DNA from: Limnothrix sp. FACHB-406
Lineage (GTDB): Bacteria; Cyanobacteriota; Cyanobacteriia; CACIAM-69d
Direction of reading: 5' to 3'
Assembly (NCBI RefSeq): GCF_014698235.1
Contig: NZ_JACJSP010000001.1
Coordinates: forward strand, 124,001-188,000
DNA length: 64,000 nt
Part shown: piece by piece, positions 1-64,000 of the stretch
Numbering within the stretch: the stretch's first letter is position 1
Layout: each line of letters opens with the position of its first letter
Notes under the pieces: generated by a model
Databases searched by the model: none
Told to the model about the DNA's origin: nothing
The model's input: only the letters and a program-made list of their open reading frames with translations
Made by a program: the position numbers and the translations under genes

Positions 1-925
1 GAAAACGCCGGATCACGGCTTGCCAAAAGGTCAGCGCCACCCCCGCACACCCCGCGATCGCGATGGCGGCGCAAAGCTGCGGCTGGAGGATTAAATCTTG
101 ACCAAACCAGAACCAGGAAGGGGATACGGGGGTGTCCATTGTGCCTCGGATCATCACCCCTCGGGCGATTGTCAGGGCGGGGGCAAACAGGAAGAGGCCC
201 AGAATGCCAAAGGCCCAGCTTGATATGGCCTGTTTGCTGTCGCTGACGCTGGCATAAAACAACCCCAACAGATAAAGCGCACCCAGAAAAGCCACCGCCA
301 CCCCATCCGCCAGCAACAGACCGCCGAGGCCCAGGCCCGCTTGCAGGCCGGCGAGGGTCTGGAGGGGCAAGGCCAGCAGCACCGCCCAATGGATCAGGGC
401 CGGCGCACCTAAGAGTTTTCCCCACAGGATCCGGTGGCTGGGTTCCGGAGTCATGCGAATGAAGTCGAGGGTTCCCTGTTTGCTTTCCTCAAGCCAGTTG
501 GTGATCAGGGCTTGCGTGCCACCCAGCACTAACAGGCCCACCAGAATTGAAGACAGCCAAAAGAACAAGTCCAACCACCACAGGGGCCAATTCACCGCAA
601 AGGTTGAGGACGACAGCAATTCACAAGCTCGCAGTTCTTCATCGGCCTGGCCGGTGCAATAAAACCGCAGGATGCCTTCGGTTTCGGTGGAAACGGTGGC
701 GGTTTCAACGGCGATCCTTTGCCAGTTCATCCAAAAGGCTGCTTGGGCAATCAGGGAACTGAGGGTGGCTAAGGTCAAGTTGCGCGAGGTGCAGTTGCCT
801 TTCAGTTCTCGCAACAGTTGGGGATTCCAGTTTCCGAGCCGATCGAGCCAGCGATCAAGATGAATTTTGAGCGATCGTTGGCTGGTTTGCAAGCGATTCA
901 GCCAGCTTGAGGGGCGGGGGTTCAT
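1..925 (-). CDS. ABC-2 type transporter permease, 3' end outside window
   Basis: Membrane subunit of an ABC exporter, partnered with the ATPase just upstream. Reading the minus strand from the ATG at 925 gives an uninterrupted frame to the window edge (about 308 codons seen). It begins MNPRPSSWLNRLQTSQRS, has an extracytoplasmic-looking loop, then several hydrophobic segments (around 545-480, 370-200 and 120-1) and the phrase EESKQGTLDFIRMTPEPS, which resembles the coupling region of ABC-2 permeases. Its ATG overlaps the ATPase stop codon (ATGA at 922-925), so the two are translationally coupled. The substrate cannot be read from sequence; in the ABC-2 class it may be a drug, lipid or polysaccharide. 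The start is well supported by the overlap; the C-terminus is not visible. Confidence 0.8.
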   Translation of the reverse strand, partial: MNPRPSSWLNRLQTSQRSLKIHLDRWLDRLGNWNPQLLRELKGNCTSRNLTLATLSSLIAQAAFWMNWQRIAVETATVSTETEGILRFYCTGQADEELRACELLSSSTFAVNWPLWWLDLFFWLSSILVGLLVLGGTQALITNWLEESKQGTLDFIRMTPEPSHRILWGKLLGAPALIHWAVLLALPLQTLAGLQAGLGLGGLLLADGVAVAFLGALYLLGLFYASVSDSKQAISSWAFGILGLFLFAPALTIARGVMIRGTMDTPVSPSWFWFGQDLILQPQLCAAIAIAGCAGVALTFWQAVIRRF

Positions 926-1896
926 GAGGCTTGTTGGTGTCCCAGTTTCAAGAAAATTTGCTCCAGGCTTTCTCGATCGCGCCGGAATTCCACAATCGGA
1001 ATTTGGGCCCGCACCATTTCCCCGAGCAGGTCGGCACAGTCGGTTTCATCACCCTGAAAGTCCACAGTAATGCGGCCGGTGGTGGGATGACATTCCCAGG
1101 CGATCGCCCTGGGGTCGGTTCTCAGGATCGTTTGCAAATCATTGAGCCGATCGAGGGCTGTGATCACCAGGGTGTGGCGGGCAAATTGGGCGTAAAGGGC
1201 TTCCAGAGGTGCGCTGGCCACCAACCGCCCCAGTTCCATCACCCCGATCGCGGTGCAAAGTTCCGCCAAGTCGCTGAGCACATGGGAGGAAATCAGCACG
1301 GTCATGCCAGCCCCTTGCAGAATCCGCATCAGGTTGCGAAATTCCAAACGGGCGATCGGATCAAGGCCGGAAACGGGTTCATCCAACAGGAGCAAAATCG
1401 GCTCGTGAATGATAGTGCGAGCTAGGCTCAACCGTTGTTTCATGCCGCGCGAGAGGGTGGCGATCGGGCTATCGCGCTTCGGCAACAGTTGCACCAAATC
1501 CAGCACCTCATAAAGCCGCTGCCGCAAGTGCGATCGCCGCAGGCCATAGAGCCGCCCAAAATAGTCTAAATAATCCCAAACGGTCAGATCTTCATAGACC
1601 GGGAAATCGTCCGGTAAAAAGCCAATTCGCTGTTTCAGTTTTGCCCGCCGACTGCGCCGATTGGGATCTTCACCGCTGAGGGATTCACCAGTTAAATATT
1701 CACCATCAATCAAAATTTTTCCAAGGGTTGGTTCCTCCACGGCCGCCAACATCCGAATCAGGGTGGTTTTGCCTGCTCCGTTGGGGCCAATTAGCCCATA
1801 AACTTCCCCAGGGGAAATTTTCAGATCCACCTGATTGACGGCCAGCTTGCGATCGAACTGTTTACTTAAACCACGGGTTTCAATTGCCCAGTTCAT
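922..1896 (-). CDS. ABC transporter ATP-binding protein
   Basis: ATPase that powers the permease downstream. The protein (324 residues) has Walker A GPNGAGKTT, signature LSRGMKQRLSLAR and Walker B ILLLLDEPVSGLD, followed by an H-loop region ISSHVLSDLAELC. A C-terminal extension of about 90 residues is typical of CcmA/NatA-like ATPases paired with ABC-2 permeases. I chose the ATG at 1896 (MNWAIETRGLSKQF) because the family begins just before this strand; the frame stays open upstream to 2001 but that part looks non-coding. Its stop overlaps the permease start by four bases. The family assignment is secure, the transported substrate unknown. Confidence 0.9.
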   Translation of the reverse strand: MNWAIETRGLSKQFDRKLAVNQVDLKISPGEVYGLIGPNGAGKTTLIRMLAAVEEPTLGKILIDGEYLTGESLSGEDPNRRSRRAKLKQRIGFLPDDFPVYEDLTVWDYLDYFGRLYGLRRSHLRQRLYEVLDLVQLLPKRDSPIATLSRGMKQRLSLARTIIHEPILLLLDEPVSGLDPIARLEFRNLMRILQGAGMTVLISSHVLSDLAELCTAIGVMELGRLVASAPLEALYAQFARHTLVITALDRLNDLQTILRTDPRAIAWECHPTTGRITVDFQGDETDCADLLGEMVRAQIPIVEFRRDRESLEQIFLKLGHQQAS

Positions 1897-2226
1897 GGCC
1901 AGGTTCTCGGTTGGGGTGTCTTGCCTGGGGTGTCCGCCTGATTGATGCGATGGCGAAGGGGCATGGTGAAGGGTCAAGCATTCAGCGGCAACGTTCAGCA
2001 ACCTTCAGCCTCTTCCGAACTTACCCAATTTCACTGCTATCGATCGCAGATTGGCTATTCAGTCCCCCAAGGCAGGCAACCGGATCGCTTGAAACAGTTT
2101 CCCGATCGGCGGGGGCGAAAGGCACGGTTCGCAAACGACTGGGAATCTTCAGAGTTCGTTGTCTTTTGGGTTAAGAAATATCAAGCAAGATTGCAATCAC
2201 CCCGGATTCGTAACCTATGATGAATG

Positions 2227-2255
2227 CAGGGCGCAATTCTGCGCCCTGAGGTTTT
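2227..2255 (+). terminator. Perfect hairpin followed by T-tract
   Basis: A 9-bp perfect stem (CAGGGCGCA at 2227-2235 with TGCGCCCTG at 2240-2248, loop ATTC) is followed on the plus strand by AGGTTTTTC. It looks like an intrinsic terminator. It lies in the 372-bp spacer between cobO and the ABC ATPase, both on the minus strand, while its T-run points along the plus strand. It may act on antisense or read-through transcription. The rest of the spacer 1897-2268 shows nothing else I can support. Confidence 0.5.
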
Positions 2256-2268
2256 TCAAAACTCAATC

Positions 2269-2916
2269 CTAAAACTCAATACCCTGCTGGGCAGGAATTC
2301 CCTGGGCGATCGGGTGTTTGATGCGGTTCATTTCAGTCACCAAATCCGCCATTTCAATTAACCCCTGAGGAGCATAGCGACCCGTGCTCGCCACGTGGCA
2401 ATGGGGCGGCCGGTTTTGAATTCCCGCTTGCACCGGTTCCAGGGCCAGTTGCTGATGCTTGAGGGCAATGTGCAACTCATCGAGCACCACAAGGAAAATT
2501 TGCGGATCTTGGATGTAGATCAGGGCCTGTTCCCAGGCAGCCGCCGCCATGGCCCGATCTCGATCGGGATCCTGGGTTTCCCAGGTGAACCCGCCGCCCA
2601 TGGTGTGCATTTGCACCGGAAATCCCAAGTTTTGCAACCGGGTGAGCAACAGGCGATCGCCATCGGGAAACGCCTCGTTATTTTTCACAAATTGCACCAC
2701 CGCCACGGGCAAATCATGGGCTAAATGGCGATAGACCAGGTTCATGGCGCTGCTGGTTTTGCCTTTGCCCAACCCGGTGAATAGCAAATATAATCCCCGT
2801 TCATTTCCAGCTCGATTGTCGCGGGCTGCATCCTTGGCGGCCTTAATTTTTTGCAGGCGATCGGGCTTTTCCGCTGGCGTTGTCTCAGTTTCTAAACTGG
2901 GGTGATGATCACTCAT
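2269..2916 (-). CDS. cobO: Cob(I)alamin adenosyltransferase, CobO/BtuR type
   Basis: Transfers the adenosyl group of ATP to cob(I)alamin or cobinamide in corrinoid synthesis and salvage. At 215 residues it is a normal length for the CobA/CobO/BtuR family. The P-loop variant FTGLGKGKTSSA is at about residues 46-57, followed by VVQFVKNN, the family segment around GGGFTWETQD and LVVLDELHIAL (Walker B-like). The ATG at 2916 gives a short charged N-terminal arm, as in homologues. No other cobalamin gene adjoins it, but a CobU/CobP-like gene lies about 7 kb away on the same strand. I saw no convincing cobalamin riboswitch upstream. Confidence 0.93.
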   Translation of the reverse strand: MSDHHPSLETETTPAEKPDRLQKIKAAKDAARDNRAGNERGLYLLFTGLGKGKTSSAMNLVYRHLAHDLPVAVVQFVKNNEAFPDGDRLLLTRLQNLGFPVQMHTMGGGFTWETQDPDRDRAMAAAAWEQALIYIQDPQIFLVVLDELHIALKHQQLALEPVQAGIQNRPPHCHVASTGRYAPQGLIEMADLVTEMNRIKHPIAQGIPAQQGIEF

Positions 2917-3078
2917 GGTTAATTGAGATCTTTTGGTATTTCATTCACTTTCAAATTTTAATCCTGAAACCATCTTTGATCAGGCTTCAGGGGGATCAAA
3001 TTGGTGGTATGCTGAAGCGGCAAACCCAGTTCGAGTCATCTGATCAAGGCTTAGGTCAATCTAGATCAATCTTGAATT

Positions 3079-4098
3079 TTGATTAATTATAAAATCATGA
3101 GAAAAATTGAAAAAATCATGAAAGATTGCCAATTTAATCATCAAAAATTCAATCATCAAGAAAAAAGCAAGCAAAGGAACCGATTAAATTCCAAAATTAG
3201 CGATCGAGTCTTGATCGCGGTTGGTTCACTTGTGGGTTTCTGCTGTTTGAGTTTTCCCTTGCCTGGTTTAGCAACAACCAATGAAAAGCCAGTTGACCCG
3301 TCGGTAACCGATCAAAGATTTCTACCAAAATTATTGATCCCAAAATCGCAACCACAACCTGTGATTGAGCGGCGAGTGGTTCCTGAATTCGGTCAACATT
3401 TTCAAGATCTGAAGGTTGAAGGCTCCATTATTATTTACGATCCCCAGAAAAATCAAATTTATGAACATAACCCAAAGCGCAACCAAACGCCGTTTTCTCC
3501 CGCTTCCACTTTTAAGATTTTGAATTCGCTGATTTCTCTCGATGCCCAAGTGATTCCCGATCAGGATGTGCGGTTCACTTGGGATGGCATTCAGCGCCCC
3601 TTTCCCGGTTGGAACCAAGATTTGAACATGCGCGAGGCCTTCAAGGTTTCAGCCGTCTGGTTCTACCAAATTTTGGCTCGGCGTATCGGCTATGAACGCA
3701 TGAAAGCCGGGGTAATTGGGGCAAATTACGGCGATCGCAACATTGGCGATTCTGCCAATATTGATCAATTTTGGCTATCGGGCCCGCTCAAAATCACGCC
3801 CGAAGAACAAATTCAGTTTCTTCAGCGTCTTTATTTGAACCAGTTGCCTTTTTCTGAACGCTCGATCTCGATCGTGAAAGACATCATGATTATGGATCAA
3901 ACGGCGCAATATACCGTCAGGGCGAAAACGGGCTGGGCCATGCGCTCAAACCCCCAAATTGGCTGGTATGTGGGCTATTTAGAGCAAAATCAGCAGGTCT
4001 ATTTCTTTGCCACAAACTTGGAACTTCCGGAGCCAGCCCAAGCAACTGCTCGCAAGGAAATTACCTACCGCTGCCTTAAAACATTGGGGCTGCTGTAG
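3079..4098 (+). CDS. Class D beta-lactamase-like penicillin-binding serine hydrolase
   Basis: Periplasmic serine acylase of the OXA/BlaR penicilloyl-transferase fold. The 339-residue product has the class D motifs in order: S143-T-F-K146 (nucleophile and lysine that is usually carbamylated), S191-A-V193, Y217-G-D219 (family consensus YGN) and K283-T-G285 followed by WAMRSNPQIGWYVGY. A signal-like hydrophobic segment at about residues 43-66 ends LPGLATTNEK, so the mature enzyme is probably exported. The long basic N-terminus before it suggests the real start may be M7 or M14; the ATG at 3079 is only the first available. It could be a true beta-lactamase or a cell-wall-active homologue. It stands alone, with no BlaR-like regulator nearby. 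Confidence 0.87.
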   Translation: MINYKIMRKIEKIMKDCQFNHQKFNHQEKSKQRNRLNSKISDRVLIAVGSLVGFCCLSFPLPGLATTNEKPVDPSVTDQRFLPKLLIPKSQPQPVIERRVVPEFGQHFQDLKVEGSIIIYDPQKNQIYEHNPKRNQTPFSPASTFKILNSLISLDAQVIPDQDVRFTWDGIQRPFPGWNQDLNMREAFKVSAVWFYQILARRIGYERMKAGVIGANYGDRNIGDSANIDQFWLSGPLKITPEEQIQFLQRLYLNQLPFSERSISIVKDIMIMDQTAQYTVRAKTGWAMRSNPQIGWYVGYLEQNQQVYFFATNLELPEPAQATARKEITYRCLKTLGLL

Positions 4099-4347
4099 TC
4101 CTAGCGTTCAATTGCAAATAAATTCCTGCAAGTAAATTACAGAATCCTGAGGTTGACAAAATTGGATCGATAGATTTCTTCCTAATTTTGTGCTTGGGAG
4201 CCTTGATTCTCGTCCTGTTAGTCTTGCTGAGCTAGGTTCTCTGAAAATTCAGTAGAATCATATTACTTGTCCATTGATGATCGGTTACCAATCAACTGGC
4301 AATCGATCAATTGACAAGCTATCAAAAAATCAATTTGGGTTGATGCC

Positions 4348-6306
4348 GTGAGCAATTCCGTAAACCATTCCCAAGGGCGGAACTGGCGCGATCGCCTCAT
4401 GCAAATTTGTTTTGATCGATCGGGGCGATCGCCCTGGCCCTTGTTGTGGAGTCTCGCGATCGCGGCGCTCTATGGTGGCCTGTCTCTGCATCAAGGATTC
4501 AGCGGTGAATTTGTGGTGCAAGATGACGCTCGCCAGCATGTGTTTTGGATGCAGCGATTTTTAAATCCTAGCCTTTTTCACAATGATCTGATTGCCGATT
4601 ATTTTGAATCGATCGCCCCGATCGGCTACACCAAGCTCTATCAACTGGCCGCTTTCTTCCAAATCAATCCCCTAATTTTTAATAAACTCCTACCGCCCAT
4701 TCTTGGACTGATTATCACTTTCTTTACCTATCGGGTCACTTTTGCTATTTTCCCAGTTCCGGTAGCCGGTTTTCTAGCAACCGTCTTGCTCAACCAAAGT
4801 CTTTGGCTAAAAGATGACCTAGTTTCTGGTACGTCGCGTGCTTTTGCTTTTCCGCTCTTTTTAGCAGTTTTGGATGGATTAGTTCGCAAGTCGCCCCAAC
4901 TGTTGTGGAGTTCCATTGCCCTTCAGGGGTTAATTTGTCCAACCTATGCCTTGGTCTCCGGTGGTTTAATCTCGCTGAAACTTGCTTGGGTGGGCTATCA
5001 AAAGCTGGAACGCGCCTGGTTGTCAGCCGCTTGGACGATTCGCAATCCTTCGGACTTGAAAGTGGCAGAAGACTTGGCATTACAGAAATCAGATCTGGTT
5101 TTGGCAATTCAAAGCCGCCTCATTGATGCGGAACGCCAACAACTATTTTTATATATTGGTGCTTTGGGCAGCTTGTTTTTGGTGCTGTTGCCGGTGCTCT
5201 TTTTGGGGCAAGATTTCGGGCCGGTGGTTTCTGAAAAAATTGCCCGCACCATGCCGGAATTTCTGGATGGAGGGCGCACAAATATTTTTGATCGTGACTG
5301 GATTGATTATTGGTTTTTCGGTCGTGGCACTAATCTCATTCCTCGATCGCTCCTTACGCCAGTCACTTTAATTTTTGGCTTTGCTTTACCTCTTTTTCAA
5401 CCCTCCCTTTCGCAGCTCAACGGTATTCAAGCGCGATTTCCCCTCAGTCACCGAATTACGCCGGAGGTCAACAATTTATGGCAACTGGGCTTGGCTTCGA
5501 TCGGGTGGTTTTTGTTGGCCCATGGATTGTTATTTCGGCTCCACTTGCCCAGTCGCTACACGGGGCACAGCTTCCGAATCATAATCGCGATCGCGGCGGC
5601 CATTAGCCTTGTGATTGTTTGGGAAGCTCTCCAGCGCTGGGCCGGGCGATCGATTCCAAATTTTGATTCCTCTGCGGTTTATTCCTTGCCCCCGCTTTTC
5701 AATGCTCCAATTTCGCAAGCCATTCGACCAAAACCGAAATCCCTTCGTTGGAAAGTCTATCTTTCCAGAAGCTTCAGCATGATTTTAATCGTGCTGGTGT
5801 TGGGATATCCGCTGTTGGTTCCCACTTTTCCAGCAAATAGTTATCAAACGGGTCGTGCCGTCAAGCTCTATCAATTCCTTCAGGGGCAACCAACGGATAT
5901 CAAAATTGCTTCCCTGAGCAGTATTGGGGATGATATTCCCACCTTTGCCGGACGTTCAATCCTCACGGGCAAAGAATATGCCGTGCCCTACCACTTGGGA
6001 TATTACCGCCTGTTTCGGGAACGAATTTTACGAACCATTGAAGCCCAATACAGCACCCATGCCCAATCTGTGAAATTCTTTTTGGCGCGATATCACATTT
6101 CATTTTGGCTGATCGATCGAGCCGCTTTTTCAGAAAATTACCTCAAAGATTCTTGGCTAGAGCAATATCCAGAGGCTAGTGAACCAGCGCTGCAAACCCT
6201 GAGGCAGGGACAAACACCCCTCGTGCAATCCCTCATGAATAGTTGCGCCGTGTTGCAAGATCAAACCTGGGTGTTGTTAGATGCGCAATGTTTACGGGAT
6301 AGCTAA
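4348..6306 (+). CDS. Large multi-pass membrane protein, GT-C-like, function unknown
   Basis: A 652-residue integral membrane protein that starts at a GTG (the nearby ATG at 4343 runs into a stop after two codons). A hydrophobic segment near residues 31-45 is followed by a loop containing VVQDDARQH. A pair of acidic residues in the first outer loop is the usual signature of GT-C glycosyltransferases that use lipid-linked sugars. About nine to eleven further hydrophobic stretches follow, with a soluble C-terminal part of roughly 140 residues (NSYQTGRAVKLYQFL onward). I infer a glycan-transfer or flippase role from topology and the DD motif only; I do not recognise the subfamily. There are no operon partners: the neighbour on the 3' side is convergent. 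Confidence 0.65.
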   Translation: MSNSVNHSQGRNWRDRLMQICFDRSGRSPWPLLWSLAIAALYGGLSLHQGFSGEFVVQDDARQHVFWMQRFLNPSLFHNDLIADYFESIAPIGYTKLYQLAAFFQINPLIFNKLLPPILGLIITFFTYRVTFAIFPVPVAGFLATVLLNQSLWLKDDLVSGTSRAFAFPLFLAVLDGLVRKSPQLLWSSIALQGLICPTYALVSGGLISLKLAWVGYQKLERAWLSAAWTIRNPSDLKVAEDLALQKSDLVLAIQSRLIDAERQQLFLYIGALGSLFLVLLPVLFLGQDFGPVVSEKIARTMPEFLDGGRTNIFDRDWIDYWFFGRGTNLIPRSLLTPVTLIFGFALPLFQPSLSQLNGIQARFPLSHRITPEVNNLWQLGLASIGWFLLAHGLLFRLHLPSRYTGHSFRIIIAIAAAISLVIVWEALQRWAGRSIPNFDSSAVYSLPPLFNAPISQAIRPKPKSLRWKVYLSRSFSMILIVLVLGYPLLVPTFPANSYQTGRAVKLYQFLQGQPTDIKIASLSSIGDDIPTFAGRSILTGKEYAVPYHLGYYRLFRERILRTIEAQYSTHAQSVKFFLARYHISFWLIDRAAFSENYLKDSWLEQYPEASEPALQTLRQGQTPLVQSLMNSCAVLQDQTWVLLDAQCLRDS

Positions 6307-6403
6307 TTTTGAGAATTGTGGTGAAAATCCTAGGAATTTTTAAATTTAAAAGGATACTTGAAAAGCCAAAATTGCCACTCTGTATGCTTGGGTTATCATC
6401 GCA

Positions 6404-6427
6404 AACAAGGGGCTTAAGCCCCTTGTT
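6404..6427. repeat. Dispersed perfect palindrome, copy 1
   Basis: A perfect 24-bp palindrome whose 20-bp core is CAAGGGGCTTAAGCCCCTTG, in the spacer between the convergent genes ending at 6306 and 6526. The same core recurs at 14909-14928 and 62629-62648, each time in a spacer. There is no adjacent T-run, so a classical terminator is unlikely, although the stem would be very stable in RNA. Confidence 0.85.
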
Positions 6428-6525
6428 CCAGGACTATTAGTGCTTGCATTTATTAGTGCTTGCATTGACACTTGTTCAGCATCAAGGAAATTTTTTAGAT
6501 CGTCTCTAAAAATGCAATACTGCCT

Positions 6526-7683
6526 TTAAAGCTGTTGGAATTGCCGCATGAATTTCCGATCAATATAGTCTTTCCAAACCCAAGCCCAAGCTCCCGTAAA
6601 AGCCCAACGGCCACGGGTAGCGATCGCCTGGCCATTGGCTAAGTTAATAAGGCTGAGAAATTGCTTTTGGGCTTTGAAAGGTTTCAGCGGCTGGCCCAAA
6701 ATGGCTGCTCGCAAGTTGTCAGCCAGGGGGCGGCCTTGACGCACCGCAAACACGCCGGCCTTGGGGCGTGGCTGTTCCACCATCGTCGCCACATCTCCCG
6801 CCGCAAAGACCTGGGGATGGGAGCAGGATTGCAGATAGCGATTAACCGCAATAAATCCCTGGGGATCCGTGGCGAGGCCGGTGGCCGCCAACCAAGGGGC
6901 TGCTGCGGCTTGGGTGGCCCACAGCACCCGATCGCCCCAAAACAGTTGCCCCGAGGCGGCCCGCAACTGAGTATCTGTGCCTACGAGGGTGGCGTGGGTG
7001 ATAGTTTCACTCAAAACCAGCTCAATTCCCTGGGCTTGCAGCACCTGGGCCACCCGATCGCCCACTGCCGGGGCCAAATGGGGCAGGAGTTTTGCCTCTC
7101 GCTGAATCAAAGTAATCGACAGGCGATCGCCCACCAGGGGTTGCAAACGTCGCTGGGCCGCCAAGGCCAGCTCAACACCACCCGCGCCGCCCCCCACCAC
7201 CACCAACCGCAGCGGTCTGGATCCCCATTGGGGCAAGGCCGACAATAGCGCATCCCAGTTGGCCAACAAGGCTTGGATCGGCTTCGCGGCAATGATCGAT
7301 CGCCCCAGAAGGTGTTGAACGCCCGGGGGAACCAGGGGCGTGCTGCCCAAATTAACCGAGAGCCAGCGAAACCCAACCGTTTCCCCGCTGGCTAGTTGCA
7401 CTTGTCGATCGCCCAAATTCAATCCCACAGCGCGATCGACCCGCAACGCCACCCCCGCCCGATCGCACAGGGCCCGCAAATCAATAAAACAATCTTCCCG
7501 GCCATAACCCCCCGCCACATGGCCGGGAACCATGCCCGAGTAAGGTGCTCGGGGTGCTTCGCTGATCAGGGTTACCGAGTCGATCGCGCCGCTGGGCAGG
7601 GGTTTTTGGATCAACCGTCGCAAGGCGATCGCGTGGCTGTGGCCGCCCCCCAACAAAACCAAGGACTGGGCTGACTGTGGCAA
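6526..7683 (-). CDS. FAD/NAD(P)-binding oxidoreductase, SelD-N-terminal type
   Basis: A 385-residue flavoprotein of the NDH-2/sulfide-quinone reductase superfamily. It has the N-terminal FAD motif LVLLGGGHSHA, a second dinucleotide fold VVVGGGAGGVELALAA (about 160-176) and the FAD-closing phrase VFAAGDVATM. The HSHA sequence and the ending DYIDRKFMRQFQQL match the family that in many cyanobacteria is the N-terminal half of a fusion with selenide,water dikinase. Here the frame stops where that linker would begin, and no SelD domain follows in the 219-bp spacer. The only start in the right place is a TTG at 7683. Likely role: NAD(P)H- or reduced-sulfur/selenium-linked redox at the membrane; substrate unknown. 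Confidence 0.82.
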   Translation of the reverse strand: MPQSAQSLVLLGGGHSHAIALRRLIQKPLPSGAIDSVTLISEAPRAPYSGMVPGHVAGGYGREDCFIDLRALCDRAGVALRVDRAVGLNLGDRQVQLASGETVGFRWLSVNLGSTPLVPPGVQHLLGRSIIAAKPIQALLANWDALLSALPQWGSRPLRLVVVGGGAGGVELALAAQRRLQPLVGDRLSITLIQREAKLLPHLAPAVGDRVAQVLQAQGIELVLSETITHATLVGTDTQLRAASGQLFWGDRVLWATQAAAAPWLAATGLATDPQGFIAVNRYLQSCSHPQVFAAGDVATMVEQPRPKAGVFAVRQGRPLADNLRAAILGQPLKPFKAQKQFLSLINLANGQAIATRGRWAFTGAWAWVWKDYIDRKFMRQFQQL

Positions 7684-7709
7684 CTTTCAAAATCCCCAAA
7701 TTCGCTAAA

Positions 7710-7745
7710 TTTCCTAGATTTTCTAGATTTCCTAGATTTTCTAGA
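7710..7745. repeat. 9-bp tandem repeat, four units
   Basis: Four alternating 9-bp units, TTTCCTAGA and TTTTCTAGA, in the spacer upstream of the flavoprotein gene. They are followed by an AT-rich stretch to about 7800. This is one of several short tandem repeats in this window. Confidence 0.85.
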
Positions 7746-7908
7746 TTCCACAATGAAAAATAAAAGATAAGAAATAAAAGAATAAAAGATAAAAAAACCC
7801 ACCCAACAAAAGCTGCCACATAGGACAAATTGGGCGGGATTAATTAAACAGCTCAGTGCTGAATTTTCAGTGCTGAATTTTTGTATGGGATTAGCACTTA
7901 ATTCAGAA

Positions 7909-8145
7909 TTAGCACTTATTCAAATCAATGCCAGCTTCCTTAGCAAATGCTTGCAGACCCTTGGTGTTCAGGGTTTTCAGAGCTTTGGTCGAAAGACGCA
8001 ACCGCACCCAACGATTACCTTGGGGCCACCAAATTCGCTTCCATTGCAGATTAACTTCTTGGAGCTTTTTGGTGCGGCGGTGCGAGTGGGAAATGGCGTA
8101 GGCGTTGTTCGCCTTTTTGCCGGTCAGTTGGCAAACACGGGACAT
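7909..8145 (-). CDS. rpmB: 50S ribosomal protein L28
   Basis: Component of the large ribosomal subunit. The 78-residue product begins [20 protein letters not shown], the standard bacterial L28 opening, and continues with the [18 protein letters not shown] pattern typical of cyanobacterial and plastid L28. I chose the ATG at 8145; the frame extends four codons upstream but the family starts at MSR. It is monocistronic by position. A direct repeat of CAGTGCTGAATTTT lies just beyond the stop (7854-7880). Confidence 0.97.
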
Positions 8146-8496
8146 GACGTTCTCCAAGCAGGACGAAAAGGTAAAACTTAGCGGTTGTGTTGATCCCGGC
8201 CCATCAAGCGATCGGGATAAGATTCACCACAACTCCAACCCAAAAGATGCCTCTCCAGGCAATGGCCCGTTGGCAGCATCGGCCATGGCGGTCGGCTTAG
8301 GCGGGCGATCCTTCAGCGGGCGATCGATGACCGATTGAGAGCGCGATTGATCAGTATAACCCAGATGGCAACCCAACCCGGACAGCCCAGCCCGCCAGAA
8401 GCCCATTCCGCCCTTAAGACCAATGCCGATCGACCCGATCGATCGCCTGTGATTAGCAGTCTCTGGCCAGCAGTCTGTGGCTCAGATCAACCCCTC
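8146..8496. other. Spacer between rpmB and the next minus-strand gene
   Basis: About 350 bases, rich in GATCG and with HIP1-like sites. The short frames on either strand have no recognisable protein character. It presumably holds the rpmB promoter; no specific site could be assigned. Confidence 0.5.
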
Positions 8497-9006
8497 CTAG
8501 GGCAGGGAATGTTTCGATCGCCCCCCATGCAAACTACAAGTATCTGACTCGCGAGCCTCGCCCCCGGTCGTTTCCTCGTTGGGCGGTGTGGGGATCAACT
8601 TTTGGCGAGACAGCCGTAGCCGAATTTGATCCAAATAATCCTGCACACAGACGGGCCCCCGTGGCGGCGGCCCATCATCGGGCCAAGAGGCCAAATCCTG
8701 ACAGGGACAGGGCCCCGCCTCCAAGTAGCTGTCATTGATGGGATAGAGCAAACTACACCGCGCGCAGGGCAGCAAGCTCCAATGTCCCGACAATAAATCT
8801 TTCATGGAACAGACCGTGCCCGCCAGGTGATACATCTGGGGTTTTTCGAGAATTTGCCGCCAAAGTTGCTCAAATTCTGCGGAGTAAGCTTCACCGTCAA
8901 TGGTGCGGCGAGTCCCGAGCAAGCGATCGTCGTGACCGCACACCACTTGCTTACCCAACTGCAACCAAAGAGCAAGATATTGTTTGACGCGTTCTTCAGG
9001 AGCCAT
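8497..9006 (-). CDS. Conserved-looking hypothetical protein with cysteine pairs
   Basis: A 169-residue protein from the ATG at 9006 (MAPEERVKQYLALWLQLGKQVV), which reads more naturally than the ATG ten codons upstream. The N-terminal half is helical and hydrophobic/basic (QLWRQILEKPQMYHLAGTVCSMKDLLSG). The centre has CARC (LLPCARCSLLYPIN) and GPCPCQDL, so four cysteines could bind a metal in a small zinc-ribbon-like unit. The C-terminal tail is polar and probably disordered. I do not recognise the family; the neighbours are not informative. Confidence 0.6.
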   Translation of the reverse strand: MAPEERVKQYLALWLQLGKQVVCGHDDRLLGTRRTIDGEAYSAEFEQLWRQILEKPQMYHLAGTVCSMKDLLSGHWSLLPCARCSLLYPINDSYLEAGPCPCQDLASWPDDGPPPRGPVCVQDYLDQIRLRLSRQKLIPTPPNEETTGGEARESDTCSLHGGRSKHSLP

Positions 9007-9454
9007 TTTGGTGTGGAGTCCGGGGGCGAGGGCCAAAGGTTAAAGCACTGATGGCCAGGATTTGGGATTAGAGCTAGCTTCGCTAAACAAAACCAGGTTG
9101 AGAAACTTGACTAAAAATCAGTTCAAAACTGGCTTTAAAAAGCAAACTAAAACTCCAGGTTGCGGGTTTATTTCCCAAGCACCAGCTTCTGGATTAAGAC
9201 AATAACTGGGAGACTGCCTAGGAAAATATCTGGAGGGTATTCGGAGAAACGTCTAAAGAAATAATTGGGGGAAACCTGAGTGAACAGCTCGCATGAAAAC
9301 AGGTTAACCGAAAAGCTTGAATGGAAAATTGAGTTACTAACTATCCTGCTTTCGATCCTAAGCTAAGGTTAGAGGGGTCACCGACAAAGAATCTTGAGCT
9401 TAGATTAAAGTTTTGGACAATTTTTGGACAATATTTAAGGAAATTAAACAGTTT
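9007..9454. other. Spacer, no gene seen
   Basis: About 450 bases between two minus-strand genes, more AT-rich than its surroundings. There are no convincing frames, no tRNA-like arms and no strong hairpin. It presumably contains the promoter of the gene ending at 8497. Confidence 0.5.
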
Positions 9455-10027
9455 TTATCCAGTTGTTAAGGATTGACCGATCGCCCGTAAATTCACTGCA
9501 AAGCCCGCTGTGACCAGATAACAGGCATTGGATCGACTACCCAATTCCCGCACGAGTTTGCCGAGGCGATCGCGAAACAGGCGACCAGCGGGGAAGGCCG
9601 GAACCACACCCCAGCCCGTTTCTTCGGCCACAAAAATACACATGGCTGGCAAGGCCGCACAGGTGGCCAACAGCACTTCACAGGTTTGTTGCCATTCGGG
9701 ATCGGGGCGATCGAGCCAGTTGGCCACCCAAGTTCCCAGTGAATCCACCAGCAAGCAACTATCGGCGGGCGCTTGGCCCAAGGCCGCAGCCAGCTCCAGC
9801 GGCACTTCCCAATTTTGCCAAGTTTCCGGGCGGCGCTGGCGGTGTTGGGCCACACGATCGGCCCACTCTTGATCCTGGGGATCCAAGTACGAGGTAGCCA
9901 CATAGATGACCGATCGCCCCGAGGCCGCGGCCAACCGTTCCGCCCACTCACTCTTGCCCGATCGCGCCGGCCCCGTCACCAGCACCACCCGTGACCATCC
10001 CGATTCTGAAGTCTGAGGCTGAGTCAT
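9455..10027 (-). CDS. cobU: Bifunctional adenosylcobinamide kinase / cobinamide-phosphate guanylyltransferase
   Basis: Phosphorylates adenosylcobinamide and then forms adenosyl-GDP-cobinamide in nucleotide-loop assembly of B12. At 190 residues it has the normal family length. It has the P-loop VTGPARSGKSEWAE (about 17-30), the segment VIYVATSYLDPQDQEWADRVAQHRQRRP containing the family's guanylylated histidine region (HRxRRP), LLVDSLGTWVANWL and VAEETGWGVVPAFPAGRLFRDRLG. All are characteristic of CobU/CobP. The start at 10027 (MTQPQTSESGW) leaves a short arm before the P-loop. It is a functional partner of the CobO at 2.3-2.9 kb although not in one operon. Confidence 0.94.
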   Translation of the reverse strand: MTQPQTSESGWSRVVLVTGPARSGKSEWAERLAAASGRSVIYVATSYLDPQDQEWADRVAQHRQRRPETWQNWEVPLELAAALGQAPADSCLLVDSLGTWVANWLDRPDPEWQQTCEVLLATCAALPAMCIFVAEETGWGVVPAFPAGRLFRDRLGKLVRELGSRSNACYLVTAGFAVNLRAIGQSLTTG

Positions 10028-10078
10028 GATGATGGGTTGCCCAATCGGGGTTACTCAGGGGGCTACTTAAGGGGCTTT

Positions 10079-10162
10079 GCCCGGTTAATTGCCCGGTTAA
10101 TTGCTCAATGAATTGCTCAATGAATTGCTCAACAAACTGCTCAGTAAAGCATTCGGTGAATG
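10079..10162. repeat. 12-bp tandem repeat, seven units
   Basis: Seven consecutive 12-bp units, starting with two GCCCGGTTAATT, then two GCTCAATGAATT and three decayed copies. They fill the spacer between cobU and the membrane-protein gene that ends at 10165. The period is exact although the units diverge. Confidence 0.9.
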
Positions 10163-10164
10163 AG

Positions 10165-10623
10165 CTACTCGCTGACCCGCGACATCAAAAACCAAGGGGC
10201 CAGCCCGATCGCGCTCCCAATGCCCACAGCACTGGCCGCCAACATTTGCCAAAACGATTGCCAGCGCGATCGGCCCGCCACCCGCAATTCCACCTTGGCC
10301 AAAAATTCCGCCGCCAACAACAACATCACATCCGTTGTAATGTCCAACCGCGACAGCACAATCACCACGCCCATTGCTGCCAAAATTGCGCCCCCGAAAG
10401 ACTTGGTGGCCGTTTGAAACCAAGAAAAACGCCCAAACTCTGGCCAAGGCAACTTAAGGGTAAACAGGGCCGCCAAAGCCACGGCCACCAACAAAGCCAC
10501 TCCCGCCACCTCTACCAGCGAGGGGGGCCGGGGCACAGCCAGCAACGCCACCCAACTCAAGGCTAAGTAAACCAACGCCAGGATGAATAGCGATAGTCCG
10601 GTGTAGTTGTTGTATAAGCGCAT
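10165..10623 (-). CDS. Small integral membrane protein, function unknown
   Basis: A 152-residue protein from the ATG at 10623 (MRLYNNYTGLSLFILALVYL); an upstream ATG at 10644 is possible. It has four or five hydrophobic segments: LSLFILALVYLALSWVALL, VAGVALLVAVALAALFTL, FGGAILAAMGVVIVL, VMLLLAAEFLA and AASAVGIGSAIGLAPWFLM. There is no catalytic motif and I do not recognise the family. A 12-bp tandem repeat begins right after its stop. Confidence 0.6.
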   Translation of the reverse strand: MRLYNNYTGLSLFILALVYLALSWVALLAVPRPPSLVEVAGVALLVAVALAALFTLKLPWPEFGRFSWFQTATKSFGGAILAAMGVVIVLSRLDITTDVMLLLAAEFLAKVELRVAGRSRWQSFWQMLAASAVGIGSAIGLAPWFLMSRVSE

Positions 10624-10732
10624 GGAACCTTGTCTCCTCTTCAACTACAAGGTTTTGTCTGTAAAAAAGGCAATTTTCCTGGAAAATCAATGCGTAATTG
10701 AGAGGCTAATGAATTTTAGGAAATCGGAGAAG

Positions 10733-11137
10733 TTAAAAGCTAGTGGAAATGGCTTGAACCGGGCAGGTGGGAACACATTGCTCGCAAACTACACAGCGCG
10801 ATCGAGCAAATTCTAGGCGGAAAGTTTCTGGGTGCAGCGACAACGCCCCCGTGGGACAAACGCCCGTACAAAGACCGCAGTGGACACAGCTTGCTTCATC
10901 GATCGAGATTTCTCGATTGGCAGAAGAAACATCAATATCGAGGGATTCCATCCACTCCATGGCCGCGTCCATTTGGTCAATGTCGCCAATGAGTTCAACG
11001 ACTAATTTTCCAACGCGATCGGGGGCCACTTGCGCTCGAATGATGTTGGCAGCCACATTAAATTCTTTCGCCAATCGATAGGTGATTGGCATTTGCACCG
11101 CATGTTTCGGAAAGGTGAGTGTGACGCGCTTTTTCAA
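10733..11137 (-). CDS. NIL-domain 4Fe-4S ferredoxin
   Basis: A 134-residue protein with an N-terminal NIL domain (about 1-75, including PITYRLAKEFNVAANIIRAQV, the ligand-binding fold also found on methionine ABC ATPases) and a C-terminal bacterial-type ferredoxin. The cluster cysteines are C84, C87, C90 and C94, then C115, C118, C121 and C125, each set ending CP, so two [4Fe-4S] clusters are expected. NIL-ferredoxins occur widely in cyanobacteria and are suspected of roles in sulfur/methionine-linked electron transfer; the partner is unknown. The spacer upstream carries a 10-bp repeat. Confidence 0.9.
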   Translation of the reverse strand: MKKRVTLTFPKHAVQMPITYRLAKEFNVAANIIRAQVAPDRVGKLVVELIGDIDQMDAAMEWMESLDIDVSSANREISIDEASCVHCGLCTGVCPTGALSLHPETFRLEFARSRCVVCEQCVPTCPVQAISTSF

Positions 11138-11180
11138 AACAAATCACCGCCAGCGAACGATCGGGGGAACCAGGGCAATC

Positions 11181-11260
11181 GGGTCAATTCAGGTCAACTT
11201 AGGTTAATTCGGCTTAGTTCAAATTGGTTCAGATTAGTTCAGATCGGTTCAGATCAATAT
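11181..11260. repeat. 10-bp degenerate tandem repeat
   Basis: Eight 10-bp units of the form AGGTCAACTT, AGATTAGTTC, AGATCGGTTC occur in a row in the 559-bp spacer (11138-11696) between the divergent NIL-ferredoxin and thioredoxin genes. The rest of that spacer shows no gene or clear signal. Confidence 0.75.
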
Positions 11261-11696
11261 AGGGAAAACCACAGCGCTCGGGCCGGCGGACAGGCCGATC
11301 GAGCCTTCAGCGACCAATACCCCCTAAATCCTAAATAGCGAGCGGCCCATCCAGCGGTGACTCAACAAGCCCATGAAGACATGTAACGAAGTTGTTACAA
11401 TCAAAATAGCCCTTGCAGAATACTGTTAACCCTAGAACACTGACCGAAGCGCCAATCACCGAAAGCGGTCGTGATTGGGGTCGTGGGGGCGATCCCGTTG
11501 GTTTCGGAGTTGCGGGATTTGGGCGATCGGCCCAACCTGCGCCGAAAATTCTGGAGCACCAGCCACGGGGAACCAGAAACGAGTAACCAAAAAAAGTTCG
11601 GGACCGATCGTCCTTGGCTCTTGAGGACTGTATCGCTAGCCTAGCACCAGAACTGAGCCGCCATTCCGCTTTGCCCTCTTGTTTTGCCATTCTGCC

Positions 11697-12320
11697 ATGA
11701 GCCAGCTTTCTCCTGAACCGACTTCCCAGCCCTCAACCGTGATCCCCGGAGCTGCCGCGGCCGTTAGTCGTCTGCCAAATTTGGTGGTGGCCATTGTGGC
11801 GGCGTTGTTGGGGGTGGTGTTGTTTTTAGGGCTACGCACGGAACCCAACAGCAACATTCTGGAACGGCTGGCACGTGATTCTGTGCCGTTGGATCAGGCG
11901 ATCGTCAATGGCAAGCCGACGGTGCTGGAGTTCTATGCAGATTGGTGTACCAGTTGCCAGGCCATGGCGAATGATTTGCGGGAGTTGAAGCAGGACTATG
12001 GCGATCGGGTCAATTTCTCGATGCTGAATGTGGACAACACCAAATGGCTACCCGAAATTCTGAGCTATCGAGTGGATGGAATTCCGCACTTTGTCTTTTT
12101 GAATGCCCAGGGTCAGGAGTTGGCCCAGGCGATCGGGGAGCAGCCGAAATCAATCATGGCGGCGAATTTGGCGGCCTTGGCTGACGGAACCGTCATCTTG
12201 CCCTATGCGAAGGTCAACGAAGGTCAAACCTCTGAGTTTGATGCTCCGTTGTCTGGAGATGCGGCCCAAAAATCGGCGGCAACGGATCCTCGCAGTCATG
12301 GTGCGTCAGTTGCCAATTAG
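11697..12320 (+). CDS. txlA: Membrane-anchored thioredoxin, TxlA/HCF164 type
   Basis: A 207-residue protein with a single N-terminal membrane anchor (about 30-46, LVVAIVAALLGVVLFLG) and a thioredoxin domain carrying the active site W-C84-T-S-C87. HCF164 of chloroplasts and TxlA of cyanobacteria deliver reducing power into the thylakoid lumen for cytochrome b6f assembly. The motif EFYADWCTSCQAMANDL and the later cis-proline region GIPHFVFLNAQGQE fit this group. I chose the ATG at 11697 (MSQLSPEPT); an ATG six codons upstream is less likely. A polar tail follows residue 175. Confidence 0.88.
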   Translation: MSQLSPEPTSQPSTVIPGAAAAVSRLPNLVVAIVAALLGVVLFLGLRTEPNSNILERLARDSVPLDQAIVNGKPTVLEFYADWCTSCQAMANDLRELKQDYGDRVNFSMLNVDNTKWLPEILSYRVDGIPHFVFLNAQGQELAQAIGEQPKSIMAANLAALADGTVILPYAKVNEGQTSEFDAPLSGDAAQKSAATDPRSHGASVAN

Positions 12321-12464
12321 GACAGGGTAACCGGCCGTGAATGTCGGGAATGCTCAACAGTCCCTAAAACCACCAGTCTAGAAGTTTCTAAAAAACCTCT
12401 AGCAACTTCTAGAAATACGGCTAGAACTACAGCCGTCCATTTTTACTTTTCCTTGGCCCCTGGC

Positions 12465-12986
12465 ATGTCTTCCCGTCTTTTTACAACTCGAACTCAACTG
12501 GCTCGTGGCCAAGGTAAATCGGTTGTGCCGCGAGTTTATGAACAGTCGATCGCAATTCAGGCTAGTGCCACGGCGGTTGAGTGGTGCTTCACCGATCGCG
12601 AGCTGATGCATCGGTGGCTAAACCCAGCCCTGCGCTGTGATCCCGTGGGCGATCGCTGGGGAACCGATTTGGGCGATCGCACCCGATTTGTGTTGCAAAT
12701 TCCCCTGCTGGAACCGGCGCTGCAATGCACGGTGGCGGAGCGATCGCCTGGCAAAATTGTTTGGGCTTTTTCTGGCTTTTTTGTGGGGCGCGACTCTTGG
12801 GAATGTATTCCCGATGGATCCGGCACTCAGTTAATCAATCGGTTTGAGTTTGTGATCCCCAATCCCCTTGTTCGCTGGGGGTTCGATCGGGTGGCGGCTG
12901 GCTGGGTGCAAGGCGACATGCAAGCCCAGCTCCGTCGTCTGAAGCGCGTGGCCGAGGAAGTCTACCACCTGCGATCGGGGCGATAG
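12465..12986 (+). CDS. SRPBCC (START-like) family protein
   Basis: A 173-residue protein of the Bet v1/START fold, which binds hydrophobic ligands in a large cavity. The pattern begins at VYEQSIAIQASATAVEWCFTD (typical SRPBCC opening, strand plus helix), continues RWLNPALRC, RFVLQIPLLEPALQCTVAE and SWECIPDGSGTQLINRFEF, and ends in the long C-terminal helix QGDMQAQLRRLKRVAEEVYHL. The ATG at 12465 is the best start; a TTG four codons upstream is possible. Ligand and role are unknown; there are no operon partners. Confidence 0.75.
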   Translation: MSSRLFTTRTQLARGQGKSVVPRVYEQSIAIQASATAVEWCFTDRELMHRWLNPALRCDPVGDRWGTDLGDRTRFVLQIPLLEPALQCTVAERSPGKIVWAFSGFFVGRDSWECIPDGSGTQLINRFEFVIPNPLVRWGFDRVAAGWVQGDMQAQLRRLKRVAEEVYHLRSGR

Positions 12987-13351
12987 CACTGTCCTACGTA
13001 AAATTACGTAACCAAAATAGAACATTGTCCGGAAATCGCCGTCAAGCTCTCTAAAAGACAGTAGAGTTCAGAAGGATAGCCTCTTTTCCTGCGGCTTTTT
13101 CAGGTGGGCTTTCCTTCGTTCTGGTTTTTTCTTGGATGAGCACCATGGTCGATTCATTTTGCCATGGGTTCATTCACCGACTTTTTTGATTTCTGGATTG
13201 ATTTCTGGATTGATTTCTGGATAAATTCCTGAGTTGATTCCTGGATGAATTTCTAGATCAATTCCTGGATTGGTTTCCATGGAGTCGGTGAAAATACCAG
13301 TTCCTCGCCACAGATCTGCCACCGAACTGCTACGTTGTCGGAGGGTTTGGT
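12987..13351. other. Spacer with 12-bp repeat and a clear ribosome site
   Basis: 365 bases between two plus-strand genes. It holds the tandem repeat at 13188-13271 and, at 13340-13345, GGAGGG six bases before the ATG at 13352, which fixes the start of the next gene. Confidence 0.6.
13188..13271. repeat. 12-bp tandem repeat, seven units, GATTTCTGGATT type
   Basis: Seven exact-length 12-bp units: GATTTCTGGATT twice, GATTTCTGGATA, then AATTCCTGAGTT, GATTCCTGGATG, AATTTCTAGATC and AATTCCTGGATT. The same theme (TTTCTGGATTGG, TTTCTGATTGAT) recurs in frame in the linker of the CHAT-CHASE2 gene near 38.2 kb. Confidence 0.92.
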
Positions 13352-13576
13352 ATGTCTAGAGCATCTTCAATGCACCTTGCTCCCCAGGAGCTAACATCCA
13401 TCGAGCAGGATGTTTTACGTGTTATTCAACAGTGCGATCGCAAGGGTTTTGCAGCCACGTTGGATTTGATTCAAGTGAACACGGGCTATGCGCTGGACGC
13501 GATCGAGCGGGCCGTTGAACATTTGATTCAAAGCCGTCTAATTCGTCCTCTGAATACGGAAGCTTGGGGTGATTGA
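13352..13576 (+). CDS. Small protein, possible winged-helix DNA-binding fold
   Basis: A 74-residue protein with a strong GGAGGG ribosome site. The helical pattern SIEQDVLRVIQQCDRKGFAATLDLIQVNTGYALDAIERAVEHLIQSRLI looks like helix, helix, recognition helix and start of a wing, as in small winged-helix proteins. No family is recognised by name. It is followed by 76 bases and then the convergent lpxD. Confidence 0.65.
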   Translation: MSRASSMHLAPQELTSIEQDVLRVIQQCDRKGFAATLDLIQVNTGYALDAIERAVEHLIQSRLIRPLNTEAWGD

Positions 13577-13652
13577 TTGCGGGCCGGCGGAATAGGAAAT
13601 TTCACTGAAGAAACTTCACTGAAGACTGCTCCCAATCATCTAGCCTTTCCCT

Positions 13653-14699
13653 CTAGTCCTTGAGGCCCAAGTGGGATTGAATCTGTCGCAGCAGCTTGTG
13701 CATTTCGGGCAAGCGGCGATAGATGGCTGAGGTTCTGAGCCATTGACTGTTGGAAATGGCTGGGTAGCCGGAGACAATCTCACCGGCCGGTACGTCACTG
13801 TGCAAACCGGACTTGGAGGAGGCGATCGCCCGATCGCCCATTTTGACGTTGTTGGCCACGCCCACCTGCCCGGCCAGAATCACCCCTTTGCCCAATTCCA
13901 CGCCCCCTGCCAAGCCCGCTTGGGCCGCGATCGCGCAGCCTTCGCCCAGTTGGCAGCCATGGCCAATGTGAACCATATTGTCAAGCTTTGTGCCCCGGCC
14001 AATGCGGGTTTCGCCCATGGCTGGCCGATCGATCGTGCTGTTGACTCCCACATCCACACCGTCTTCGAGCACAACGCGCCCGGTTTGATCCAGCTTTTGC
14101 CAGCCTTGGGCCGTGGGCACAAAGCCAAATCCTTCATCGCCAATGACTGCGCCACTGTGGATGATGCAATGTTGCCCAATGATCGATCGCTCGTGGATGG
14201 TGCAGTTGGCATGGAGCCAGGAATCGGCCCCGATCGACGCACCCCCATAAATCACCACATTGGCCATTAAGCAAACCCGATCCCCGATCGTCACCCCCTC
14301 ATAAATCGCCACATGGGGCCCGATCGACACTTCCTGACCCAGTTGCACAGTCGGATCAATCCAGGCGCTGGGGTGAATCCCCGGCTTGGGTTTAAAGGGT
14401 TGATAGAACAGCCGCACTGCCACGGCAAATAGCATTTTGGGATCTTGCACCGCCACCCAGGCCAACCCCAGCTCGCGAGCTTGGCTAATTAGCTCAGGAC
14501 GGTTGGGCAAAATCACGGCGGCTCGGGTGCTTTCCAAGCAGTCCGCAAATTTATCGCCTTCCAAATAGGTCAACTGACCGCCCTGGGCCTGGGCGATCGG
14601 GGCGATCGTTGTCAGTTCAGGATCATCCGCCAAGGAAAATTGATCGAAGGGGCGATCGCTCAGCTTTTCTAACTGCTTTAATAATTCGCTAAATTTCAT
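13653..14699 (-). CDS. lpxD: UDP-3-O-acylglucosamine N-acyltransferase
   Basis: Third acylation step of lipid A biosynthesis: adds a 3-hydroxyacyl chain to UDP-3-O-acylglucosamine in the cytoplasm. The 348-residue product begins MKFSELLKQLEKL, has the N-terminal uridine-binding domain (to about 100) and then a left-handed beta helix of hexapeptide repeats (IGPHVAIYEGVTIGDRVCL and onward). The conserved catalytic-histidine segment is GTKLDNMVHIGHGCQLGE, followed by AAQAGLAGGVELGKGVILAGQVGVANNVKMGD. A C-terminal helix follows. It is monocistronic here, whereas lpxD often clusters with lpxA and fabZ elsewhere. Confidence 0.95.
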   Translation of the reverse strand: MKFSELLKQLEKLSDRPFDQFSLADDPELTTIAPIAQAQGGQLTYLEGDKFADCLESTRAAVILPNRPELISQARELGLAWVAVQDPKMLFAVAVRLFYQPFKPKPGIHPSAWIDPTVQLGQEVSIGPHVAIYEGVTIGDRVCLMANVVIYGGASIGADSWLHANCTIHERSIIGQHCIIHSGAVIGDEGFGFVPTAQGWQKLDQTGRVVLEDGVDVGVNSTIDRPAMGETRIGRGTKLDNMVHIGHGCQLGEGCAIAAQAGLAGGVELGKGVILAGQVGVANNVKMGDRAIASSKSGLHSDVPAGEIVSGYPAISNSQWLRTSAIYRRLPEMHKLLRQIQSHLGLKD

Positions 14700-14724
14700 G
14701 GCTCAAACTTAACGGCTTAAATCT

Positions 14725-14769
14725 ATTCAAACTTAAGTTATTCAGACTCAAGTTATTCAAACTCAAGAG
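14725..14769. repeat. 15-bp tandem repeat, three units
   Basis: Three 15-bp units (ATTCAAACTTAAGTT, ATTCAGACTCAAGTT, ATTCAAACTCAAGAG) lie just upstream of lpxD in the lpxD-pgk spacer. Confidence 0.88.
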
Positions 14770-14908
14770 TCATTCCAAAAACCCCAAGTAGGAAAGCGGA
14801 AACCCGGTTGGGGACGCACCGTCGTGCGCCCTCGCAGGAGGATTGCAACGATGGTGTGCCCCCAGATTCCATATGAAGATTGCAAGGCAAGGGATGAGGA
14901 TTGCAAGG

Positions 14909-14928
14909 CAAGGGGCTTAAGCCCCTTG
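14909..14928. repeat. Dispersed perfect palindrome, copy 2
   Basis: The 20-bp core CAAGGGGCTTAAGCCCCTTG lies in the spacer downstream of pgk. It is identical to the cores at 6406-6425 and 62629-62648. It is preceded by partial direct repeats of GATTGCAAGGCAAGGG. Confidence 0.85.
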
Positions 14929-14988
14929 TCCCTACGGTCTTCAGGGATTCCTGCAATCTTCAGCGGTTAATGGATCCTAGCCTGAGAT

Positions 14989-16194
14989 TTAGGCTTCATC
15001 CAATGCCGCAATCCCAGGCAGCACTTTGCCTTCCAGCAACTCCAAGCTTGCACCGCCACCGGTCGAAATGTGGCTCATTTGGTCAGCCACACCCACCTTT
15101 TCCACCGCTGCCACCGAGTCGCCACCACCAATAATCGTGGTCACGCCCTTCGGAGTCAGGGTCGCCAAGGTTTCCGCGATCGCCTTGGTGCCAGCCGCGA
15201 ACTTGTCGAACTCGAACACGCCCATGGGCCCGTTCCAGATCACCGATTGGCAGGTTTCCAGCGCCTTTTGGAACGCCGCCACCGAGTCGGGGCCAATGTC
15301 CAGACCCATCCAGCCATCGGGGATTGCATCCACGCTGACGGTTTGGCTGTTGGCATCGGGCGCAAAGTTATCGGCCAACACCACATCGGTCGGCAACAAC
15401 AGTTCCACGCCCTTGTCCTTGGCCTTCGCTTCCAGAGCGGAGGCCAGATCCAGCTTGTCATCTTCCACCAACGACTTGCCCACGGCCAAGCCGCGTGCTT
15501 TGTAGAAGGTGAAGATCATGCCACCGCCGATGAACAGCTTGTCCACCTTGTCCAGCAGGGTTTCGATCACGGTGATTTTGCTCGACACCTTCGAGCCACC
15601 CACAATTGCCGCTAGAGGACGCTTGGGGCTTTCGATCGCCGCTTGCAGGTATTGCAGTTCCTTTTCGATCAGGTAACCCGCAACGGAGGGGCTGAGGAAC
15701 TTGGTCACGCCTTCGGTGGAGGCATGGGCCCGGTGAGCCGTACCGAACGCATCGTTCACGTACAAATCAGCCAGCGAAGCCAGCTTCTTCGAGAACTCAG
15801 GATCGTTTGCTTCCTCTTCCGCGTAGAACCGCACGTTTTCCAGCAGCACCACATCGCCATCGTTCATGGCTGCAACCGTTGCTGCTGCCTCGTCGCCAAT
15901 GCAGTCGTCGGTTTTAACTACCGGTTTGCCCAGCAGTTCCGACAGGCGCACGGCCACGGGCGTGAGACGCATCGAATCAACAACCTTACCCTTAGGACGG
16001 CCGAAGTGGCTGGCCAGGATGACCTTCGCGCCTTTGCCGGTCAGGTCTTGGATTGTGGGCAGGGCGGCCCGAACCCGGGTGTCGTCGGTGATTTTGCCAG
16101 CATCGTCGAGAGGTACGTTGAAATCAACGCGCACAAGGACGCGCTTGCCAGCTACATCAGCCGCCGACAAATTTGCTACAGTTTTCTTTGACAC
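14989..16194 (-). CDS. pgk: Phosphoglycerate kinase
   Basis: Interconverts 1,3-bisphosphoglycerate and 3-phosphoglycerate with ADP/ATP in glycolysis and the Calvin cycle. The 401-residue protein has the N-terminal substrate site [13 protein letters not shown] and [21 protein letters not shown], the hinge ending in [11 protein letters not shown] and the C-terminal nucleotide site [19 protein letters not shown] and [11 protein letters not shown], so it is full length. Translation starts at a GTG (16192-16194) placed by a consensus ribosome site. A 12-bp repeat occupies the short divergent spacer. Confidence 0.98.
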
Positions 16195-16202
16195 GATAAA
16201 AA

Positions 16203-16208
16203 CCTCCT
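16203..16208 (-). promoter_or_regulatory. Strong Shine-Dalgarno for pgk
   Basis: AGGAGG on the minus strand, eight bases before the GTG at 16194. It decides the non-ATG start of pgk. Confidence 0.85.
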
Positions 16209-16220
16209 TTCAATGCGTCT

Positions 16221-16268
16221 CGCGGAAATTCGCGCGGGAGTTTTCGCGGAAGTTCACGCGGTGAATAT
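16221..16268. repeat. 12-bp tandem repeat, four units, in the pgk promoter region
   Basis: Units CGCGGAAATTCG, CGCGGGAGTTTT, CGCGGAAGTTCA and CGCGGTGAATAT sit in the 86-bp spacer between the divergent pgk and universal-stress genes. The repeat must therefore overlap at least one promoter or leader. Confidence 0.85.
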
Positions 16269-16280
16269 TTTCCCCTAAAG

Positions 16281-16664
16281 ATGTTCGAGACGATTCTTTT
16301 TCCGATCGATCGATCGCCCGAATCTCGTGAGGCGGCCGAAACCGTTGCCCAACTGGCGCAACTGCACAACAGTCGATTAGTCATTCTGTCGGTCGTTCCC
16401 GGCCCCGATGAAGGGGCCATTGAAGCGGCTGAAACCCTCCTCAGCCGGGCTAAAGCCATGTTTGCTGAGCGGGGCCTCGAAGCCGAAGTGATTGAGCGCG
16501 AGGGAATGCCTGCGTTCACCATCTGTGATGTGGCCGATGAAGTGGAAGCCAGCCTGGTCGTCATGGGCAGCCGGGGCATGGGTCTAACCACCGAAGGAGC
16601 CGCCGAAAGCACTGCCCATCGCGTCATTGACTTGTCTCCCTGTCCGGTGTTGATCGTTCCTTAG
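16281..16664 (+). CDS. Universal stress protein, UspA family
   Basis: A 127-residue single-domain Usp protein. It begins MFETILFPIDRSPESREAAE, continues with SRLVILSVVPGP, and ends with the ATP-binding signature VVMGSRGMGLTTEGAAESTAHRVI followed by CPVLIVP. The G-2x-G-9x-G(S/T)-type loop is only partly kept (GSRGMGL...AES), so nucleotide binding is likely but not certain. It is divergent from pgk and followed by a terminator at 16833. Confidence 0.9.
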   Translation: MFETILFPIDRSPESREAAETVAQLAQLHNSRLVILSVVPGPDEGAIEAAETLLSRAKAMFAERGLEAEVIEREGMPAFTICDVADEVEASLVVMGSRGMGLTTEGAAESTAHRVIDLSPCPVLIVP

Positions 16665-16832
16665 CACCAGGGATTCGTAAAACAGCAAAGCCAACACCAG
16701 CCAAAATCAAAACTAAAACAAGCTTGTCTGAAGCCTTGGACTGGAGTAATTCTGCCAGGGAAAGTCAGTTTCTAAAGAGTTCCCGTGCATTTACGCCGGA
16801 GCGCGGCAGGCTTCATACATTGCTAAATTAGG

Positions 16833-16864
16833 GCGCTTTCCTTGCTAAAAAGGAGAGCGCTTTT
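16833..16864 (+). terminator. Intrinsic terminator after the Usp gene
   Basis: An 11-bp stem with one mismatch (GCGCTTTCCTT at 16833-16843 with AAGGAGAGCGC at 16850-16860) is followed directly by TTTT. It lies in the 328-base spacer between the Usp gene and the hybrid kinase, which otherwise shows nothing supported. Confidence 0.75.
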
Positions 16865-16992
16865 GCTTGTTATCAGAGTTATGGTGGGATTAATTCCTGC
16901 AAAAGCTTCCTGCAAAAGCTGGTTAGACCCATGCGACATTTCCCGGGACACCAGCGCCCCCCTTCTAACTCTGGGTCTTATTTTGGGTACTT

Positions 16993-19900
16993 ATGAATTT
17001 CGGGTCTCTACAGCAGGTCAGTTTTCCCGGGTATCTGAAAAGGCTGGCTCGGCGAATTGCAACACATAAACTTCCCCTCAATTACGTCATTACGGTTCCC
17101 TTTGTGCTGCAAGTGGGAATCGTGGTGGGCTTGGTGGGATATTTGTCCTATCGCAGTGGCAGCGATGCTGTTGAATCTTTGGTCGATCGATTGCTAGACA
17201 ATAAAGCAAACCAAGTTCAGCAGGATTTAGATCATTACCTATCGATTCCTAAAATTACAACTCAAAACAATGCTTTTTTGATCCGTAAAGGTCACTTGAA
17301 TAGCCTAGACCTAGACGAGCTTGAGTCATTTTTTATTGAACAGCTTAAGCTATTTCCTAAACTGAGTACTTTAGCCCTGTCTAATGAAGCGGGCGATTTT
17401 CTAGCCGTTGAACGTCCGGATCCAAATGCGCTGATTATTCGTCGGTTGCAAGCTGCCTCACCCGATCGATCGCTCCTTCGCTATTGGGCAAATCGTCAGG
17501 GCCAGCAGCGCGTTTTGCTCGAAGTTCGCCGTGATTATTATCCCCATCGCGATCCACCCCACGATCCTTGGTACTTGAAGGCTCAGCGCAACCCTACTGG
17601 TCTTTGGACGATGGGAATTAGTCTATCTAAGGGCAAGCAAAATCCCATCTTGCACTTAATTCGGACTGTGCCTTTTTATGACCAGTCGGGTCGGTTTCAA
17701 GGAGTTTTAGGAGCGAGTTTTTACTTACAGCAATTTGGGGACTTCCTCCAGTCCATTAACACCAATGATCAGGGGCAAATTTTTGTAATGGAACCCAACG
17801 GGCTGTTGGTGGCCAGCTCTGCCAATGAATTGCCCTTTGATGCCAGTCCTCGAAAAATATTAGCCCAAAATACTCAACACCATAATCGGCGCTTGGATGC
17901 CACTCAAAGCAAGGATAGTTTAATTTCAAAAACGGCACAAATTATTAGAAACAACAAAATCAACCTAGAGCAAATTGAAACGAAGCTTAAGCTAACAGTT
18001 CAAATTCAAGAGCAAAACTATTTTGTGCAAATTATTCCTATCCGAGGCGAGCTGAACTGGTTCACGGTGATTGTGCTACCCCAGTCGGCATTTATGGATC
18101 AAATCCATAGCAATATTTACCGCACAATCTTGCTTTGCCTGTTGGCTTTGTTGGGAGCAGTAGCCACAGGAATTTGGACTGGCTATCGGATTAGTCGATC
18201 GCTCCAATGGTTGCGAGTGGCGACCAAGGCTCTCAACCATGATCACCACACCCAAGAATTACAGCCAATTGAAAATGTCCAGATTTTGGAATTTGATCTG
18301 CTCAATCTTTCCATTCAAAAAGTTCTGAAAGCACTGAAAAAATCTCGACAAGCCCAGGCAGATTATGAAAAAACCCTGCAATTAAAGGTTGAAGAAAAAA
18401 CCGCCGCCTTACAAAAGAGCCAAGCCCGTCTTTTAGAAGCCCAAAGAATTGCCCATGTGGGCCATTGGGAGCTGAATGTGGCCAAGCGAGCGATCGTTTG
18501 GTCACCAGAAATTTATCGAATTTGTGAACTTGACAAACCCACCAAGGGTTTAAAAGCTCAGCAACTAATCAACCTCATCCATCCGGCCTATCGAGAACGA
18601 TTTCAGCAGGATGTCATTGATTTAGTGATTGCTCATCGGGCTTTTGATGCTGATTTACGAATCATCACGGCTAAGGGCAATTCTCGTTACATTCAAATTA
18701 AAGGCAAGCCGATTTTGAATGCACAGCAAGAAATTATTCAAGTTACCGGAATCATTGCAGATATCACAGAGCGCAAGCAGCTAGAGCGGGCCCTCAAAAC
18801 ATCGGAGGCCCAAGCCAAGGACATTTTAAACAGCGCGATCGCGGGGATCGTGAGTCTGCGTTTTTTTAAGAATCACACCTGGAAAATTGATCGTGTTTCT
18901 GCCGGTTGTGAAACCTTATTTGGCTATACCTGCGAAGAGCTATTAGCTAATCAAAATCTTTGGATGCAAGATATTGAGCCGGAAGATTTGCAAAACATTC
19001 AAGATCAAATTATTGAAGATATTTTTCATGAAAGAACGGGAACCTATGAATATCGAATTTGTGATCACCAAAGGAGGATTCGGTGGATTTCCCAAACGAA
19101 TAATGCCGTTTGGGATTTGTTGGGAGATTGTTGGCACGTGACAATTACCGCCATTGATGTCACTGATCGCAAGCTAACAGAGGTTGCCCTGAAAAAAAGT
19201 GAATCAAGATTTCTCGATATTTCCGATTCTTCACCGGCTAATATCTATATTTTGGTGCGTCGTCTGGATGGTTCCTTTTATTTTGAGCACATCAGTCGGG
19301 CGGCTGAAACCATTCATGAAATTCCCGTGGCGACGATTCTTCAGGATGCCAATATTCTGCTCGATCGCATCCACCCCGATGACCAAGCAGCTTATAACCA
19401 AGCCGTTGAACGCAGCATTGAAAACTTACGACCCTTTGAGCATGAATGGCGCGTCATTAATCCATCGGGGAAGGTGAAATGGTTGCAGGGAAGTGCTAGC
19501 CCAAAACGGCGAGAAAATGGCGAAATTGCTTGGTATGGCGTTGCAATTGATATTACCGATCGCAAGATTGCTCAAGATGCCTTGAATGAAAGTGAAAGTC
19601 GGCTCGTGAGGCTTTCTAGTGTGTCTCCTGTGGTGATCTATTCCGTGGTGGAAGAACCGGGAAAACCGGTGGAGTATGAATATCTTAGCGCTGCTTTTGA
19701 GGAAATTCATGAAGTTCCTCTCAGTGCGGCGATCCAAAATCCCATGATTACTTTTAATCAAATTCATCCGGATGATCAAGAAAGCTATATCCAGGCTGTG
19801 GAATGGTCCAGCCGAAATTTACAGAACTTCCGCCATGAGTGGCGAATTATTACACCTTCTGGCAAGGTGAAGTGGTTGCAAGCCAATTCACGCCCAGAGC

Positions 19901-22296
19901 TTCGTGGAAACCAAGAAATCGTTTGGCATGGGGTTGTTCAAGATATTACAGATCAAAAGGCGATCGCCAACGCCTTGGCTAAAACAACGGAAGAACTCGA
20001 TCAATTCTTTTCGGTGGCACTGGATTTACTATGTATTGCGGATATTAGCGGGCGCTTCCAACGCTTGAATTTACAGTGGTCTAAAATTCTGGGCTATCCC
20101 TTAGAAGAATTAGAGGGATCGCGGTTTATGGACTATGTTCATCCCGATGATGTTGAAGAAACTATGCTGGCTTTGAATGAACTGGTTAATCAAAAGGAGC
20201 TTCATGGATTTGTGAACCGCTATCGTTGCCAAGACGGTTCCTATCGTTGGATTGAATGGCGCTCCGTGCCGGTTAACTCGGTGATTTATGCGGCAGCTCG
20301 CGACATTACCGATCGCAAGCTGGCCGAACTGCAACTTCAGGAAGCGAAGGATAAGGCTGAGGCAGCTAATCGGGCAAAAAGTCTATTTCTGGCAAATATG
20401 AGCCATGAACTCAGAACACCTTTAAATATTATCTTGGGATTTTCGCAGCTCATTAACCGTGATATTCATTTATCAGAAAGTCATCGTGAATATATGAATT
20501 TAATTCAGAATAGCGGCACTCATTTACTAATGCTCATTAATGATATTCTGGATCTTTCTAAAATTGAAGCGGGTCAATTCACCCTTGACGAAGAAGAAGT
20601 AGATCTTTATGAAATTCTCTATTCCTTGCAAATTGCCTTTCAACAACAGGCTCTTAAGCGAGAAAATCAACTCATTTTGGAAATTGGCGACAGAGTTCCT
20701 CGATATATTATTTTAGATTCCAAAAAACTGAAGCAAATCCTGTTTAACTTGGTTGGTAATGCGATTAAGTTCACCACCCAAGGATCGATCGCGATTCGAG
20801 TTGATTTAATTTCAACCCTAATTGTTAATACATTTCAAGTTTATCCCTATTCATCTTTGGCAGAGGGGCGATCGCCGGTTGATTCCGGTGCTTGCGACCC
20901 AGCATTAACCGAAAATCCAGATTTCAAGGCTGCAACGTTTCAGTCATGCCAGAACGAGTCCTATAAAGGGCAGTTTTGTAATCATGACTATCTTCAGTTT
21001 CAGGTGATTGATACGGGAGCTGGGATTGAATCTGAGGATTTAAAAGCGATTTTTGATGCTTTTTCCCAATCGGCAGCCGGTAAAAAAAGCTCGGAAGGCA
21101 CTGGTTTAGGCCTAACAATTAGCCAACAGTTGGTGCAGTTAATGGGTGGAGTGTTGACGGTAGAAAGTGCCGTTGGTTTGGGGAGCACGTTCATGTTTAC
21201 CTTGCCGCTGCGCACCGGCCGATCGCCTGGAAAAAAATCTGAACATCAGCCTTGGGGGCCGCCTCAAAACCAAACGACGATCGCTGAATCAGCTCGATCG
21301 CCCGCATCCTTCTGGGGCGATCGCCTGGATTCTAGAATGTTGTCTCCGTCAAGGCTGAGTCACCGGGAATCGGGAACTGTGGCTGATTCTCTGGCGAACG
21401 ATCGCCCAACAGAATCACCAACGATCGGTTTGGCAGCCATTCGATCGCGCTATCGCATTTTGGTTGTGGACGATCGCCCAGATAATCGCCTGTTGTTAGT
21501 GCAATTGTTGAGTCAATTGGGGTTTGTGGTGCAGGAAGCCATGGACGGGGCTGATGCGGTGCAGCGGTGGCAAGATTGGCATCCACATTTAATTTTGATG
21601 GATTTAAGAATGCCCGGTTGCGATGGTTATCAGGCAACTCAACAAATTCGGGCGTTGGAGTCTTCGCGATCGACGGTAATTTTAGCCATCACGGCCCAGG
21701 CGTTGGTGGAAGATCGAGATCAGGCGATCGCGGTCGGCTGCGATGACTATTTAAGCAAGCCGATTTCCGATCAAGTCCTGATCCAAAAACTGGACTATTA
21801 CTGTCAGCAAGCCGATCGCTCCTCGGATCCGCTGCATCAGGTCTCTAGGGATCAATCTGATTTTTCATTGACAAAACCGGCTCATTCCCCGGAATTGGTT
21901 GCGCCCTTCAATGGTGCTTTGGATAGTCGAGAACCTCCAGATTCATTAGATCCATTAGATCCATTGAATCAACTGCTAAATCAGCGGCCGGATCCCTTCT
22001 CCGACCATTTCATGGATTCCTTTCCCGATCAATTGGGCGATCGCGCTGACGCACTCTCAGGCCTTCGGCATCACCAGCGGGGCCAAGAATTGTTGGCCAA
22101 AATGCCTCGCGATTGGCTCATGCAGTTACAACATGCCGCAGCCCTTTGCGCTGAAGATTCCATGCGCAAATTACTCCAGACCATTCCCGAAGAGCAGGCC
22201 CCGTTGTCTGATTATTTGGGCCAACTGATTTACGATTTTGCCTTTGACAAAATCCATCAACTGGTTAGCCGCTGCCTGAATGAGCCTTTTGAGTAA
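16993..22296 (+). CDS. Giant hybrid sensor histidine kinase: Cache, five PAS, HisKA, HATPase, REC
   Basis: Membrane sensor kinase of 1767 residues. Order: TM1 (about 33-54), extracytoplasmic Cache-type region (60-370), TM2 (about 378-398), HAMP-like linker and coiled coil (395-470), five PAS/PAC units (about 479-600, 605-725, 738-860, 869-990 and 1000-1110, each closed by a DITDRK-like phrase), and HisKA with H1138 in NMSHELRTPLN. HATPase follows, with N-box near 1252, D1340-TGAGI and GTGLGL. The REC domain has phosphoacceptor D1537 in ILMDLRMPGCDGY. The ATPase domain contains a loop of about 60 extra residues between VDLIS and FQVIDTG. A helical C-terminal unit (about 1690-1767, PRDWLMQLQHAA) resembles the conserved tail of cyanobacterial hybrid kinases, not a clear HPt. 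No output regulator is adjacent. Its sensor region resembles that of the cyclase at 28.2-30.2 kb. Confidence 0.92.
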   Translation: MNFGSLQQVSFPGYLKRLARRIATHKLPLNYVITVPFVLQVGIVVGLVGYLSYRSGSDAVESLVDRLLDNKANQVQQDLDHYLSIPKITTQNNAFLIRKGHLNSLDLDELESFFIEQLKLFPKLSTLALSNEAGDFLAVERPDPNALIIRRLQAASPDRSLLRYWANRQGQQRVLLEVRRDYYPHRDPPHDPWYLKAQRNPTGLWTMGISLSKGKQNPILHLIRTVPFYDQSGRFQGVLGASFYLQQFGDFLQSINTNDQGQIFVMEPNGLLVASSANELPFDASPRKILAQNTQHHNRRLDATQSKDSLISKTAQIIRNNKINLEQIETKLKLTVQIQEQNYFVQIIPIRGELNWFTVIVLPQSAFMDQIHSNIYRTILLCLLALLGAVATGIWTGYRISRSLQWLRVATKALNHDHHTQELQPIENVQILEFDLLNLSIQKVLKALKKSRQAQADYEKTLQLKVEEKTAALQKSQARLLEAQRIAHVGHWELNVAKRAIVWSPEIYRICELDKPTKGLKAQQLINLIHPAYRERFQQDVIDLVIAHRAFDADLRIITAKGNSRYIQIKGKPILNAQQEIIQVTGIIADITERKQLERALKTSEAQAKDILNSAIAGIVSLRFFKNHTWKIDRVSAGCETLFGYTCEELLANQNLWMQDIEPEDLQNIQDQIIEDIFHERTGTYEYRICDHQRRIRWISQTNNAVWDLLGDCWHVTITAIDVTDRKLTEVALKKSESRFLDISDSSPANIYILVRRLDGSFYFEHISRAAETIHEIPVATILQDANILLDRIHPDDQAAYNQAVERSIENLRPFEHEWRVINPSGKVKWLQGSASPKRRENGEIAWYGVAIDITDRKIAQDALNESESRLVRLSSVSPVVIYSVVEEPGKPVEYEYLSAAFEEIHEVPLSAAIQNPMITFNQIHPDDQESYIQAVEWSSRNLQNFRHEWRIITPSGKVKWLQANSRPELRGNQEIVWHGVVQDITDQKAIANALAKTTEELDQFFSVALDLLCIADISGRFQRLNLQWSKILGYPLEELEGSRFMDYVHPDDVEETMLALNELVNQKELHGFVNRYRCQDGSYRWIEWRSVPVNSVIYAAARDITDRKLAELQLQEAKDKAEAANRAKSLFLANMSHELRTPLNIILGFSQLINRDIHLSESHREYMNLIQNSGTHLLMLINDILDLSKIEAGQFTLDEEEVDLYEILYSLQIAFQQQALKRENQLILEIGDRVPRYIILDSKKLKQILFNLVGNAIKFTTQGSIAIRVDLISTLIVNTFQVYPYSSLAEGRSPVDSGACDPALTENPDFKAATFQSCQNESYKGQFCNHDYLQFQVIDTGAGIESEDLKAIFDAFSQSAAGKKSSEGTGLGLTISQQLVQLMGGVLTVESAVGLGSTFMFTLPLRTGRSPGKKSEHQPWGPPQNQTTIAESARSPASFWGDRLDSRMLSPSRLSHRESGTVADSLANDRPTESPTIGLAAIRSRYRILVVDDRPDNRLLLVQLLSQLGFVVQEAMDGADAVQRWQDWHPHLILMDLRMPGCDGYQATQQIRALESSRSTVILAITAQALVEDRDQAIAVGCDDYLSKPISDQVLIQKLDYYCQQADRSSDPLHQVSRDQSDFSLTKPAHSPELVAPFNGALDSREPPDSLDPLDPLNQLLNQRPDPFSDHFMDSFPDQLGDRADALSGLRHHQRGQELLAKMPRDWLMQLQHAAALCAEDSMRKLLQTIPEEQAPLSDYLGQLIYDFAFDKIHQLVSRCLNEPFE

Positions 22297-22377
22297 TGTT
22301 GAATAATGCGCCTTTTGAATGGCTAGAACTCAGGATAGCAAGCGGGCAGCGGAGCAAAAGAGCCGCAGCATAACCCC

Positions 22378-25128
22378 TTAAACTTGGCTAAATTCCGCCT
22401 TGCTGCGTAAATCTTGCAAAATTCCGTACATTTCCGCCGCAAAGCCCTTGGGGTTCCAAAGCGGGGCGGGATTGGCCGGATTTTTAGCCTGTTGCAACTT
22501 GTGGCGCACCGCATTGCACAACTCCCGATCGCGCCCTAAGCGCACCCCCCACTCAATATATTCATCCCAAGTCCAGGCCATGCCCTCCTGGTCGAGGCCC
22601 GCCGCCCGCATCAGGGAATAGCCCAAGCGAGAGAAGGACTGCTCGCCCACCCTGGTCACGATCGGTTGGTTGAAGTAAAGGGCTTCCAGGTTGTGGGTTG
22701 CGCCGCTGTAGGGATAGGAATCCAGCAACACATCGGTGATTTGATACACGGCCCGGTGCTCTTCCTCGCTGGCGGTGCGGGGCAACATCCGCACCCGATT
22801 GGGGTTCACGCCCTGGCGACGGCATTCCTCGTGATAGAGACTCAGCATCAGTTCCAAGTCCCCAATCCGCGATTTGAAGAACAGAATGCTATCGGGCACA
22901 TAGCGCAGCACATGAACTTGGGCTTGCAGCATTTCCATGCTGACCTTTTGTCCCGTGGGCACGCTGAGGAAAATGGTTTGGTTGGGGTCAATCCGGAACG
23001 CTTGGCGCTGTTTGGCCCGATCGGTCGGCACACTCGGCAGATAGGACAGGGCCGCAAAGGAACCCGACATCCGTACTAGCTTTTCGATGTAATAGTGCTC
23101 AACGCCGGCCGGGTGGGTGTTCCAGTCCACCAGGTTGTAGTTATCGGGGCAAATGTGGGGCGCGTCGTAGCCCAACCAGGTGAGGCAAACGGGCGCGGGC
23201 CGGTGGTAGAGCACTTCCGCGTGAGGCAGAATCGTGATCGAATCGAGGTCAAACAGAATATCGAGGTTGTCTTCCCGGGCCCGGCGAATGATGGTGGGGG
23301 CGTTGGCATCGGGGAATCCTTCCTCACCGGGCATGTAGAACTTTTCGGCCAAGCCTTCAAACACCTTGGTTCGATCGTCCTTGGGCATGTCGCCGGTAAC
23401 GTAGAGGAACAGGTGCGGCGTATGTTCCTTAAGGGCGGTGAGGATTTCGCCGCTGCACCACCCCACGGAATGGCGGCGATAGTGGCGAGACATGAACCCA
23501 ATGCGCAGCCGATCGGACGTGCGGGGCGATCGGGTCGTGGGCATGGCATACAAGGGGCTGTTGGCGGCTTGGTGGTCTTTAAAGGCATTTTCCACCAGCT
23601 TGCGATAGGCTTCCGCCAGGGCGTTGGCCACCCTGGTGTTGGCCGCCACATCGTCCCGCAAGTGTGGCATATCAAACAGCACGTTCCCGTAAAGCTTCGT
23701 GATGTCAAAGGGAGAAAGCTGGTCAATGACCTGAACAAACTCACTTTCAATTTCCAGGAACCGCTGACGCGCCACATGGCCCAAGCCGATGAAACAAAAG
23801 GCTTTGGTCGAGATGATGCCCGCGAGGACGCGCTCCCGGGGGCTGCTGCCCGGTTCGTTGAAGGTGCGCCAACAGCGATCGGCCACTTGGCGGGCTTGGG
23901 GCAGATATCCCCAGAACAGCAGATGTTCCATCAAGTCCCAATGGGCATCCAAGTGCTTGCGATCGAAGTGAATCGCCCGCTCATACCATTCAAACCCTTC
24001 CGGGCGCTTGCCCATGCCGACCAGGGTTTGGGCAATTCGGATGTAGCCCTGAATCCCTTGCACTTTTGGATCCACCGCCAGGGCCTGCTGCCAGCACTGA
24101 ATGGCTTCTTCCTTTTTGTCGGCCACTTCAAAGGCGCAACCCATGCTCCAGTAGGCTTGGGCCATTTGCGGATTGGCCTGAATAGCCCGCTGAAAACATT
24201 GGATCGCCTCGTCCGTTTGCCGCTTGCCAAGCAGAATGCTGCCCAGGTTTGACCAAGCTTCTGCGTAGTTGGGGTTCAACTGCACAGCGGTTTGGTAAGC
24301 GTCGGCAGCTTCTTGATAGTTGCCGCGGCCGAGCATGATGTTGCCCAGCAGCTTGTGGGCTTCCGGGAAGGCATTTTGGATTGCGAGGGCTTCGGTCACC
24401 AGCTCATGGGCCGCGTCCAATTCGCCCCGATCGAACAGCAATGCCCCCAGCCGCTCCAACAACTGGGCAAAGGGAACCGCGATCGCCATGGTGCGCAGGT
24501 CGGCTTCGCGTCCCAAATCACAGGTGGTTTGGCTGGCTTTGGGGGGAACGGGCTGGCCAGCGCGATCGGCCTGGATCACGGCGGCGGGAGCTTCAATGCC
24601 CCAGAGGGTTGGGCGCACGGCCAACCCCCGACGATAGTGTTGTTCAGCTCCGGCCAGGTCACCAATTTCCAGCAGCAGGTTGCCCGAGACCAGCTCAATT
24701 TCGGCCACGCGATCGAAACTACCCGCCAAGTAATGCCACTGGGCATATTGGCTGTAGGCCGGCAACAGATCCGCCACCAAGGCCCGCAGATTATCCAACA
24801 CCTCCGGACTGTCGGGCTTGATCTTTTGGGCCTTGGTGTAATACTGAAGCGCCTGATCCCAACTGCCGATCGCGTGGCAAATTAGCCCCGAGGTGTTCAA
24901 CACCGCCGGATCATTGGGGGTGAGGGTGAGGGCTTTTTCCACATATTCCACTGCGATCGCCATTTCGCCCATCTGATAGGCGATCGCCCCGAACCAGTGC
25001 AGCGCCTCCGCGTGGTTGGGATGGTGCTCCAGGATTTTTTTGTAAATCAGGCCCGATTGTTCGAGCTGACCCGATCGCAGCAGTTGGATCGCCCGCGTGA
25101 GGGCCTGAGAAACAGCAGCATCATCCAT
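22378..25128 (-). CDS. TPR-repeat protein with O-GlcNAc-transferase-like (GT41) domain
   Basis: A 916-residue protein from the ATG at 25128 (MDDAAVSQALTRAIQLLRSG); a further ATG upstream is possible. TPR units fill about 1-125 and 250-430 (for example NPNYAEAWSNLGSILLGKRQTDEA). The C-terminal half from about residue 545 (LRIGFMSRHYRRHSVGW) has the OGT/SPINDLY pattern: DILFDLDSIT, PAPVCLTWLGYDAP, IFLSVPTGQK, ILFFKSRIGD, VRMLPR, DVLLDSYPYSGATHNLEALYFNQPIVTR and the closing SLMRAAGLD. This family puts sugars on Ser/Thr of proteins in eukaryotes; bacterial members modify proteins or act on secreted glycans. GT4 and Gfo/Idh/MocA genes follow on the same strand 5' to it, suggesting a glycosylation cluster. 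Confidence 0.88.
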   Translation of the reverse strand: MDDAAVSQALTRAIQLLRSGQLEQSGLIYKKILEHHPNHAEALHWFGAIAYQMGEMAIAVEYVEKALTLTPNDPAVLNTSGLICHAIGSWDQALQYYTKAQKIKPDSPEVLDNLRALVADLLPAYSQYAQWHYLAGSFDRVAEIELVSGNLLLEIGDLAGAEQHYRRGLAVRPTLWGIEAPAAVIQADRAGQPVPPKASQTTCDLGREADLRTMAIAVPFAQLLERLGALLFDRGELDAAHELVTEALAIQNAFPEAHKLLGNIMLGRGNYQEAADAYQTAVQLNPNYAEAWSNLGSILLGKRQTDEAIQCFQRAIQANPQMAQAYWSMGCAFEVADKKEEAIQCWQQALAVDPKVQGIQGYIRIAQTLVGMGKRPEGFEWYERAIHFDRKHLDAHWDLMEHLLFWGYLPQARQVADRCWRTFNEPGSSPRERVLAGIISTKAFCFIGLGHVARQRFLEIESEFVQVIDQLSPFDITKLYGNVLFDMPHLRDDVAANTRVANALAEAYRKLVENAFKDHQAANSPLYAMPTTRSPRTSDRLRIGFMSRHYRRHSVGWCSGEILTALKEHTPHLFLYVTGDMPKDDRTKVFEGLAEKFYMPGEEGFPDANAPTIIRRAREDNLDILFDLDSITILPHAEVLYHRPAPVCLTWLGYDAPHICPDNYNLVDWNTHPAGVEHYYIEKLVRMSGSFAALSYLPSVPTDRAKQRQAFRIDPNQTIFLSVPTGQKVSMEMLQAQVHVLRYVPDSILFFKSRIGDLELMLSLYHEECRRQGVNPNRVRMLPRTASEEEHRAVYQITDVLLDSYPYSGATHNLEALYFNQPIVTRVGEQSFSRLGYSLMRAAGLDQEGMAWTWDEYIEWGVRLGRDRELCNAVRHKLQQAKNPANPAPLWNPKGFAAEMYGILQDLRSKAEFSQV

Positions 25129-25271
25129 GACAAAATCCAGGGCAGAGGGAGGCGAAGTTGGCAAAACGCGCAAGTTGGAGGGAAAAAATTGGCCAGAATC
25201 ACGACCGTTGATTAACCCCCGCCCGCTTGGGCCCTCCAGTGCTCAGCCCGGCTGACAGGGGTTGAAGATCC

Positions 25272-26570
25272 CTAGACCACCGTGGCCGGCTCGCGACTGG
25301 GTTCGTTGTAGTAATCCACCAGGGTACTGGCGGGAGGATATTGAATCGGCGGCAGGCGATCGGCCGCAAAATCCTTCAGGAACTGCACATGTCGCCAAAG
25401 GAGCGCTTGGTGTGAATAACGCTCCAGAACGGTGTTGCGGGCCGCTTGGCGAATGTGGGCCATTTGAGTCGGGTGCTCCAGCACTTCCGACACCCGATCG
25501 GCAATTTGCTTAGGCGAGAAGAAATCGGCTAACAGGCCGTTTTCCCCGTCGCGAATCACTTCCTGCACGGGCGCAGTGGCCGAACCCACCACTAAGCAAC
25601 CGGCCGACATGGATTCAATCATCGACCAGGAGAGCACAAAGGGCCGCGTGAGGTAAATGTGAGCCTTCGAGGCTTGCAGTACCTTCAGGTACAGGCCATA
25701 GGGCAAGGAGCCAACGAAGTGGATCCGCGACAGATCCAGGGGCAACCGTTCCAACATCAGTTGCTTATAGGTTTTGCCATCGGGCAGGGCGCGGCCATAG
25801 CAAACCCGATCGCTCCCCACAATCACCACATGGCAGTTGGGGCGCTTCTCTTGCAGATAAACCAACGATTCCATGAACTCGGGGAAACCGCGATAGGGTT
25901 CCATGCCCCGACCCACATAGGTAACGATTTCATCCACATGGGACAAGTCGAGATTCGGCAGCACGAGCTTGGCGTTCGGCTCGGGCACAAAGAAATCGGT
26001 GTCTACACCATCGTGCAGTACATGCAGTTTGGATTGGTATTCAGCGGGGAATTGCGATCGCTGCCAGGCCGTGGGGCAAATTCCTCGATCGCAGGTGTAG
26101 AGATCCTGCAAAATCGACGCATTTTTAATCCGAATTCGGGCCTGATCATCCACGGACAAGGGTTCCGCTGGATCAAAATCCGCATCGGCTCCCTTGGATT
26201 TATAAAACCACTCGAAATAGCCCAAGAATTTGGTGTCCGGGAAGGCATCCTTCATGAACAGGGTGGATCCCCAACCGGAGTGGCCATAGACCACATCGGG
26301 CACAAATCCATTGGACTTCAGCGCGTCGGCCACCCGGAACATGGATTGCCCCTGAAGCACGGCGGCCTCGAAGGGGCGGATGTAGTGATGGGTTCCAGGG
26401 GCGGGGTCGCGGCTGGGCTTGAACAATACTTTTTGAACGCCGGCAATTTGCCACTCGGGGTTTTCGTTTTTCGTGCCAAAAACCACTTGGTTTTCGGGAT
26501 CGCGCCCGAGGGCCGCCGCGACGTGGCGAAACTGTGCGGGGAAGTTGGGATGCAAGAACAGAATTCGCAT
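25272..26570 (-). CDS. Glycosyltransferase, GT4-like
   Basis: A 432-residue GT-B enzyme starting at the ATG at 26570 (MRILFLHPNFPAQFRHVAAAL). The first 170 residues form the N-terminal Rossmann-like domain (DVVYGHSGWGSTLFMKDAFP). The C-terminal domain has VLHDGVDTDFF, VTYVGRGMEPYRGFPEFMESL and the donor-site region PFVLSWSMIESMSAGCLVVGSATAPVQEVI, where the E of MIESMSAG corresponds to the second glutamate of the EX7E motif. It lies 143 bases upstream of the TPR/GT41 gene on the same strand and 194 bases after the oxidoreductase, so co-transcription is plausible. Donor and acceptor are unknown. The 194-base spacer upstream has a small GGGAGCGCTGTT duplication. Confidence 0.88.
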   Translation of the reverse strand: MRILFLHPNFPAQFRHVAAALGRDPENQVVFGTKNENPEWQIAGVQKVLFKPSRDPAPGTHHYIRPFEAAVLQGQSMFRVADALKSNGFVPDVVYGHSGWGSTLFMKDAFPDTKFLGYFEWFYKSKGADADFDPAEPLSVDDQARIRIKNASILQDLYTCDRGICPTAWQRSQFPAEYQSKLHVLHDGVDTDFFVPEPNAKLVLPNLDLSHVDEIVTYVGRGMEPYRGFPEFMESLVYLQEKRPNCHVVIVGSDRVCYGRALPDGKTYKQLMLERLPLDLSRIHFVGSLPYGLYLKVLQASKAHIYLTRPFVLSWSMIESMSAGCLVVGSATAPVQEVIRDGENGLLADFFSPKQIADRVSEVLEHPTQMAHIRQAARNTVLERYSHQALLWRHVQFLKDFAADRLPPIQYPPASTLVDYYNEPSREPATVV

Positions 26571-26764
26571 GATCGCCGTGGGTCGTCCTAAAAGTCGTCC
26601 TGAAATTCGATCGAGTCTCAGTGTCCCACCGAAGGGCCAAACGGGCAATGCGGATTTGCGCAAGTTGCCCCTTGACCTGGGGGCCAGCAGCCAGCGACTG
26701 GAACCCGCTGCCGGAATTGGGAGCGCTGTTGGGAGCGCTGTTGGGATCGTTCGGTTGAGATGCC

Positions 26765-27832
26765 TTAAGCAACCCAAACCAGTTCCCCTTGACGGGCTAA
26801 CGATCGGGAAGCGGCCGCCAACAACCGCACCAGGGCCGTGCCGATGGAACCATCGGAGCGATCGAGCGGTGCGCCATCCAAAACGCCGGCCAGAAATTGA
26901 TCGCAAACCTGCCCAAGGGGTTCACCGCTCGCCAACTCGATCGACTGCTCCGATTGGTTGCAAGGAAGCCATTGGCTGCCAGATTGTTCCAGGGATCCCG
27001 CCCACAGGGTCAGGGGCGATCGGGCGTTCATTTCATCAAAAACCAATGTGCCTCGGGTTCCGACCAGGGCCAAGCGCCGGGCCCGATCGGGATTGTGCCA
27101 AGCCAGATGGATCGTGGCGGTGAACTGCTCAGGATAGTAAAGGGTGAGCCAAACCAAATCCGCCAAACCCGCCGCAGGACTGGGGCGATCGGTCACCTCA
27201 AGCCCGGTTCCGCGCCCCCGTTGTAACCAGGTTTGCCCCTTGGCTTGCAGGGCGATCGGAGTTGACTGCAGCCAATGGTTAAAGATGGCAATGTCGTGAA
27301 TGGCCAAGTCCCACAACACATCCACATCCTGGCGCACGGGGCCCAGGTGGGTGCGAGCCGCATAGCCATAGCGCCGATCGCCGATCGCGCCCGATTGCAG
27401 GGCTTTGGCCCCCGCTTCCACCGCCGGATGAAAAAGATAGGTATGGTCAACCATCAGCCGACGATCGACCCGTTGCGCCAAGGTACACAAATCCTCGCAC
27501 TCAGCCACATCCAGGGTTAGGGGCTTTTCCACCAGCACATGCTTGCCCGCCAACAGCGCCGATCGCACCAGTTCAAAATGGCTGGCGGCCGGCGTGGCAA
27601 TCACCACGGCCCCAATGTCCGGATTGCCCCAGATCGATCGGCGATCGCTGACCCGTTGCACCTCGGCCCAACCGGGATAGCTGGCAAATCGATCGCCCAC
27701 GGCGGCTAGCAGGTCTGGATTGGTTTCCACCACGGCCTTCAGGTGTGATCGGGGATGCTCCAAAAAATTGCGAATGAGGTGTGTTCCCCACCGGCCCGCC
27801 CCAAATACCGCCAGTCCCAATCGATCGGTCAT
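26765..27832 (-). CDS. Gfo/Idh/MocA family oxidoreductase
   Basis: An NAD(P)-dependent sugar dehydrogenase-like protein of 355 residues starting at the ATG at 27832 (MTDRLGLAVFGAGRWGTHLIRNF). The Rossmann motif is GAGRWG. The EKP motif lies in HVLVEKPLTLDVAECEDL, and GYAARTHLGPVRQDVDVLWDLAIHDIAIFNHWL contains the DLAIHD catalytic segment seen in WlbA-like enzymes of the family that oxidise UDP-sugars. The frame is open much further upstream, but that part lacks protein character. Located at the 5' end of the GT4/GT41 cluster, it probably makes or modifies a nucleotide sugar. Confidence 0.88.
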   Translation of the reverse strand: MTDRLGLAVFGAGRWGTHLIRNFLEHPRSHLKAVVETNPDLLAAVGDRFASYPGWAEVQRVSDRRSIWGNPDIGAVVIATPAASHFELVRSALLAGKHVLVEKPLTLDVAECEDLCTLAQRVDRRLMVDHTYLFHPAVEAGAKALQSGAIGDRRYGYAARTHLGPVRQDVDVLWDLAIHDIAIFNHWLQSTPIALQAKGQTWLQRGRGTGLEVTDRPSPAAGLADLVWLTLYYPEQFTATIHLAWHNPDRARRLALVGTRGTLVFDEMNARSPLTLWAGSLEQSGSQWLPCNQSEQSIELASGEPLGQVCDQFLAGVLDGAPLDRSDGSIGTALVRLLAAASRSLARQGELVWVA

Positions 27833-28151
27833 TGCCTTTAGCCCAAAAACGTCAACGAGGAATCTCAACCGAATCAGAGAATGTCTGAAAAGCCAAAATT
27901 GATACCCAGAACTGGCCCCAGCGATCGACGGAAACCAGAGGATCAAGCCCCTTGCTCCCACAACCATTGGAGCTGGGCAATTGCTGATCAAGTCCTGAGC
28001 AATACTTTTCCAGCAGCCTCTAATAATTCCGGTCTGGAAAATTTCCACCTGGAAAATCTCAGTCCAGAACTTCAGCAATGCACCTCAAAAAATCAGATCC
28101 GAAACCCAACCCCAAAGTACTGCCCCAGAAACCAAAAGGGCTGAAGAAGGG
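27833..28151. other. Spacer, no gene seen
   Basis: About 320 bases upstream of the oxidoreductase. At 27944-27956 it contains a half copy (TCAAGCCCCTTGC) of the dispersed palindrome core. No other feature is supported. Confidence 0.45.
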
Positions 28152-30161
28152 CTAAAGGGTCGATCGCTTGTCCAACAGCCAATAGGTATTCATTTCACCA
28201 CGACCTTTGATGTGAATTGAACCCCGTTCTTCAAAGTGATAGCGATCCTTCAGCCGTTCATAGGTGGAATCGGTGACTTGAATCGAACCAGGAACCCCAT
28301 GGGACTCCATCCGCGAAGCAATATTAACCGCGTCGCCCCATAGATCGTAGATGAACTTCTTCGTGCCAATCACACCGGCAATCACTGGGCCTGTGTTGAT
28401 CCCAATCCGGATTTCCAACCGTTCACCCAAGGGCCCCAGTGCATGGGCCATGCTCGATCGCATTTCCAAGGCCATATCCGCCACGGATTCCGCATGGTTT
28501 GCCTGGGGAACCGGCACGCCCCCCACCACCATGTAAGCATCCCCAATTGTCTTAATTTTTTCGAGATGGTGCTTTTCCGCAAGCCGATCGAAGGTGGAAA
28601 AAACTTGATTTAAGCAATTAATTAATTCTAAAGGCTCTAGTTGCGCCGCCAAGGAAGTAAATCCTACAATGTCGGCAAAAAGAATCGTTGCTTCTTCAAA
28701 TTGTTCCGCTGGTGATTCGTTGGAATCCTTGAGCTGGTCTGCCACCCGGCTGGGCAAAATATTTAGCAATAATAATTCCGATCGCTCCTTCTCCTTGCGC
28801 AGTTCAGCGGTGCGCCGCTCCACCCGTTGCTCCAGTTCTTCAAAGGACTGCTGAAGTTGGGTGGCCATGCTGTTGAAAGCATCTGCCAGGCGATCGACTT
28901 CAATGATCGGGCTGCTGGCAACGGTTTGCTCTAAATTGCCCTTGGCCATTTCTCCCGAAGCTTGGGCAATTCGACAAATGGGTTGCGTAATCCAACGGGC
29001 CGTTAAAATTCCAATTGGAACCGAAACTAAAAGCGCTAAAAAGCAAAGGGCGATCGTGTTTCTGGTATTTTCATTAATTTTGGCCATGAAATCCGATTCA
29101 GGAACCACCACCACAATCAGCCAATTCAAGCCATAGGCATCCTTGAAGGGCGAAATTTGCAGAAATTGACGTTCATTGTTTAGCCAAAATTCAAACTGAT
29201 GATCGCGCTGAATATTTGAGAGTTGATCAAATTGACCATATAAGAACTCAGCGCTCGATCGCAAAAGCTGATTGTTACTTTGGAGCGCATGGACTCGTTG
29301 TAGTTCTTTTTTGGCTTTTTGGGACTGCTCCACCCAAAGGGGCTGATCTTTCAAAGAAGTGGCTACCAGCTCGCCGCTGGGTTCGACAATAAAAACCTGA
29401 CCCGTTTTCCCAATTTTCAAAGTCTGCAAAAAGCCGCGAATCTGATCCGTACCAAATTGGCTGGTTAAGATGCCCGCAGGCTGCCCGTTGCGATCGTAAA
29501 TGGGCAAGCTGGCATTAATCTGCAACAGGGGATTGCCAAAGTTGAGATAAATTTGGCTCCAGGTGGGTTTCCCGGCCTTGAACGCCACTTCGTAAAAGGG
29601 CCGTTTGCGCACATCATAGTTAGGCACGCTTTTGGCTAACTTGGCCCGTTGCCCTTTTTCGTCAATTTCGTAATAGTTTAAGTTGCCGCCACCGGGAACG
29701 AGCTGTTCGGCAATTTGGGGCGTTTCGGTTGTGGAAAGGCGATTGATCCAACCCACCCGCAAATATTGTCCCTGTTGATTGGCAAACCCCACATAGCCAA
29801 TGTTTTTGTAGGTGATCGTTTGTCGCCAAAAATAGGTGCGAGCTTCGGCAATTTTTTGTAAATCAATAATTCCCAGCTCGATCGCGTCGCGATTAACCTG
29901 ATTCACCAACTGGGGAGTTTCCACATACGATCGCACCCGATCGCTCACCCTGGCTGTCACCTCATTGCGCAATTGGTTGGCCAAATCCCGCACCGCTTCC
30001 TGGCCGCTCTGAAACGACAGCCAACCCACCAACCCCACGGCGGTTACTAACTCGACTAAAAAGGGCAAAACCAGGGTGGTACGGAGACGAAACTTGCGGC
30101 GCACGGGTACAGGTAGGGACTGAGATGAAACTTGTGTCAGTGGAATTTCTGAGCTGACCAT
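28152..30161 (-). CDS. Membrane adenylate cyclase: Cache, HAMP, class III catalytic domain
   Basis: A 669-residue protein from the ATG at 30161 (MVSSEIPLTQ); a TTG 16 codons upstream is also open. Order: TM1 (FLVELVTAVGLVGWLSF, about 34-50), a long extracytoplasmic Cache-like region, TM2 (TIALCFLALLVSVPIGILTA), HAMP, coiled coil (FEELEQRVERRTAEL) and a class III cyclase from about 475. Metal-binding aspartates are D497 (FADIVGF) and D541 (IGDAYM). The adenine-selecting pair K537 and D606 (IYDLWGDAVN) is present, so cAMP is the expected product. Its sensor module resembles that of the hybrid kinase at 17-22 kb. It may sense a small periplasmic ligand. Confidence 0.92.
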   Translation of the reverse strand: MVSSEIPLTQVSSQSLPVPVRRKFRLRTTLVLPFLVELVTAVGLVGWLSFQSGQEAVRDLANQLRNEVTARVSDRVRSYVETPQLVNQVNRDAIELGIIDLQKIAEARTYFWRQTITYKNIGYVGFANQQGQYLRVGWINRLSTTETPQIAEQLVPGGGNLNYYEIDEKGQRAKLAKSVPNYDVRKRPFYEVAFKAGKPTWSQIYLNFGNPLLQINASLPIYDRNGQPAGILTSQFGTDQIRGFLQTLKIGKTGQVFIVEPSGELVATSLKDQPLWVEQSQKAKKELQRVHALQSNNQLLRSSAEFLYGQFDQLSNIQRDHQFEFWLNNERQFLQISPFKDAYGLNWLIVVVVPESDFMAKINENTRNTIALCFLALLVSVPIGILTARWITQPICRIAQASGEMAKGNLEQTVASSPIIEVDRLADAFNSMATQLQQSFEELEQRVERRTAELRKEKERSELLLLNILPSRVADQLKDSNESPAEQFEEATILFADIVGFTSLAAQLEPLELINCLNQVFSTFDRLAEKHHLEKIKTIGDAYMVVGGVPVPQANHAESVADMALEMRSSMAHALGPLGERLEIRIGINTGPVIAGVIGTKKFIYDLWGDAVNIASRMESHGVPGSIQVTDSTYERLKDRYHFEERGSIHIKGRGEMNTYWLLDKRSTL

Positions 30162-30771
30162 AGGAACTGATTCGCGATCGCCAGGATGGCTCGGGTGTTC
30201 AAAGCTCAAGGGTTAGGGATTCGGATCTGTGGCCCAGGACGGGAACGAAACTGCCACAGGAAAGATTGCATCTTCGCTTTACGGTAATCCAAGTTCCTGG
30301 AAATGGCGAAAGATTCCGTCTATCAAGGGGGGCTTGCTGAAGGAATCAATCCAGCGAATTCCTGTGGCCATCAGTTCAATTCGATTGTGTCAAGAAATAT
30401 TAATACTAGGTACGTTTTGATACCCGAAAAAATTCTTGATTACTGAATTGCTGAACCATAATTGCAACCAACAAACCATCATTGAGTCATGATCGGTTGA
30501 TTCATTAGGTTATTTTTTATCTAATTGGTAATTTAATTCAGTAAAATAAATCAACAAAAGTTAAAGTAAAAATTAATCATTAAATTAATAGTTAAATAAA
30601 TCAAAAAAGGTACTAAATAAGAATAATTCAACAAACACCTCTTGAGTCTTTAAGGATAGAAACTTACTGATCATAAACCGACAAGTGAATTAGATCGTTT
30701 CGCGAGAGACCGGCGCTGCTGATACACTAAAGCCTGGATTTTGCACAAAAATGTGAGGCGATCGGGAATCG
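30162..30771. other. AT-rich divergent spacer
   Basis: About 600 bases between the divergent cyclase and yifB/comM genes. From about 30470 to 30660 it is strikingly AT-rich, with runs such as AATTAATAGTTAAATAAAT. A TGATACACT at 30719-30727 resembles an extended -10 box upstream of the gene at 30772. No coding frame is supported. Confidence 0.45.
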
Positions 30772-32307
30772 ATGTTAGCCCGAGTATGGAGTGCGGCCTT
30801 GGTGGGCATCGACCCGGTGAAGGTGGGGGTGGAGGTGGATGTCTCCAATGGGATGCCGGGAATTGCGATCGTGGGGCTACCGGATACGGCGGTGCAAGAA
30901 TCTCGCGAACGGGTGAAAGCGGCCCTGAAAAATGCCGGATTTGCTTATCCCATGCGCAAAATCGTTGTGAATTTGGCTCCGGCCGATTTGCGGAAAGAGG
31001 GGCCGAGTTTTGACCTGGCGATCGGGGTGGGAATTTTGGCCGCCTCTGGACAAGTGAGCGCAGCCCTGTTGGGGGATCACTTGTTTGTGGGAGAAGTGGC
31101 GCTGGATGGAGCCTTGCGGCCGGTGACGGGTGTGTTGGCGATCGCGGCGGCGGCGGCTCAGTTGGGCATTGTGGGCTTGGTGTTGCCGGCGGCCAATGCG
31201 GACGAAGCGGCGATCGTGCGGGAGCTAAAGGTTTATGGGTTTGAGCATTTGTCGGAGGTGGCGCGGTTTTTGAACCAACCGCAAACGATCGCGCCGCATC
31301 AACCGCCCCCAGAAGGGCGATCGCCCGATCCCTTGGCGTTGCTGGACTTGGCTGATGTGAAGGGCCAAACCCAGGCCCGGCGCGCGTTGGAAATTGCTGC
31401 CGCTGGTGGCCATAACCTGATTTTTGTGGGGCCGCCGGGAAGTGGCAAAACCATGCTGGCTCAGCGGTTGCCGGGTATTTTGCCCCGGTTGACCTTTGCG
31501 GAGGCACTGGAGGTGACGCGAATTCATTCGGTGGCTGGCTTGCTGAAGGAGCGGGGAACCTTGGTGCGCGATCGCCCCTTTCGCAGTCCGCACCATTCCG
31601 CCTCTGGCCCCTCGCTGGTGGGTGGTGGCAGCTTTCCGCGACCGGGAGAAATTTCCCTGTCCCATCGAGGGGTGTTGTTTTTGGATGAGCTAACGGAATT
31701 TAAGCGGGACGTGCTGGAGTTTTTGCGCCAACCCCTCGAAGAAGGCTGCGTGACCATTTCCCGGGCCCGGCAAACGGTGCGGTTTCCGGCACGGTTTACC
31801 CTGGTGGCCAGCACCAACCCTTGTCCCTGTGGCTATTACGGCGATTCGGTGCAGGCCTGTACCTGCTCGCCCATGCAGCGCCAACGCTATTGGGCCAAGC
31901 TGTCGGGGCCGCTGATGGATCGGATTGATTTGCAGGTGGTGGTGAATCGGCTGCAACCGGAGGAGGTGACCCGATCGAGCGGTGGGGAACCCTCGGCGGC
32001 CGTGCGCGATCGGGTGTTGGCGGCGCGGCAGGTGGCCCAGTCTCGCTTTGCCCAAGAGGAATCGCAATCGCCCGTGCAGTGCAATGCGGAAATGCAAAGC
32101 CGCCAGATTCGCCGCTGGTGTGCCCTGACGGATCAGACCCGATCGCTATTGGAAAACGCAATTCGACGGTTAGGATTATCGGCAAGGGCGACCGATCGGA
32201 TCCTGAAAGTGGCCCGAACGATCGCGGATTTAGAACAAAGCGAGACGATTGAACCGGGCCACGTGGCTGAAGCGGTGCAATATCGCATTGTCGATCGAAT
32301 GCAATAG
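30772..32307 (+). CDS. comM: YifB/ComM family Mg-chelatase-like AAA+ ATPase
   Basis: A 511-residue protein with the three-part ComM layout: an N-terminal Lon-substrate-like fold (MLARVWSAALVGIDPVKVGVEVDVSNGMPGIAIVGLPD), a central AAA+ domain with Walker A GPPGSGKTMLAQRLPGILP (about 217-235), Walker B FLDELTEF and the sensor region NPCPCGYYGD, and a C-terminal Mg-chelatase helical domain (RLGLSARATDRILKVARTIADL). ComM is a hexameric helicase that promotes branch migration when transformed single-stranded DNA recombines, so natural competence is a plausible context. The start at 30772 fits the family exactly. Confidence 0.94.
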   Translation: MLARVWSAALVGIDPVKVGVEVDVSNGMPGIAIVGLPDTAVQESRERVKAALKNAGFAYPMRKIVVNLAPADLRKEGPSFDLAIGVGILAASGQVSAALLGDHLFVGEVALDGALRPVTGVLAIAAAAAQLGIVGLVLPAANADEAAIVRELKVYGFEHLSEVARFLNQPQTIAPHQPPPEGRSPDPLALLDLADVKGQTQARRALEIAAAGGHNLIFVGPPGSGKTMLAQRLPGILPRLTFAEALEVTRIHSVAGLLKERGTLVRDRPFRSPHHSASGPSLVGGGSFPRPGEISLSHRGVLFLDELTEFKRDVLEFLRQPLEEGCVTISRARQTVRFPARFTLVASTNPCPCGYYGDSVQACTCSPMQRQRYWAKLSGPLMDRIDLQVVVNRLQPEEVTRSSGGEPSAAVRDRVLAARQVAQSRFAQEESQSPVQCNAEMQSRQIRRWCALTDQTRSLLENAIRRLGLSARATDRILKVARTIADLEQSETIEPGHVAEAVQYRIVDRMQ

Positions 32308-32328
32308 ATAGGTCTCACAGGTCTAACA

Positions 32329-33513
32329 ATGAAGCTTTTGGTTTTGGCTTCCCATCCGGTGCAATATCACGCTCCGGTATTTCGGTGCATGGCCCAAGAA
32401 TTGGCCGCCAGAGGTGATGAATTATTGGTGGTTTATCTCTCGGATTTTTCAATTCAGGGCTACCGCGATCGGGAGTTTGGCCAAAGTATTGCTTGGGATG
32501 AACCCCTACTCAATGGCTATCGATCGGTCGTTTTGAATCCCAACCAAACAAAGCAACCCAAAGGTTTTTGGAGTTTGCGAGCCACTGGTTTTCCGGCCCT
32601 CCTGCGCCAAGAAAAACCTGATCGCCTGCTGATTCACAGCTTGATTTATAAGGGAGCTGTCACCGCTGCCATTTCCGCTAAATTTCGGAAAATTCCTTGC
32701 AGTTTGCGGGTGGAAACCAATGATCAGGCAGTGCCGCGCCAGGGTTGGAAAAGCCTCGTGCGATCGCTGGTTTATCGGTTGCTGTATGGGCTGTTTGATT
32801 CGGCCGTGGCGATCGGCTCCCTGAACCGCGAGCATCTGATTCGTCACGGCATCCCCGCCAGCCGAATTGCCGTGGCTTACTACTGCGTGCCCGATCGGTT
32901 CGCAGATTTATCTCCTGAAAAAAAACAAACGATTCGGGCCAAAACCCGTGCCGCCCTTTGGCTTAATCCAGAGCGAACCGTTTTGCTCTTTAGCGGTAAA
33001 TTAATTCCCAAAAAAAATCCCGGTTTAATTCTCCAGGCGATCGCCCAATTACCCCCAGCATTACAAGCCCAATTAGCGGTTCTATATCTGGGCGCTGGGG
33101 AATTGCAACCACAACTGGAAGCCCAGGCGGAAGCTATGCCAGATTTGGCCGTCAAGTTTTTAGGTTTTCGGAATCAGCAGGAGTTACCTCCCTTTTATCT
33201 AGCAGCAGATGTGCTGATTTTGCCCTCTAATCGGGCAGGAGAAACCTGGGGATTGGTGATTAACGAAGGTCTGCAAGCGGGCTTACCCTTCATTGCCACT
33301 GAAGCGGTGGGTTCCACGGTGGATTTTGGTGAATTACCCGCAGTGCAAACAATCCCGATCGGGGACGCGACGGCCCTGGCAACCGCGATTCAACAGGTGA
33401 TGGGCATCGATCGACAGTTCGATCGATACGCCACCACCATGGAGCACTTTTCAACGGAAACCGTTGCTCGGGTCATTGTGGAATCTTTGGCAAATTTTCA
33501 AGCCAATTCCTGA
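32329..33513 (+). CDS. Glycosyltransferase family 4
   Basis: A 394-residue GT-B glycosyltransferase 21 bases after comM. The N-terminal domain opens MKLLVLASHPVQYHAPVFR, an opening seen in capsule and exopolysaccharide enzymes. The C-terminal domain has TVLLFSGKLIPKKNPGLIL and the donor site SNRAGETWGLVINEGLQAGLPFIATEAVGS, which carries the EX7E pair. The close spacing to comM suggests read-through transcription more than a shared function. Donor sugar and acceptor are unknown. Confidence 0.9.
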   Translation: MKLLVLASHPVQYHAPVFRCMAQELAARGDELLVVYLSDFSIQGYRDREFGQSIAWDEPLLNGYRSVVLNPNQTKQPKGFWSLRATGFPALLRQEKPDRLLIHSLIYKGAVTAAISAKFRKIPCSLRVETNDQAVPRQGWKSLVRSLVYRLLYGLFDSAVAIGSLNREHLIRHGIPASRIAVAYYCVPDRFADLSPEKKQTIRAKTRAALWLNPERTVLLFSGKLIPKKNPGLILQAIAQLPPALQAQLAVLYLGAGELQPQLEAQAEAMPDLAVKFLGFRNQQELPPFYLAADVLILPSNRAGETWGLVINEGLQAGLPFIATEAVGSTVDFGELPAVQTIPIGDATALATAIQQVMGIDRQFDRYATTMEHFSTETVARVIVESLANFQANS

Positions 33514-33546
33514 TCAAAGGCCAATGAATTTCCAATGAATTCCCCA

Positions 33547-33993
33547 TTAAATTCCAATCAGTTCACCTGCTTTACCGACCGTCGTGAGTTGGTGGTGCTT
33601 TTGTTGCATAAACTGAATCATTTTTTGATCTTCGCCCTTGATGTGGTGGCGCAACCAATCAGCTAGGAAATTCATCAGATTCTGAATAGCGCTGGTTTCA
33701 CCCGTTTGAAACTGTTGAATCAGTTTGGCCACTTTCTGAATTAGGCGATCGTGGCAATGTTTGTGGCGATCGAGTCCCGGGTAAGCATGATCCTGCATGA
33801 GTGATTCCTCGTGCTGAAAATGGGCGATCGTGTGTTCAGCTAGTTTTTCCAACATCATCGCTAGCTGGTCCATCGATTCCTGACGATCGATAGCACTCTG
33901 CAACTCATTCACTAATTCAAAAATGTCTTGGTGCTCCTGATCCACTCGATCGTCACCAATACAGAAATGATCGCTCCACTCGACTTTGGCCAT
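33547..33993 (-). CDS. Bacteriohemerythrin
   Basis: A 148-residue non-heme di-iron oxygen-binding protein. The predicted ligands are all present: H21 (DQEHQ), H58 and E62 (HFQHEE), H77 and H81 (HKHCH), and H117 and D122 (RHHIKGED). The ATG at 33993 (MAKVEWSDHFCIGDDRVD) is the family start; the frame continues upstream without protein character. Such single-domain proteins store or sense oxygen, or protect oxygen-sensitive enzymes. It is convergent with the glycosyltransferase before it. Confidence 0.95.
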   Translation of the reverse strand: MAKVEWSDHFCIGDDRVDQEHQDIFELVNELQSAIDRQESMDQLAMMLEKLAEHTIAHFQHEESLMQDHAYPGLDRHKHCHDRLIQKVAKLIQQFQTGETSAIQNLMNFLADWLRHHIKGEDQKMIQFMQQKHHQLTTVGKAGELIGI

Positions 33994-35075
33994 CGTAGTA
34001 ATTATTCCAGGCAGCAAAACAGCAAAAATCACCCTTGCCCAACACAGACAGCCGCTATATCTCACAACAATTCAAAAATTGATCGAGAATCAATCATCAG
34101 CCCATGTCCACCAATCATCGCAATGGGTAATCGCGAGTTTTTAGTTTTTCCAGTTCACAGCAGCCCAAGCGAGCCGGAAGTTAATTGCACCTCTGGCTCC
34201 CTCGAAAACTGGCTAGAGACTTTGCCCAGAAAAACAGAATAATTGGCGATCGGGTTCACAAACTTTGGTCAATGACCCTCAGCTCATGAACAAGCATGGA
34301 CGAATTGAATGAATTCATTCAACTGAATCCAAGGAATCTTAGATGAATTGTTGAGTCAGGTTAGATATTTAGGGGCACTGCGCAGGACTAATGAAGCATG
34401 ACTAGAATCTCTCAAGGTTTTCCATCATCCAATGATTCAATCATTCATTGTTGAAATATTGGGCAATTGAAGCCTTAAGAGATTGAAGGGTTCATTAGTG
34501 TTCGGGCATCTAGAAATGGTCGGTTTGAGTTTCGACCATCGGGCGATCGGGCCAGGGATGGGGTACGCGATGACCATACAGAACAAAATCTTGGGTCAAG
34601 GCTCCCCGGGCGATCGGGAGTTGGCAGCAATCCAATCTTTTGAGTTCCCCCGCGAGTTCGATGAACCCAGCCGGTTTCGTCAACTTTGATGGGTGTCACT
34701 GCCCACGACAGTCACTAGTTTTAGCGGAATGCTGGCCCGATCGCAATCATTTTTGACTTTGATGTTGTTTTAAAACATTCCTTGAAAAAAAGGTGTTTAA
34801 AGCATTTGAAATCACCGGATGATGCATCCTGAATTGGTGCTCATTGAACCCATGATTCATGGGTCAGTGGTTGGTCAGTTGATTGACAGGTTCCCTAGCC
34901 GCAGTTTTCGGGGTTAATCAGCCATTGGTGCGAGGGGCAGCCCATTCCTGATTGGAATTCCTGCCTGAAATTTGTTTTTGGGCGATCGCCTCACTAGGAT
35001 CTGGTGCAGGTGGTCGCATCGGCTGCTGGATCCAAGCCTGACCTCCCCGGCTGACCTCACCCACTGGTATCTGGC
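33994..35075. other. 1.1-kb spacer without a recognisable gene
   Basis: Only short overlapping frames occur on both strands (for example near 34475-34699). None has a domain, ribosome site or family look. ATTCATT and GATTCAT words are frequent around 34310-34460 and 34820-34880. No tRNA, hairpin terminator or known RNA motif was recognised. Confidence 0.5.
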
Positions 35076-35927
35076 ATGACAACATCTGGCATGAAAACTT
35101 GTCCCGTTTCCCCGGCTCCGGCGCGTACCGGTGCGAAGTCGATCGCAGAAATTGCCCCGGCTATTTTGCAGCAACTGAACCACGGCACACTGGAGGCGGT
35201 GACACTAACGGAAGTGCTGGCGATCGACCATGGGCAACTGCTCCGGGCGATCGCCCCCGACGTGGGAGCGCCGATTTTGGAACAGGTGACCGCCCATGAC
35301 CACTTGAAAATCAAGGCTCGGATGCAAATCGTCGGGCAACTGCTGCTCGATCGGTACGGTTTAGCCGGTTCGGAGCGATTTGCCACCCACCGCAGTGACA
35401 CGGCCCGCAGTTGGGCTGCAATGATAGTGGGCTTGGCTCCGGGGCTGTCGTTGCCCGATCGCCTGGCCCAAATCGCCAACTTAGCGGACGATCCCAACGC
35501 CAATGTGCGGGAGTGGGCTTGGATGGCGTTGCGGCCCCATGCGGCCCATCGATTGGAACTGGCGATCGCCCAGTTAATTCCCTGGACGCTTCACCCATCG
35601 GCGAATCTGCGTCGGTTCGCCACGGAGTTAACCCGGCCGCGGGGTGTGTGGTGTGCGCACATCCAAGCCCTGAAGCGCGAGCCATCCCTAGGATTGCCGC
35701 TACTGGAACCCCTGCGGGCGGATCCTGCGCGGTATGTGCAAAACAGCGTCGCCAATTGGCTCAATGACGCGGCCAAATCGCAGCCGCAGTTTGTTTGGGA
35801 CTGTTGCCAGCGTTGGCAGCGGGAGTCTGCCACCCGAGCCACGGCTTATATTTGTCGGCGGGCCCTGCGTGGTTTGCTCGATCGCGGTTGGCAGGACGAT
35901 CGAACATTTGCCGATCGCGCCAGTTAG
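35076..35927 (+). CDS. HEAT-like repeat protein of the DNA alkylation repair (AlkC/AlkD) group
   Basis: A 283-residue all-helical protein; the start is the ATG at 35076 or the next at 35091. The C-terminal two thirds carry tandem helical repeats with the AlkC-like phrases DDPNANVREWAWMALRPH, HPSANLRRFATELTRPRGVW, LLEPLRADPARYVQNSVANWLNDAAKSQPQFV and RATAYICRRALRGL. In AlkC/AlkD glycosylases this solenoid wraps damaged DNA and excises alkylated bases. The RPRGVW and SVANWLND patterns support AlkC-like kinship, but I cannot confirm catalytic residues. It is 96 bases upstream of the MBL gene on the same strand. Confidence 0.72.
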   Translation: MTTSGMKTCPVSPAPARTGAKSIAEIAPAILQQLNHGTLEAVTLTEVLAIDHGQLLRAIAPDVGAPILEQVTAHDHLKIKARMQIVGQLLLDRYGLAGSERFATHRSDTARSWAAMIVGLAPGLSLPDRLAQIANLADDPNANVREWAWMALRPHAAHRLELAIAQLIPWTLHPSANLRRFATELTRPRGVWCAHIQALKREPSLGLPLLEPLRADPARYVQNSVANWLNDAAKSQPQFVWDCCQRWQRESATRATAYICRRALRGLLDRGWQDDRTFADRAS

Positions 35928-36023
35928 CCATCCGGTGGACGAGCGATGACGGACAGGATCGACAGTCAAAATCCAGCGCTACGATACAAGGCAGATCCAC
36001 TCGCAAACTTCCCGACCGCACCC

Positions 36024-36812
36024 ATGCACCTCACTTGGTTTGATAGCAATAGCTGGTTAATTGAACTGGCGGGCAAGCGCATTTTGCTCGATCCCTGGTT
36101 TGTGGGGCCGCTGATGTTTGGGAATGCCGCTTGGTTTTTTAAGGCCACCCATCCCAACCCCCGTCCAATTCCCGCCAATTTGGACTTGGTTTTGCTGTCC
36201 CAAGGGCTGGAGGATCACGCCCATCGCCCCACCTTGGAACAGATCGATCGCACCGTGCCGGTGTTGGGATCGCCCAGCGCGGCCAAGGTCGCCGAACAGT
36301 TGGGATTCCAAACGGCGATCGCCCTTGATCACGGTCAAACTTGGACGCTGGATCAACAGGTGGCCATCCGCGCCACCACCGGCTCCCCTACGGGGCCCAA
36401 AACCCTAGAAAACGGCTACATTCTGCGGGCGATCGCGGGGCCCGAAACTGGCGAAAGTCTTTACTATGAACCCCACGGCTATCACCCGGCGGAGTTGAGC
36501 GAGTTGGGGCCGGTGGATGTGACCCTTTGCCCGCTGATGGATCTATCGATCGGGGGATTCTTGCCGATTATTCAGGGAACCAACAGCGCCTTGAAGCTGG
36601 CAACCATGCTGCGGCCCCAAGTGATGTTACCGACGGCGGCGGCGGGCGATGTGCAATACGAAGGCCTGCTGGTGTCCCTGTTGCGGGCGAAGGGCAATGC
36701 TGCCGAGCTTCAGACCCAATTGCAGGGAGCAGGGTTGGCAGCCCAAATCCTGGAACCCAAACCGGGCGATCGCCTAGCCATGCCCCTCAAGAAGACCTCA
36801 GCAATCGCCTAG
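36024..36812 (+). CDS. MBL-fold protein with atypical metal motif
   Basis: A 262-residue metallo-beta-lactamase-fold protein starting MHLTWFDSNSWLIELAGKRIL (ATG at 36024; an ATG at 35946 would add 26 residues without fold character). The usual HxHxDH is replaced by S-Q-G-L-E-D-H-A-H: the first two histidines are missing, but the D-H pair and a further H are kept. Later conserved positions include EPHGYHP and PTAAAGDVQYEG. I recall the same SQxLxDHxH pattern in plant and cyanobacterial homologues, so this looks like a family feature and not decay. Substrate unknown. Its 3' end overlaps the convergent CHAT-CHASE2 gene by 26 bases. Confidence 0.8.
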   Translation: MHLTWFDSNSWLIELAGKRILLDPWFVGPLMFGNAAWFFKATHPNPRPIPANLDLVLLSQGLEDHAHRPTLEQIDRTVPVLGSPSAAKVAEQLGFQTAIALDHGQTWTLDQQVAIRATTGSPTGPKTLENGYILRAIAGPETGESLYYEPHGYHPAELSELGPVDVTLCPLMDLSIGGFLPIIQGTNSALKLATMLRPQVMLPTAAAGDVQYEGLLVSLLRAKGNAAELQTQLQGAGLAAQILEPKPGDRLAMPLKKTSAIA

Positions 36813-39441
36813 GGAGTCGCTGCACCAGGCCAAGCCATCGGGAGAACTGGGAACGGCCCTTTCTCCCGGGAACTGGCAACAACACCAGACCCATGGCCAC
36901 CATGGGCGACACCACCGGTAACCACCAAGCCGCCCAAAAAAAACTGATCATCCCGATCGCCCCCACCGCCAGCGAGCCGATCGCCCCGATCCAAAGTCGA
37001 TCACACCAACGAGGCTGCGGGTTCCTTGCCTGCCCAACCGCCAACAGCCCTGCCCCAAGACCCGCCCAAAGCAAAATCCACCCCAACTTGTGCGGCCAAG
37101 CGATCGCCTGGAGCAGAGGGCGATTGTCCAGCACCGCGCTTATCAGTTGGCTGATGCCGTGAGCCTGAATCTCCAAGCCCGGAATCTCCTGCCCACCCGG
37201 TAGTTTCCACCGATCCTCAGAGCTGGCTTGGATATTACCAATTAATACGATCGGGTTGGGTTGACCAGTCCAAGGAATTCGATCGGTACTTTGCAGCACC
37301 TCTCGCAGGGGCAAACGCACCCAATCCGCCCGCCGAGGAGCCAACAGCAGTTGATTACCTTGGTCATCAAACCACCCATACCCCCCCGCTCCGGCGGTGA
37401 TTTGGGGAATCGTAACGGAACCATACCGCCATCGATCGCCCACGGATTGAAACGCCACCCTCTGTTGCTTCAGGTAATCATCCACCAACAGAGCACTCAG
37501 CCCATAGGTAGCGTGACAAGCTTGGCTGGACTGGGGAACCGCCATGGCCAAAAGTTGCCGTCGCACCACCCTTTTTGAATCACTGGCTTGGTCAGAAAAA
37601 GCCACCCGATCGCGCGTCAAGCCCACTGGGGCCGGAATTTCCGAAGTATCTTCCGTTGGGTCAGCTAATTTGCACAGACCCACCACCCGAGAATTCGACC
37701 AGAGGCGCTTTTGCCAAGCGGAGGTCAGCGGCCAGGGGTAATAAATATCCACTCCAATGACGCTGGGTTTCAGGGTGGCCAGTCGCTCCTGAAGCTTGGC
37801 CAAGGCCTCCGGAGCCAAGGAATTTAACCCGCCAGCTGCCGTTGGAATCCGTCGCCAACCTTGACGATCTTGATAAGCCACGTCATTTTCATCAATCGTG
37901 ACTAGCAAAATACGTTGATCTTGTAATTCCAACGGCCGCTGCTGCAACATTGCGTCATAAACCCAAAATTCCGGGGTCTGGATGATGCCGCCTAGGCCAA
38001 TGGTGATCCCTGTGGCTAAAAGGGACTGCCCGACTAGTTGCCACGGTTTCGGACTAACTTTGGGGCTAACTTTCGGGCTAATTTGCTGATTGTTTTCTGG
38101 ACGCTGATTGTTTTCTGGACTCAGTGCCTGATTTAGTTTTTGATTTAATTTCTGATTTGATTCCTGACTAGATTTCTGACTGATTTCCTGATCTAATTCC
38201 TGGCTTGATTTCTGATTGATTTCCTGACTGATTTCTTGACCGGGTTCCTGGCTGAATTTCTGGATTGGATCCTGCCTCAGTGGCCGATCGCTGCTAGGCC
38301 GAGCTGCACTGGGGCCAACGGGTTCAATCCAGCTTTGGAAATCAGCTTCCGAGTGGGAGCGATCGGGCCAAGTAGGCAAATCTAACAGGGGATGGTGAAA
38401 GACCAGCGGCAACCAATCGGCCCTTGGATATTGGGCGCTGGAGCGTTGGAGCGATCGACGGGCTTCGTACAGAGATAGGGGCAGCGACCGCGATTGGGCG
38501 TAGTGAGTCAGAAAGTCCTTGAGGAAATGTTGAGCGACTAGATCGGGAACCGAAGCCCGCATCACAATGGCGGCCGGTAGGTGCGATCGATGCAGTGCTT
38601 CCGCCAAGTCCACGCTGTGGCAACAGTTAAAAATCGCCAGTTGCAAACCCTGCTGAACTGCGCCTTCCAGGGCATGGCTGAAGTTTTCTACGGAAATGTT
38701 GTTCCGCAGGTTAAGGCCAATCTGACCCGATCGGCTGCTAGTTCCGGGATAGCCATGGCCCGCAAAGACCAGCACTTGCGGTTGGTTATCGCGCAGGGCA
38801 TCAAAAAACTGCTCAGGAGTCGGAGCGTCCAGCAACTGCACATTCGCCAGCCCTGCTTGGCTCAGTTGTTGAAGGGCCTGATGATCGGGATCCAGGTCTA
38901 AATCCTCCCGATCGCCCAAAACCGCCAAAATCCGGACCAAGCCCCTAGGGGCCGATCGCGCCTGAATGGGTGGTGTTTTGCCACTGGTTGGACAACAGCC
39001 CCAGGCAAGCCGGTGACTTTTCAGGGGTTTCCATTCGTCCCAAGGCAGCCTTGGCACATGGCGATCGTCCGTGGCGATCGACAGCCACAGATCATCATCG
39101 GGATTGCTAAATCGCAGAATTTCATGGGTAATTTCCCGAAAGCTTTCCCCCTCCAACCAGTTGTTAAACAGAGTTTGCAGGCGATCGGCCGCGAGTTGGC
39201 ACTGTTGACGATGCAAAGAAAGGGGCAACTGTCGCTGAACGCCCTTCACCTTAATTCGCAGGTTGGGATAACTCGCCCACAAGTCCCAAAATTCTGTGGC
39301 CACTTGGACCAATTCCGGTGCGGGCGGCAGGCGAGTATCGCAAGTTTGTTGGTGATGGGGGCTGCGCCACAAGTCCAAGCGGGCCAACAGTCCCTCCGTT
39401 GCCAGGCAACCATGAAGCGAGAGTTTTACCCGAAAGGTCAT
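36787..39441 (-). CDS. CHAT-domain caspase-like protease fused to CHASE2 membrane sensor
   Basis: An 884-residue protein. The N-terminal 1-120 region is followed by a CHAT (caspase-like, HetF-associated) domain at about 165-350 with a candidate His-Cys dyad: H229 in VFAGHGYPG and C274 in AIFNCCHSVDL. A polar linker at 390-466 consists largely of tetrapeptides (SQEP, GQEI, SQEI, NQKS and so on). Then come TM1 (about 468-487), a CHASE2 extracytoplasmic sensor (about 490-770, including VTIDENDVAYQDRQGW and GVDIYYPW), two or three C-terminal membrane helices (about 775-850) and a basic tail. I infer that a periplasmic signal bound by CHASE2 gates the cytoplasmic protease. A substrate gene is not evident nearby. 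CHAT and CHASE2 are each common in cyanobacteria; here they sit in one chain. Confidence 0.88.
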   Translation of the reverse strand: MTFRVKLSLHGCLATEGLLARLDLWRSPHHQQTCDTRLPPAPELVQVATEFWDLWASYPNLRIKVKGVQRQLPLSLHRQQCQLAADRLQTLFNNWLEGESFREITHEILRFSNPDDDLWLSIATDDRHVPRLPWDEWKPLKSHRLAWGCCPTSGKTPPIQARSAPRGLVRILAVLGDREDLDLDPDHQALQQLSQAGLANVQLLDAPTPEQFFDALRDNQPQVLVFAGHGYPGTSSRSGQIGLNLRNNISVENFSHALEGAVQQGLQLAIFNCCHSVDLAEALHRSHLPAAIVMRASVPDLVAQHFLKDFLTHYAQSRSLPLSLYEARRSLQRSSAQYPRADWLPLVFHHPLLDLPTWPDRSHSEADFQSWIEPVGPSAARPSSDRPLRQDPIQKFSQEPGQEISQEINQKSSQELDQEISQKSSQESNQKLNQKLNQALSPENNQRPENNQQISPKVSPKVSPKPWQLVGQSLLATGITIGLGGIIQTPEFWVYDAMLQQRPLELQDQRILLVTIDENDVAYQDRQGWRRIPTAAGGLNSLAPEALAKLQERLATLKPSVIGVDIYYPWPLTSAWQKRLWSNSRVVGLCKLADPTEDTSEIPAPVGLTRDRVAFSDQASDSKRVVRRQLLAMAVPQSSQACHATYGLSALLVDDYLKQQRVAFQSVGDRWRYGSVTIPQITAGAGGYGWFDDQGNQLLLAPRRADWVRLPLREVLQSTDRIPWTGQPNPIVLIGNIQASSEDRWKLPGGQEIPGLEIQAHGISQLISAVLDNRPLLQAIAWPHKLGWILLWAGLGAGLLAVGQARNPQPRWCDRLWIGAIGSLAVGAIGMISFFWAAWWLPVVSPMVAMGLVLLPVPGRKGRSQFSRWLGLVQRLPRRLLRSS
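38122..38265. repeat. 12-bp tandem repeat coding for tetrapeptide linker
   Basis: Twelve in-frame 12-bp units inside the CHAT-CHASE2 gene encode residues 393-440 as four-residue repeats of the form (S/N/D/G)-Q-(E/K)-x. The DNA theme (TTTCTGATTGAT, TTTCTGGATTGG) matches the spacer repeat at 13188-13271. Confidence 0.9.
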
Positions 39442-39561
39442 TGGGTGGGATGGGGCGCAAGGTTAAGCAGGATTTCTTTAGTATCTGCGAAAGCTTCTTC
39501 AAAATCCCGCAATTGCCGCCCCCAGCTCATTTCAGCTCCCTATTAATCTTTCAACCGCCTA

Positions 39562-40734
39562 TTAATCATTAACCGTAATCCTGGGTAGGCGATGCTTAAA
39601 GCCGCAAAGGATTTCCCAAGAGATGGTTCCCAGGCGATCGGCCCAATCTTCTGCCCGAATTTGCTGGCCGGCATCCTCTCCCAACAGGGTGACCACTTCA
39701 CCCGGCATCAGATCGCCGGGAAAGTCTGTCACATCCAACATCAACTGATCCATGGTGATTGACCCAATCTGCGGAACCGATCGCCCGCGAATCAAAACCT
39801 GCATTTGGTTAGACAGGTTGCGCGGCACTCCATCGGCATAACCAATTCCGACCACGGCCACCCGGGTGGGCCGCTGGGCCACGTAACGATGGCCATAGCT
39901 CACCCCCTCCCCGGGTTCGATCGTCTTCAGTTGGGTGATGCGGGCCCGGATGCTCATCACCGGCCGCAGGGGCAAAATACCGGCCAGGTGTGGTGCGGGG
40001 GCCAAGCCATAAAGCGCCAGGCCAGCCCGCACCCGATCGAAGTGGTAAGCCTGATCGGCCAGTAGGGCGGCGGAATTGGCCATGTGAATTTTGGGCAGGG
40101 TCAGGCCGCTCGATCGGGCCCGTTCGGAAAAATCCTGCAAAAATCCCTGAAATCGCTGATATTGCAGCCGCATCACCGTGGGATCCGGTTCATCGGCCGT
40201 GGCGAAGTGGGAATACAAACTGGCCAGGCGCAGGGGCGGCGCTTGGGCAACCCATTGGGCCCAATCAGCGGCTTCCATCCAGCGGGTTCCCAGCCGGGCC
40301 ATGCCTGTGTCGATGTTGAGGTGTACCGGCAGCGATCGCCCTAAGGATTTCAGCACCTCCGCAAAGGTGAAACTCTGTTGCAAGGTGCAGAGGGTGGGTT
40401 GCAGTTTCCAATGCAGCAGCGCCTTGATCTGATCAGCGGTGTGAGCTGCGCCTAACACCAAAATGGGTGCATCAATATTGGCTTCTCGGAGTTGGCCGCC
40501 TTCCTCGATCGTGGCCACGGCCAGCCATTGGGCCCCCGCCGCTAGGGCCGATCGGGCAATGGTCGCCGCCCCGTGGCCATAGGCATCGGCCTTAACCACC
40601 GCCAACAATTCCACCCGATCGCCCACCCAGGTTTTCAGGTGGCGCACATTGTGGCGCAGGGCCGCTAGGTCAATTTCCACCCAGGCCCGCTCGCGCTGCA
40701 ACCAAGTCAGGGACGGCTGTTGCTGCACTAACAT
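39562..40734 (-). CDS. alr: Alanine racemase
   Basis: PLP-dependent interconversion of L- and D-alanine for peptidoglycan. The 390-residue product has the PLP lysine in ELLAVVKADAYGHGAATIARSAL (about 43-65), the TIM-barrel segments VHLNIDTGMARLGTRW and IHMANSAALL, and the C-terminal domain with the catalytic tyrosine region PGEGVSYGHRYVAQRPTRVAVVGIGYADGVPR and GSITMDQLMLDVTD. It is full length. The start at 40734 gives a short N-terminal arm (MLVQQQPSLTWLQRERAWVEIDL), as is common. Confidence 0.97.
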   Translation of the reverse strand: MLVQQQPSLTWLQRERAWVEIDLAALRHNVRHLKTWVGDRVELLAVVKADAYGHGAATIARSALAAGAQWLAVATIEEGGQLREANIDAPILVLGAAHTADQIKALLHWKLQPTLCTLQQSFTFAEVLKSLGRSLPVHLNIDTGMARLGTRWMEAADWAQWVAQAPPLRLASLYSHFATADEPDPTVMRLQYQRFQGFLQDFSERARSSGLTLPKIHMANSAALLADQAYHFDRVRAGLALYGLAPAPHLAGILPLRPVMSIRARITQLKTIEPGEGVSYGHRYVAQRPTRVAVVGIGYADGVPRNLSNQMQVLIRGRSVPQIGSITMDQLMLDVTDFPGDLMPGEVVTLLGEDAGQQIRAEDWADRLGTISWEILCGFKHRLPRITVND

Positions 40735-41124
40735 GTTCGATTGTCTCCTTCACACCACTGTTGGGCCGTTGGCCCGTTGGATCGATCGCCGCCGTCCGGT
40801 TTCGGTAATTCCGGCAACGCTCGATCGCCCCAACCATAGCGCACCCATTCCATAAACTCACCAAACTCACCGCTGTGGCGGAACTGGTCAAATCAATTGC
40901 CTCTGAAGGGCCGGTTGGCCATGGCCCGGCTCCCATTGATCCAGTTCTCAGCCCGCTGGAATTCCTGAACCGCAATTCCCCAAACCATCTGCAACATCAG
41001 CGATAGAATAGGGTCATCAAAAATGAAAGCACTGTGAAAATCAGCGTTAATTCTTGCTGATTTCTGCTGATCTCATTTGTTTTCGCCTTGTTTTCGCCGT
41101 TTCCCGCCGCCGTTACGAGATCCC
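40735..41124. other. Divergent spacer alr / Gdt1 pair
   Basis: About 390 bases that should hold promoters for both divergent units. I see TTGATC-like and AATAGGGTC words but no motif strong enough to assign. Small direct repeats CTTGTTTTCGCC and TTTGTTTTCGCC lie at about 41077-41100. Confidence 0.45.
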
Positions 41125-41505
41125 GTGAACTTGTCTGATCCTTCTGCCCTCACCCCGGCCCAGTCCGAGGCACAACCCGATCGCCCATCAGCGGCCCAAT
41201 CGCCCGCCACCAGCGCCCGCAGCAATTTCCTCAGCGCCTTTGCCTCCACCTTCATCGCCATCTTTTTGGCGGAATTTGGGGACAAAACGCAAGTGGCTGT
41301 TCTGCTGATGGCTGCTGAGTCCCATCAACCTTGGGTGGTGTTTTTGGGGGCCACGATCGCCCTCATTTCCACCAGTTTGGTTGGTGTGCTGTTGGGTCAG
41401 CTCCTGGCTCGTTGGGTGTCGATCAAAACCTTGGAAACCATCGTGGGCGCAATTCTGTTGATGGTATCCGTCTCCCTGTTGTGGGAAGCCATGGTTGGAG
41501 GGTAG
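41125..41505 (+). CDS. TMEM165/GDT1 (UPF0016) family half-protein A
   Basis: First half of a cation/proton exchanger of the Gdt1 family, which moves Mn2+ or Ca2+ across cyanobacterial and chloroplast membranes. About 126 residues from the GTG at 41125. The signature E-F-G-D-K-T-Q lies in the first of three hydrophobic helices (FIAIFLAEFGDKTQVAVLLMA). A polar, proline-rich leader of about 35 residues precedes it. A single-repeat protein must pair with a second repeat, and the partner is encoded four bases downstream. By analogy with heteromeric Hmx1/Hmx2-type exporters, I infer export of manganese. Confidence 0.87.
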   Translation: MNLSDPSALTPAQSEAQPDRPSAAQSPATSARSNFLSAFASTFIAIFLAEFGDKTQVAVLLMAAESHQPWVVFLGATIALISTSLVGVLLGQLLARWVSIKTLETIVGAILLMVSVSLLWEAMVGG

Positions 41506-41509
41506 GGCA

Positions 41510-41818
41510 ATGAACTGGCAATTACTGGGACTGAGTTTTATCACCGTGTTTTTGGCGGAGTTGGGCGACAAGAGCCAACTGGCCGCGATCGCCCTCAGTG
41601 GTGGTTCCCGATCGCCCCGAGCCGTGTTTGCGGGCACGGCGGCCGCCCTGGTGTTCGCCAGCCTGATTGGGGTTGTGATTGGCGAGGGCACGGCCCAACT
41701 TTTGCCCACCCGCTTGGTGAAGGCCGCCGCCGCGATCGGGTTTGCGATTATGGGTCTGCGATTGTTGTGGCCCGCAGCGGATTTTCCCCCGGACTACGAG
41801 GCTCCCGAAGCAGATTAA
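41510..41818 (+). CDS. TMEM165/GDT1 (UPF0016) family half-protein B
   Basis: Second half of the exchanger, 102 residues from the ATG at 41510 (MNWQLLGLSFITVFLAELGDKSQ). The signature is E-L-G-D-K-S in helix 1, followed by two more hydrophobic segments (AVFAGTAAALVFASLIGVVIG and LVKAAAAIGFAIMGLRLLW). The start lies four bases after the stop of half A, indicating coupled translation and a heteromer. The acidic tail DFPPDYEAPEAD is typical of a cytoplasmic end. Confidence 0.9.
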   Translation: MNWQLLGLSFITVFLAELGDKSQLAAIALSGGSRSPRAVFAGTAAALVFASLIGVVIGEGTAQLLPTRLVKAAAAIGFAIMGLRLLWPAADFPPDYEAPEAD

Positions 41819-41873
41819 GCGGGCGATCGGCTTTCTTCACGAACACTTGCCCAAATCCCTAACGCTCAAGCCA

Positions 41874-43133
41874 CTAACGCTCAAACCGCACATCCGCATC
41901 CGGTTCACTCTCGGATCGGTTAGCGGGCCGGTTGGTGGATCGATTGGCGGGCGGGGTTGCCCGTTCCGGCCCCGGGGCCGGCGCTTGCACCTGTTCCTCA
42001 AGCTGTTGCGTAGTGGCCAGAAATTGCCCCAGCGCCGTAATAATCACCCGCAAGCTGCTGCGAAATTGTGGATCGCCCGTCAGCTCATCCAAATCACTGG
42101 TGATTTTTTCAAGATTTTGGAGGGTCGATCGCGCGGAATTCACCGTTTGTTGCAACATGAACAGACTCTGGGGACTTTTAATCGCCCCCGTGATGTCCCG
42201 CAAATTGGCCGCCGTTTGGGCCGCATTTTCCGTCAGCGCATCCAGATTTTGCAGCAGGTTGCTACCGCGTAACTGACGCATGGCGGGCGCAACCTCTCCC
42301 AACGCATTGCGCAAGCTCGCACTGGTTTCCGCCAAGCTGGTCAGCGTTCGGCTCAAATTTCCCCGATTACTGACAATTAACCCATTAACGCTCGTACTGG
42401 TTTGCTCCAGGGAATTGGCGGTGCGGACAATGGCCGTGGTGGTGTTGCCCGTGGCGCGGTTAATGGTGTCTGAGGTGCGGGCGATCGAACGGGCGGTGTT
42501 GCCAAAGGTGCGCACCTCCTGCTGCAAAGACCGCGCCAAACTGGCCGCATCTCGACTGAGCTGGCGAATTTCAGCCGTGGTGGCGTTGAGGTTGCCCATG
42601 GCTCGATCGACCTTGCCTTGAAACGTCGGATCCGTAATCAAATCCGCAATTTTGACGATCGCCCGAATCAGCGATCCATAGTTAATGGGCGGGCTGCCCA
42701 CCAGGCGATCGCCCCCACAAAGCAGCAACTGGGAATCACAATCCCCTTGGGCTGGCCCCGGCCCCACTGTGGGCACTGGCCGACTGTCGTTGAGGGGGCG
42801 AATGGCCAACGATGCTTCGCCAATCAACCCGGTGCGATCAACTTCCGCCGAGGATTGGCGAGGCATCCGTAACTCCGGATTTTCCACCTCAATCACCACA
42901 TCAACCGAATTGGAAGCCGCCCGAATGTCCGTCACCTTGCCAACCGGTACGCCACGGAACAAAACCGGCGAGCCAACCTTCAGCCCATCGGCATTGGCAA
43001 ACTCAACAATTAAACGATAGGGACGACGACCCAAATAGGTTTCACTGAGCCACAAACTCAGCACCGCAACCAGCCCCAGTCCCAATAGCACCAGCAGACC
43101 AACGGCCCCCTCTCGGACAGTGCGCGATCGCAT
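41874..43133 (-). CDS. MCE (MlaD) domain lipid-transport protein
   Basis: A 419-residue periplasmic lipid-binding component with an N-terminal membrane anchor (GAVGLLVLLGLGLVAVLSLWL) and an MCE domain (about 38-115: RLIVEFANADGLKVGSPVLFRGVPVGKVTDI). A long helical region follows (150-385, with repeated heptad-like LARSLQQEVRTFGNTARSIARTSDTINRAT), which in family members forms a tunnel or needle between membranes. The C-terminal tail is proline- and arginine-rich. In many cyanobacteria the gene follows an ABC ATPase gene of the same system; none is present in the 1.4 kb upstream here. Role: lipid movement between inner and outer membrane or thylakoid. Confidence 0.92.
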   Translation of the reverse strand: MRSRTVREGAVGLLVLLGLGLVAVLSLWLSETYLGRRPYRLIVEFANADGLKVGSPVLFRGVPVGKVTDIRAASNSVDVVIEVENPELRMPRQSSAEVDRTGLIGEASLAIRPLNDSRPVPTVGPGPAQGDCDSQLLLCGGDRLVGSPPINYGSLIRAIVKIADLITDPTFQGKVDRAMGNLNATTAEIRQLSRDAASLARSLQQEVRTFGNTARSIARTSDTINRATGNTTTAIVRTANSLEQTSTSVNGLIVSNRGNLSRTLTSLAETSASLRNALGEVAPAMRQLRGSNLLQNLDALTENAAQTAANLRDITGAIKSPQSLFMLQQTVNSARSTLQNLEKITSDLDELTGDPQFRSSLRVIITALGQFLATTQQLEEQVQAPAPGPERATPPANRSTNRPANRSESEPDADVRFER

Positions 43134-44520
43134 GGTAAATGGTCTCCTAATGGCACTGGTTAGAGCAATTCAATAGACTAAGTAGCAGTTGGATCACGAT
43201 CAGCCACACCCGCAGTCAACAGCGCAGGGATCAAAAATGGAGATCTCCAGGAAAGCTTAAACAGAGGCACAGCCCAGGCAGACTCACGCCCCAGCAGTTC
43301 TCCCCAAGTTCATCGCTCCCCAGTCATCGCTCTCAGGCAATGACTCCAGGATGACCCCCGATCAGTGGACTCAGCCCAAGCCAATGGTAGGGGCTAGCCT
43401 CCGCTTGTCCTCAAATCCAATCAAGCCCGGTCAGATCAGACCCAGAATGAACCAAAGACGGCTCCGATGTCTAGCGGCAGATCTTGACCACAGGGATCCT
43501 AGCCAAGTCTGGGCCACGAGGTTTGGCGCTGGCGCTGGGCCCGAATCATCTGGGTCGGAATTGCGCTGGAAGCCTTAAGGATTCCGGACGCTGTTCCCCA
43601 ATCTGCGAAACGAGGGATAACCTACCCTAAATCCTTGCGGAAATTGCCCCGATCGCCTGTGTTCTCCCTCACAGGCCGGCGGAGAATGTCAGCTAAGATG
43701 CTGGGAGGTTCAACAGGTTCAGGTTCGATCGCTTCCTTGGGCAACCCCCACCCGCCATCGGTTCCGATTCGTCAAAACGGTTAGTGCCCAATTGAGTCAG
43801 ATTAGGTCAATATAGTTGTCGGGTCATAACCTGGCACGATCGGGGCCCAACGGGTCAAAATCGAAGTCACCCAGCGCTGCTGGAATTTCACGCTTGCTGA
43901 TTGATCTGTCTGATCAATCCGTCATCCGGATTCAGGATCTGGATCCAGAGGTTGCGGAGCCGCTCAGGGCCCAACACTAGCTTTGGCCTCTGAGGCGAGG
44001 ATCTGGGTCGAGGATCTGGGTCAAAGCTCTAGGTCGATGAAAATTTTAGAATTGCCCAAATGCTATCCCAGACTACAAATCTGACGGCAATCGGGACAAG
44101 CTTTGATTTAAATCACCTCGCCTGTGCGAATGCGGCTTTACTCTAGTTTTGGTTTCACCAGACTCTACCTGGGTGACAGTCCAACCACCTTGCATCTTGC
44201 GAATCCCTGTGCATCAATTGGCCTAATGCAAAGTCAATCTAGAGCTTCAAGCCGAGATTCCTCACTGGGAATTCTTGCTGAAAATTCTAGAGATGCATTC
44301 CTTAGCAATGCAATCTATGCCTAGGGCCGGGCTGCGACCGTCGGTTGTTTTCGGCAATGCTTTCGGCAAACATCGTTGGTCATGCTCCGTATGAATTCCG
44401 CCTGAATCTCCATCTGCTGACCCACCGCAATGTTTTCCCCAGTCATGCGACCGATCGCGCTAGGCTGTATGGCATCGGGGAGCGTCACTCTGCACTGAAA
44501 TTTGGCTTATCCGCTTACCC
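43134..44520. other. 1.4-kb gene-free spacer between divergent genes
   Basis: No frame in this stretch looks like protein. There are several hairpins (for example GCCTGTG at 43655 with CACAGGC at 43670) and a run of GGATCTGG / GGATCTGGGTC repeats at about 43936-44022. Non-coding RNA is possible, but I recognise no tRNA, tmRNA, RNase P or 6S RNA signature. Confidence 0.5.
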
Positions 44521-45420
44521 ATGTCCAGTCCGAACAGCCAGTTCCAGATCCGCTTTTGGGGTGTTCGTGGCAGTATTCCCTGCCCCGGCCCTGAGACGGT
44601 TAAATACGGCGGTAACACCCCCTGTGTCGAAATGCGCGTGGGCGATCGTCGGTTGATTTTTGATGGTGGTACGGGGTTAAGGGTCTTGGGGCAATCCATG
44701 CTAGCCGAGATGCCCGTTGAAGCCCACATGTTCTTCACCCACAGTCATTGGGACCACATTCAAGGCTTTCCGTTCTTTGTGCCTGCTTTTATCAAGGGCA
44801 ATCGCTTCCACATCTATGGAGCGCCCGCGCCCAATGGGGCGACGATTAAGCAGCGCATGAATGACCAAATGTTGCATCCCAACTTCCCGGTTCCCCTGCA
44901 AGTGATGGGGGCGGATTTGGCCTTTTATGACATGCAGGTGGGAGACACGATCGCGATCGATGATCTGCATGTGGAAAATGCGTCTCTCAATCACCCTGGC
45001 GAAGCGGTGGGCTATCGCATCACCTGGCAAGGGCGAGTTGTGGCTTACGTCACCGATACGGAACATTTTTCCGATCGCCTGGATGAGAACGTGCTGCACC
45101 TGGCCAAGGATGCGGATGTGCTGATTTACGATGCCACCTATACCGATGATGAATACCATTCGCCTAAGACCAGCAAGGTGGGCTGGGGCCATTCCACCTG
45201 GCAAGAGGCGGTGAAGGTGGCGCAGGCGGCCAATGTTGACCAGTTGGTCATTTTCCATCATGATCCTCTGCACACGGATGCCTTCTTGGATGAAATGGGT
45301 CGGCAGGCGGCGGCGGCTTTCCCCCATGCGTTGATTGCAATGGAGGGGATGACGATTCAACTGACCCCCCGACGACCGGAACAACCGACCATTCGCCCAG
45401 AGGTGACGGTGCTCGCCTAG
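44521..45420 (+). CDS. MBL-fold metallo-hydrolase with intact metal site
   Basis: A 299-residue beta-lactamase-fold hydrolase. The full HxHxDH motif is in FFTHSHWDHIQGFPFF. Further ligands are visible in NHPGEAVGYRI (H), YVTDTEHF (D) and FHHDPLHTD (H). The opening FWGVRGSIPCPGPETVKYGGNTPCVE is characteristic of a phosphodiesterase-like group within the family. A cyclic-nucleotide or phosphodiester substrate is plausible, and three cyclases or second-messenger genes lie in this window, but the link is inference. It is divergent from the MCE gene and has no operon partner. Confidence 0.88.
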   Translation: MSSPNSQFQIRFWGVRGSIPCPGPETVKYGGNTPCVEMRVGDRRLIFDGGTGLRVLGQSMLAEMPVEAHMFFTHSHWDHIQGFPFFVPAFIKGNRFHIYGAPAPNGATIKQRMNDQMLHPNFPVPLQVMGADLAFYDMQVGDTIAIDDLHVENASLNHPGEAVGYRITWQGRVVAYVTDTEHFSDRLDENVLHLAKDADVLIYDATYTDDEYHSPKTSKVGWGHSTWQEAVKVAQAANVDQLVIFHHDPLHTDAFLDEMGRQAAAAFPHALIAMEGMTIQLTPRRPEQPTIRPEVTVLA

Positions 45421-45480
45421 ATGACTGACAGCCATCCCTAGATTGCACACCTGGACTAAGCTGAGATTGCCACGATCGGG

Positions 45481-45551
45481 TCTTGAGCTAGCCAGTTTTG
45501 AACTAGCAAGTCTTGAGCTAGCCAGTTTTGAACTAGCAGGTCTTGAGCTAG
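45481..45551. repeat. 30-bp tandem repeat, 2.4 units
   Basis: A 30-bp unit beginning TCTTGAGCTAGCCAGTTTTG is repeated at 45481-45510 and 45511-45540 with one mismatch, followed by a third partial copy to 45551. Within the unit AGCTAG and ACTAGC form small inverted halves. It lies in the spacer upstream of ribF. Confidence 0.92.
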
Positions 45552-45668
45552 GTGATACATCGGAGTCATGAACCTGGATCTCGGTCTAGGTCATCACTCT
45601 AGGTTGTCGATCGATCTAGAGGGCGCAGCTCGCAGGAGTTTGTTGTTCGGGGAGCTTAGAGAGTCCTA

Positions 45669-46634
45669 TTGGTTTGGATCACGTCTGCACTGGATTCGGT
45701 ACTGTCGCCGACCACGATCGCACTCGGTAATTTTGATGGTGTGCATCGGGGTCACCAACGGGTAATTGCGCCCATTTTGAATGGCCCGGCGATCGACCCA
45801 AGTGATTCTGCCGCTGAGCCAGGTTCGATGCCGGTGAGCACGGTGGTTTCCTTTTCGCCCCACCCCAAGGCGTTTTTCAGTGGGCGATCGCACCCTTTGC
45901 TCACGCCGATGGATGAGAAGGCGCAGGTGCTCGATCGCCTGGGAATTGAGCAATTTGTGATTTTGCCCTTTGGTCGATCGCTGGCGGATTTGACCCCCGA
46001 AGATTTTACGGTGGAGATCCTGATTCGGGGCTTGCAGGCCCGGGCGATCGCCGTGGGGGCCGACTTTCATTTTGGCCGAGGTCGATCGGGAACGGCCGAT
46101 CGCCTGCGAGAAATTGCCGCCGAATTTGGCGTGCCGGTCAAAATCGTGTCGCTGATGTCTGACCAAGAAGGGCGCATCAGCAGTTCCCGAATTCGGGCCG
46201 CCCTTGGGGATGGGGATGTGCGTAAGACCCAAGCGCTCCTGGGCCGGCCCTACGCGATCGCCGGACGGGTGGAAGCGGGTCAACAACTGGGACGGCAATT
46301 GGGCTTCCCGACAGCCAACTTAACCATTCCCCCGGAAAAACTACTGCCCCGATTGGGGGTCTATGCGGTGCGGGTCACCTTGGCCGATGGTTCCCTGCGG
46401 CCGGGAGTCACGAATATTGGTCGGCGGCCCACGGTTGGTGAACAGGCGGCGGTGACCGTGGAAGTGCATCTGCTGGATTGGTCAGGAGACTTGTATGGAC
46501 AATGGGTGACGATCGAGTTAGTTGATTTTCTGCGCCCGGAGCAGCGGTTTGCATCTTTGGCAGACCTGAAAACTCAAATTGAGCAGGATCGTCAACAGGC
46601 CCGCGATCGCCTCACTGCCGTTCCCTTAAGTTAA
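45669..46634 (+). CDS. ribF: Bifunctional riboflavin kinase / FAD synthetase
   Basis: Makes FMN from riboflavin and then FAD. The 321-residue product has the N-terminal FMN adenylyltransferase with GNFDGVHRGHQRVI (HxGH-like nucleotidyl site) and SSSRIRAALGDGDV, and the C-terminal riboflavin kinase domain with LGRPYAIAGRVEAGQQLGRQLGFPTANL and TNIGRRPTVG. An in-frame stop lies at 45657 and the first initiation codon after it is the TTG at 45669; no ATG or GTG occurs before the first strand. The TTG start is therefore well supported. Confidence 0.95.
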   Translation: MVWITSALDSVLSPTTIALGNFDGVHRGHQRVIAPILNGPAIDPSDSAAEPGSMPVSTVVSFSPHPKAFFSGRSHPLLTPMDEKAQVLDRLGIEQFVILPFGRSLADLTPEDFTVEILIRGLQARAIAVGADFHFGRGRSGTADRLREIAAEFGVPVKIVSLMSDQEGRISSSRIRAALGDGDVRKTQALLGRPYAIAGRVEAGQQLGRQLGFPTANLTIPPEKLLPRLGVYAVRVTLADGSLRPGVTNIGRRPTVGEQAAVTVEVHLLDWSGDLYGQWVTIELVDFLRPEQRFASLADLKTQIEQDRQQARDRLTAVPLS

Positions 46635-46802
46635 GCTGACGGAAGGCTTGGTTTCCCAGCCCCTCCGCCGCCTTCAGGCCGACAGTTTCATGGCTTGCCG
46701 ATGGCTTGGGGCCATGTCCTTGGGGTTGCACCCTCAGGGCGGAAGCTCTGGAGCTGGCGTTGCCAAGTTCGGCCCAATTCGGCCAAATTTTAGGATTGAA
46801 TT

Positions 46803-47741
46803 ATGGGTGAAAGTTCGCCGACGATCGAGTCGCACAAACAGGCACTGCAAGCACTTCAGAACAATCTCCAACGGGCGATCGTTGGCAAAGATGGGGCGAT
46901 TCAGCTTGTGTTGGTGGCGCTGCTGGGGGGTGGCCATGCGCTGTTGGAGGATGTGCCCGGGGTGGGCAAAACGCTGTTGGCCAAGTCCCTAGCGCGATCG
47001 ATTGATGGCAAGTTCCAGCGCTTGCAATGCACCCCCGACCTGTTGCCCGCCGACGTGACCGGTACTAATATTTGGAATCCCCAAAAGGGGCAATTCGAGT
47101 TTGTGGCGGGGCCCGCTTTCAGCAATGTGCTGTTGGCCGATGAAATTAACCGGGCCACACCGCGCACCCAAGCGGCGTTGTTGGAAGTGATGGAAGAGCG
47201 GCAGGTGACCTTAGATGGGTTGTCGCGGCCCGTGCCGGAGCCGTTTTTTGTGATTGCGACCCAAAACCCGATCGAGTATCAAGGGACATTTCCGCTGCCG
47301 GAAGCCCAAATGGATCGCTTTGCCCTGTCCTTTTCCCTAGGCTATCCGTCGGCGGAAGATGAACTGCGGATGTTGCAGCGACACCAGATGGGGGCGATCG
47401 ACCAAGATTTGCAACCCTGCATTACGCTGGAGTCGGTGCGGGAACTGCAAAAAGCCTGTCGCCAAGTGCAGGTTTCCGCCGCAGTCCAGGACTATATCTT
47501 GCGCCTGGTGCGATCGACCCGCCAAGATGACGAAATCACCCTTGGAGTCAGTCCCCGGGGCGCGGTTGCCATGCAACGTTCCGCCCAAGCCCTCGCCTTC
47601 TTGCAAAATCGGGATTATATTTTGCCCGATGACGTGAAACAATTGGCGCTCTCGGTTTTGGCGCACCGTCTGATTCCCGCTGGGGGCAAAAACGCCCGCA
47701 CCGTGGTTGATCGGCTCCTGCAAACGATTCCCGTGGACTAG
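46803..47741 (+). CDS. MoxR family AAA+ ATPase
   Basis: A 312-residue MoxR chaperone-like ATPase that usually helps metal-cofactor insertion or assembly of complexes together with VWA-domain proteins. Walker A is GVPGVGKTLLAKSLARS, Walker B is LLADEINRATPRTQAALLEVMEE, sensor 1 is FFVIATQNPIEYQGTFPLPEAQMDRF, and the arginine/lid region is TLGVSPRGAVAMQRSAQA. No DUF58 or VWA partner adjoins it, which is less usual; the cytochrome gene follows after 47 bases on the same strand. It is full length. Confidence 0.95.
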   Translation: MGESSPTIESHKQALQALQNNLQRAIVGKDGAIQLVLVALLGGGHALLEDVPGVGKTLLAKSLARSIDGKFQRLQCTPDLLPADVTGTNIWNPQKGQFEFVAGPAFSNVLLADEINRATPRTQAALLEVMEERQVTLDGLSRPVPEPFFVIATQNPIEYQGTFPLPEAQMDRFALSFSLGYPSAEDELRMLQRHQMGAIDQDLQPCITLESVRELQKACRQVQVSAAVQDYILRLVRSTRQDDEITLGVSPRGAVAMQRSAQALAFLQNRDYILPDDVKQLALSVLAHRLIPAGGKNARTVVDRLLQTIPVD

Positions 47742-47788
47742 CTCCCACCCATTTCTTTCCTCTAAATCCTTCACGGCAACCATCGGGC

Positions 47789-48379
47789 ATGGCAGACAGC
47801 AAATTTGGGCATCTCATCCGATCTCGGCGTGCATCCTGGGGGATTGCGCTCCTGCTGGCACTGCTGGCCATGCTGTTTGGGGTCGGGCTGGCCCGGGCGA
47901 TCACGCCGAGTTCGCTCCCGATCGCGGATTCTGGCCAATTGGTCATCGCCCAAGCCGAGCGATCGGTGCTCATCGACCCCAACGGCGACATCGATCGCGT
48001 TGCGCCCTCTTTCACGCTGGGGCGAGAACTGTACCTGGAAAATTGCGCCTCCTGCCATATCGGCGTGCCCCCAGGATTGATGCCCAGTCAGGTTTGGCGA
48101 AATCTGATTCGCGATCGCGACCACTACGGAACCACCATTGAAACACCCCGAGATCCCAGCCTCCAAATCATTTGGAACTATTTGAAAGAATATTCACGCC
48201 CCGCCGAAAACAACGAACAAATTAACTACCGCGTTGGCAGAACCACCACTTTCAAGGCTTTGCACCCCCGCGTTCAGCTACCAGACCCCGTTCAACTCAG
48301 CACCTGCATTCGTTGTCATCCCCGTGCTGACTTCTTTAATTTCCGTGCCCTTTCTCCCGATTGGGAAAATGCACCTTAA
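47789..48379 (+). CDS. Exported diheme cytochrome c
   Basis: A 196-residue protein with an N-terminal signal segment (about 17-37, WGIALLLALLAMLFGVGLARA) and two heme-binding motifs, C86-A-S-C-H90 and C173-I-R-C-H177. The second half carries polar loops and no further motif. It is likely a periplasmic or lumenal electron carrier (the family is annotated as diheme cytochrome c in cyanobacteria). It follows the MoxR gene by 47 bases. Its stop codon abuts the duplicated MNT fragment, so the accessory island begins immediately after this gene. Confidence 0.9.
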   Translation: MADSKFGHLIRSRRASWGIALLLALLAMLFGVGLARAITPSSLPIADSGQLVIAQAERSVLIDPNGDIDRVAPSFTLGRELYLENCASCHIGVPPGLMPSQVWRNLIRDRDHYGTTIETPRDPSLQIIWNYLKEYSRPAENNEQINYRVGRTTTFKALHPRVQLPDPVQLSTCIRCHPRADFFNFRALSPDWENAP

Positions 48380-48488
48380 TTGATCAGTGGAATTCCGTCG
48401 GCTTTGATATTTTGTTGGATATTTTGCAGGAGTGGATGGTGTTCCCAATCTAGCTGATGCTCTAGCCAGAAAATGGGGCAGATGACCA
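48380..48488 (-). pseudogene. 3' remnant of an MNT nucleotidyltransferase gene
   Basis: 109 bases nearly identical to the 3' end of the intact MNT gene (50611-50708), in the same orientation. On the minus strand they read IFWLEHQLDWEHHPLLQN and then a short insertion before IKADGIPLIN and a stop. Identity ends abruptly at GATGACCA (48488). A 12-bp insertion (TTGGATATTTTG, duplicating the adjacent GATATTTTG) distinguishes it from the intact copy. No 5' part of the gene remains here. Confidence 0.88.
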
Positions 48489-48519
48489 AGTAAGGAATCG
48501 ATAACTTTGGCATTTTGAC

Positions 48520-49215
48520 TCAAGATTTCTCCTGGAATTGATCGATTAGCCAGCGGGTGATTTGTCCGTCATCTTCGCGATCGAGCCGTTGCAGCGCTTC
48601 GGTGATGATCGACAATTCTAAACCGGGCAACACTTGGGAGACTTGAATTTCTCGGCTGCCCCGATCGGCGATCGCAAATCCAATGATCGATCGCGCTTCG
48701 ACGTTCACCACCCAATATTCCGCCACGCCAAGCCGCTCATATAGCAGCCGTTTCATGCCCACATCATCGGCAAAACTGCTTGCGCCAACTTCCACCACGA
48801 GGGAGGGCGGATCAAAGCGATCGAGGTCGATCGGTACGTTGCCAGTTGGTAGGTCTTTAAGGTCGCGATCGATATAAAACGCTAGGTGTGGTTGTGCTTG
48901 CTGTTGTTGACACCGTTGAATAATGGGATTCACGTAGTCCGCCAGCTTCATTGGTGCAAGGGCTGCGTACAAGCCGACCAGGCTGGCAACCATGGCATGG
49001 CTACGTGCTTGATCCGCACCCGATCGAGTGGGTTCCAGGCGCATCCAGCCGTTGTAGTAGTAGCCTCGCGAATTCTGACAATTATCGGGGTTGGTTTGTT
49101 GGGCGATCGCGATGAATTCTTCCCAGGTTCCGCGCTGCCAATAATCAAGAATGATGCTGGATGAGTGGTTGATCGATTCTAGCTGAATGGTTGATTGGGG
49201 CAGGGAGGCTGGCAT
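48520..49215 (-). CDS. Uma2 family (DUF820) putative endonuclease
   Basis: A 231-residue member of the Uma2 group, a PD-(D/E)XK-type fold greatly expanded in cyanobacteria. It has HLAFYIDRDLKDLPTGNVPIDLDRFDPPSLVVEVGASSFADDVGMKRLLYERLGVAEYWVVNVEARSIIGF, containing the acidic D-P-PSLVVEV core and the E-Y-W-V-V-N phrase. I chose the ATG at 49215 because its leader (GTTGACCATG followed by CAGCCTCCC) matches that of the MNT gene at 51014. An ATG at 49269 is also in frame. The biological role of the family is unproven; it lies inside the island. Confidence 0.85.
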   Translation of the reverse strand: MPASLPQSTIQLESINHSSSIILDYWQRGTWEEFIAIAQQTNPDNCQNSRGYYYNGWMRLEPTRSGADQARSHAMVASLVGLYAALAPMKLADYVNPIIQRCQQQQAQPHLAFYIDRDLKDLPTGNVPIDLDRFDPPSLVVEVGASSFADDVGMKRLLYERLGVAEYWVVNVEARSIIGFAIADRGSREIQVSQVLPGLELSIITEALQRLDREDDGQITRWLIDQFQEKS

Positions 49216-49274
49216 GGTCAACGCTCCAGATTGGGTGTTTCGGACAGTGCTGAGTGATGGTTCCGACAAGCGGT

Positions 49275-49613
49275 TTAGGAAACAGCAAATTCAGTGATTT
49301 GACGGCGATCGCTGGGTTTAAATCCTAGAACAATGCGATTTTTGGGAATTCCTAAAGCGACTAGTTCATCGGCGATTCCTTCTTCTGTTCCATCCTGTTG
49401 AATCCAAAGCTTCTGATCAATGATGTCAATGTGTAGAAGCGTGCCATAGATGCGTCGTCCATTGTGCCAGCCAACTTCAACCAACAGATAATGGTGGTTC
49501 TGAGTATCGATGATTGTTTCTAGCTGAACATCATCACTGGTTCCTAAGAATTCAATGTAGCTATTGAAGAGTTTCTGAATGATTGATTGGTCGGTGTCTA
49601 AGTTGAAATCCAT
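49275..49613 (-). CDS. xisI: XisI, fdxN-element excision controlling factor
   Basis: A 112-residue XisI protein. It has YHYLLVEVGWHNGRRIYGTLLHIDII, KLWIQQDGTEEGIADELVALGIPKNRIVLGFKPSDRR, the conserved block of the family. It starts inside the 3' end of xisH (16-base overlap), so the two are translated as a pair. In heterocystous Nostocales XisH and XisI assist XisF in excising the fdxN element. Here no xisF or fdxN junction is present, so the pair must serve some other purpose, perhaps as a toxin-antitoxin or nuclease module. Confidence 0.93.
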   Translation of the reverse strand: MDFNLDTDQSIIQKLFNSYIEFLGTSDDVQLETIIDTQNHHYLLVEVGWHNGRRIYGTLLHIDIIDQKLWIQQDGTEEGIADELVALGIPKNRIVLGFKPSDRRQITEFAVS

Positions 49614-50017
49614 TGCTTAATAACCTCCTGGTTAGGGTCGAATGTCAGCAAGCGAATTAATTTATCTTCAAGCAGTATTTGGCCAGCTTCTTCTTCAAAA
49701 ACAGTCTTGTAGACCGAATGGGTGACAGCTAAATAAAGGGTTCTTTCGGGAGCGTAGCGGAAGAGGAGTCGTTCATAAAGAATAAATTGACCGAGGGCAT
49801 CTTCTAAATCTTTGATGTCGGAGGCGCGGGTGAAGCTTTTGATTTCAACGGCGATTTTTTCTGTGCCCCGATCGGCTGCAATTAAGCGCTCGGCACCGAG
49901 GTCAACGAAGAGGTTTTTGCGTGTTAATCGAATCCGAAAGGGATCATGGGTGATTGTCCAGCCTGCTTTGACTAGAGAATTTTTGACGCAATTATGGAAA
50001 ATATCTTTGGCGGGCAT
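49598..50017 (-). CDS. xisH: XisH, PD-(D/E)XK-like partner of XisI
   Basis: A 139-residue XisH protein starting MPAKDIFHNCVKNSLVKAGWTITHDPFRIR. The nuclease-like core is LFVDLGAERLIAADRGTEKIAVEIKSF, which carries D, E and E-x-K in the order of a PD-(D/E)XK site. Then come SDIKDLEDALGQFILYERLL and RTLYLAVTHSVYKTVFEEEAGQ. It is full length by comparison with family members. It overlaps xisI by 16 bases. A remnant of an MNT-type leader lies just upstream, at 50091-50126. Confidence 0.93.
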   Translation of the reverse strand: MPAKDIFHNCVKNSLVKAGWTITHDPFRIRLTRKNLFVDLGAERLIAADRGTEKIAVEIKSFTRASDIKDLEDALGQFILYERLLFRYAPERTLYLAVTHSVYKTVFEEEAGQILLEDKLIRLLTFDPNQEVIKQWIST

Positions 50018-50090
50018 GATCGATTTCTTGCTGTGCTGGCTGTAATCGTCATTTTTTCTGACGGCTAATCTACTTCGTATTTTAATCGGT

Positions 50091-50126
50091 GAGTTCCTGG
50101 GCGATCGGGGAGGTTGGCATCGTCAC
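50091..50126 (-). other. Duplicated 5' leader fragment of the MNT gene
   Basis: GAGTTCCTGGGCGATCGGGG and the next 16 bases match the start region of the MNT gene (50986-51019) with few differences: on the minus strand both read a start-like GATG/CATG, then CCTCCCCGATCGCCCA. No coding sequence follows. It lies in the 198-base spacer upstream of xisH. Confidence 0.6.
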
Positions 50127-50215
50127 AGTCGCTGCGCCCCTACCTGAAAGATATTGTGCTACAGGAGGCGGTGCGTGTCTTCTAGAAGTTTTGTAGACTA
50201 AGTGCAAGACTCTTG

Positions 50216-50611
50216 TTACTTATCTGGATCGGGTTCAACCTGAAAATAATTGTTTGCTAAATCAATGAACTTTTGCGCACGCTCAATATGAATTTGTGCT
50301 TCTTCGATTTCAATTGAGCCACAAGCGCCATAATCTCCGATCGCCCGAGACTGAAATGCTTGCAATAAAAACTGATGAAATTCAACGGGTAATTCTTTGG
50401 GTTTAATGAACTCGCGCCCAAAGGCACTAATAGTCGCTGAGTGGCTAGAAAATCGGAAATTCCGAGAAATTAGAAAGGCTTCTGCAACGTAGAACATTGT
50501 GTAGTAGGCTCTTGACATTGCAAAATCTGGAAGACCTTCGCCTAGCAACAATTGGGCTGCGCGTAGGCTATCACAGGCTTTTTGAATTCGGTCAATAATC
50601 TCGCTAGACAT
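50216..50611 (-). CDS. HEPN domain toxin
   Basis: A 131-residue HEPN protein. The helical core FAMSRAYYTMFYVAEAFLISR is followed by R50-x6-H57 (RNFRFSSH), the Rx4-6H motif of HEPN ribonucleases. The C-terminal helices contain EIEEAQIHIERAQKFIDLANNYF. It overlaps the upstream MNT gene by 8 bases, the usual order for MNT/HEPN toxin-antitoxin pairs. In characterised pairs the HEPN protein is an RNase toxin silenced by AMP addition from the MNT protein. Whether this one cleaves RNA is inference from the motif. Confidence 0.9.
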   Translation of the reverse strand: MSSEIIDRIQKACDSLRAAQLLLGEGLPDFAMSRAYYTMFYVAEAFLISRNFRFSSHSATISAFGREFIKPKELPVEFHQFLLQAFQSRAIGDYGACGSIEIEEAQIHIERAQKFIDLANNYFQVEPDPDK

Positions 50612-51014
50612 TGATCAGTGAAATTCCGTCAGCTTTGATATTTTGTAGGAGTGGATGGTGTTCCCAATCTAGCTGATGCTCTAGCCAGAAAATGGGGCAG
50701 ATGACCAATTCATAGTCTAGACAAAGATCAGTGATGAACTGGGTTCGTTCTTGTTCTTGGAGGCGATCGATTTTGGCGTTCTGGTCGCGCAGAACAATCA
50801 GCAAATCGAGATCGGAGTCTGGTTTGGCATCGCCTCGGGCTTGGGAACCAAAAAGAATGAGGTGGGCTAGGCGATCGCCGTAAATCTTGACCAGGGTGTC
50901 GCGCAGGGCGATCGCGATTTGAGCCAGGTGAGGATGGCGTGATTGCCCAGCCAGCGATCGCATCAGTACCGCGTCTTGATCGGTTGAGTTTTGGGCGATC
51001 GGGGAGGCTGTCAT
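50604..51014 (-). CDS. MNT (minimal nucleotidyltransferase) antitoxin
   Basis: A 136-residue minimal nucleotidyltransferase with G56-S57 and D68-x-D70 in LFGSQARGDAKPDSDLDLLIV, the complete GSx10DxD motif. The C-terminal segment is CLDYELVICPIFWLEHQLDWE. I chose the ATG at 51014; a TTG two codons earlier is in frame but the ATG is preceded by the leader shared with the Uma2 gene. It overlaps the HEPN toxin by 8 bases. The family adds AMP to the tyrosine of its HEPN partner. Its 3' end has been duplicated at 48380-48488. Confidence 0.9.
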   Translation of the reverse strand: MTASPIAQNSTDQDAVLMRSLAGQSRHPHLAQIAIALRDTLVKIYGDRLAHLILFGSQARGDAKPDSDLDLLIVLRDQNAKIDRLQEQERTQFITDLCLDYELVICPIFWLEHQLDWEHHPLLQNIKADGISLINV

Positions 51015-51023
51015 GGTCAACCC

Positions 51024-51275
51024 TCAAAATTGGGGTGAACGGTAAATCACTCGTGCTGTGTTGAGGATGTTTTGGCGGCGTAACCAGTTGTCGCTCCGCT
51101 CGATCGCGGCTTTTACCAACAAGTCAACGGGACGGCTGAATAGTGCTCCTAGTTCATCACGGATTTGCAGGGTTTCCGTGAGTCCCCGTTGAGCGGTGGG
51201 GGCAAAGCTGACTAAAACATCGATGTCGCTGTCGGGGCGAAAGTCGTCGCGCAAGACTGAGCCAAAGCAATCGTT
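51024..51275 (-). pseudogene. 5'-truncated second MNT nucleotidyltransferase
   Basis: The minus-strand frame reads NDCFGSVLRDDFRPDSDIDV and then about 60 more residues to a proper stop at 51024. The GSxxxDD...DxD core is kept. The roughly 25 residues normally preceding FGS in this family are absent: a stop (TGA, 51276-51278) interrupts the frame five codons before FGS, where the AT-rich insert begins. A TTG at 51254 could in principle start translation, but it would miss the glycine-serine loop. This is a different subfamily from the MNT at 50604, and its own HEPN partner is absent. Truncation coincides with the joint of the restriction-modification insert. Confidence 0.8.
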
Positions 51276-51402
51276 TCATCTATAATTCAGACGATCTGTC
51301 TGTTAGCTCACCTGATTAACTTAGCATGGTAACTTGACTTTTTTGATAAATTTTAGTATGGTTTAGTGGTTTTTTGTTTTTAATTTTCGGAGATAAGATT
51401 GA

Positions 51403-52590
51403 ATGTGGCACTGGGATCAGGGACGTTTGAATTACTTTCAATTTGACGCTCTTCGGCAGATAGCAGGCTTCGTTCAAAACAATAACTTCAAAACGGTAAG
51501 TCGTGATCAGCTTCATAATGTAACGGGACTCGCTTTTCGAGCACCAGAAACGCATAGTCCATGGCGCAACTATGCCCGTACTCTAAAGCTCTGTCTTCTT
51601 GTTAGTGAAATTGATGGAATCGCTCAACCTACACCTGTAGCCAGGATTCTATCTAGAGACGGATTGGTTACCTGCGACGAATACTTTCATTTCCTAATCA
51701 GTGCATTCACTGAACCTTCTCCTGCATCAAAAAAATGGTCTCCTGATGAAAATTTTCGCTATCCGTTACTATTCTCTCTCAAATATCTCCTGGCTAAAGT
51801 TGCCATTGGAAAAGAATCAATAACTAGCTTGGATGAAATCATTGGTGCTTACAGAGAAAGCAATTTCGATGGCACAGAAAGTGATGAGCAGTTTATTGCA
51901 ATCATGGGAGCTGATTCCTTGTATGAAGGCTATGGCAAATCTGTGCCTAGTGAAATAAAACGACAAGCAAAGGAAAGCCTTAAGGTTATCTCACAAATTT
52001 CATATCTATACATAAAAGATAACGAAATAATCGTGACTCTCAACCAAGAAGATGCAATTAATATTTTCCAAGATTTATTTGCAATTCCAGGCCCTCGCGC
52101 GAATAACAAAGAGGCAGAAATACAACGATTGGCTAGCTTTTTTAAAGATGGCAGCACAAATATTGTTTTTGATTACCCAAGTACAACTATTGAAGAAATT
52201 GTGGAAAGTGGTTTTATAGAAGGCAGTAAAGTCAAGAAAACGCATGTTATAATTGAGCGGAACAAGCGACTTCGGAAAGAATTTTTTTCGATATATCCTT
52301 CCCCGATTTGTGATGTCTGTCGTCTAGATACCACAAAAACATATCCTTGGACAACACGGATCTTAGACCTCCACCATCTCTTACCCCTCTCTTCAGGAAC
52401 GCGAGTTGAGAATCACGGAACAACCTTTGAGGACGTTGTCCCAGTTTGTCCAAACTGTCATCGTGCAATTCATAGGTTTTACGATACTTGGCTTGACGAA
52501 AATGAAAAAATAGATTTCAAAGACACCAAGGAAGCCCGTGATGTTTATCAAAGAATGAAAAATCGCTTTACTGGTTGGATAGCTGGATAG
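51403..52590 (+). CDS. HNH endonuclease, probable restriction enzyme
   Basis: A 395-residue protein. The N-terminal 300 residues are unfamiliar to me and may form the DNA-recognition part (MWHWDQGRLNYFQFDALRQI). The C-terminal domain is a clear HNH nuclease with a zinc knuckle: C303-D-V-C306, H324-H325 in LDLHHLLPL, and C349-P-N-C352-H353, with FEDVVPVCPNCHRAIHR. The methyltransferase begins four bases after its stop, so the pair is a candidate type II restriction-modification system with an HNH (not PD-D/EXK) nuclease. Codon use and base composition are visibly more AT-rich than the neighbours, and HIP1 octamers are absent. Confidence 0.87.
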   Translation: MWHWDQGRLNYFQFDALRQIAGFVQNNNFKTVSRDQLHNVTGLAFRAPETHSPWRNYARTLKLCLLVSEIDGIAQPTPVARILSRDGLVTCDEYFHFLISAFTEPSPASKKWSPDENFRYPLLFSLKYLLAKVAIGKESITSLDEIIGAYRESNFDGTESDEQFIAIMGADSLYEGYGKSVPSEIKRQAKESLKVISQISYLYIKDNEIIVTLNQEDAINIFQDLFAIPGPRANNKEAEIQRLASFFKDGSTNIVFDYPSTTIEEIVESGFIEGSKVKKTHVIIERNKRLRKEFFSIYPSPICDVCRLDTTKTYPWTTRILDLHHLLPLSSGTRVENHGTTFEDVVPVCPNCHRAIHRFYDTWLDENEKIDFKDTKEARDVYQRMKNRFTGWIAG

Positions 52591-52594
52591 TGTC

Positions 52595-53800
52595 ATGAAT
52601 CAAATACTTCTTAGTCCAACTAACTCTCTAGTTTTTCAAAAACAGCTTAAGCTGCTCGAAAAATCTGTTGACACCAAAATTCCCCTTGCTGATGTTTTGA
52701 AGGATGTAGGGTGGACGTATGAAGATCTAATCTATGAAACATCGAAAGCTAAAACTTGGACAGGATGTCATCCGCTGGACTTACAAGAAGTGCGCCCTCT
52801 AGCTCAAGGTGTTCCAGTAGTAAGTTTTTTTACCGGTTGTGGTGGGATGGACTTGGGGTTAGAAGCTTCTGGATATAGTCATCTAGCTGCATTTGAGTTG
52901 AATGAAATCTTTTGTAAAACACTCCGTCGTAACCGTCCACAATGGAATATATTTGGTCCCCCAACGCACTCTGGTGATGTTTCTAACTTTGAAGAAATTA
53001 CTGAGACACTTGGGCAAATAATATCTACACCATTTGAGGGGCTATTTGTTGGCGGGCCTCCATGTCAACCATTTTCCATTGCAGCGAATCAACGGTTCTC
53101 GAGATCCGATGAAAACTTCAAAAGAATAGGATTTTTAAATGAAACGAATGGAAATCTACTTTTTGACTTTTTGCAACTCATTATAGCATTTCGCCCAAGA
53201 TCTTTTGTGATTGAAAATGTGACAGGACTAAGAGACATTGATGGTGGAACTCAACTCAAGACGATGATTGAAGAATTGAGCCAGAACGGTTACCGTGTGG
53301 AAGAACCATTTGTTCTCAATGCGGCTAACTATGGTGTTCCGCAGTATAGATCTCGCCTGTTTATTGTTGGTTCCCGATCCAGTGGTGTATTGAGACATCC
53401 TGCTCCTTTTGAAGAAATAGTTGGCGCAGGAAGTGTTTTGGGTGATTCCCTCAGTCAGCTTGCAAATAGCGAAACAAGAGAGCACAAAGCTGAATCGATT
53501 CTTCGATATATGCGATTAGGTTATGGACAGAGAGATCAACTAGGGCGAGTGGATAGACTTGATCCATCATTGCCGTCGAAAACGGTTATCGCAGGAGGTA
53601 CACGGGGTGGTGGTCGATCACACTTGCACCCTGAAGTCCCGCGAACGTTGAGTGTTCGAGAATGCGCTCTTCTGCAAACATTCCCGAAAGACTATGTTTT
53701 TATGGGTACATCGGCACGTCAGTTTACCCAAGTTGGTAATGCTGTGCCACCAGTACTAGCGGCCCAAATAGGGAACAGCATTGCAGCAAGTTACTTCTAA
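52595..53800 (+). CDS. DNA (cytosine-5) methyltransferase
   Basis: A 401-residue C5 methyltransferase with the ordered motifs: I (PVVSFFTGCGGMDLGLEASGY), IV with catalytic C157 (GGPPCQPFSIAANQRFS), VI (RSFVIENVTGL), VIII (QYRSRLFIVGSR), IX (RECALLQTFPKDY) and X (QVGNAVPPVLAAQIGNSI). The target-recognition region between VIII and IX (about 255-340) is short, as for single-specificity enzymes. The N-terminal arm of about 75 residues precedes motif I. It would protect DNA from the HNH enzyme encoded just upstream. The recognised site cannot be deduced by eye. Base composition matches the HNH gene, supporting joint transfer. Confidence 0.95.
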   Translation: MNQILLSPTNSLVFQKQLKLLEKSVDTKIPLADVLKDVGWTYEDLIYETSKAKTWTGCHPLDLQEVRPLAQGVPVVSFFTGCGGMDLGLEASGYSHLAAFELNEIFCKTLRRNRPQWNIFGPPTHSGDVSNFEEITETLGQIISTPFEGLFVGGPPCQPFSIAANQRFSRSDENFKRIGFLNETNGNLLFDFLQLIIAFRPRSFVIENVTGLRDIDGGTQLKTMIEELSQNGYRVEEPFVLNAANYGVPQYRSRLFIVGSRSSGVLRHPAPFEEIVGAGSVLGDSLSQLANSETREHKAESILRYMRLGYGQRDQLGRVDRLDPSLPSKTVIAGGTRGGGRSHLHPEVPRTLSVRECALLQTFPKDYVFMGTSARQFTQVGNAVPPVLAAQIGNSIAASYF

Positions 53801-53934
53801 TCGAGCAGTTGACCTAATTCGGCAATGGGCTATGCATAATCTGAATGCCTATCCTCTCCGTATCTGAAATTGAGGAAGTGCGCGACTGATCGCACTGCGG
53901 CCGCGCACCCTCACTTGATTATGACCGATCGCCC

Positions 53935-56900
53935 CTATTCAAACCCCTCGACTGGCGCAAAGCCTTGGCGCTGGACGTTTTCCGTCACCACACGCGGCTC
54001 CAGGAATTGCAACAGATAGTCCGGGCCGCCCGCCTTGGAGCCAACCCCCGAGAGCTTGAACCCGCCGAACGGTTGCCGCGCCACGATCGCCCCCGTGATG
54101 TTCCGGTTGATATATAAGTTACCCACCTCGAACTCCCGGGCCGCCCGATCGATGTGTGACGGCGTGCGCGAATAGAGACCCCCCGTGAGCGCAAATTGCG
54201 TCCCGTTCGCGATCGCCAGGGCTTGCTCGAACGTCTCCGCCTTAATCACCGCCAACACCGGCCCAAAGATCTCCTCCTGAGCGATCGCCGCCGTCGGGGG
54301 CACATCGCGGAACACCGTCGGCCCCACAAAGTAGCCACCCTCGGGGGCCGGCAACTCGATCGCCAGGGTCGATTCCGCCTTGCCCTTGGCGATGTAGTCG
54401 CGGATGCGAGCTTGGGACGTGCCATCAATCACCGGCCCCACCTTGACGCTCGGATCATCCGCCGGGCCAATGTTTAGGGACTTGACCGCCTCCACCAGCC
54501 GCTCCACAAACGCCTCGTAAATCGGCGCAAGCACGATCGCCCGGGAGCAAGCCGAGCACTTTTGGCCGCTGTAGCCAAAGGCCGAATCCACCACGCCCTG
54601 CACCGCCTGATCCAGGTCGGCGCTCTCATCCACGACGATCGCATTTTTGCCGCCCATCTCCGCGATCACCCGCTTCAGGTGCTTCTGACCCGGTTGCAAA
54701 ATCGCCGCGTTGGCGTAGATCCAGCAGCCCACTTCCTGGGAGCCGGTGAAGACGATCGTGTGCACATCCGGGTGCTTGACCATGTGCGCCCCCGCCGTCG
54801 AGCCACGCGCCGGGACGTATTGCAGCACGCCATCGGGAATGCCCGCTTCCACCAGAATTTCAATGAATTTGGCGGCGATTACCGAGGAGGTTTCGGCGGG
54901 TTTCAGGATTGTGCAATTGCCGGTCACCAGCGAAGCCACGGTCATGCCCACCGGGATCGCCAGGGGGAAATTCCAAGGCGAAATCACCAACGTGATCCCC
55001 TTCGGTTGGTAGTGGTAGCGGTTGGTTTCGCCGGGATAGTCGTAGGCCACGCCCGCCTCCAGCCGCTCCATTTCGTCGGCGTAGTAGCGGCAAAAGTCGA
55101 TCGCCTCGGACACTTCGGGATCCGCTTGGCGCAAGGCTTTGCCCACTTCCAAGCACACCCAAGCCGACAACTCCGCCCGCCGCACTTCCATCAGGTCAGC
55201 CGCCTTGCGCAGGATCGCCGCCCGTTCCTTAGCCGGTGTGGCTTTCCAGGCCGGGAAGGCCGCCTTGGCCGCCGCGATCGCCTCGTCGGCCTGCTCAATG
55301 CTGGCCAGCCCCACCTTGCCGATGAGTTCCTGGGGCTTCGAGGGATTTTCCGAATTGACGGTGGCCGCCGTTTCCACCCGCCGACCGGCAATCAGCGGCC
55401 GGTAAAGCTGGCCCAACTGCGATCGCACCTGGGCGATCGCCGCCAGGGCCGGATCGCGCAACTGGGGCCGCGAATAGTCCGTATCCGGCGCATTCGCAAA
55501 GGGAACCGCCGTTTCATAGGCCGCATCATTCGGCTGCGGTGCGGCGGCCAGCTCGTTTAGTTCCCGCTCCCCGAGGCTGCTTTGGCGCAAAAACGACGAA
55601 TTGGCCGTGTTCTCCAGCAGCCGCCGAATCAAGTACGCCATGCCGGGGATCAAGTCGCCGTAGGGGCAATAGACCCGCACCCGATAGCCCTTGTCCGCCA
55701 GGGTTTTGCCCAATTTGTCCGCCATGCCGTAGAGCACTTGCAGCTCAAAATTCCGCCGGGGCGCGCCGACCTTTTCCGCCACCGCGATCGCCTTCGCCGC
55801 CGATCGGGCGTTGTGGGTTCCCAGCGCCGCATACAAGTGAGCATGATTTTCCAGCAGCAACTGGGTCATCGCTTCGTAGTTGGCATCGGTGGCCGCCTTG
55901 TCGTTAAACACCGGCTGGGGCCAATCCTTTTGCACCGATTGGATCGTTTCCTGATCCCAATAGGCTCCCTTCACCAGCCGCACGGTCACGGGCGTGCCGC
56001 GCTCCTTTGCCCAGGCCACCACGCCCTGCAAATCGGCGTAGGAATCGCGCAAATAGGCTTGCAACGTCAGGCCAATATCGGTGCGATCGCGAAACTCCGG
56101 CTCCATCAACACCGCTTTCAACGCCGCCAGCGTCGCATCCTTATATTTGTATTGCTCCATGTCGAAGTGAACCGCCGCGCCCAATTCCTTGGCCCGCCGC
56201 AGCAACACCCGCGCCCGATCGGCCGTTTTCGCCTGCGATCCCGCCACGTCCAACGGGTCGAACTGGGAATAGAACGCCGTCAGCTTCACGGACACCTGCA
56301 CCTTGGGCAGGGGCTGACCGTCCGCCTCGTCGATTTGGGCGATCGTCGGCCAGCGCTGGGCCGCCGTCGCCAACTGTTCCATCAAATCCAGATAGCGATC
56401 GAGGTATTGCTGGGCCTCCACTTCCGTGATCACCGCCTCGCCAAGCAGATCGACGGTGAAGGCCATTTTGTCCTTCCGCAACCGCTCGATCGTCCGAATC
56501 GCCTGCTCGATCGTCTCCCCAGAAATGTACTTTTGCGCCAAGGTCTTCACGGCCGTGCTCACCGTCGTCGCCGCCACCTGACCAGGCATCGAACCGGGAT
56601 CGGAAAAATTCAGCAACCCCTTCAGCAAGTCGGGCAGCTCCACCTCTTCCGTGGTCAGATATTCCCGCAGGTGAGCCGCAATTTCGGGGTTCGATTGCAG
56701 CGCGGGCAGGCAGTCGATGAACCGAAACAATTGGACTTTCAAGCCAGGATTGCTCATGGTCCAATCCATCAGCTTGTCGTCGAGCTTCATCTGGTCGCGC
56801 ATTTGGGCCAGGAAGCCTTTTTTCGTTTGGGTGGCTTGAATTAATTCACGGGCGATCGATTGGGTGCGGTCTTCGTAAGGATTGGGGACAGTTGCAACCA

Positions 56901-56943
56901 CGGTGTGCGAGCCTCTCAAAGCGTTCCGGTGCTTATCTTCCAT
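53935..56943 (-). CDS. putA: Bifunctional proline dehydrogenase / glutamate-semialdehyde dehydrogenase
   Basis: A 1002-residue PutA-type enzyme that oxidises proline to glutamate in two steps. The N-terminal FAD-dependent proline dehydrogenase barrel spans about 120-440 (QVSVKLTAFYSQFDP, VHFDMEQYKYKD, TVRLVKGAYWDQE, HNARSAA, FELQVLYGMADKLG, RVYCPYGDLIPGMAYLIRRLLEN). The NAD-dependent aldehyde dehydrogenase spans about 520-990, with SPWNFPLAIP, FTGSQEVG, EMGGKNAIVVDESADLD and catalytic C796 in SGQKCSAC. There is no N-terminal DNA-binding domain, so it is not a PutA repressor. The first ATG (56943) is taken; a slightly later start is possible. Confidence 0.95.
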   Translation of the reverse strand: MEDKHRNALRGSHTVVATVPNPYEDRTQSIARELIQATQTKKGFLAQMRDQMKLDDKLMDWTMSNPGLKVQLFRFIDCLPALQSNPEIAAHLREYLTTEEVELPDLLKGLLNFSDPGSMPGQVAATTVSTAVKTLAQKYISGETIEQAIRTIERLRKDKMAFTVDLLGEAVITEVEAQQYLDRYLDLMEQLATAAQRWPTIAQIDEADGQPLPKVQVSVKLTAFYSQFDPLDVAGSQAKTADRARVLLRRAKELGAAVHFDMEQYKYKDATLAALKAVLMEPEFRDRTDIGLTLQAYLRDSYADLQGVVAWAKERGTPVTVRLVKGAYWDQETIQSVQKDWPQPVFNDKAATDANYEAMTQLLLENHAHLYAALGTHNARSAAKAIAVAEKVGAPRRNFELQVLYGMADKLGKTLADKGYRVRVYCPYGDLIPGMAYLIRRLLENTANSSFLRQSSLGERELNELAAAPQPNDAAYETAVPFANAPDTDYSRPQLRDPALAAIAQVRSQLGQLYRPLIAGRRVETAATVNSENPSKPQELIGKVGLASIEQADEAIAAAKAAFPAWKATPAKERAAILRKAADLMEVRRAELSAWVCLEVGKALRQADPEVSEAIDFCRYYADEMERLEAGVAYDYPGETNRYHYQPKGITLVISPWNFPLAIPVGMTVASLVTGNCTILKPAETSSVIAAKFIEILVEAGIPDGVLQYVPARGSTAGAHMVKHPDVHTIVFTGSQEVGCWIYANAAILQPGQKHLKRVIAEMGGKNAIVVDESADLDQAVQGVVDSAFGYSGQKCSACSRAIVLAPIYEAFVERLVEAVKSLNIGPADDPSVKVGPVIDGTSQARIRDYIAKGKAESTLAIELPAPEGGYFVGPTVFRDVPPTAAIAQEEIFGPVLAVIKAETFEQALAIANGTQFALTGGLYSRTPSHIDRAAREFEVGNLYINRNITGAIVARQPFGGFKLSGVGSKAGGPDYLLQFLEPRVVTENVQRQGFAPVEGFE

Positions 56944-57050
56944 TCTAGGAAGTCCGGTGCACGGTGCTTAAAGCGACAGCAATGGTCTACGGGGCGATCG
57001 GGTTGCAACCTTCGCTAGGATTTGAATTGGACTTCGCTAAGATCGATGCA

Positions 57051-57299
57051 ATGCCAACATCCCTAAGAGTCGGCCCCTATCGTTTTTACTTTTATGCTTA
57101 CGATTGCCATGAGCCAAGACATACCCATGTCGATCAAGACAATAAAATGGCAAAGTTCTGGCTTGATCCAGAGGTTTACCTGGCAGAGAGCTATGGCTAT
57201 AGTGCCCGAGAACTGAGGGAGATTGAGCGTTTAATTCACGATAATTTGGAGACTTTAAAAAATGAGTGGGACAATTTCTGCGGAAATCGCAACTCCTAG
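57051..57299 (+). CDS. DUF4160 protein
   Basis: An 82-residue protein from the ATG at 57051 (MPTSLRVGPYRFYFYAYDCHEP). The run RFYFYAYDCHEPRHTHVDQDNKMAKFWLDP matches DUF4160, a small family usually followed by a DUF2442 gene. The frame extends upstream to 56964 without protein character. It overlaps the DUF2442 gene by 38 bases. Such pairs are suspected of being toxin-antitoxin modules; that is inference. Confidence 0.88.
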   Translation: MPTSLRVGPYRFYFYAYDCHEPRHTHVDQDNKMAKFWLDPEVYLAESYGYSARELREIERLIHDNLETLKNEWDNFCGNRNS

Positions 57300-57582
57300 A
57301 ATTTTGAATATTAGTTTGGATGAAGACTACCTCATTCTAGAGTTAGAGGATGGGCGAGTTCTATCAGTTCCGATCGCCTGGTATCCTCGATTGGTTCACG
57401 GCACAGAAGCAGAGCGCCAAAATTTTCAAATCAGCGGTGCAGGTTTTGGCATTCACTGGCCAGAACTCGATGAAGATATTGGCATTGCGGGTCTATTGCT
57501 GGGCAAAAAATCTTCTGAAAGTCCAGAATCATTTCAGCGATGGCTGGCAAAGCGATCGGCGAGGGCTCGTTCTTCAACGTAA
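57262..57582 (+). CDS. DUF2442 protein
   Basis: A 106-residue protein with the DUF2442 pattern: PRILNISLDEDYLILELEDGRVLSVPIAWYPRL, then GAGFGIHWPELDEDIGIAGLLLGK. It starts 38 bases inside the DUF4160 gene, so the two are coupled. Proteins of this family are small and often serve as the antitoxin-like partner. Function is unproven. Confidence 0.9.
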   Translation: MSGTISAEIATPRILNISLDEDYLILELEDGRVLSVPIAWYPRLVHGTEAERQNFQISGAGFGIHWPELDEDIGIAGLLLGKKSSESPESFQRWLAKRSARARSST

Positions 57583-57662
57583 ACCGTTGGGAGTAATGGC
57601 GACCATTACGGTCTTGACTGGCTATCCTGAAGTCAGTACTTCATAGCAAATCGCCCAATACT

Positions 57663-57926
57663 ATGCCCAAACTGCCAATTATTCAGCCCGATCGCGCCTA
57701 CAGCTTTGCGGATTATTTCAAGCTCAACTTTGCGCCCCAAGATATCTTGAGCTATTTCAATGTTGCGCTTGATCGACAACTGCTAACGCTTCCTAGCTAT
57801 TCAGGAGAACTTGATCGCCTGAGAGATTTAAAGTCACGCATCCTAGAAAGCCTGCCACGCATCAGCTTGAATGCAATAATCACCCGTTCCCGAAACATGA
57901 TCAAACTGCTTCAGTATGGACTGTAG
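57663..57926 (+). CDS. Small hypothetical protein
   Basis: An 87-residue protein, MPKLPIIQPDRAYSFADYFK at the start. The middle is amphipathic (NFAPQDILSYFNVALDRQLL), and the end RSRNMIKLLQYGL is basic. It follows the DUF2442 gene by 80 bases on the same strand and is probably part of the same small accessory cluster. I do not recognise the family. Confidence 0.6.
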   Translation: MPKLPIIQPDRAYSFADYFKLNFAPQDILSYFNVALDRQLLTLPSYSGELDRLRDLKSRILESLPRISLNAIITRSRNMIKLLQYGL

Positions 57927-57994
57927 GTGTACATTGCCCACCCTACTAGTTAGGCAATACTTGTCCCGCAAAATCATGAATTGCTTCACAAGAA

Positions 57995-58189
57995 CTATTT
58001 CAACTTGCCAGCAATCTTCCTGACTATATTTTCTAGTTTTTCAAATTGATTTTCCAATTTATCCAATCGCTCTTCTATTTCAAGAAGGTATTCTTTTAGA
58101 TCATCTCCTTCCTGTTGCGTTTCTACCGGCTGTTGCTGTAGATATTGAGAATATAGATCTTCAGCGTCTTGCTCTGGCAGTTCATTCAT
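57995..58189 (-). CDS. Small coiled-coil protein
   Basis: A 64-residue protein, acidic at first (MNELPEQDAEDLYSQYLQQQ), with a heptad-rich second half (LKEYLLEIEERLDKLENQFEKLENIVRKIAGKLK) that should form a coiled coil. No known domain. It is convergent with the gene before it. It is probably real, as the reading frame and heptads are consistent, but its function is unknown. Confidence 0.6.
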   Translation of the reverse strand: MNELPEQDAEDLYSQYLQQQPVETQQEGDDLKEYLLEIEERLDKLENQFEKLENIVRKIAGKLK

Positions 58190-58630
58190 GCTTACTTACC
58201 TGCATTTTTACACACACTTTTGAAGTGCTAACTCTGAATACCGTATCATGCAGTTTCAAGCAATGATAGATATCTTATGCTTTCTTCAAAATCTGATTTT
58301 CGATAGTTTGTAGCAGTCTGTGAGTTGAGCAATACTAAACCCACGGAATGTCAACCCCTAAAGCCACTAAAGTGCCGATACGATGAGGGACAAGGGCGTG
58401 ATCGCACCGAAGTTGTTGTTCCCCAGCGGCTATTCCCTTGGCTCAACCAATTTCCTCGCCAGTTAAAGCCGGAGTGAATTCCATGACCGCCAACCGCCAC
58501 ATTGATCGAGCCATCTGAGTCTCCCAGCGATCGCACCCTTAAATATTAGCCATCCCGCAGCCACTCAGACTGACGTTTAATTTAATCAATTCAATTTATT
58601 ATTCATGTTAATCAATTCAAATTATCATTC
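58190..58630. other. Spacer with a decayed reading frame
   Basis: 440 bases. On the minus strand (about 58340-58500) a frame reads VMEFTPALTGEEIG, a stop, then AKGIAAGEQQLRCDHALVPH and RIGTLVALGVDIPWV followed by a stop, so it may be a broken small gene. No homologue is recognised. The right part (58550-58630) is AT-rich with a repeated TTCATG/TTAATCAATTCAA motif before the thioesterase gene. Confidence 0.4.
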
Positions 58631-59065
58631 ATGGCTTTTACCTACCATCGTACCGTTCGCTTTGGCGAAACCGATGCCGCAGGGGTAATGTATTTTTCGC
58701 GGCTATTGGAATGGGCCCACGAAGTCTATGAAACCTCGCTGATGGCTTCAGGGGTTAATGCCAAACATTTTTTCAGTCGATCGCAGCCTTGGGTAATGCC
58801 AATTGTGGAAACAGGAGCGAAATTTTTTCAGCCCATGTCCTGTGGCGATCGCCTGGAAATTGTGATGCGGGTTTATGCCATCCAAGAAAGCGAATTTCGA
58901 TGTGAATATGAATTCTTTTTTGAAGGATCGCAGCGGGATTTCCACACGGCGCAGGCATTCACGCGCCATGTTTGCATTGACCAAGAAACTCGCAAACGAC
59001 GCGAAATTCCTCCAGAACTGGCAGTTTGGCTAAAGCTTTTTGAGGAACCTCAGCCCCAGATTTAG
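58631..59065 (+). CDS. menI: 1,4-dihydroxy-2-naphthoyl-CoA thioesterase
   Basis: Hot-dog-fold thioesterase of 144 residues in the 4HBT family; it releases 1,4-dihydroxy-2-naphthoate in phylloquinone synthesis. The catalytic aspartate D15 lies in FGETDAAGVMYFSRLLEWAHEVYE, and the rest (PIVETGAKFFQPMSCGDRLEIVMRVYAIQES, KRREIPPEL) follows the cyanobacterial DHNA-CoA hydrolase pattern. It is full length and the start is clear. The gene stands alone. It could also be a general acyl-CoA thioesterase, but the cyanobacterial context favours phylloquinone. Confidence 0.9.
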   Translation: MAFTYHRTVRFGETDAAGVMYFSRLLEWAHEVYETSLMASGVNAKHFFSRSQPWVMPIVETGAKFFQPMSCGDRLEIVMRVYAIQESEFRCEYEFFFEGSQRDFHTAQAFTRHVCIDQETRKRREIPPELAVWLKLFEEPQPQI

Positions 59066-59131
59066 GGAAGGTCGATTTCTTTGGCTTTCTTGATAGAATG
59101 AATCGTCACGATCGCCGATGGATCCAGCCCT

Positions 59132-59896
59132 TTAAGCAACGGCGGTCACTTGTCCTAAATCTTCGGGATGGAGGCGATCGTGCAAAACCTGCCCATCCCG
59201 AAACCAAACCACACGATGAGTCCGACGGGCCACCTCCGGTTCGTGGGTCACCATCACCACAGTCATGCCGCTCTGGTTTAATTCTTCAAAAATATCCAGC
59301 ACTTCTTGGGTGGTTTTGGTGTCCAATGCGCCGGTTGGTTCGTCGGCCAACAGCACGATCGGGCGATTCACAATCGCGCGTGCAATGGCCACCCGCTGTT
59401 GCTGCCCCCCAGACAGTTGGTTGGGTCGATTATTCACCCGATTCCCCAAACCCACGCGGCCCAAAGCGTCCAGGGCCCGCTGTCGTCGCTCCCCGCTGGG
59501 CACACCCGCATAGACCATCGGCAACATGACATTTTCCAGGGCGCTCAGTTGGGGCAGCAGGTGAAATTGCTGAAACACAAACCCCAGCTTGCGATTGCGC
59601 ACCGTGGCTAGGTCTTTTTCGTTCAATTCGGCCACGTCAATGCCATCGAGCTGATAGCGCCCAGAACTGGGGCGATCGAGGCAACCAATCACGTTCATCA
59701 TGGTGGATTTGCCGGAACCCGATGCGCCCATAATCGAGCAATATTCACCACTTTCCACCACCAAGTTGACCCCATTCAAGGCGCGCACCTCGGTGTTGTC
59801 GCTGCCATAGATTTTGTAAATCTCGGAGAGTTGAATAACTGGCGGGCGATCGGGAATGGGCGATCGGGGCTGAGGATTAGGCAGGGCAAGGGTCAT
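59132..59896 (-). CDS. ABC transporter ATPase, MacB/LolD type
   Basis: A 254-residue ATPase with Walker A MGASGSGKSTMMNVIG, Q-loop FVFQQFHLLPQLSALENV, signature LSGGQQQRVAIARAI, Walker B VLLADEPTGALD and H-loop VMVTHEPEVA. The MNVIGCLDRPSSGRYQLDGIDV pattern is that of MacB/LolD/DevA ATPases, which work with FtsX-like permeases and a periplasmic adaptor. No permease or adaptor gene adjoins it in this window, so its partners are encoded elsewhere. Confidence 0.92.
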   Translation of the reverse strand: MTLALPNPQPRSPIPDRPPVIQLSEIYKIYGSDNTEVRALNGVNLVVESGEYCSIMGASGSGKSTMMNVIGCLDRPSSGRYQLDGIDVAELNEKDLATVRNRKLGFVFQQFHLLPQLSALENVMLPMVYAGVPSGERRQRALDALGRVGLGNRVNNRPNQLSGGQQQRVAIARAIVNRPIVLLADEPTGALDTKTTQEVLDIFEELNQSGMTVVMVTHEPEVARRTHRVVWFRDGQVLHDRLHPEDLGQVTAVA

Positions 59897-60052
59897 AGCA
59901 CTGTTTCAGGGAGACAAGGATGAGCGGGAACCATCTCCCATTCTAAAAAGCTTGGCCAATTTTGTGCGGCCAGGGGATAACCGTAGAGGATGACTCGAGA
60001 TGACAACTCAGCCGCTCACCGCTCAGTTGAATCAAGATGGGGGGATCGATCG

Positions 60053-60544
60053 ATGACAAATGACCGTTCCAACGCAGATACTCAGCCCGAAAATACTCCC
60101 GGAAACATTTCCAAAAACACTTCCGCAAACATTCCTGAAAATCCTACAAATCATCCAGGAAATCATCCATCAGGCAATTCAACTAATTATCCAGTTACGG
60201 TTGCAGCCGCCAACACCATTACTTTTCAAACATCGACTAGAAATCGGCTCTTGGCCAAGCTGATTGTGTTGTTGCTCGTGACAGGAGGATTCAGCCAGTT
60301 ATTTTTGAAGGTAAGCCAACAGGATTATCAAAAGGGTTTATCCCTTACCCCGGAGGCCTATTCACAATCCTATGAACGGTATCGCGCCCAACTTTTATCT
60401 AAAAAGATGACCGTTGATTATCCGGCTGTGGGTGTTTTTGCGGTTTTTCTGGTGTTGCTGGGCCTATTTGGTGGCTATGAATTGGCGGTGTTTGTGATTG
60501 GTTTGTTGATCGGGAAATTGTGGCCGTCAGGAGGTCATCGCTAA
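60053..60544 (+). CDS. Small membrane protein with N-terminal tetrapeptide repeat
   Basis: A 163-residue protein from the ATG at 60053 (MTNDRSNADTQPENTPGN); an upstream ATG at 59990 is possible. Residues 13-47 are a tetrapeptide repeat of the form x-N-x-(P/S) (ENTP, GNIS, KNTS, ANIP, ENPT and so on). Two or three membrane helices follow (LLAKLIVLLLVTGGFSQLFL and VGVFAVFLVLLGLFGGYELAVFVIGLLI). No domain is recognised. The repeat is the protein face of a 12-bp DNA repeat. Confidence 0.65.
   Translation: MTNDRSNADTQPENTPGNISKNTSANIPENPTNHPGNHPSGNSTNYPVTVAAANTITFQTSTRNRLLAKLIVLLLVTGGFSQLFLKVSQQDYQKGLSLTPEAYSQSYERYRAQLLSKKMTVDYPAVGVFAVFLVLLGLFGGYELAVFVIGLLIGKLWPSGGHR
60089..60193. repeat. 12-bp in-frame tandem repeat
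   Basis: About nine 12-bp units beginning GAAAATACTCCC, GGAAACATTTCC, AAAAACACTTCC and GCAAACATTCCT. They encode the x-N-x-(P/S) tetrapeptides of the small membrane protein. Confidence 0.85.
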
Positions 60545-60878
60545 CCTTGAAATGGTGGCGAGGAGAACCGCTGGGAAAGGAGTAGCCAAGGTTGTTGGGC
60601 AAGGCATTTAAAGCCTTAGGAGGGGCGCGAAATTGATGTCAATCATGGATGCCAATCATTGATGTCCATCTCGGATCGCCTGTGGGTCGCTGGCCGAAAA
60701 CCAATTGCCTCAGGTGTTCGGGAGGGTTGGGCGCTGGAGGCGATGGGCCCTTGTGTCCGGAGCCGCTGGCCAAAGAGTCCGTGTCGATCGAAGCCGATGC
60801 CGGTATAGTTAAACCCTAGGTTCAGAATGGCGATCGCCCGATCGCTTCTGGCACTGCATCCCTTCCCGATCGCCCGCC
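60545..60878. other. Spacer, no gene seen
   Basis: About 330 bases before trpG. It contains GATGCCAATCATTGATG and ATTGATGTC direct repeats (60629-60665). A TATAGTTAAACC at 60802-60813 is a possible -10 region for trpG. No coding frame is supported. Confidence 0.45.
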
Positions 60879-61499
60879 ATGACCGTCCTTGTCATCGACA
60901 ACTACGACAGTTTCACTTACAACCTCGTTCAATACTTTGGCGAGTTGGGCCAAACCCACCCGATCGCTCGGGATATTCAGGTTTTTCGCAACGATAAGAT
61001 CACCCTGGATCAAATTCGGGAACTGAAGCCCGATGGCATCACCATTTCGCCCGGCCCCGGCACACCGGACGAAGCGGGAATTTCCCTAGATATCATTCGG
61101 GAGTTGGGGCCAACTCTGCCGGTGTTTGGAGTTTGTTTGGGTCACCAAAGTATTGGCCAAGTATTTGGGGGCAAGGTGGTGCGTGCGCCGGAACTGATGC
61201 ATGGCAAAACCTCCCCGATCGAGCATCGCAATGTGGGAGTCTTTCAGGGCATTGAATCTCCCATGACCGCGACTCGCTATCATAGTTTGGTCATTGAGCG
61301 AGAAAGCTGCCCGGAACAGTTAGAAATTACCGCTTGGGTGGCTGACGGAACCATTATGGGCGTGCGCCATCGGGACTATCCCCACATTGAAGGGGTTCAG
61401 TTTCATCCCGAAAGTATTCTGACTAATGCCGGTAAGCAACTGCTCTCGAATTGGCTGACGGCGGTGGCCCAGTTCCACCAATCCGCCGCTTTGGTCTGA
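60879..61499 (+). CDS. trpG: Anthranilate / aminodeoxychorismate synthase glutaminase subunit
   Basis: Class I glutamine amidotransferase of 206 residues that supplies ammonia for anthranilate or p-aminobenzoate synthesis. It opens [20 protein letters not shown]. The catalytic triad is C86 (FGVCLGHQ), H176 and E178 (VQFHPESIL). The oxyanion region is [11 protein letters not shown]. TrpG and PabA cannot be separated by sequence alone, and one subunit often serves both. No trpE/pabB neighbour is seen. Confidence 0.95.
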
Positions 61500-61586
61500 G
61501 AATCCTGAGCATCCTGGCTCCTGGTTTCTGCGGTCGATCGGGTCGATCACGTCGATTCGATCGCTTTGATGAGTACGCAAAGCGTT

Positions 61587-61664
61587 CCCAAAAAGTTCAC
61601 CCCAGAAGTTCACCCCAAAAATTTACCCAAAGAGTTCATCCAAAGAGTTCATCCAAAGAGTTTT
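61587..61664. repeat. 13-bp tandem repeat, six units
   Basis: Six 13-bp units (CCCAAAAAGTTCA, CCCCAGAAGTTCA, CCCCAAAAATTTA, CCCAAAGAGTTCA, TCCAAAGAGTTCA, TCCAAAGAGTTTT) fill the spacer between trpG and the Tat-exported protein. The rest of the spacer (61500-61795) shows no gene. Confidence 0.9.
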
Positions 61665-61795
61665 CAGAGCGTTTCCCAAAGGGAGTTTTCAACACGATTT
61701 CCCAAAGCGTCCCTGAAGTTCCCATTCAAATTCAGATCAACTCAGTCTCTAATCAATTCAATCCCTAATCAATCTCAAACGGTGCGAGGAATTTT

Positions 61796-62575
61796 ATGGA
61801 TCGGTGGATCAATCGGCGGCAAATTCTGCGATATGGCCTGATGGGTGCAGGGGCCGCCCTGGCCAGTGCGATCGGGAGCCGTGCAACCTCAGCCCAAGCC
61901 GCCGATGGCTTAACGATTCAGTCCTTGGGCCACACTTGCTTTGCCTTCACCGGGGGTGGGCTGCGGGTTCTGAGTAATCCTTTCAACACCCTGGGTTGCA
62001 CTGCTGGTTATCGATCGCCCAATTTCACCGCCGACCTCGTGACCATCAGCAGCCAACTGCTTGATGAGGGATTTGTCAGCAATCTGCCGGGCAATCCCAG
62101 TTTGCTGTTTGAGCCAGGAACGTTTGAGTTTCGCGGTAACCAATTCCAAGGCATTCGCACCGCCCACGATCGGTTTGGGGGGCGGCGATTTGGCGACAAT
62201 GTGGTTTGGCGCTGGAAGCAGGGGGGCATCTCCATCCTGCACTTGGGCGGCATTGCGGCTCCTTTGGGAGTGGAAGAAAAAATTCTGATGGGGCGGCCCG
62301 ATGTGGCCATTGTGCCGGTGGGCGGCGGGGCGAAGGCCTATAACGCTGAGGAAGCAAAACGGGCGATCGAGTCGTTGCAACCCAAGGTGGTGATCCCCAG
62401 CCAATACCGCACGGCGGCGGCCGATAGCCAATGTGATCTGGATGGGCTAGAGGCCTTCTTGAACTTGATGAGCGGCTACGACATCCAAACCTTGAACACG
62501 GAAACCATGACCCTGCGGCCGGAAAATCTGCCGCCCCAAGGCACGCTGATCCGCGTTTTGCGCCACCCGGTCTAG
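61796..62575 (+). CDS. Tat-exported MBL-fold protein lacking the HxHxDH motif
   Basis: A 259-residue protein. The N-terminus NRRQILRYGLMGAGAALASA carries twin arginines before a hydrophobic stretch and ends near TSAQA, a typical Tat signal with a signal-peptidase site. The mature part looks like a UlaG-type MBL fold (IQSLGHTCFAFTGGGLRVLSNPF, ISILHLGGIAAPLGVEEKILMGRPDVAIVPVGG, KVVIPSQYRTA). However, the place of the metal motif reads TISSQLLDEGFV instead of xxHxHxDH. Two later histidines (TAHDRF, LHLGG) remain. It is probably not a zinc hydrolase and may bind a ligand instead. Confidence 0.8.
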   Translation: MDRWINRRQILRYGLMGAGAALASAIGSRATSAQAADGLTIQSLGHTCFAFTGGGLRVLSNPFNTLGCTAGYRSPNFTADLVTISSQLLDEGFVSNLPGNPSLLFEPGTFEFRGNQFQGIRTAHDRFGGRRFGDNVVWRWKQGGISILHLGGIAAPLGVEEKILMGRPDVAIVPVGGGAKAYNAEEAKRAIESLQPKVVIPSQYRTAAADSQCDLDGLEAFLNLMSGYDIQTLNTETMTLRPENLPPQGTLIRVLRHPV

Positions 62576-62628
62576 TAGCATGACAGGCTTAATACATTGG
62601 GTCAAAGTTGCGGAGCCAGTCGTGGTAA

Positions 62629-62648
62629 CAAGGGGCTTAAGCCCCTTG
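62629..62648. repeat. Dispersed perfect palindrome, copy 3
   Basis: Core CAAGGGGCTTAAGCCCCTTG in the spacer 62576-62807 between two convergent genes, identical to the cores at 6406-6425 and 14909-14928. Confidence 0.85.
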
Positions 62649-62807
62649 CTGCTTAACGATCAGGTGACGGTAACAGCCATGTCATTTAACCCAGCGAATT
62701 AAGGCAGCCACCCGATCTAGGGGCGACTCTGGCAAGGGAAACGCTGACCGCTATTGGTCTAAATTGGTCTAAATCGTGTGGACGATCGCCTGGATGGTGC
62801 TCCTGGG

Positions 62808-64000
62808 TTAACTGGGGGCAGATTGGCGATGCTGTGGTCGATCGCTCGTCAGATCGCCCGCCAGATCGCTGGACAAATCGCCCGCCAAATCGATCGATCG
62901 CGCCGAGCCGCTGCTCACCACACTTGCGGCCCGCATCGGTGCATAGACCTCCACCGGCTCATGGCGACCTTTCAGGCGCTGTGGGCCGAGGGAATGGAGC
63001 ACCACCTCTGGATAGTTACGCAGGGCTTTGGCGGTGGTTTCATTAATCAAAATGGGATAGTCCGGAAACTGTTTGGTCAGGGTTTCCAGGCGGGCAGCAA
63101 TGTTCACCGCGTCCCCAATGACGGTGTAAATCAGGCGATCGAGCGAGCCAATTTGACCCGCCACCGCCTGACCGGTGCCAATGCCGATACCGCTTTGGAT
63201 CGATACCTGGCCGCGGGCACGCCGATGTTCATTTAACTCCGCCAGGCGATCGCGCATGGCCAACGCTGCCGACACCGCACACCACTCCGCATCCGGCTGG
63301 GGCACGGGCGCGCCAAATACCACCACGATCGCATCGCCAATGAAGTTATTGATATAGCCGCCCCAAGGCGCAACGGCCTCCGTCATCGCCGTCATATATT
63401 CATTTAAAAATTCCACCACCCCCTGGGGATCCAACTGCTCGGAAAGGGTCGAAAATCCCCGAATATCAGAAAACAACACCGAAACCCAGCAAGTTTGCCC
63501 GCCTAGCTCCACCCCACCCCGTAATAGTTGTTCGCGCACCACAGGCGACACCATTCGCCCAAAAATATTCAGCTCCTGTTCCCGCTCCCGCAAACCGGAA
63601 ACCATTTGGTTAAAGGTGGCCGCCAACAAACCCAGCTCATCAGTGCCCTGAATGTCCACATGGGCCCGGTCAAACTGTCCCATCCGCAATTCCTGAGCCG
63701 CACGGGTGAGCAAGTGCAAGGGCCGCACAATACTCCGGGCCAGGGCCAGGGCCAGCAGGGCCACCGCTCCCCCCACCAGGAACACACTGGCCGTGGTGCG
63801 ATGGGCCAGTGCATTCAGCGGCGTGACAAAAACCGACTCTGGCTCCGTGATGGCCAAGCGCCAGGGCCGCATATCCAAAGCCGACATACCCACGATTTCC
63901 GTTTTGCCCGTGAAGGGCGATCGATAGGCAATGTTGCCGAAGGATGGCGGGCCCAGCTCCATCGTTGACTGGTTTGGGGTGGCGGTGGGCGTAATGGGGG
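62808..64000 (-). CDS. Class III nucleotide cyclase with Cache and HAMP, 5' end outside window
   Basis: Open on the minus strand from the edge (no start needed before 64000) to a stop at 62808. Order: end of a Cache-like domain (IAYRSPFTGKTEIVGMSALDM), one membrane helix (ASVFLVGGAVALLALALA), HAMP (RPLHLLTRAAQELRMGQFD), linker and catalytic domain. The metal aspartates are present (LFSDIRGF and FIGDAIVV). The purine-selecting lysine position reads N (INNFIGD), and the second specificity site is T (IYTVIGDAVN). It is probably a bacterial adenylate cyclase of the group using T at that site. The C-terminal tail is a DLxx tetrapeptide repeat. Confidence 0.85.
   Translation of the reverse strand, partial: PITPTATPNQSTMELGPPSFGNIAYRSPFTGKTEIVGMSALDMRPWRLAITEPESVFVTPLNALAHRTTASVFLVGGAVALLALALARSIVRPLHLLTRAAQELRMGQFDRAHVDIQGTDELGLLAATFNQMVSGLREREQELNIFGRMVSPVVREQLLRGGVELGGQTCWVSVLFSDIRGFSTLSEQLDPQGVVEFLNEYMTAMTEAVAPWGGYINNFIGDAIVVVFGAPVPQPDAEWCAVSAALAMRDRLAELNEHRRARGQVSIQSGIGIGTGQAVAGQIGSLDRLIYTVIGDAVNIAARLETLTKQFPDYPILINETTAKALRNYPEVVLHSLGPQRLKGRHEPVEVYAPMRAASVVSSGSARSIDLAGDLSSDLAGDLTSDRPQHRQSAPS
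62840..62899. repeat. 12-bp in-frame tandem repeat in cyclase tail
   Basis: Five 12-bp units (GATCGCTCGTCA, GATCGCCCGCCA, GATCGCTGGACA, AATCGCCCGCCA, AATCGATCGATC). On the minus strand they encode DLAG, DLSS, DLAG, DLTS at the C-terminus of the cyclase. Confidence 0.85.

Follow-up and report, generated by a model that had tools for sequence, protein, structure and literature searches.

A diverged cyanobacterial CHAT–CHASE2 protein without adjoining partner genes, and DUF1822 as a candidate substrate of its family

The window, by which we mean the whole 64,000-nucleotide stretch of DNA that was analysed, encodes on its reverse strand an 884-residue protein in which a caspase-like CHAT domain, a tetrapeptide-repeat linker and a CHASE2 domain are joined in one chain. 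The preliminary description had placed this chain at exactly the position on which the open reading frame and the Pfam matches agree, and its features are as follows.

36787–39441, reverse strand: CHAT–CHASE2 protein P0001, 884 amino acids (open reading frame with ATG start, and Pfam)
38947–39441, reverse strand: N-terminal module, residues 1–165 (about 165 residues), kept in CHAT–CHASE2 relatives (BLAST and alignment coverage)
38413–38883, reverse strand: core of the CHAT (caspase-like) domain, residues 187–343 (Pfam PF12770, E 6.1e-12)
38755–38757, reverse strand: candidate catalytic H229, codon CAT (48/48 relatives; aligns with the CHAT histidine)
38620–38622, reverse strand: candidate catalytic C274, codon TGC, in the motif FNCCHSVD (48/48 relatives)
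38053–38274, reverse strand: linker of tetrapeptide repeats rich in Q, S and N (also K), residues ~390–463 (12-bp tandem repeats)
37981–38037, reverse strand: membrane segment N-terminal of CHASE2, residues 469–487 (hydropathy)
37051–37998, reverse strand: CHASE2 sensor domain, residues 482–797 (Pfam PF05226, E 4.9e-34)
37030–37089, reverse strand: membrane segment, residues about 785–804 (hydropathy)
36865–36999, reverse strand: two more membrane segments, residues 815–859, followed by a positively charged tail (hydropathy and sequence)

Both domain matches lie above the curated Pfam cut-offs, with CHASE2 scoring 118.5 bits against a cut-off of 26.3. The CHAT region also matches PDB entry 8tl0, at E 0.0011 as a single sequence and, as the sole match, at E 0.11 with a family profile; a single-sequence AlphaFold2 model of residues 1–374 had a mean pLDDT of 34.5. 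The anatomy in the preliminary description holds with three amendments. The linker is indeed built of tetrapeptides with a 12-bp period, and its tract is longer than the 48 residues that had been given; the C-terminal membrane helices are present, with one further segment ahead of CHASE2 that had been overlooked; and the conserved first module had been left out altogether. The position of this module matches that of the published EACC2 constant module, which makes it a candidate EACC2 domain.

The C-terminus of the protein is rich in arginine and lysine, and when this positively charged tail is taken as inside, the CHAT domain is predicted to be cytoplasmic and CHASE2 periplasmic. The order of CHAT domain, linker, membrane segment, CHASE2, membrane segments and charged tail fits the earlier proposal that a signal from outside the cytoplasm gates the protease, and this is the natural reading of the arrangement. 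The 3' end of the gene overlaps that of a convergent gene for a beta-lactamase-superfamily hydrolase (Lactamase_B_3; 35946–36812) by 26 bp (36787–36812), and the overlap recurs in the nearest relative. A promoter and terminator scan gave no signal exceeding that of shuffled sequences.

To examine the putative active site, we aligned the protein with 48 CHAT–CHASE2 relatives that are full-length or nearly so. H229 and C274 are invariant (48/48) and align with the His-Gly and Ser-Ala-Cys residues of ordinary CHAT proteins of the same genome. The preliminary description had named this dyad and had been prepared to give up its reading if the two residues were not conserved among homologues; they are. 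The position preceding C274 is a serine in 45 of the 48, which is why we take C274, and not C273, to be the catalytic candidate. The surroundings of the cysteine are less constant: most relatives read FNSCDGLG, against FNCCHSVD in the window protein and FNCCNSID in its orthologue from genome G386 of the same genus, so that residues that are near-invariant after the cysteine in relatives (D in 44/48, G in 46/48) are altered in the window protein. Both dyad residues are nevertheless retained in all three members of the genus. Metacaspases carry the motif DxCHSG. The genus-specific CCHS or CCNS (38617–38622 in the window; locus L106 in G386) looks more like that motif than like the one of the CHAT–CHASE2 relatives, perhaps by chance.

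The preliminary description had taken the fusion to be unusual, a view that the literature does not bear out. Cyanobacterial caspase homologues with CHASE2 were listed as early as 2010 and 2012 (PMC2853523, PMC3501461), and a constant module of EACC2 and caspase with variable C-terminal domains, CHASE2 among them, was described by Kaur et al. (eLife 2021, PMC8195603). In that survey a majority, though not all, of the EACC2-caspase genes have an ECF sigma and a DUF1822 gene, or else a TRADD-N gene, as neighbours, and activation by autopeptidase cleavage with a transcriptional output was proposed (PMC8195603). The window protein shares with the published EACC2-caspase-CHASE2 proteins an N-terminal module, a caspase-like CHAT domain with a His-Cys dyad, and C-terminal CHASE2 with membrane helices, and most of its relatives have the published sigma-like and DUF1822 neighbours. 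It differs from them in its altered cysteine motif, its long repetitive linker and the absence of an adjoining sigma or DUF1822 gene.

Within the cyanobacterial CHAT–CHASE2 family, the window copy is a diverged member that is confined to its genus and orphaned from the family's operon. In a midpoint-rooted tree, in which the position of a branch says nothing about the oldest lineage, the window copy and its two genus relatives group on a long branch with full support, separate from the 46 others. Six genomes of its family were examined, and the orphan gene is present in three, all of this genus; its location in G386 differs from that in the other two. A search for related loci returned a single relative, in a Limnothrix metagenome-assembled genome (locus L048), that is 86% identical. 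Between the two genes dN/dS is about 0.21 in each of the two domains, CHAT and CHASE2, against 0.33 in the linker, and the low domain values argue that the window gene is real. The L048 copy (8001–10600) has a linker 18 residues shorter and carries a frameshift near residue 105 that splits it into open reading frames of 139 and 738 codons, its frame being otherwise open and conserved; this may be an assembly error in a draft, or the gene may be dispensable there. The G386 orthologue is intact at 920 residues. Most CHAT–CHASE2 relatives are only ~770–800 residues long, and their linkers are therefore much shorter.

The neighbourhoods of the relatives provide a candidate for what the protease might cut. 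Among 46 canonical CHAT–CHASE2 loci, from which the genus members were left out, DUF1822 lies directly upstream in 37 and is not adjacent in 9, a sigma-like gene lies upstream in 25, DUF928 lies downstream in 37, and a CHAT-TPR gene is nearby in 24. We then scored linkage across 20 cyanobacterial genomes. The expected numbers are those for genes placed at random, and the counts are not independent, as the genomes are related. Of 71 sigma-like genes, found with profiles A2 and A3 built for this analysis, 60 are followed immediately by DUF1822 (~0.03 expected), with or without a CHAT gene present. DUF928 lies within 3 kb and on the same strand in 81 of 122 CHASE2 genes (0.75 expected; for example G000:C2:190157-191798), and most CHASE2 genes that have it are without DUF1822 nearby (57 versus 21). 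The CHAT–CHASE2 protein thus joins two linked pairs, sigma-like with DUF1822 and CHASE2 with DUF928. As DUF928 also adjoins CHASE2 cyclases that have no CHAT domain, its role may be that of a periplasmic partner to CHASE2 domains in general.

DUF1822, for its part, may be a family of anti-sigma factors. The sigma-like genes beside it fall into two groups: in group b, Sigma70_r4 is supported by Pfam, and in group a (SIGa) that support is weak (matches in 3 of the 15 members, the best at E 1.4e-4), with ECF sigma matches in the PDB only at E 0.16–0.23. Within DUF1822 an arginine is kept in 39 of 42 sequences and is followed by a variable stretch, mostly of 5–21 residues, and then by a conserved R-x-K; we speculate that this arginine, ahead of the variable stretch, is a possible cut site. 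The papers that we searched report no biochemistry of either DUF1822 or DUF928.

At the window locus itself no DUF1822, sigma-like or DUF928 gene adjoins the CHAT–CHASE2 gene, and the earlier remark that no obvious substrate gene lies beside it is accurate. The neighbours scanned encode an alanine racemase, a metal hydrolase and a HEAT protein. The neighbours that are usual, though not universal, for EACC2 proteins (ECF sigma with DUF1822) are thus absent here, and DUF1822 is encoded on other contigs, in two sigma-DUF1822 pairs (G000:C24:65090-67392 and G000:C19:84090-85417), one of which is followed by TPS-exoprotein genes. The genome has three DUF928 genes, one of them beside a CHASE2 cyclase. 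In G386, a DUF928 gene (L106:13533-14441) lies 2.5 kb from the orphan CHAT–CHASE2 gene on the opposite strand, possibly as a remnant of the old operon.

The gene order of sigma, DUF1822 and CHAT–CHASE2 suggests the logic of Craspase with a membrane sensor as the trigger. Craspase contains the CHAT protease Csx29, which cleaves Csx30, an inhibitor of CASP-sigma (PMC10028731), and the Csx29-Csx30 model suggests by analogy that DUF1822 is the protease substrate. In our preferred reading, CHASE2 would face the periplasm and the N-terminal CHAT protease the cytoplasm. A signal from the periplasm, in whose handling the secreted DUF928 protein probably takes part in most relatives, would alter the CHASE2 and membrane part of the protein and so license the H229/C274 dyad to cut a cytoplasmic regulator. 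Relatives offer DUF1822 as the best candidate for that regulator, its gene lying immediately upstream and usually right after the sigma-like gene; as a putative anti-sigma factor, DUF1822 would free the sigma factor on being cleaved. The window copy would have to work in trans, with one of the two sigma-DUF1822 pairs elsewhere in the genome, or both, as its target. We put the probability of this full mechanism at roughly 0.4. Counted against it are the lack of adjoining partners, the altered cysteine motif, the frameshift in L048, the weak sigma assignment of SIGa and the canonical loci in which DUF1822 is missing.

Several known systems help to place the protein. As in Craspase, the CHAT protease of the relatives is linked to a sigma-like gene, with a third protein encoded between them; unlike in Craspase, where RNA is the trigger, the predicted trigger is a membrane sensor. 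The window protein gave no TPR match, and the scanned neighbours include no CRISPR gene, which sets it apart from Csx29, a TPR-CHAT protein bound to a type III-E CRISPR effector. HetF, a cyanobacterial CHAT protein that acts in division and heterocyst formation (PMC8406250), is likewise a membrane-anchored putative protease, but it carries TPR where the window protein carries CHASE2. We rejected an identity with HetF, as the window protein scores 15.1 bits against a cut-off of 1200 for NCBIfam NF045509; a separate HetF-like gene of the same genome reaches 593 bits, also under that cut-off. The CHASE2 adenylate and diguanylate cyclases of the genome share the succession of CHASE2 and membrane helices, one of them with DUF928 next door, and differ in having a C-terminal cyclase output in place of an N-terminal protease.

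It is possible, if somewhat less likely than our preferred reading, that the window copy is a sensor-gated protease that was repurposed after leaving the sigma-DUF1822 operon and now cuts some other cytoplasmic or membrane protein. Its long separate branch, its altered cysteine motif, the want of adjoining partner genes, its different location in G386 and its confinement to one genus of the family among the genomes examined would all fit such a history. However, the same genomes retain sigma-DUF1822 pairs, so that the ancestral substrate is still available. The long flexible linker between protease and membrane segment invites another thought, that of a receptor whose CHAT domain cuts its own linker and releases a soluble fragment, as would suit the activation by autopeptidase cleavage that has been suggested, in general terms, for the family (Kaur et al. 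2021, PMC8195603). This seems unlikely, as the repeats differ in number and sequence among near relatives with no conserved site, and as most relatives have so much less linker to cut.

CHAT proteases act in defence and cell-death systems, and the preliminary description had hinted at such a role by analogy with gasdermins and Craspase; it finds no support at this locus. Although the 2021 survey counts the EACC2-caspase family among predicted conflict systems (PMC8195603), no defence gene lies beside the window gene among the neighbours scanned, and PADLOC returns a weak BovA match (E 0.0086) and nothing more; on these grounds we set aside a defence or programmed-cell-death effector as very improbable. 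We give scarcely any credence to an inactive pseudo-protease that keeps its sensor and binding functions only. The altered residues after the cysteine, a weak CHAT score and the frameshifted nearest relative could be read that way, but the dyad is intact throughout the genus and the CHAT domain has a dN/dS of 0.21.

The preliminary interpretation was thus right in outline, if not in the rarity of the fusion or in its hint of defence, and its suggestion that substrates be sought among the neighbours of CHAT–CHASE2 homologues proved fruitful, as it leads to DUF1822, encoded between the sigma-like and CHAT–CHASE2 genes. The substrate hypothesis is now sharper than in that description and is drawn from comparative evidence. 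To our knowledge, little has been learnt of CHASE2 ligands, or of CHASE2 outputs beyond kinases and cyclases, and few bacterial CHAT proteases have an assigned substrate. The linkage counts single out DUF1822 as a candidate substrate and DUF928 as a candidate sensor partner, both of them function-unassigned domains that are common in cyanobacteria. We tentatively suggest, as something possible rather than probable, that cyanobacteria possess a widespread, CRISPR-independent counterpart of Craspase, in which a periplasm-facing CHASE2/DUF928 sensor would activate CHAT to cut the putative anti-sigma factor DUF1822 and so free a dedicated sigma factor, with the window copy working in trans. If this is true, Craspase logic would exist also outside CRISPR, envelope signals would reach transcription via a cytoplasmic caspase-like enzyme, and caspase-like proteolysis would be a commonplace way for the phylum to pass signals from the envelope to sigma factors.
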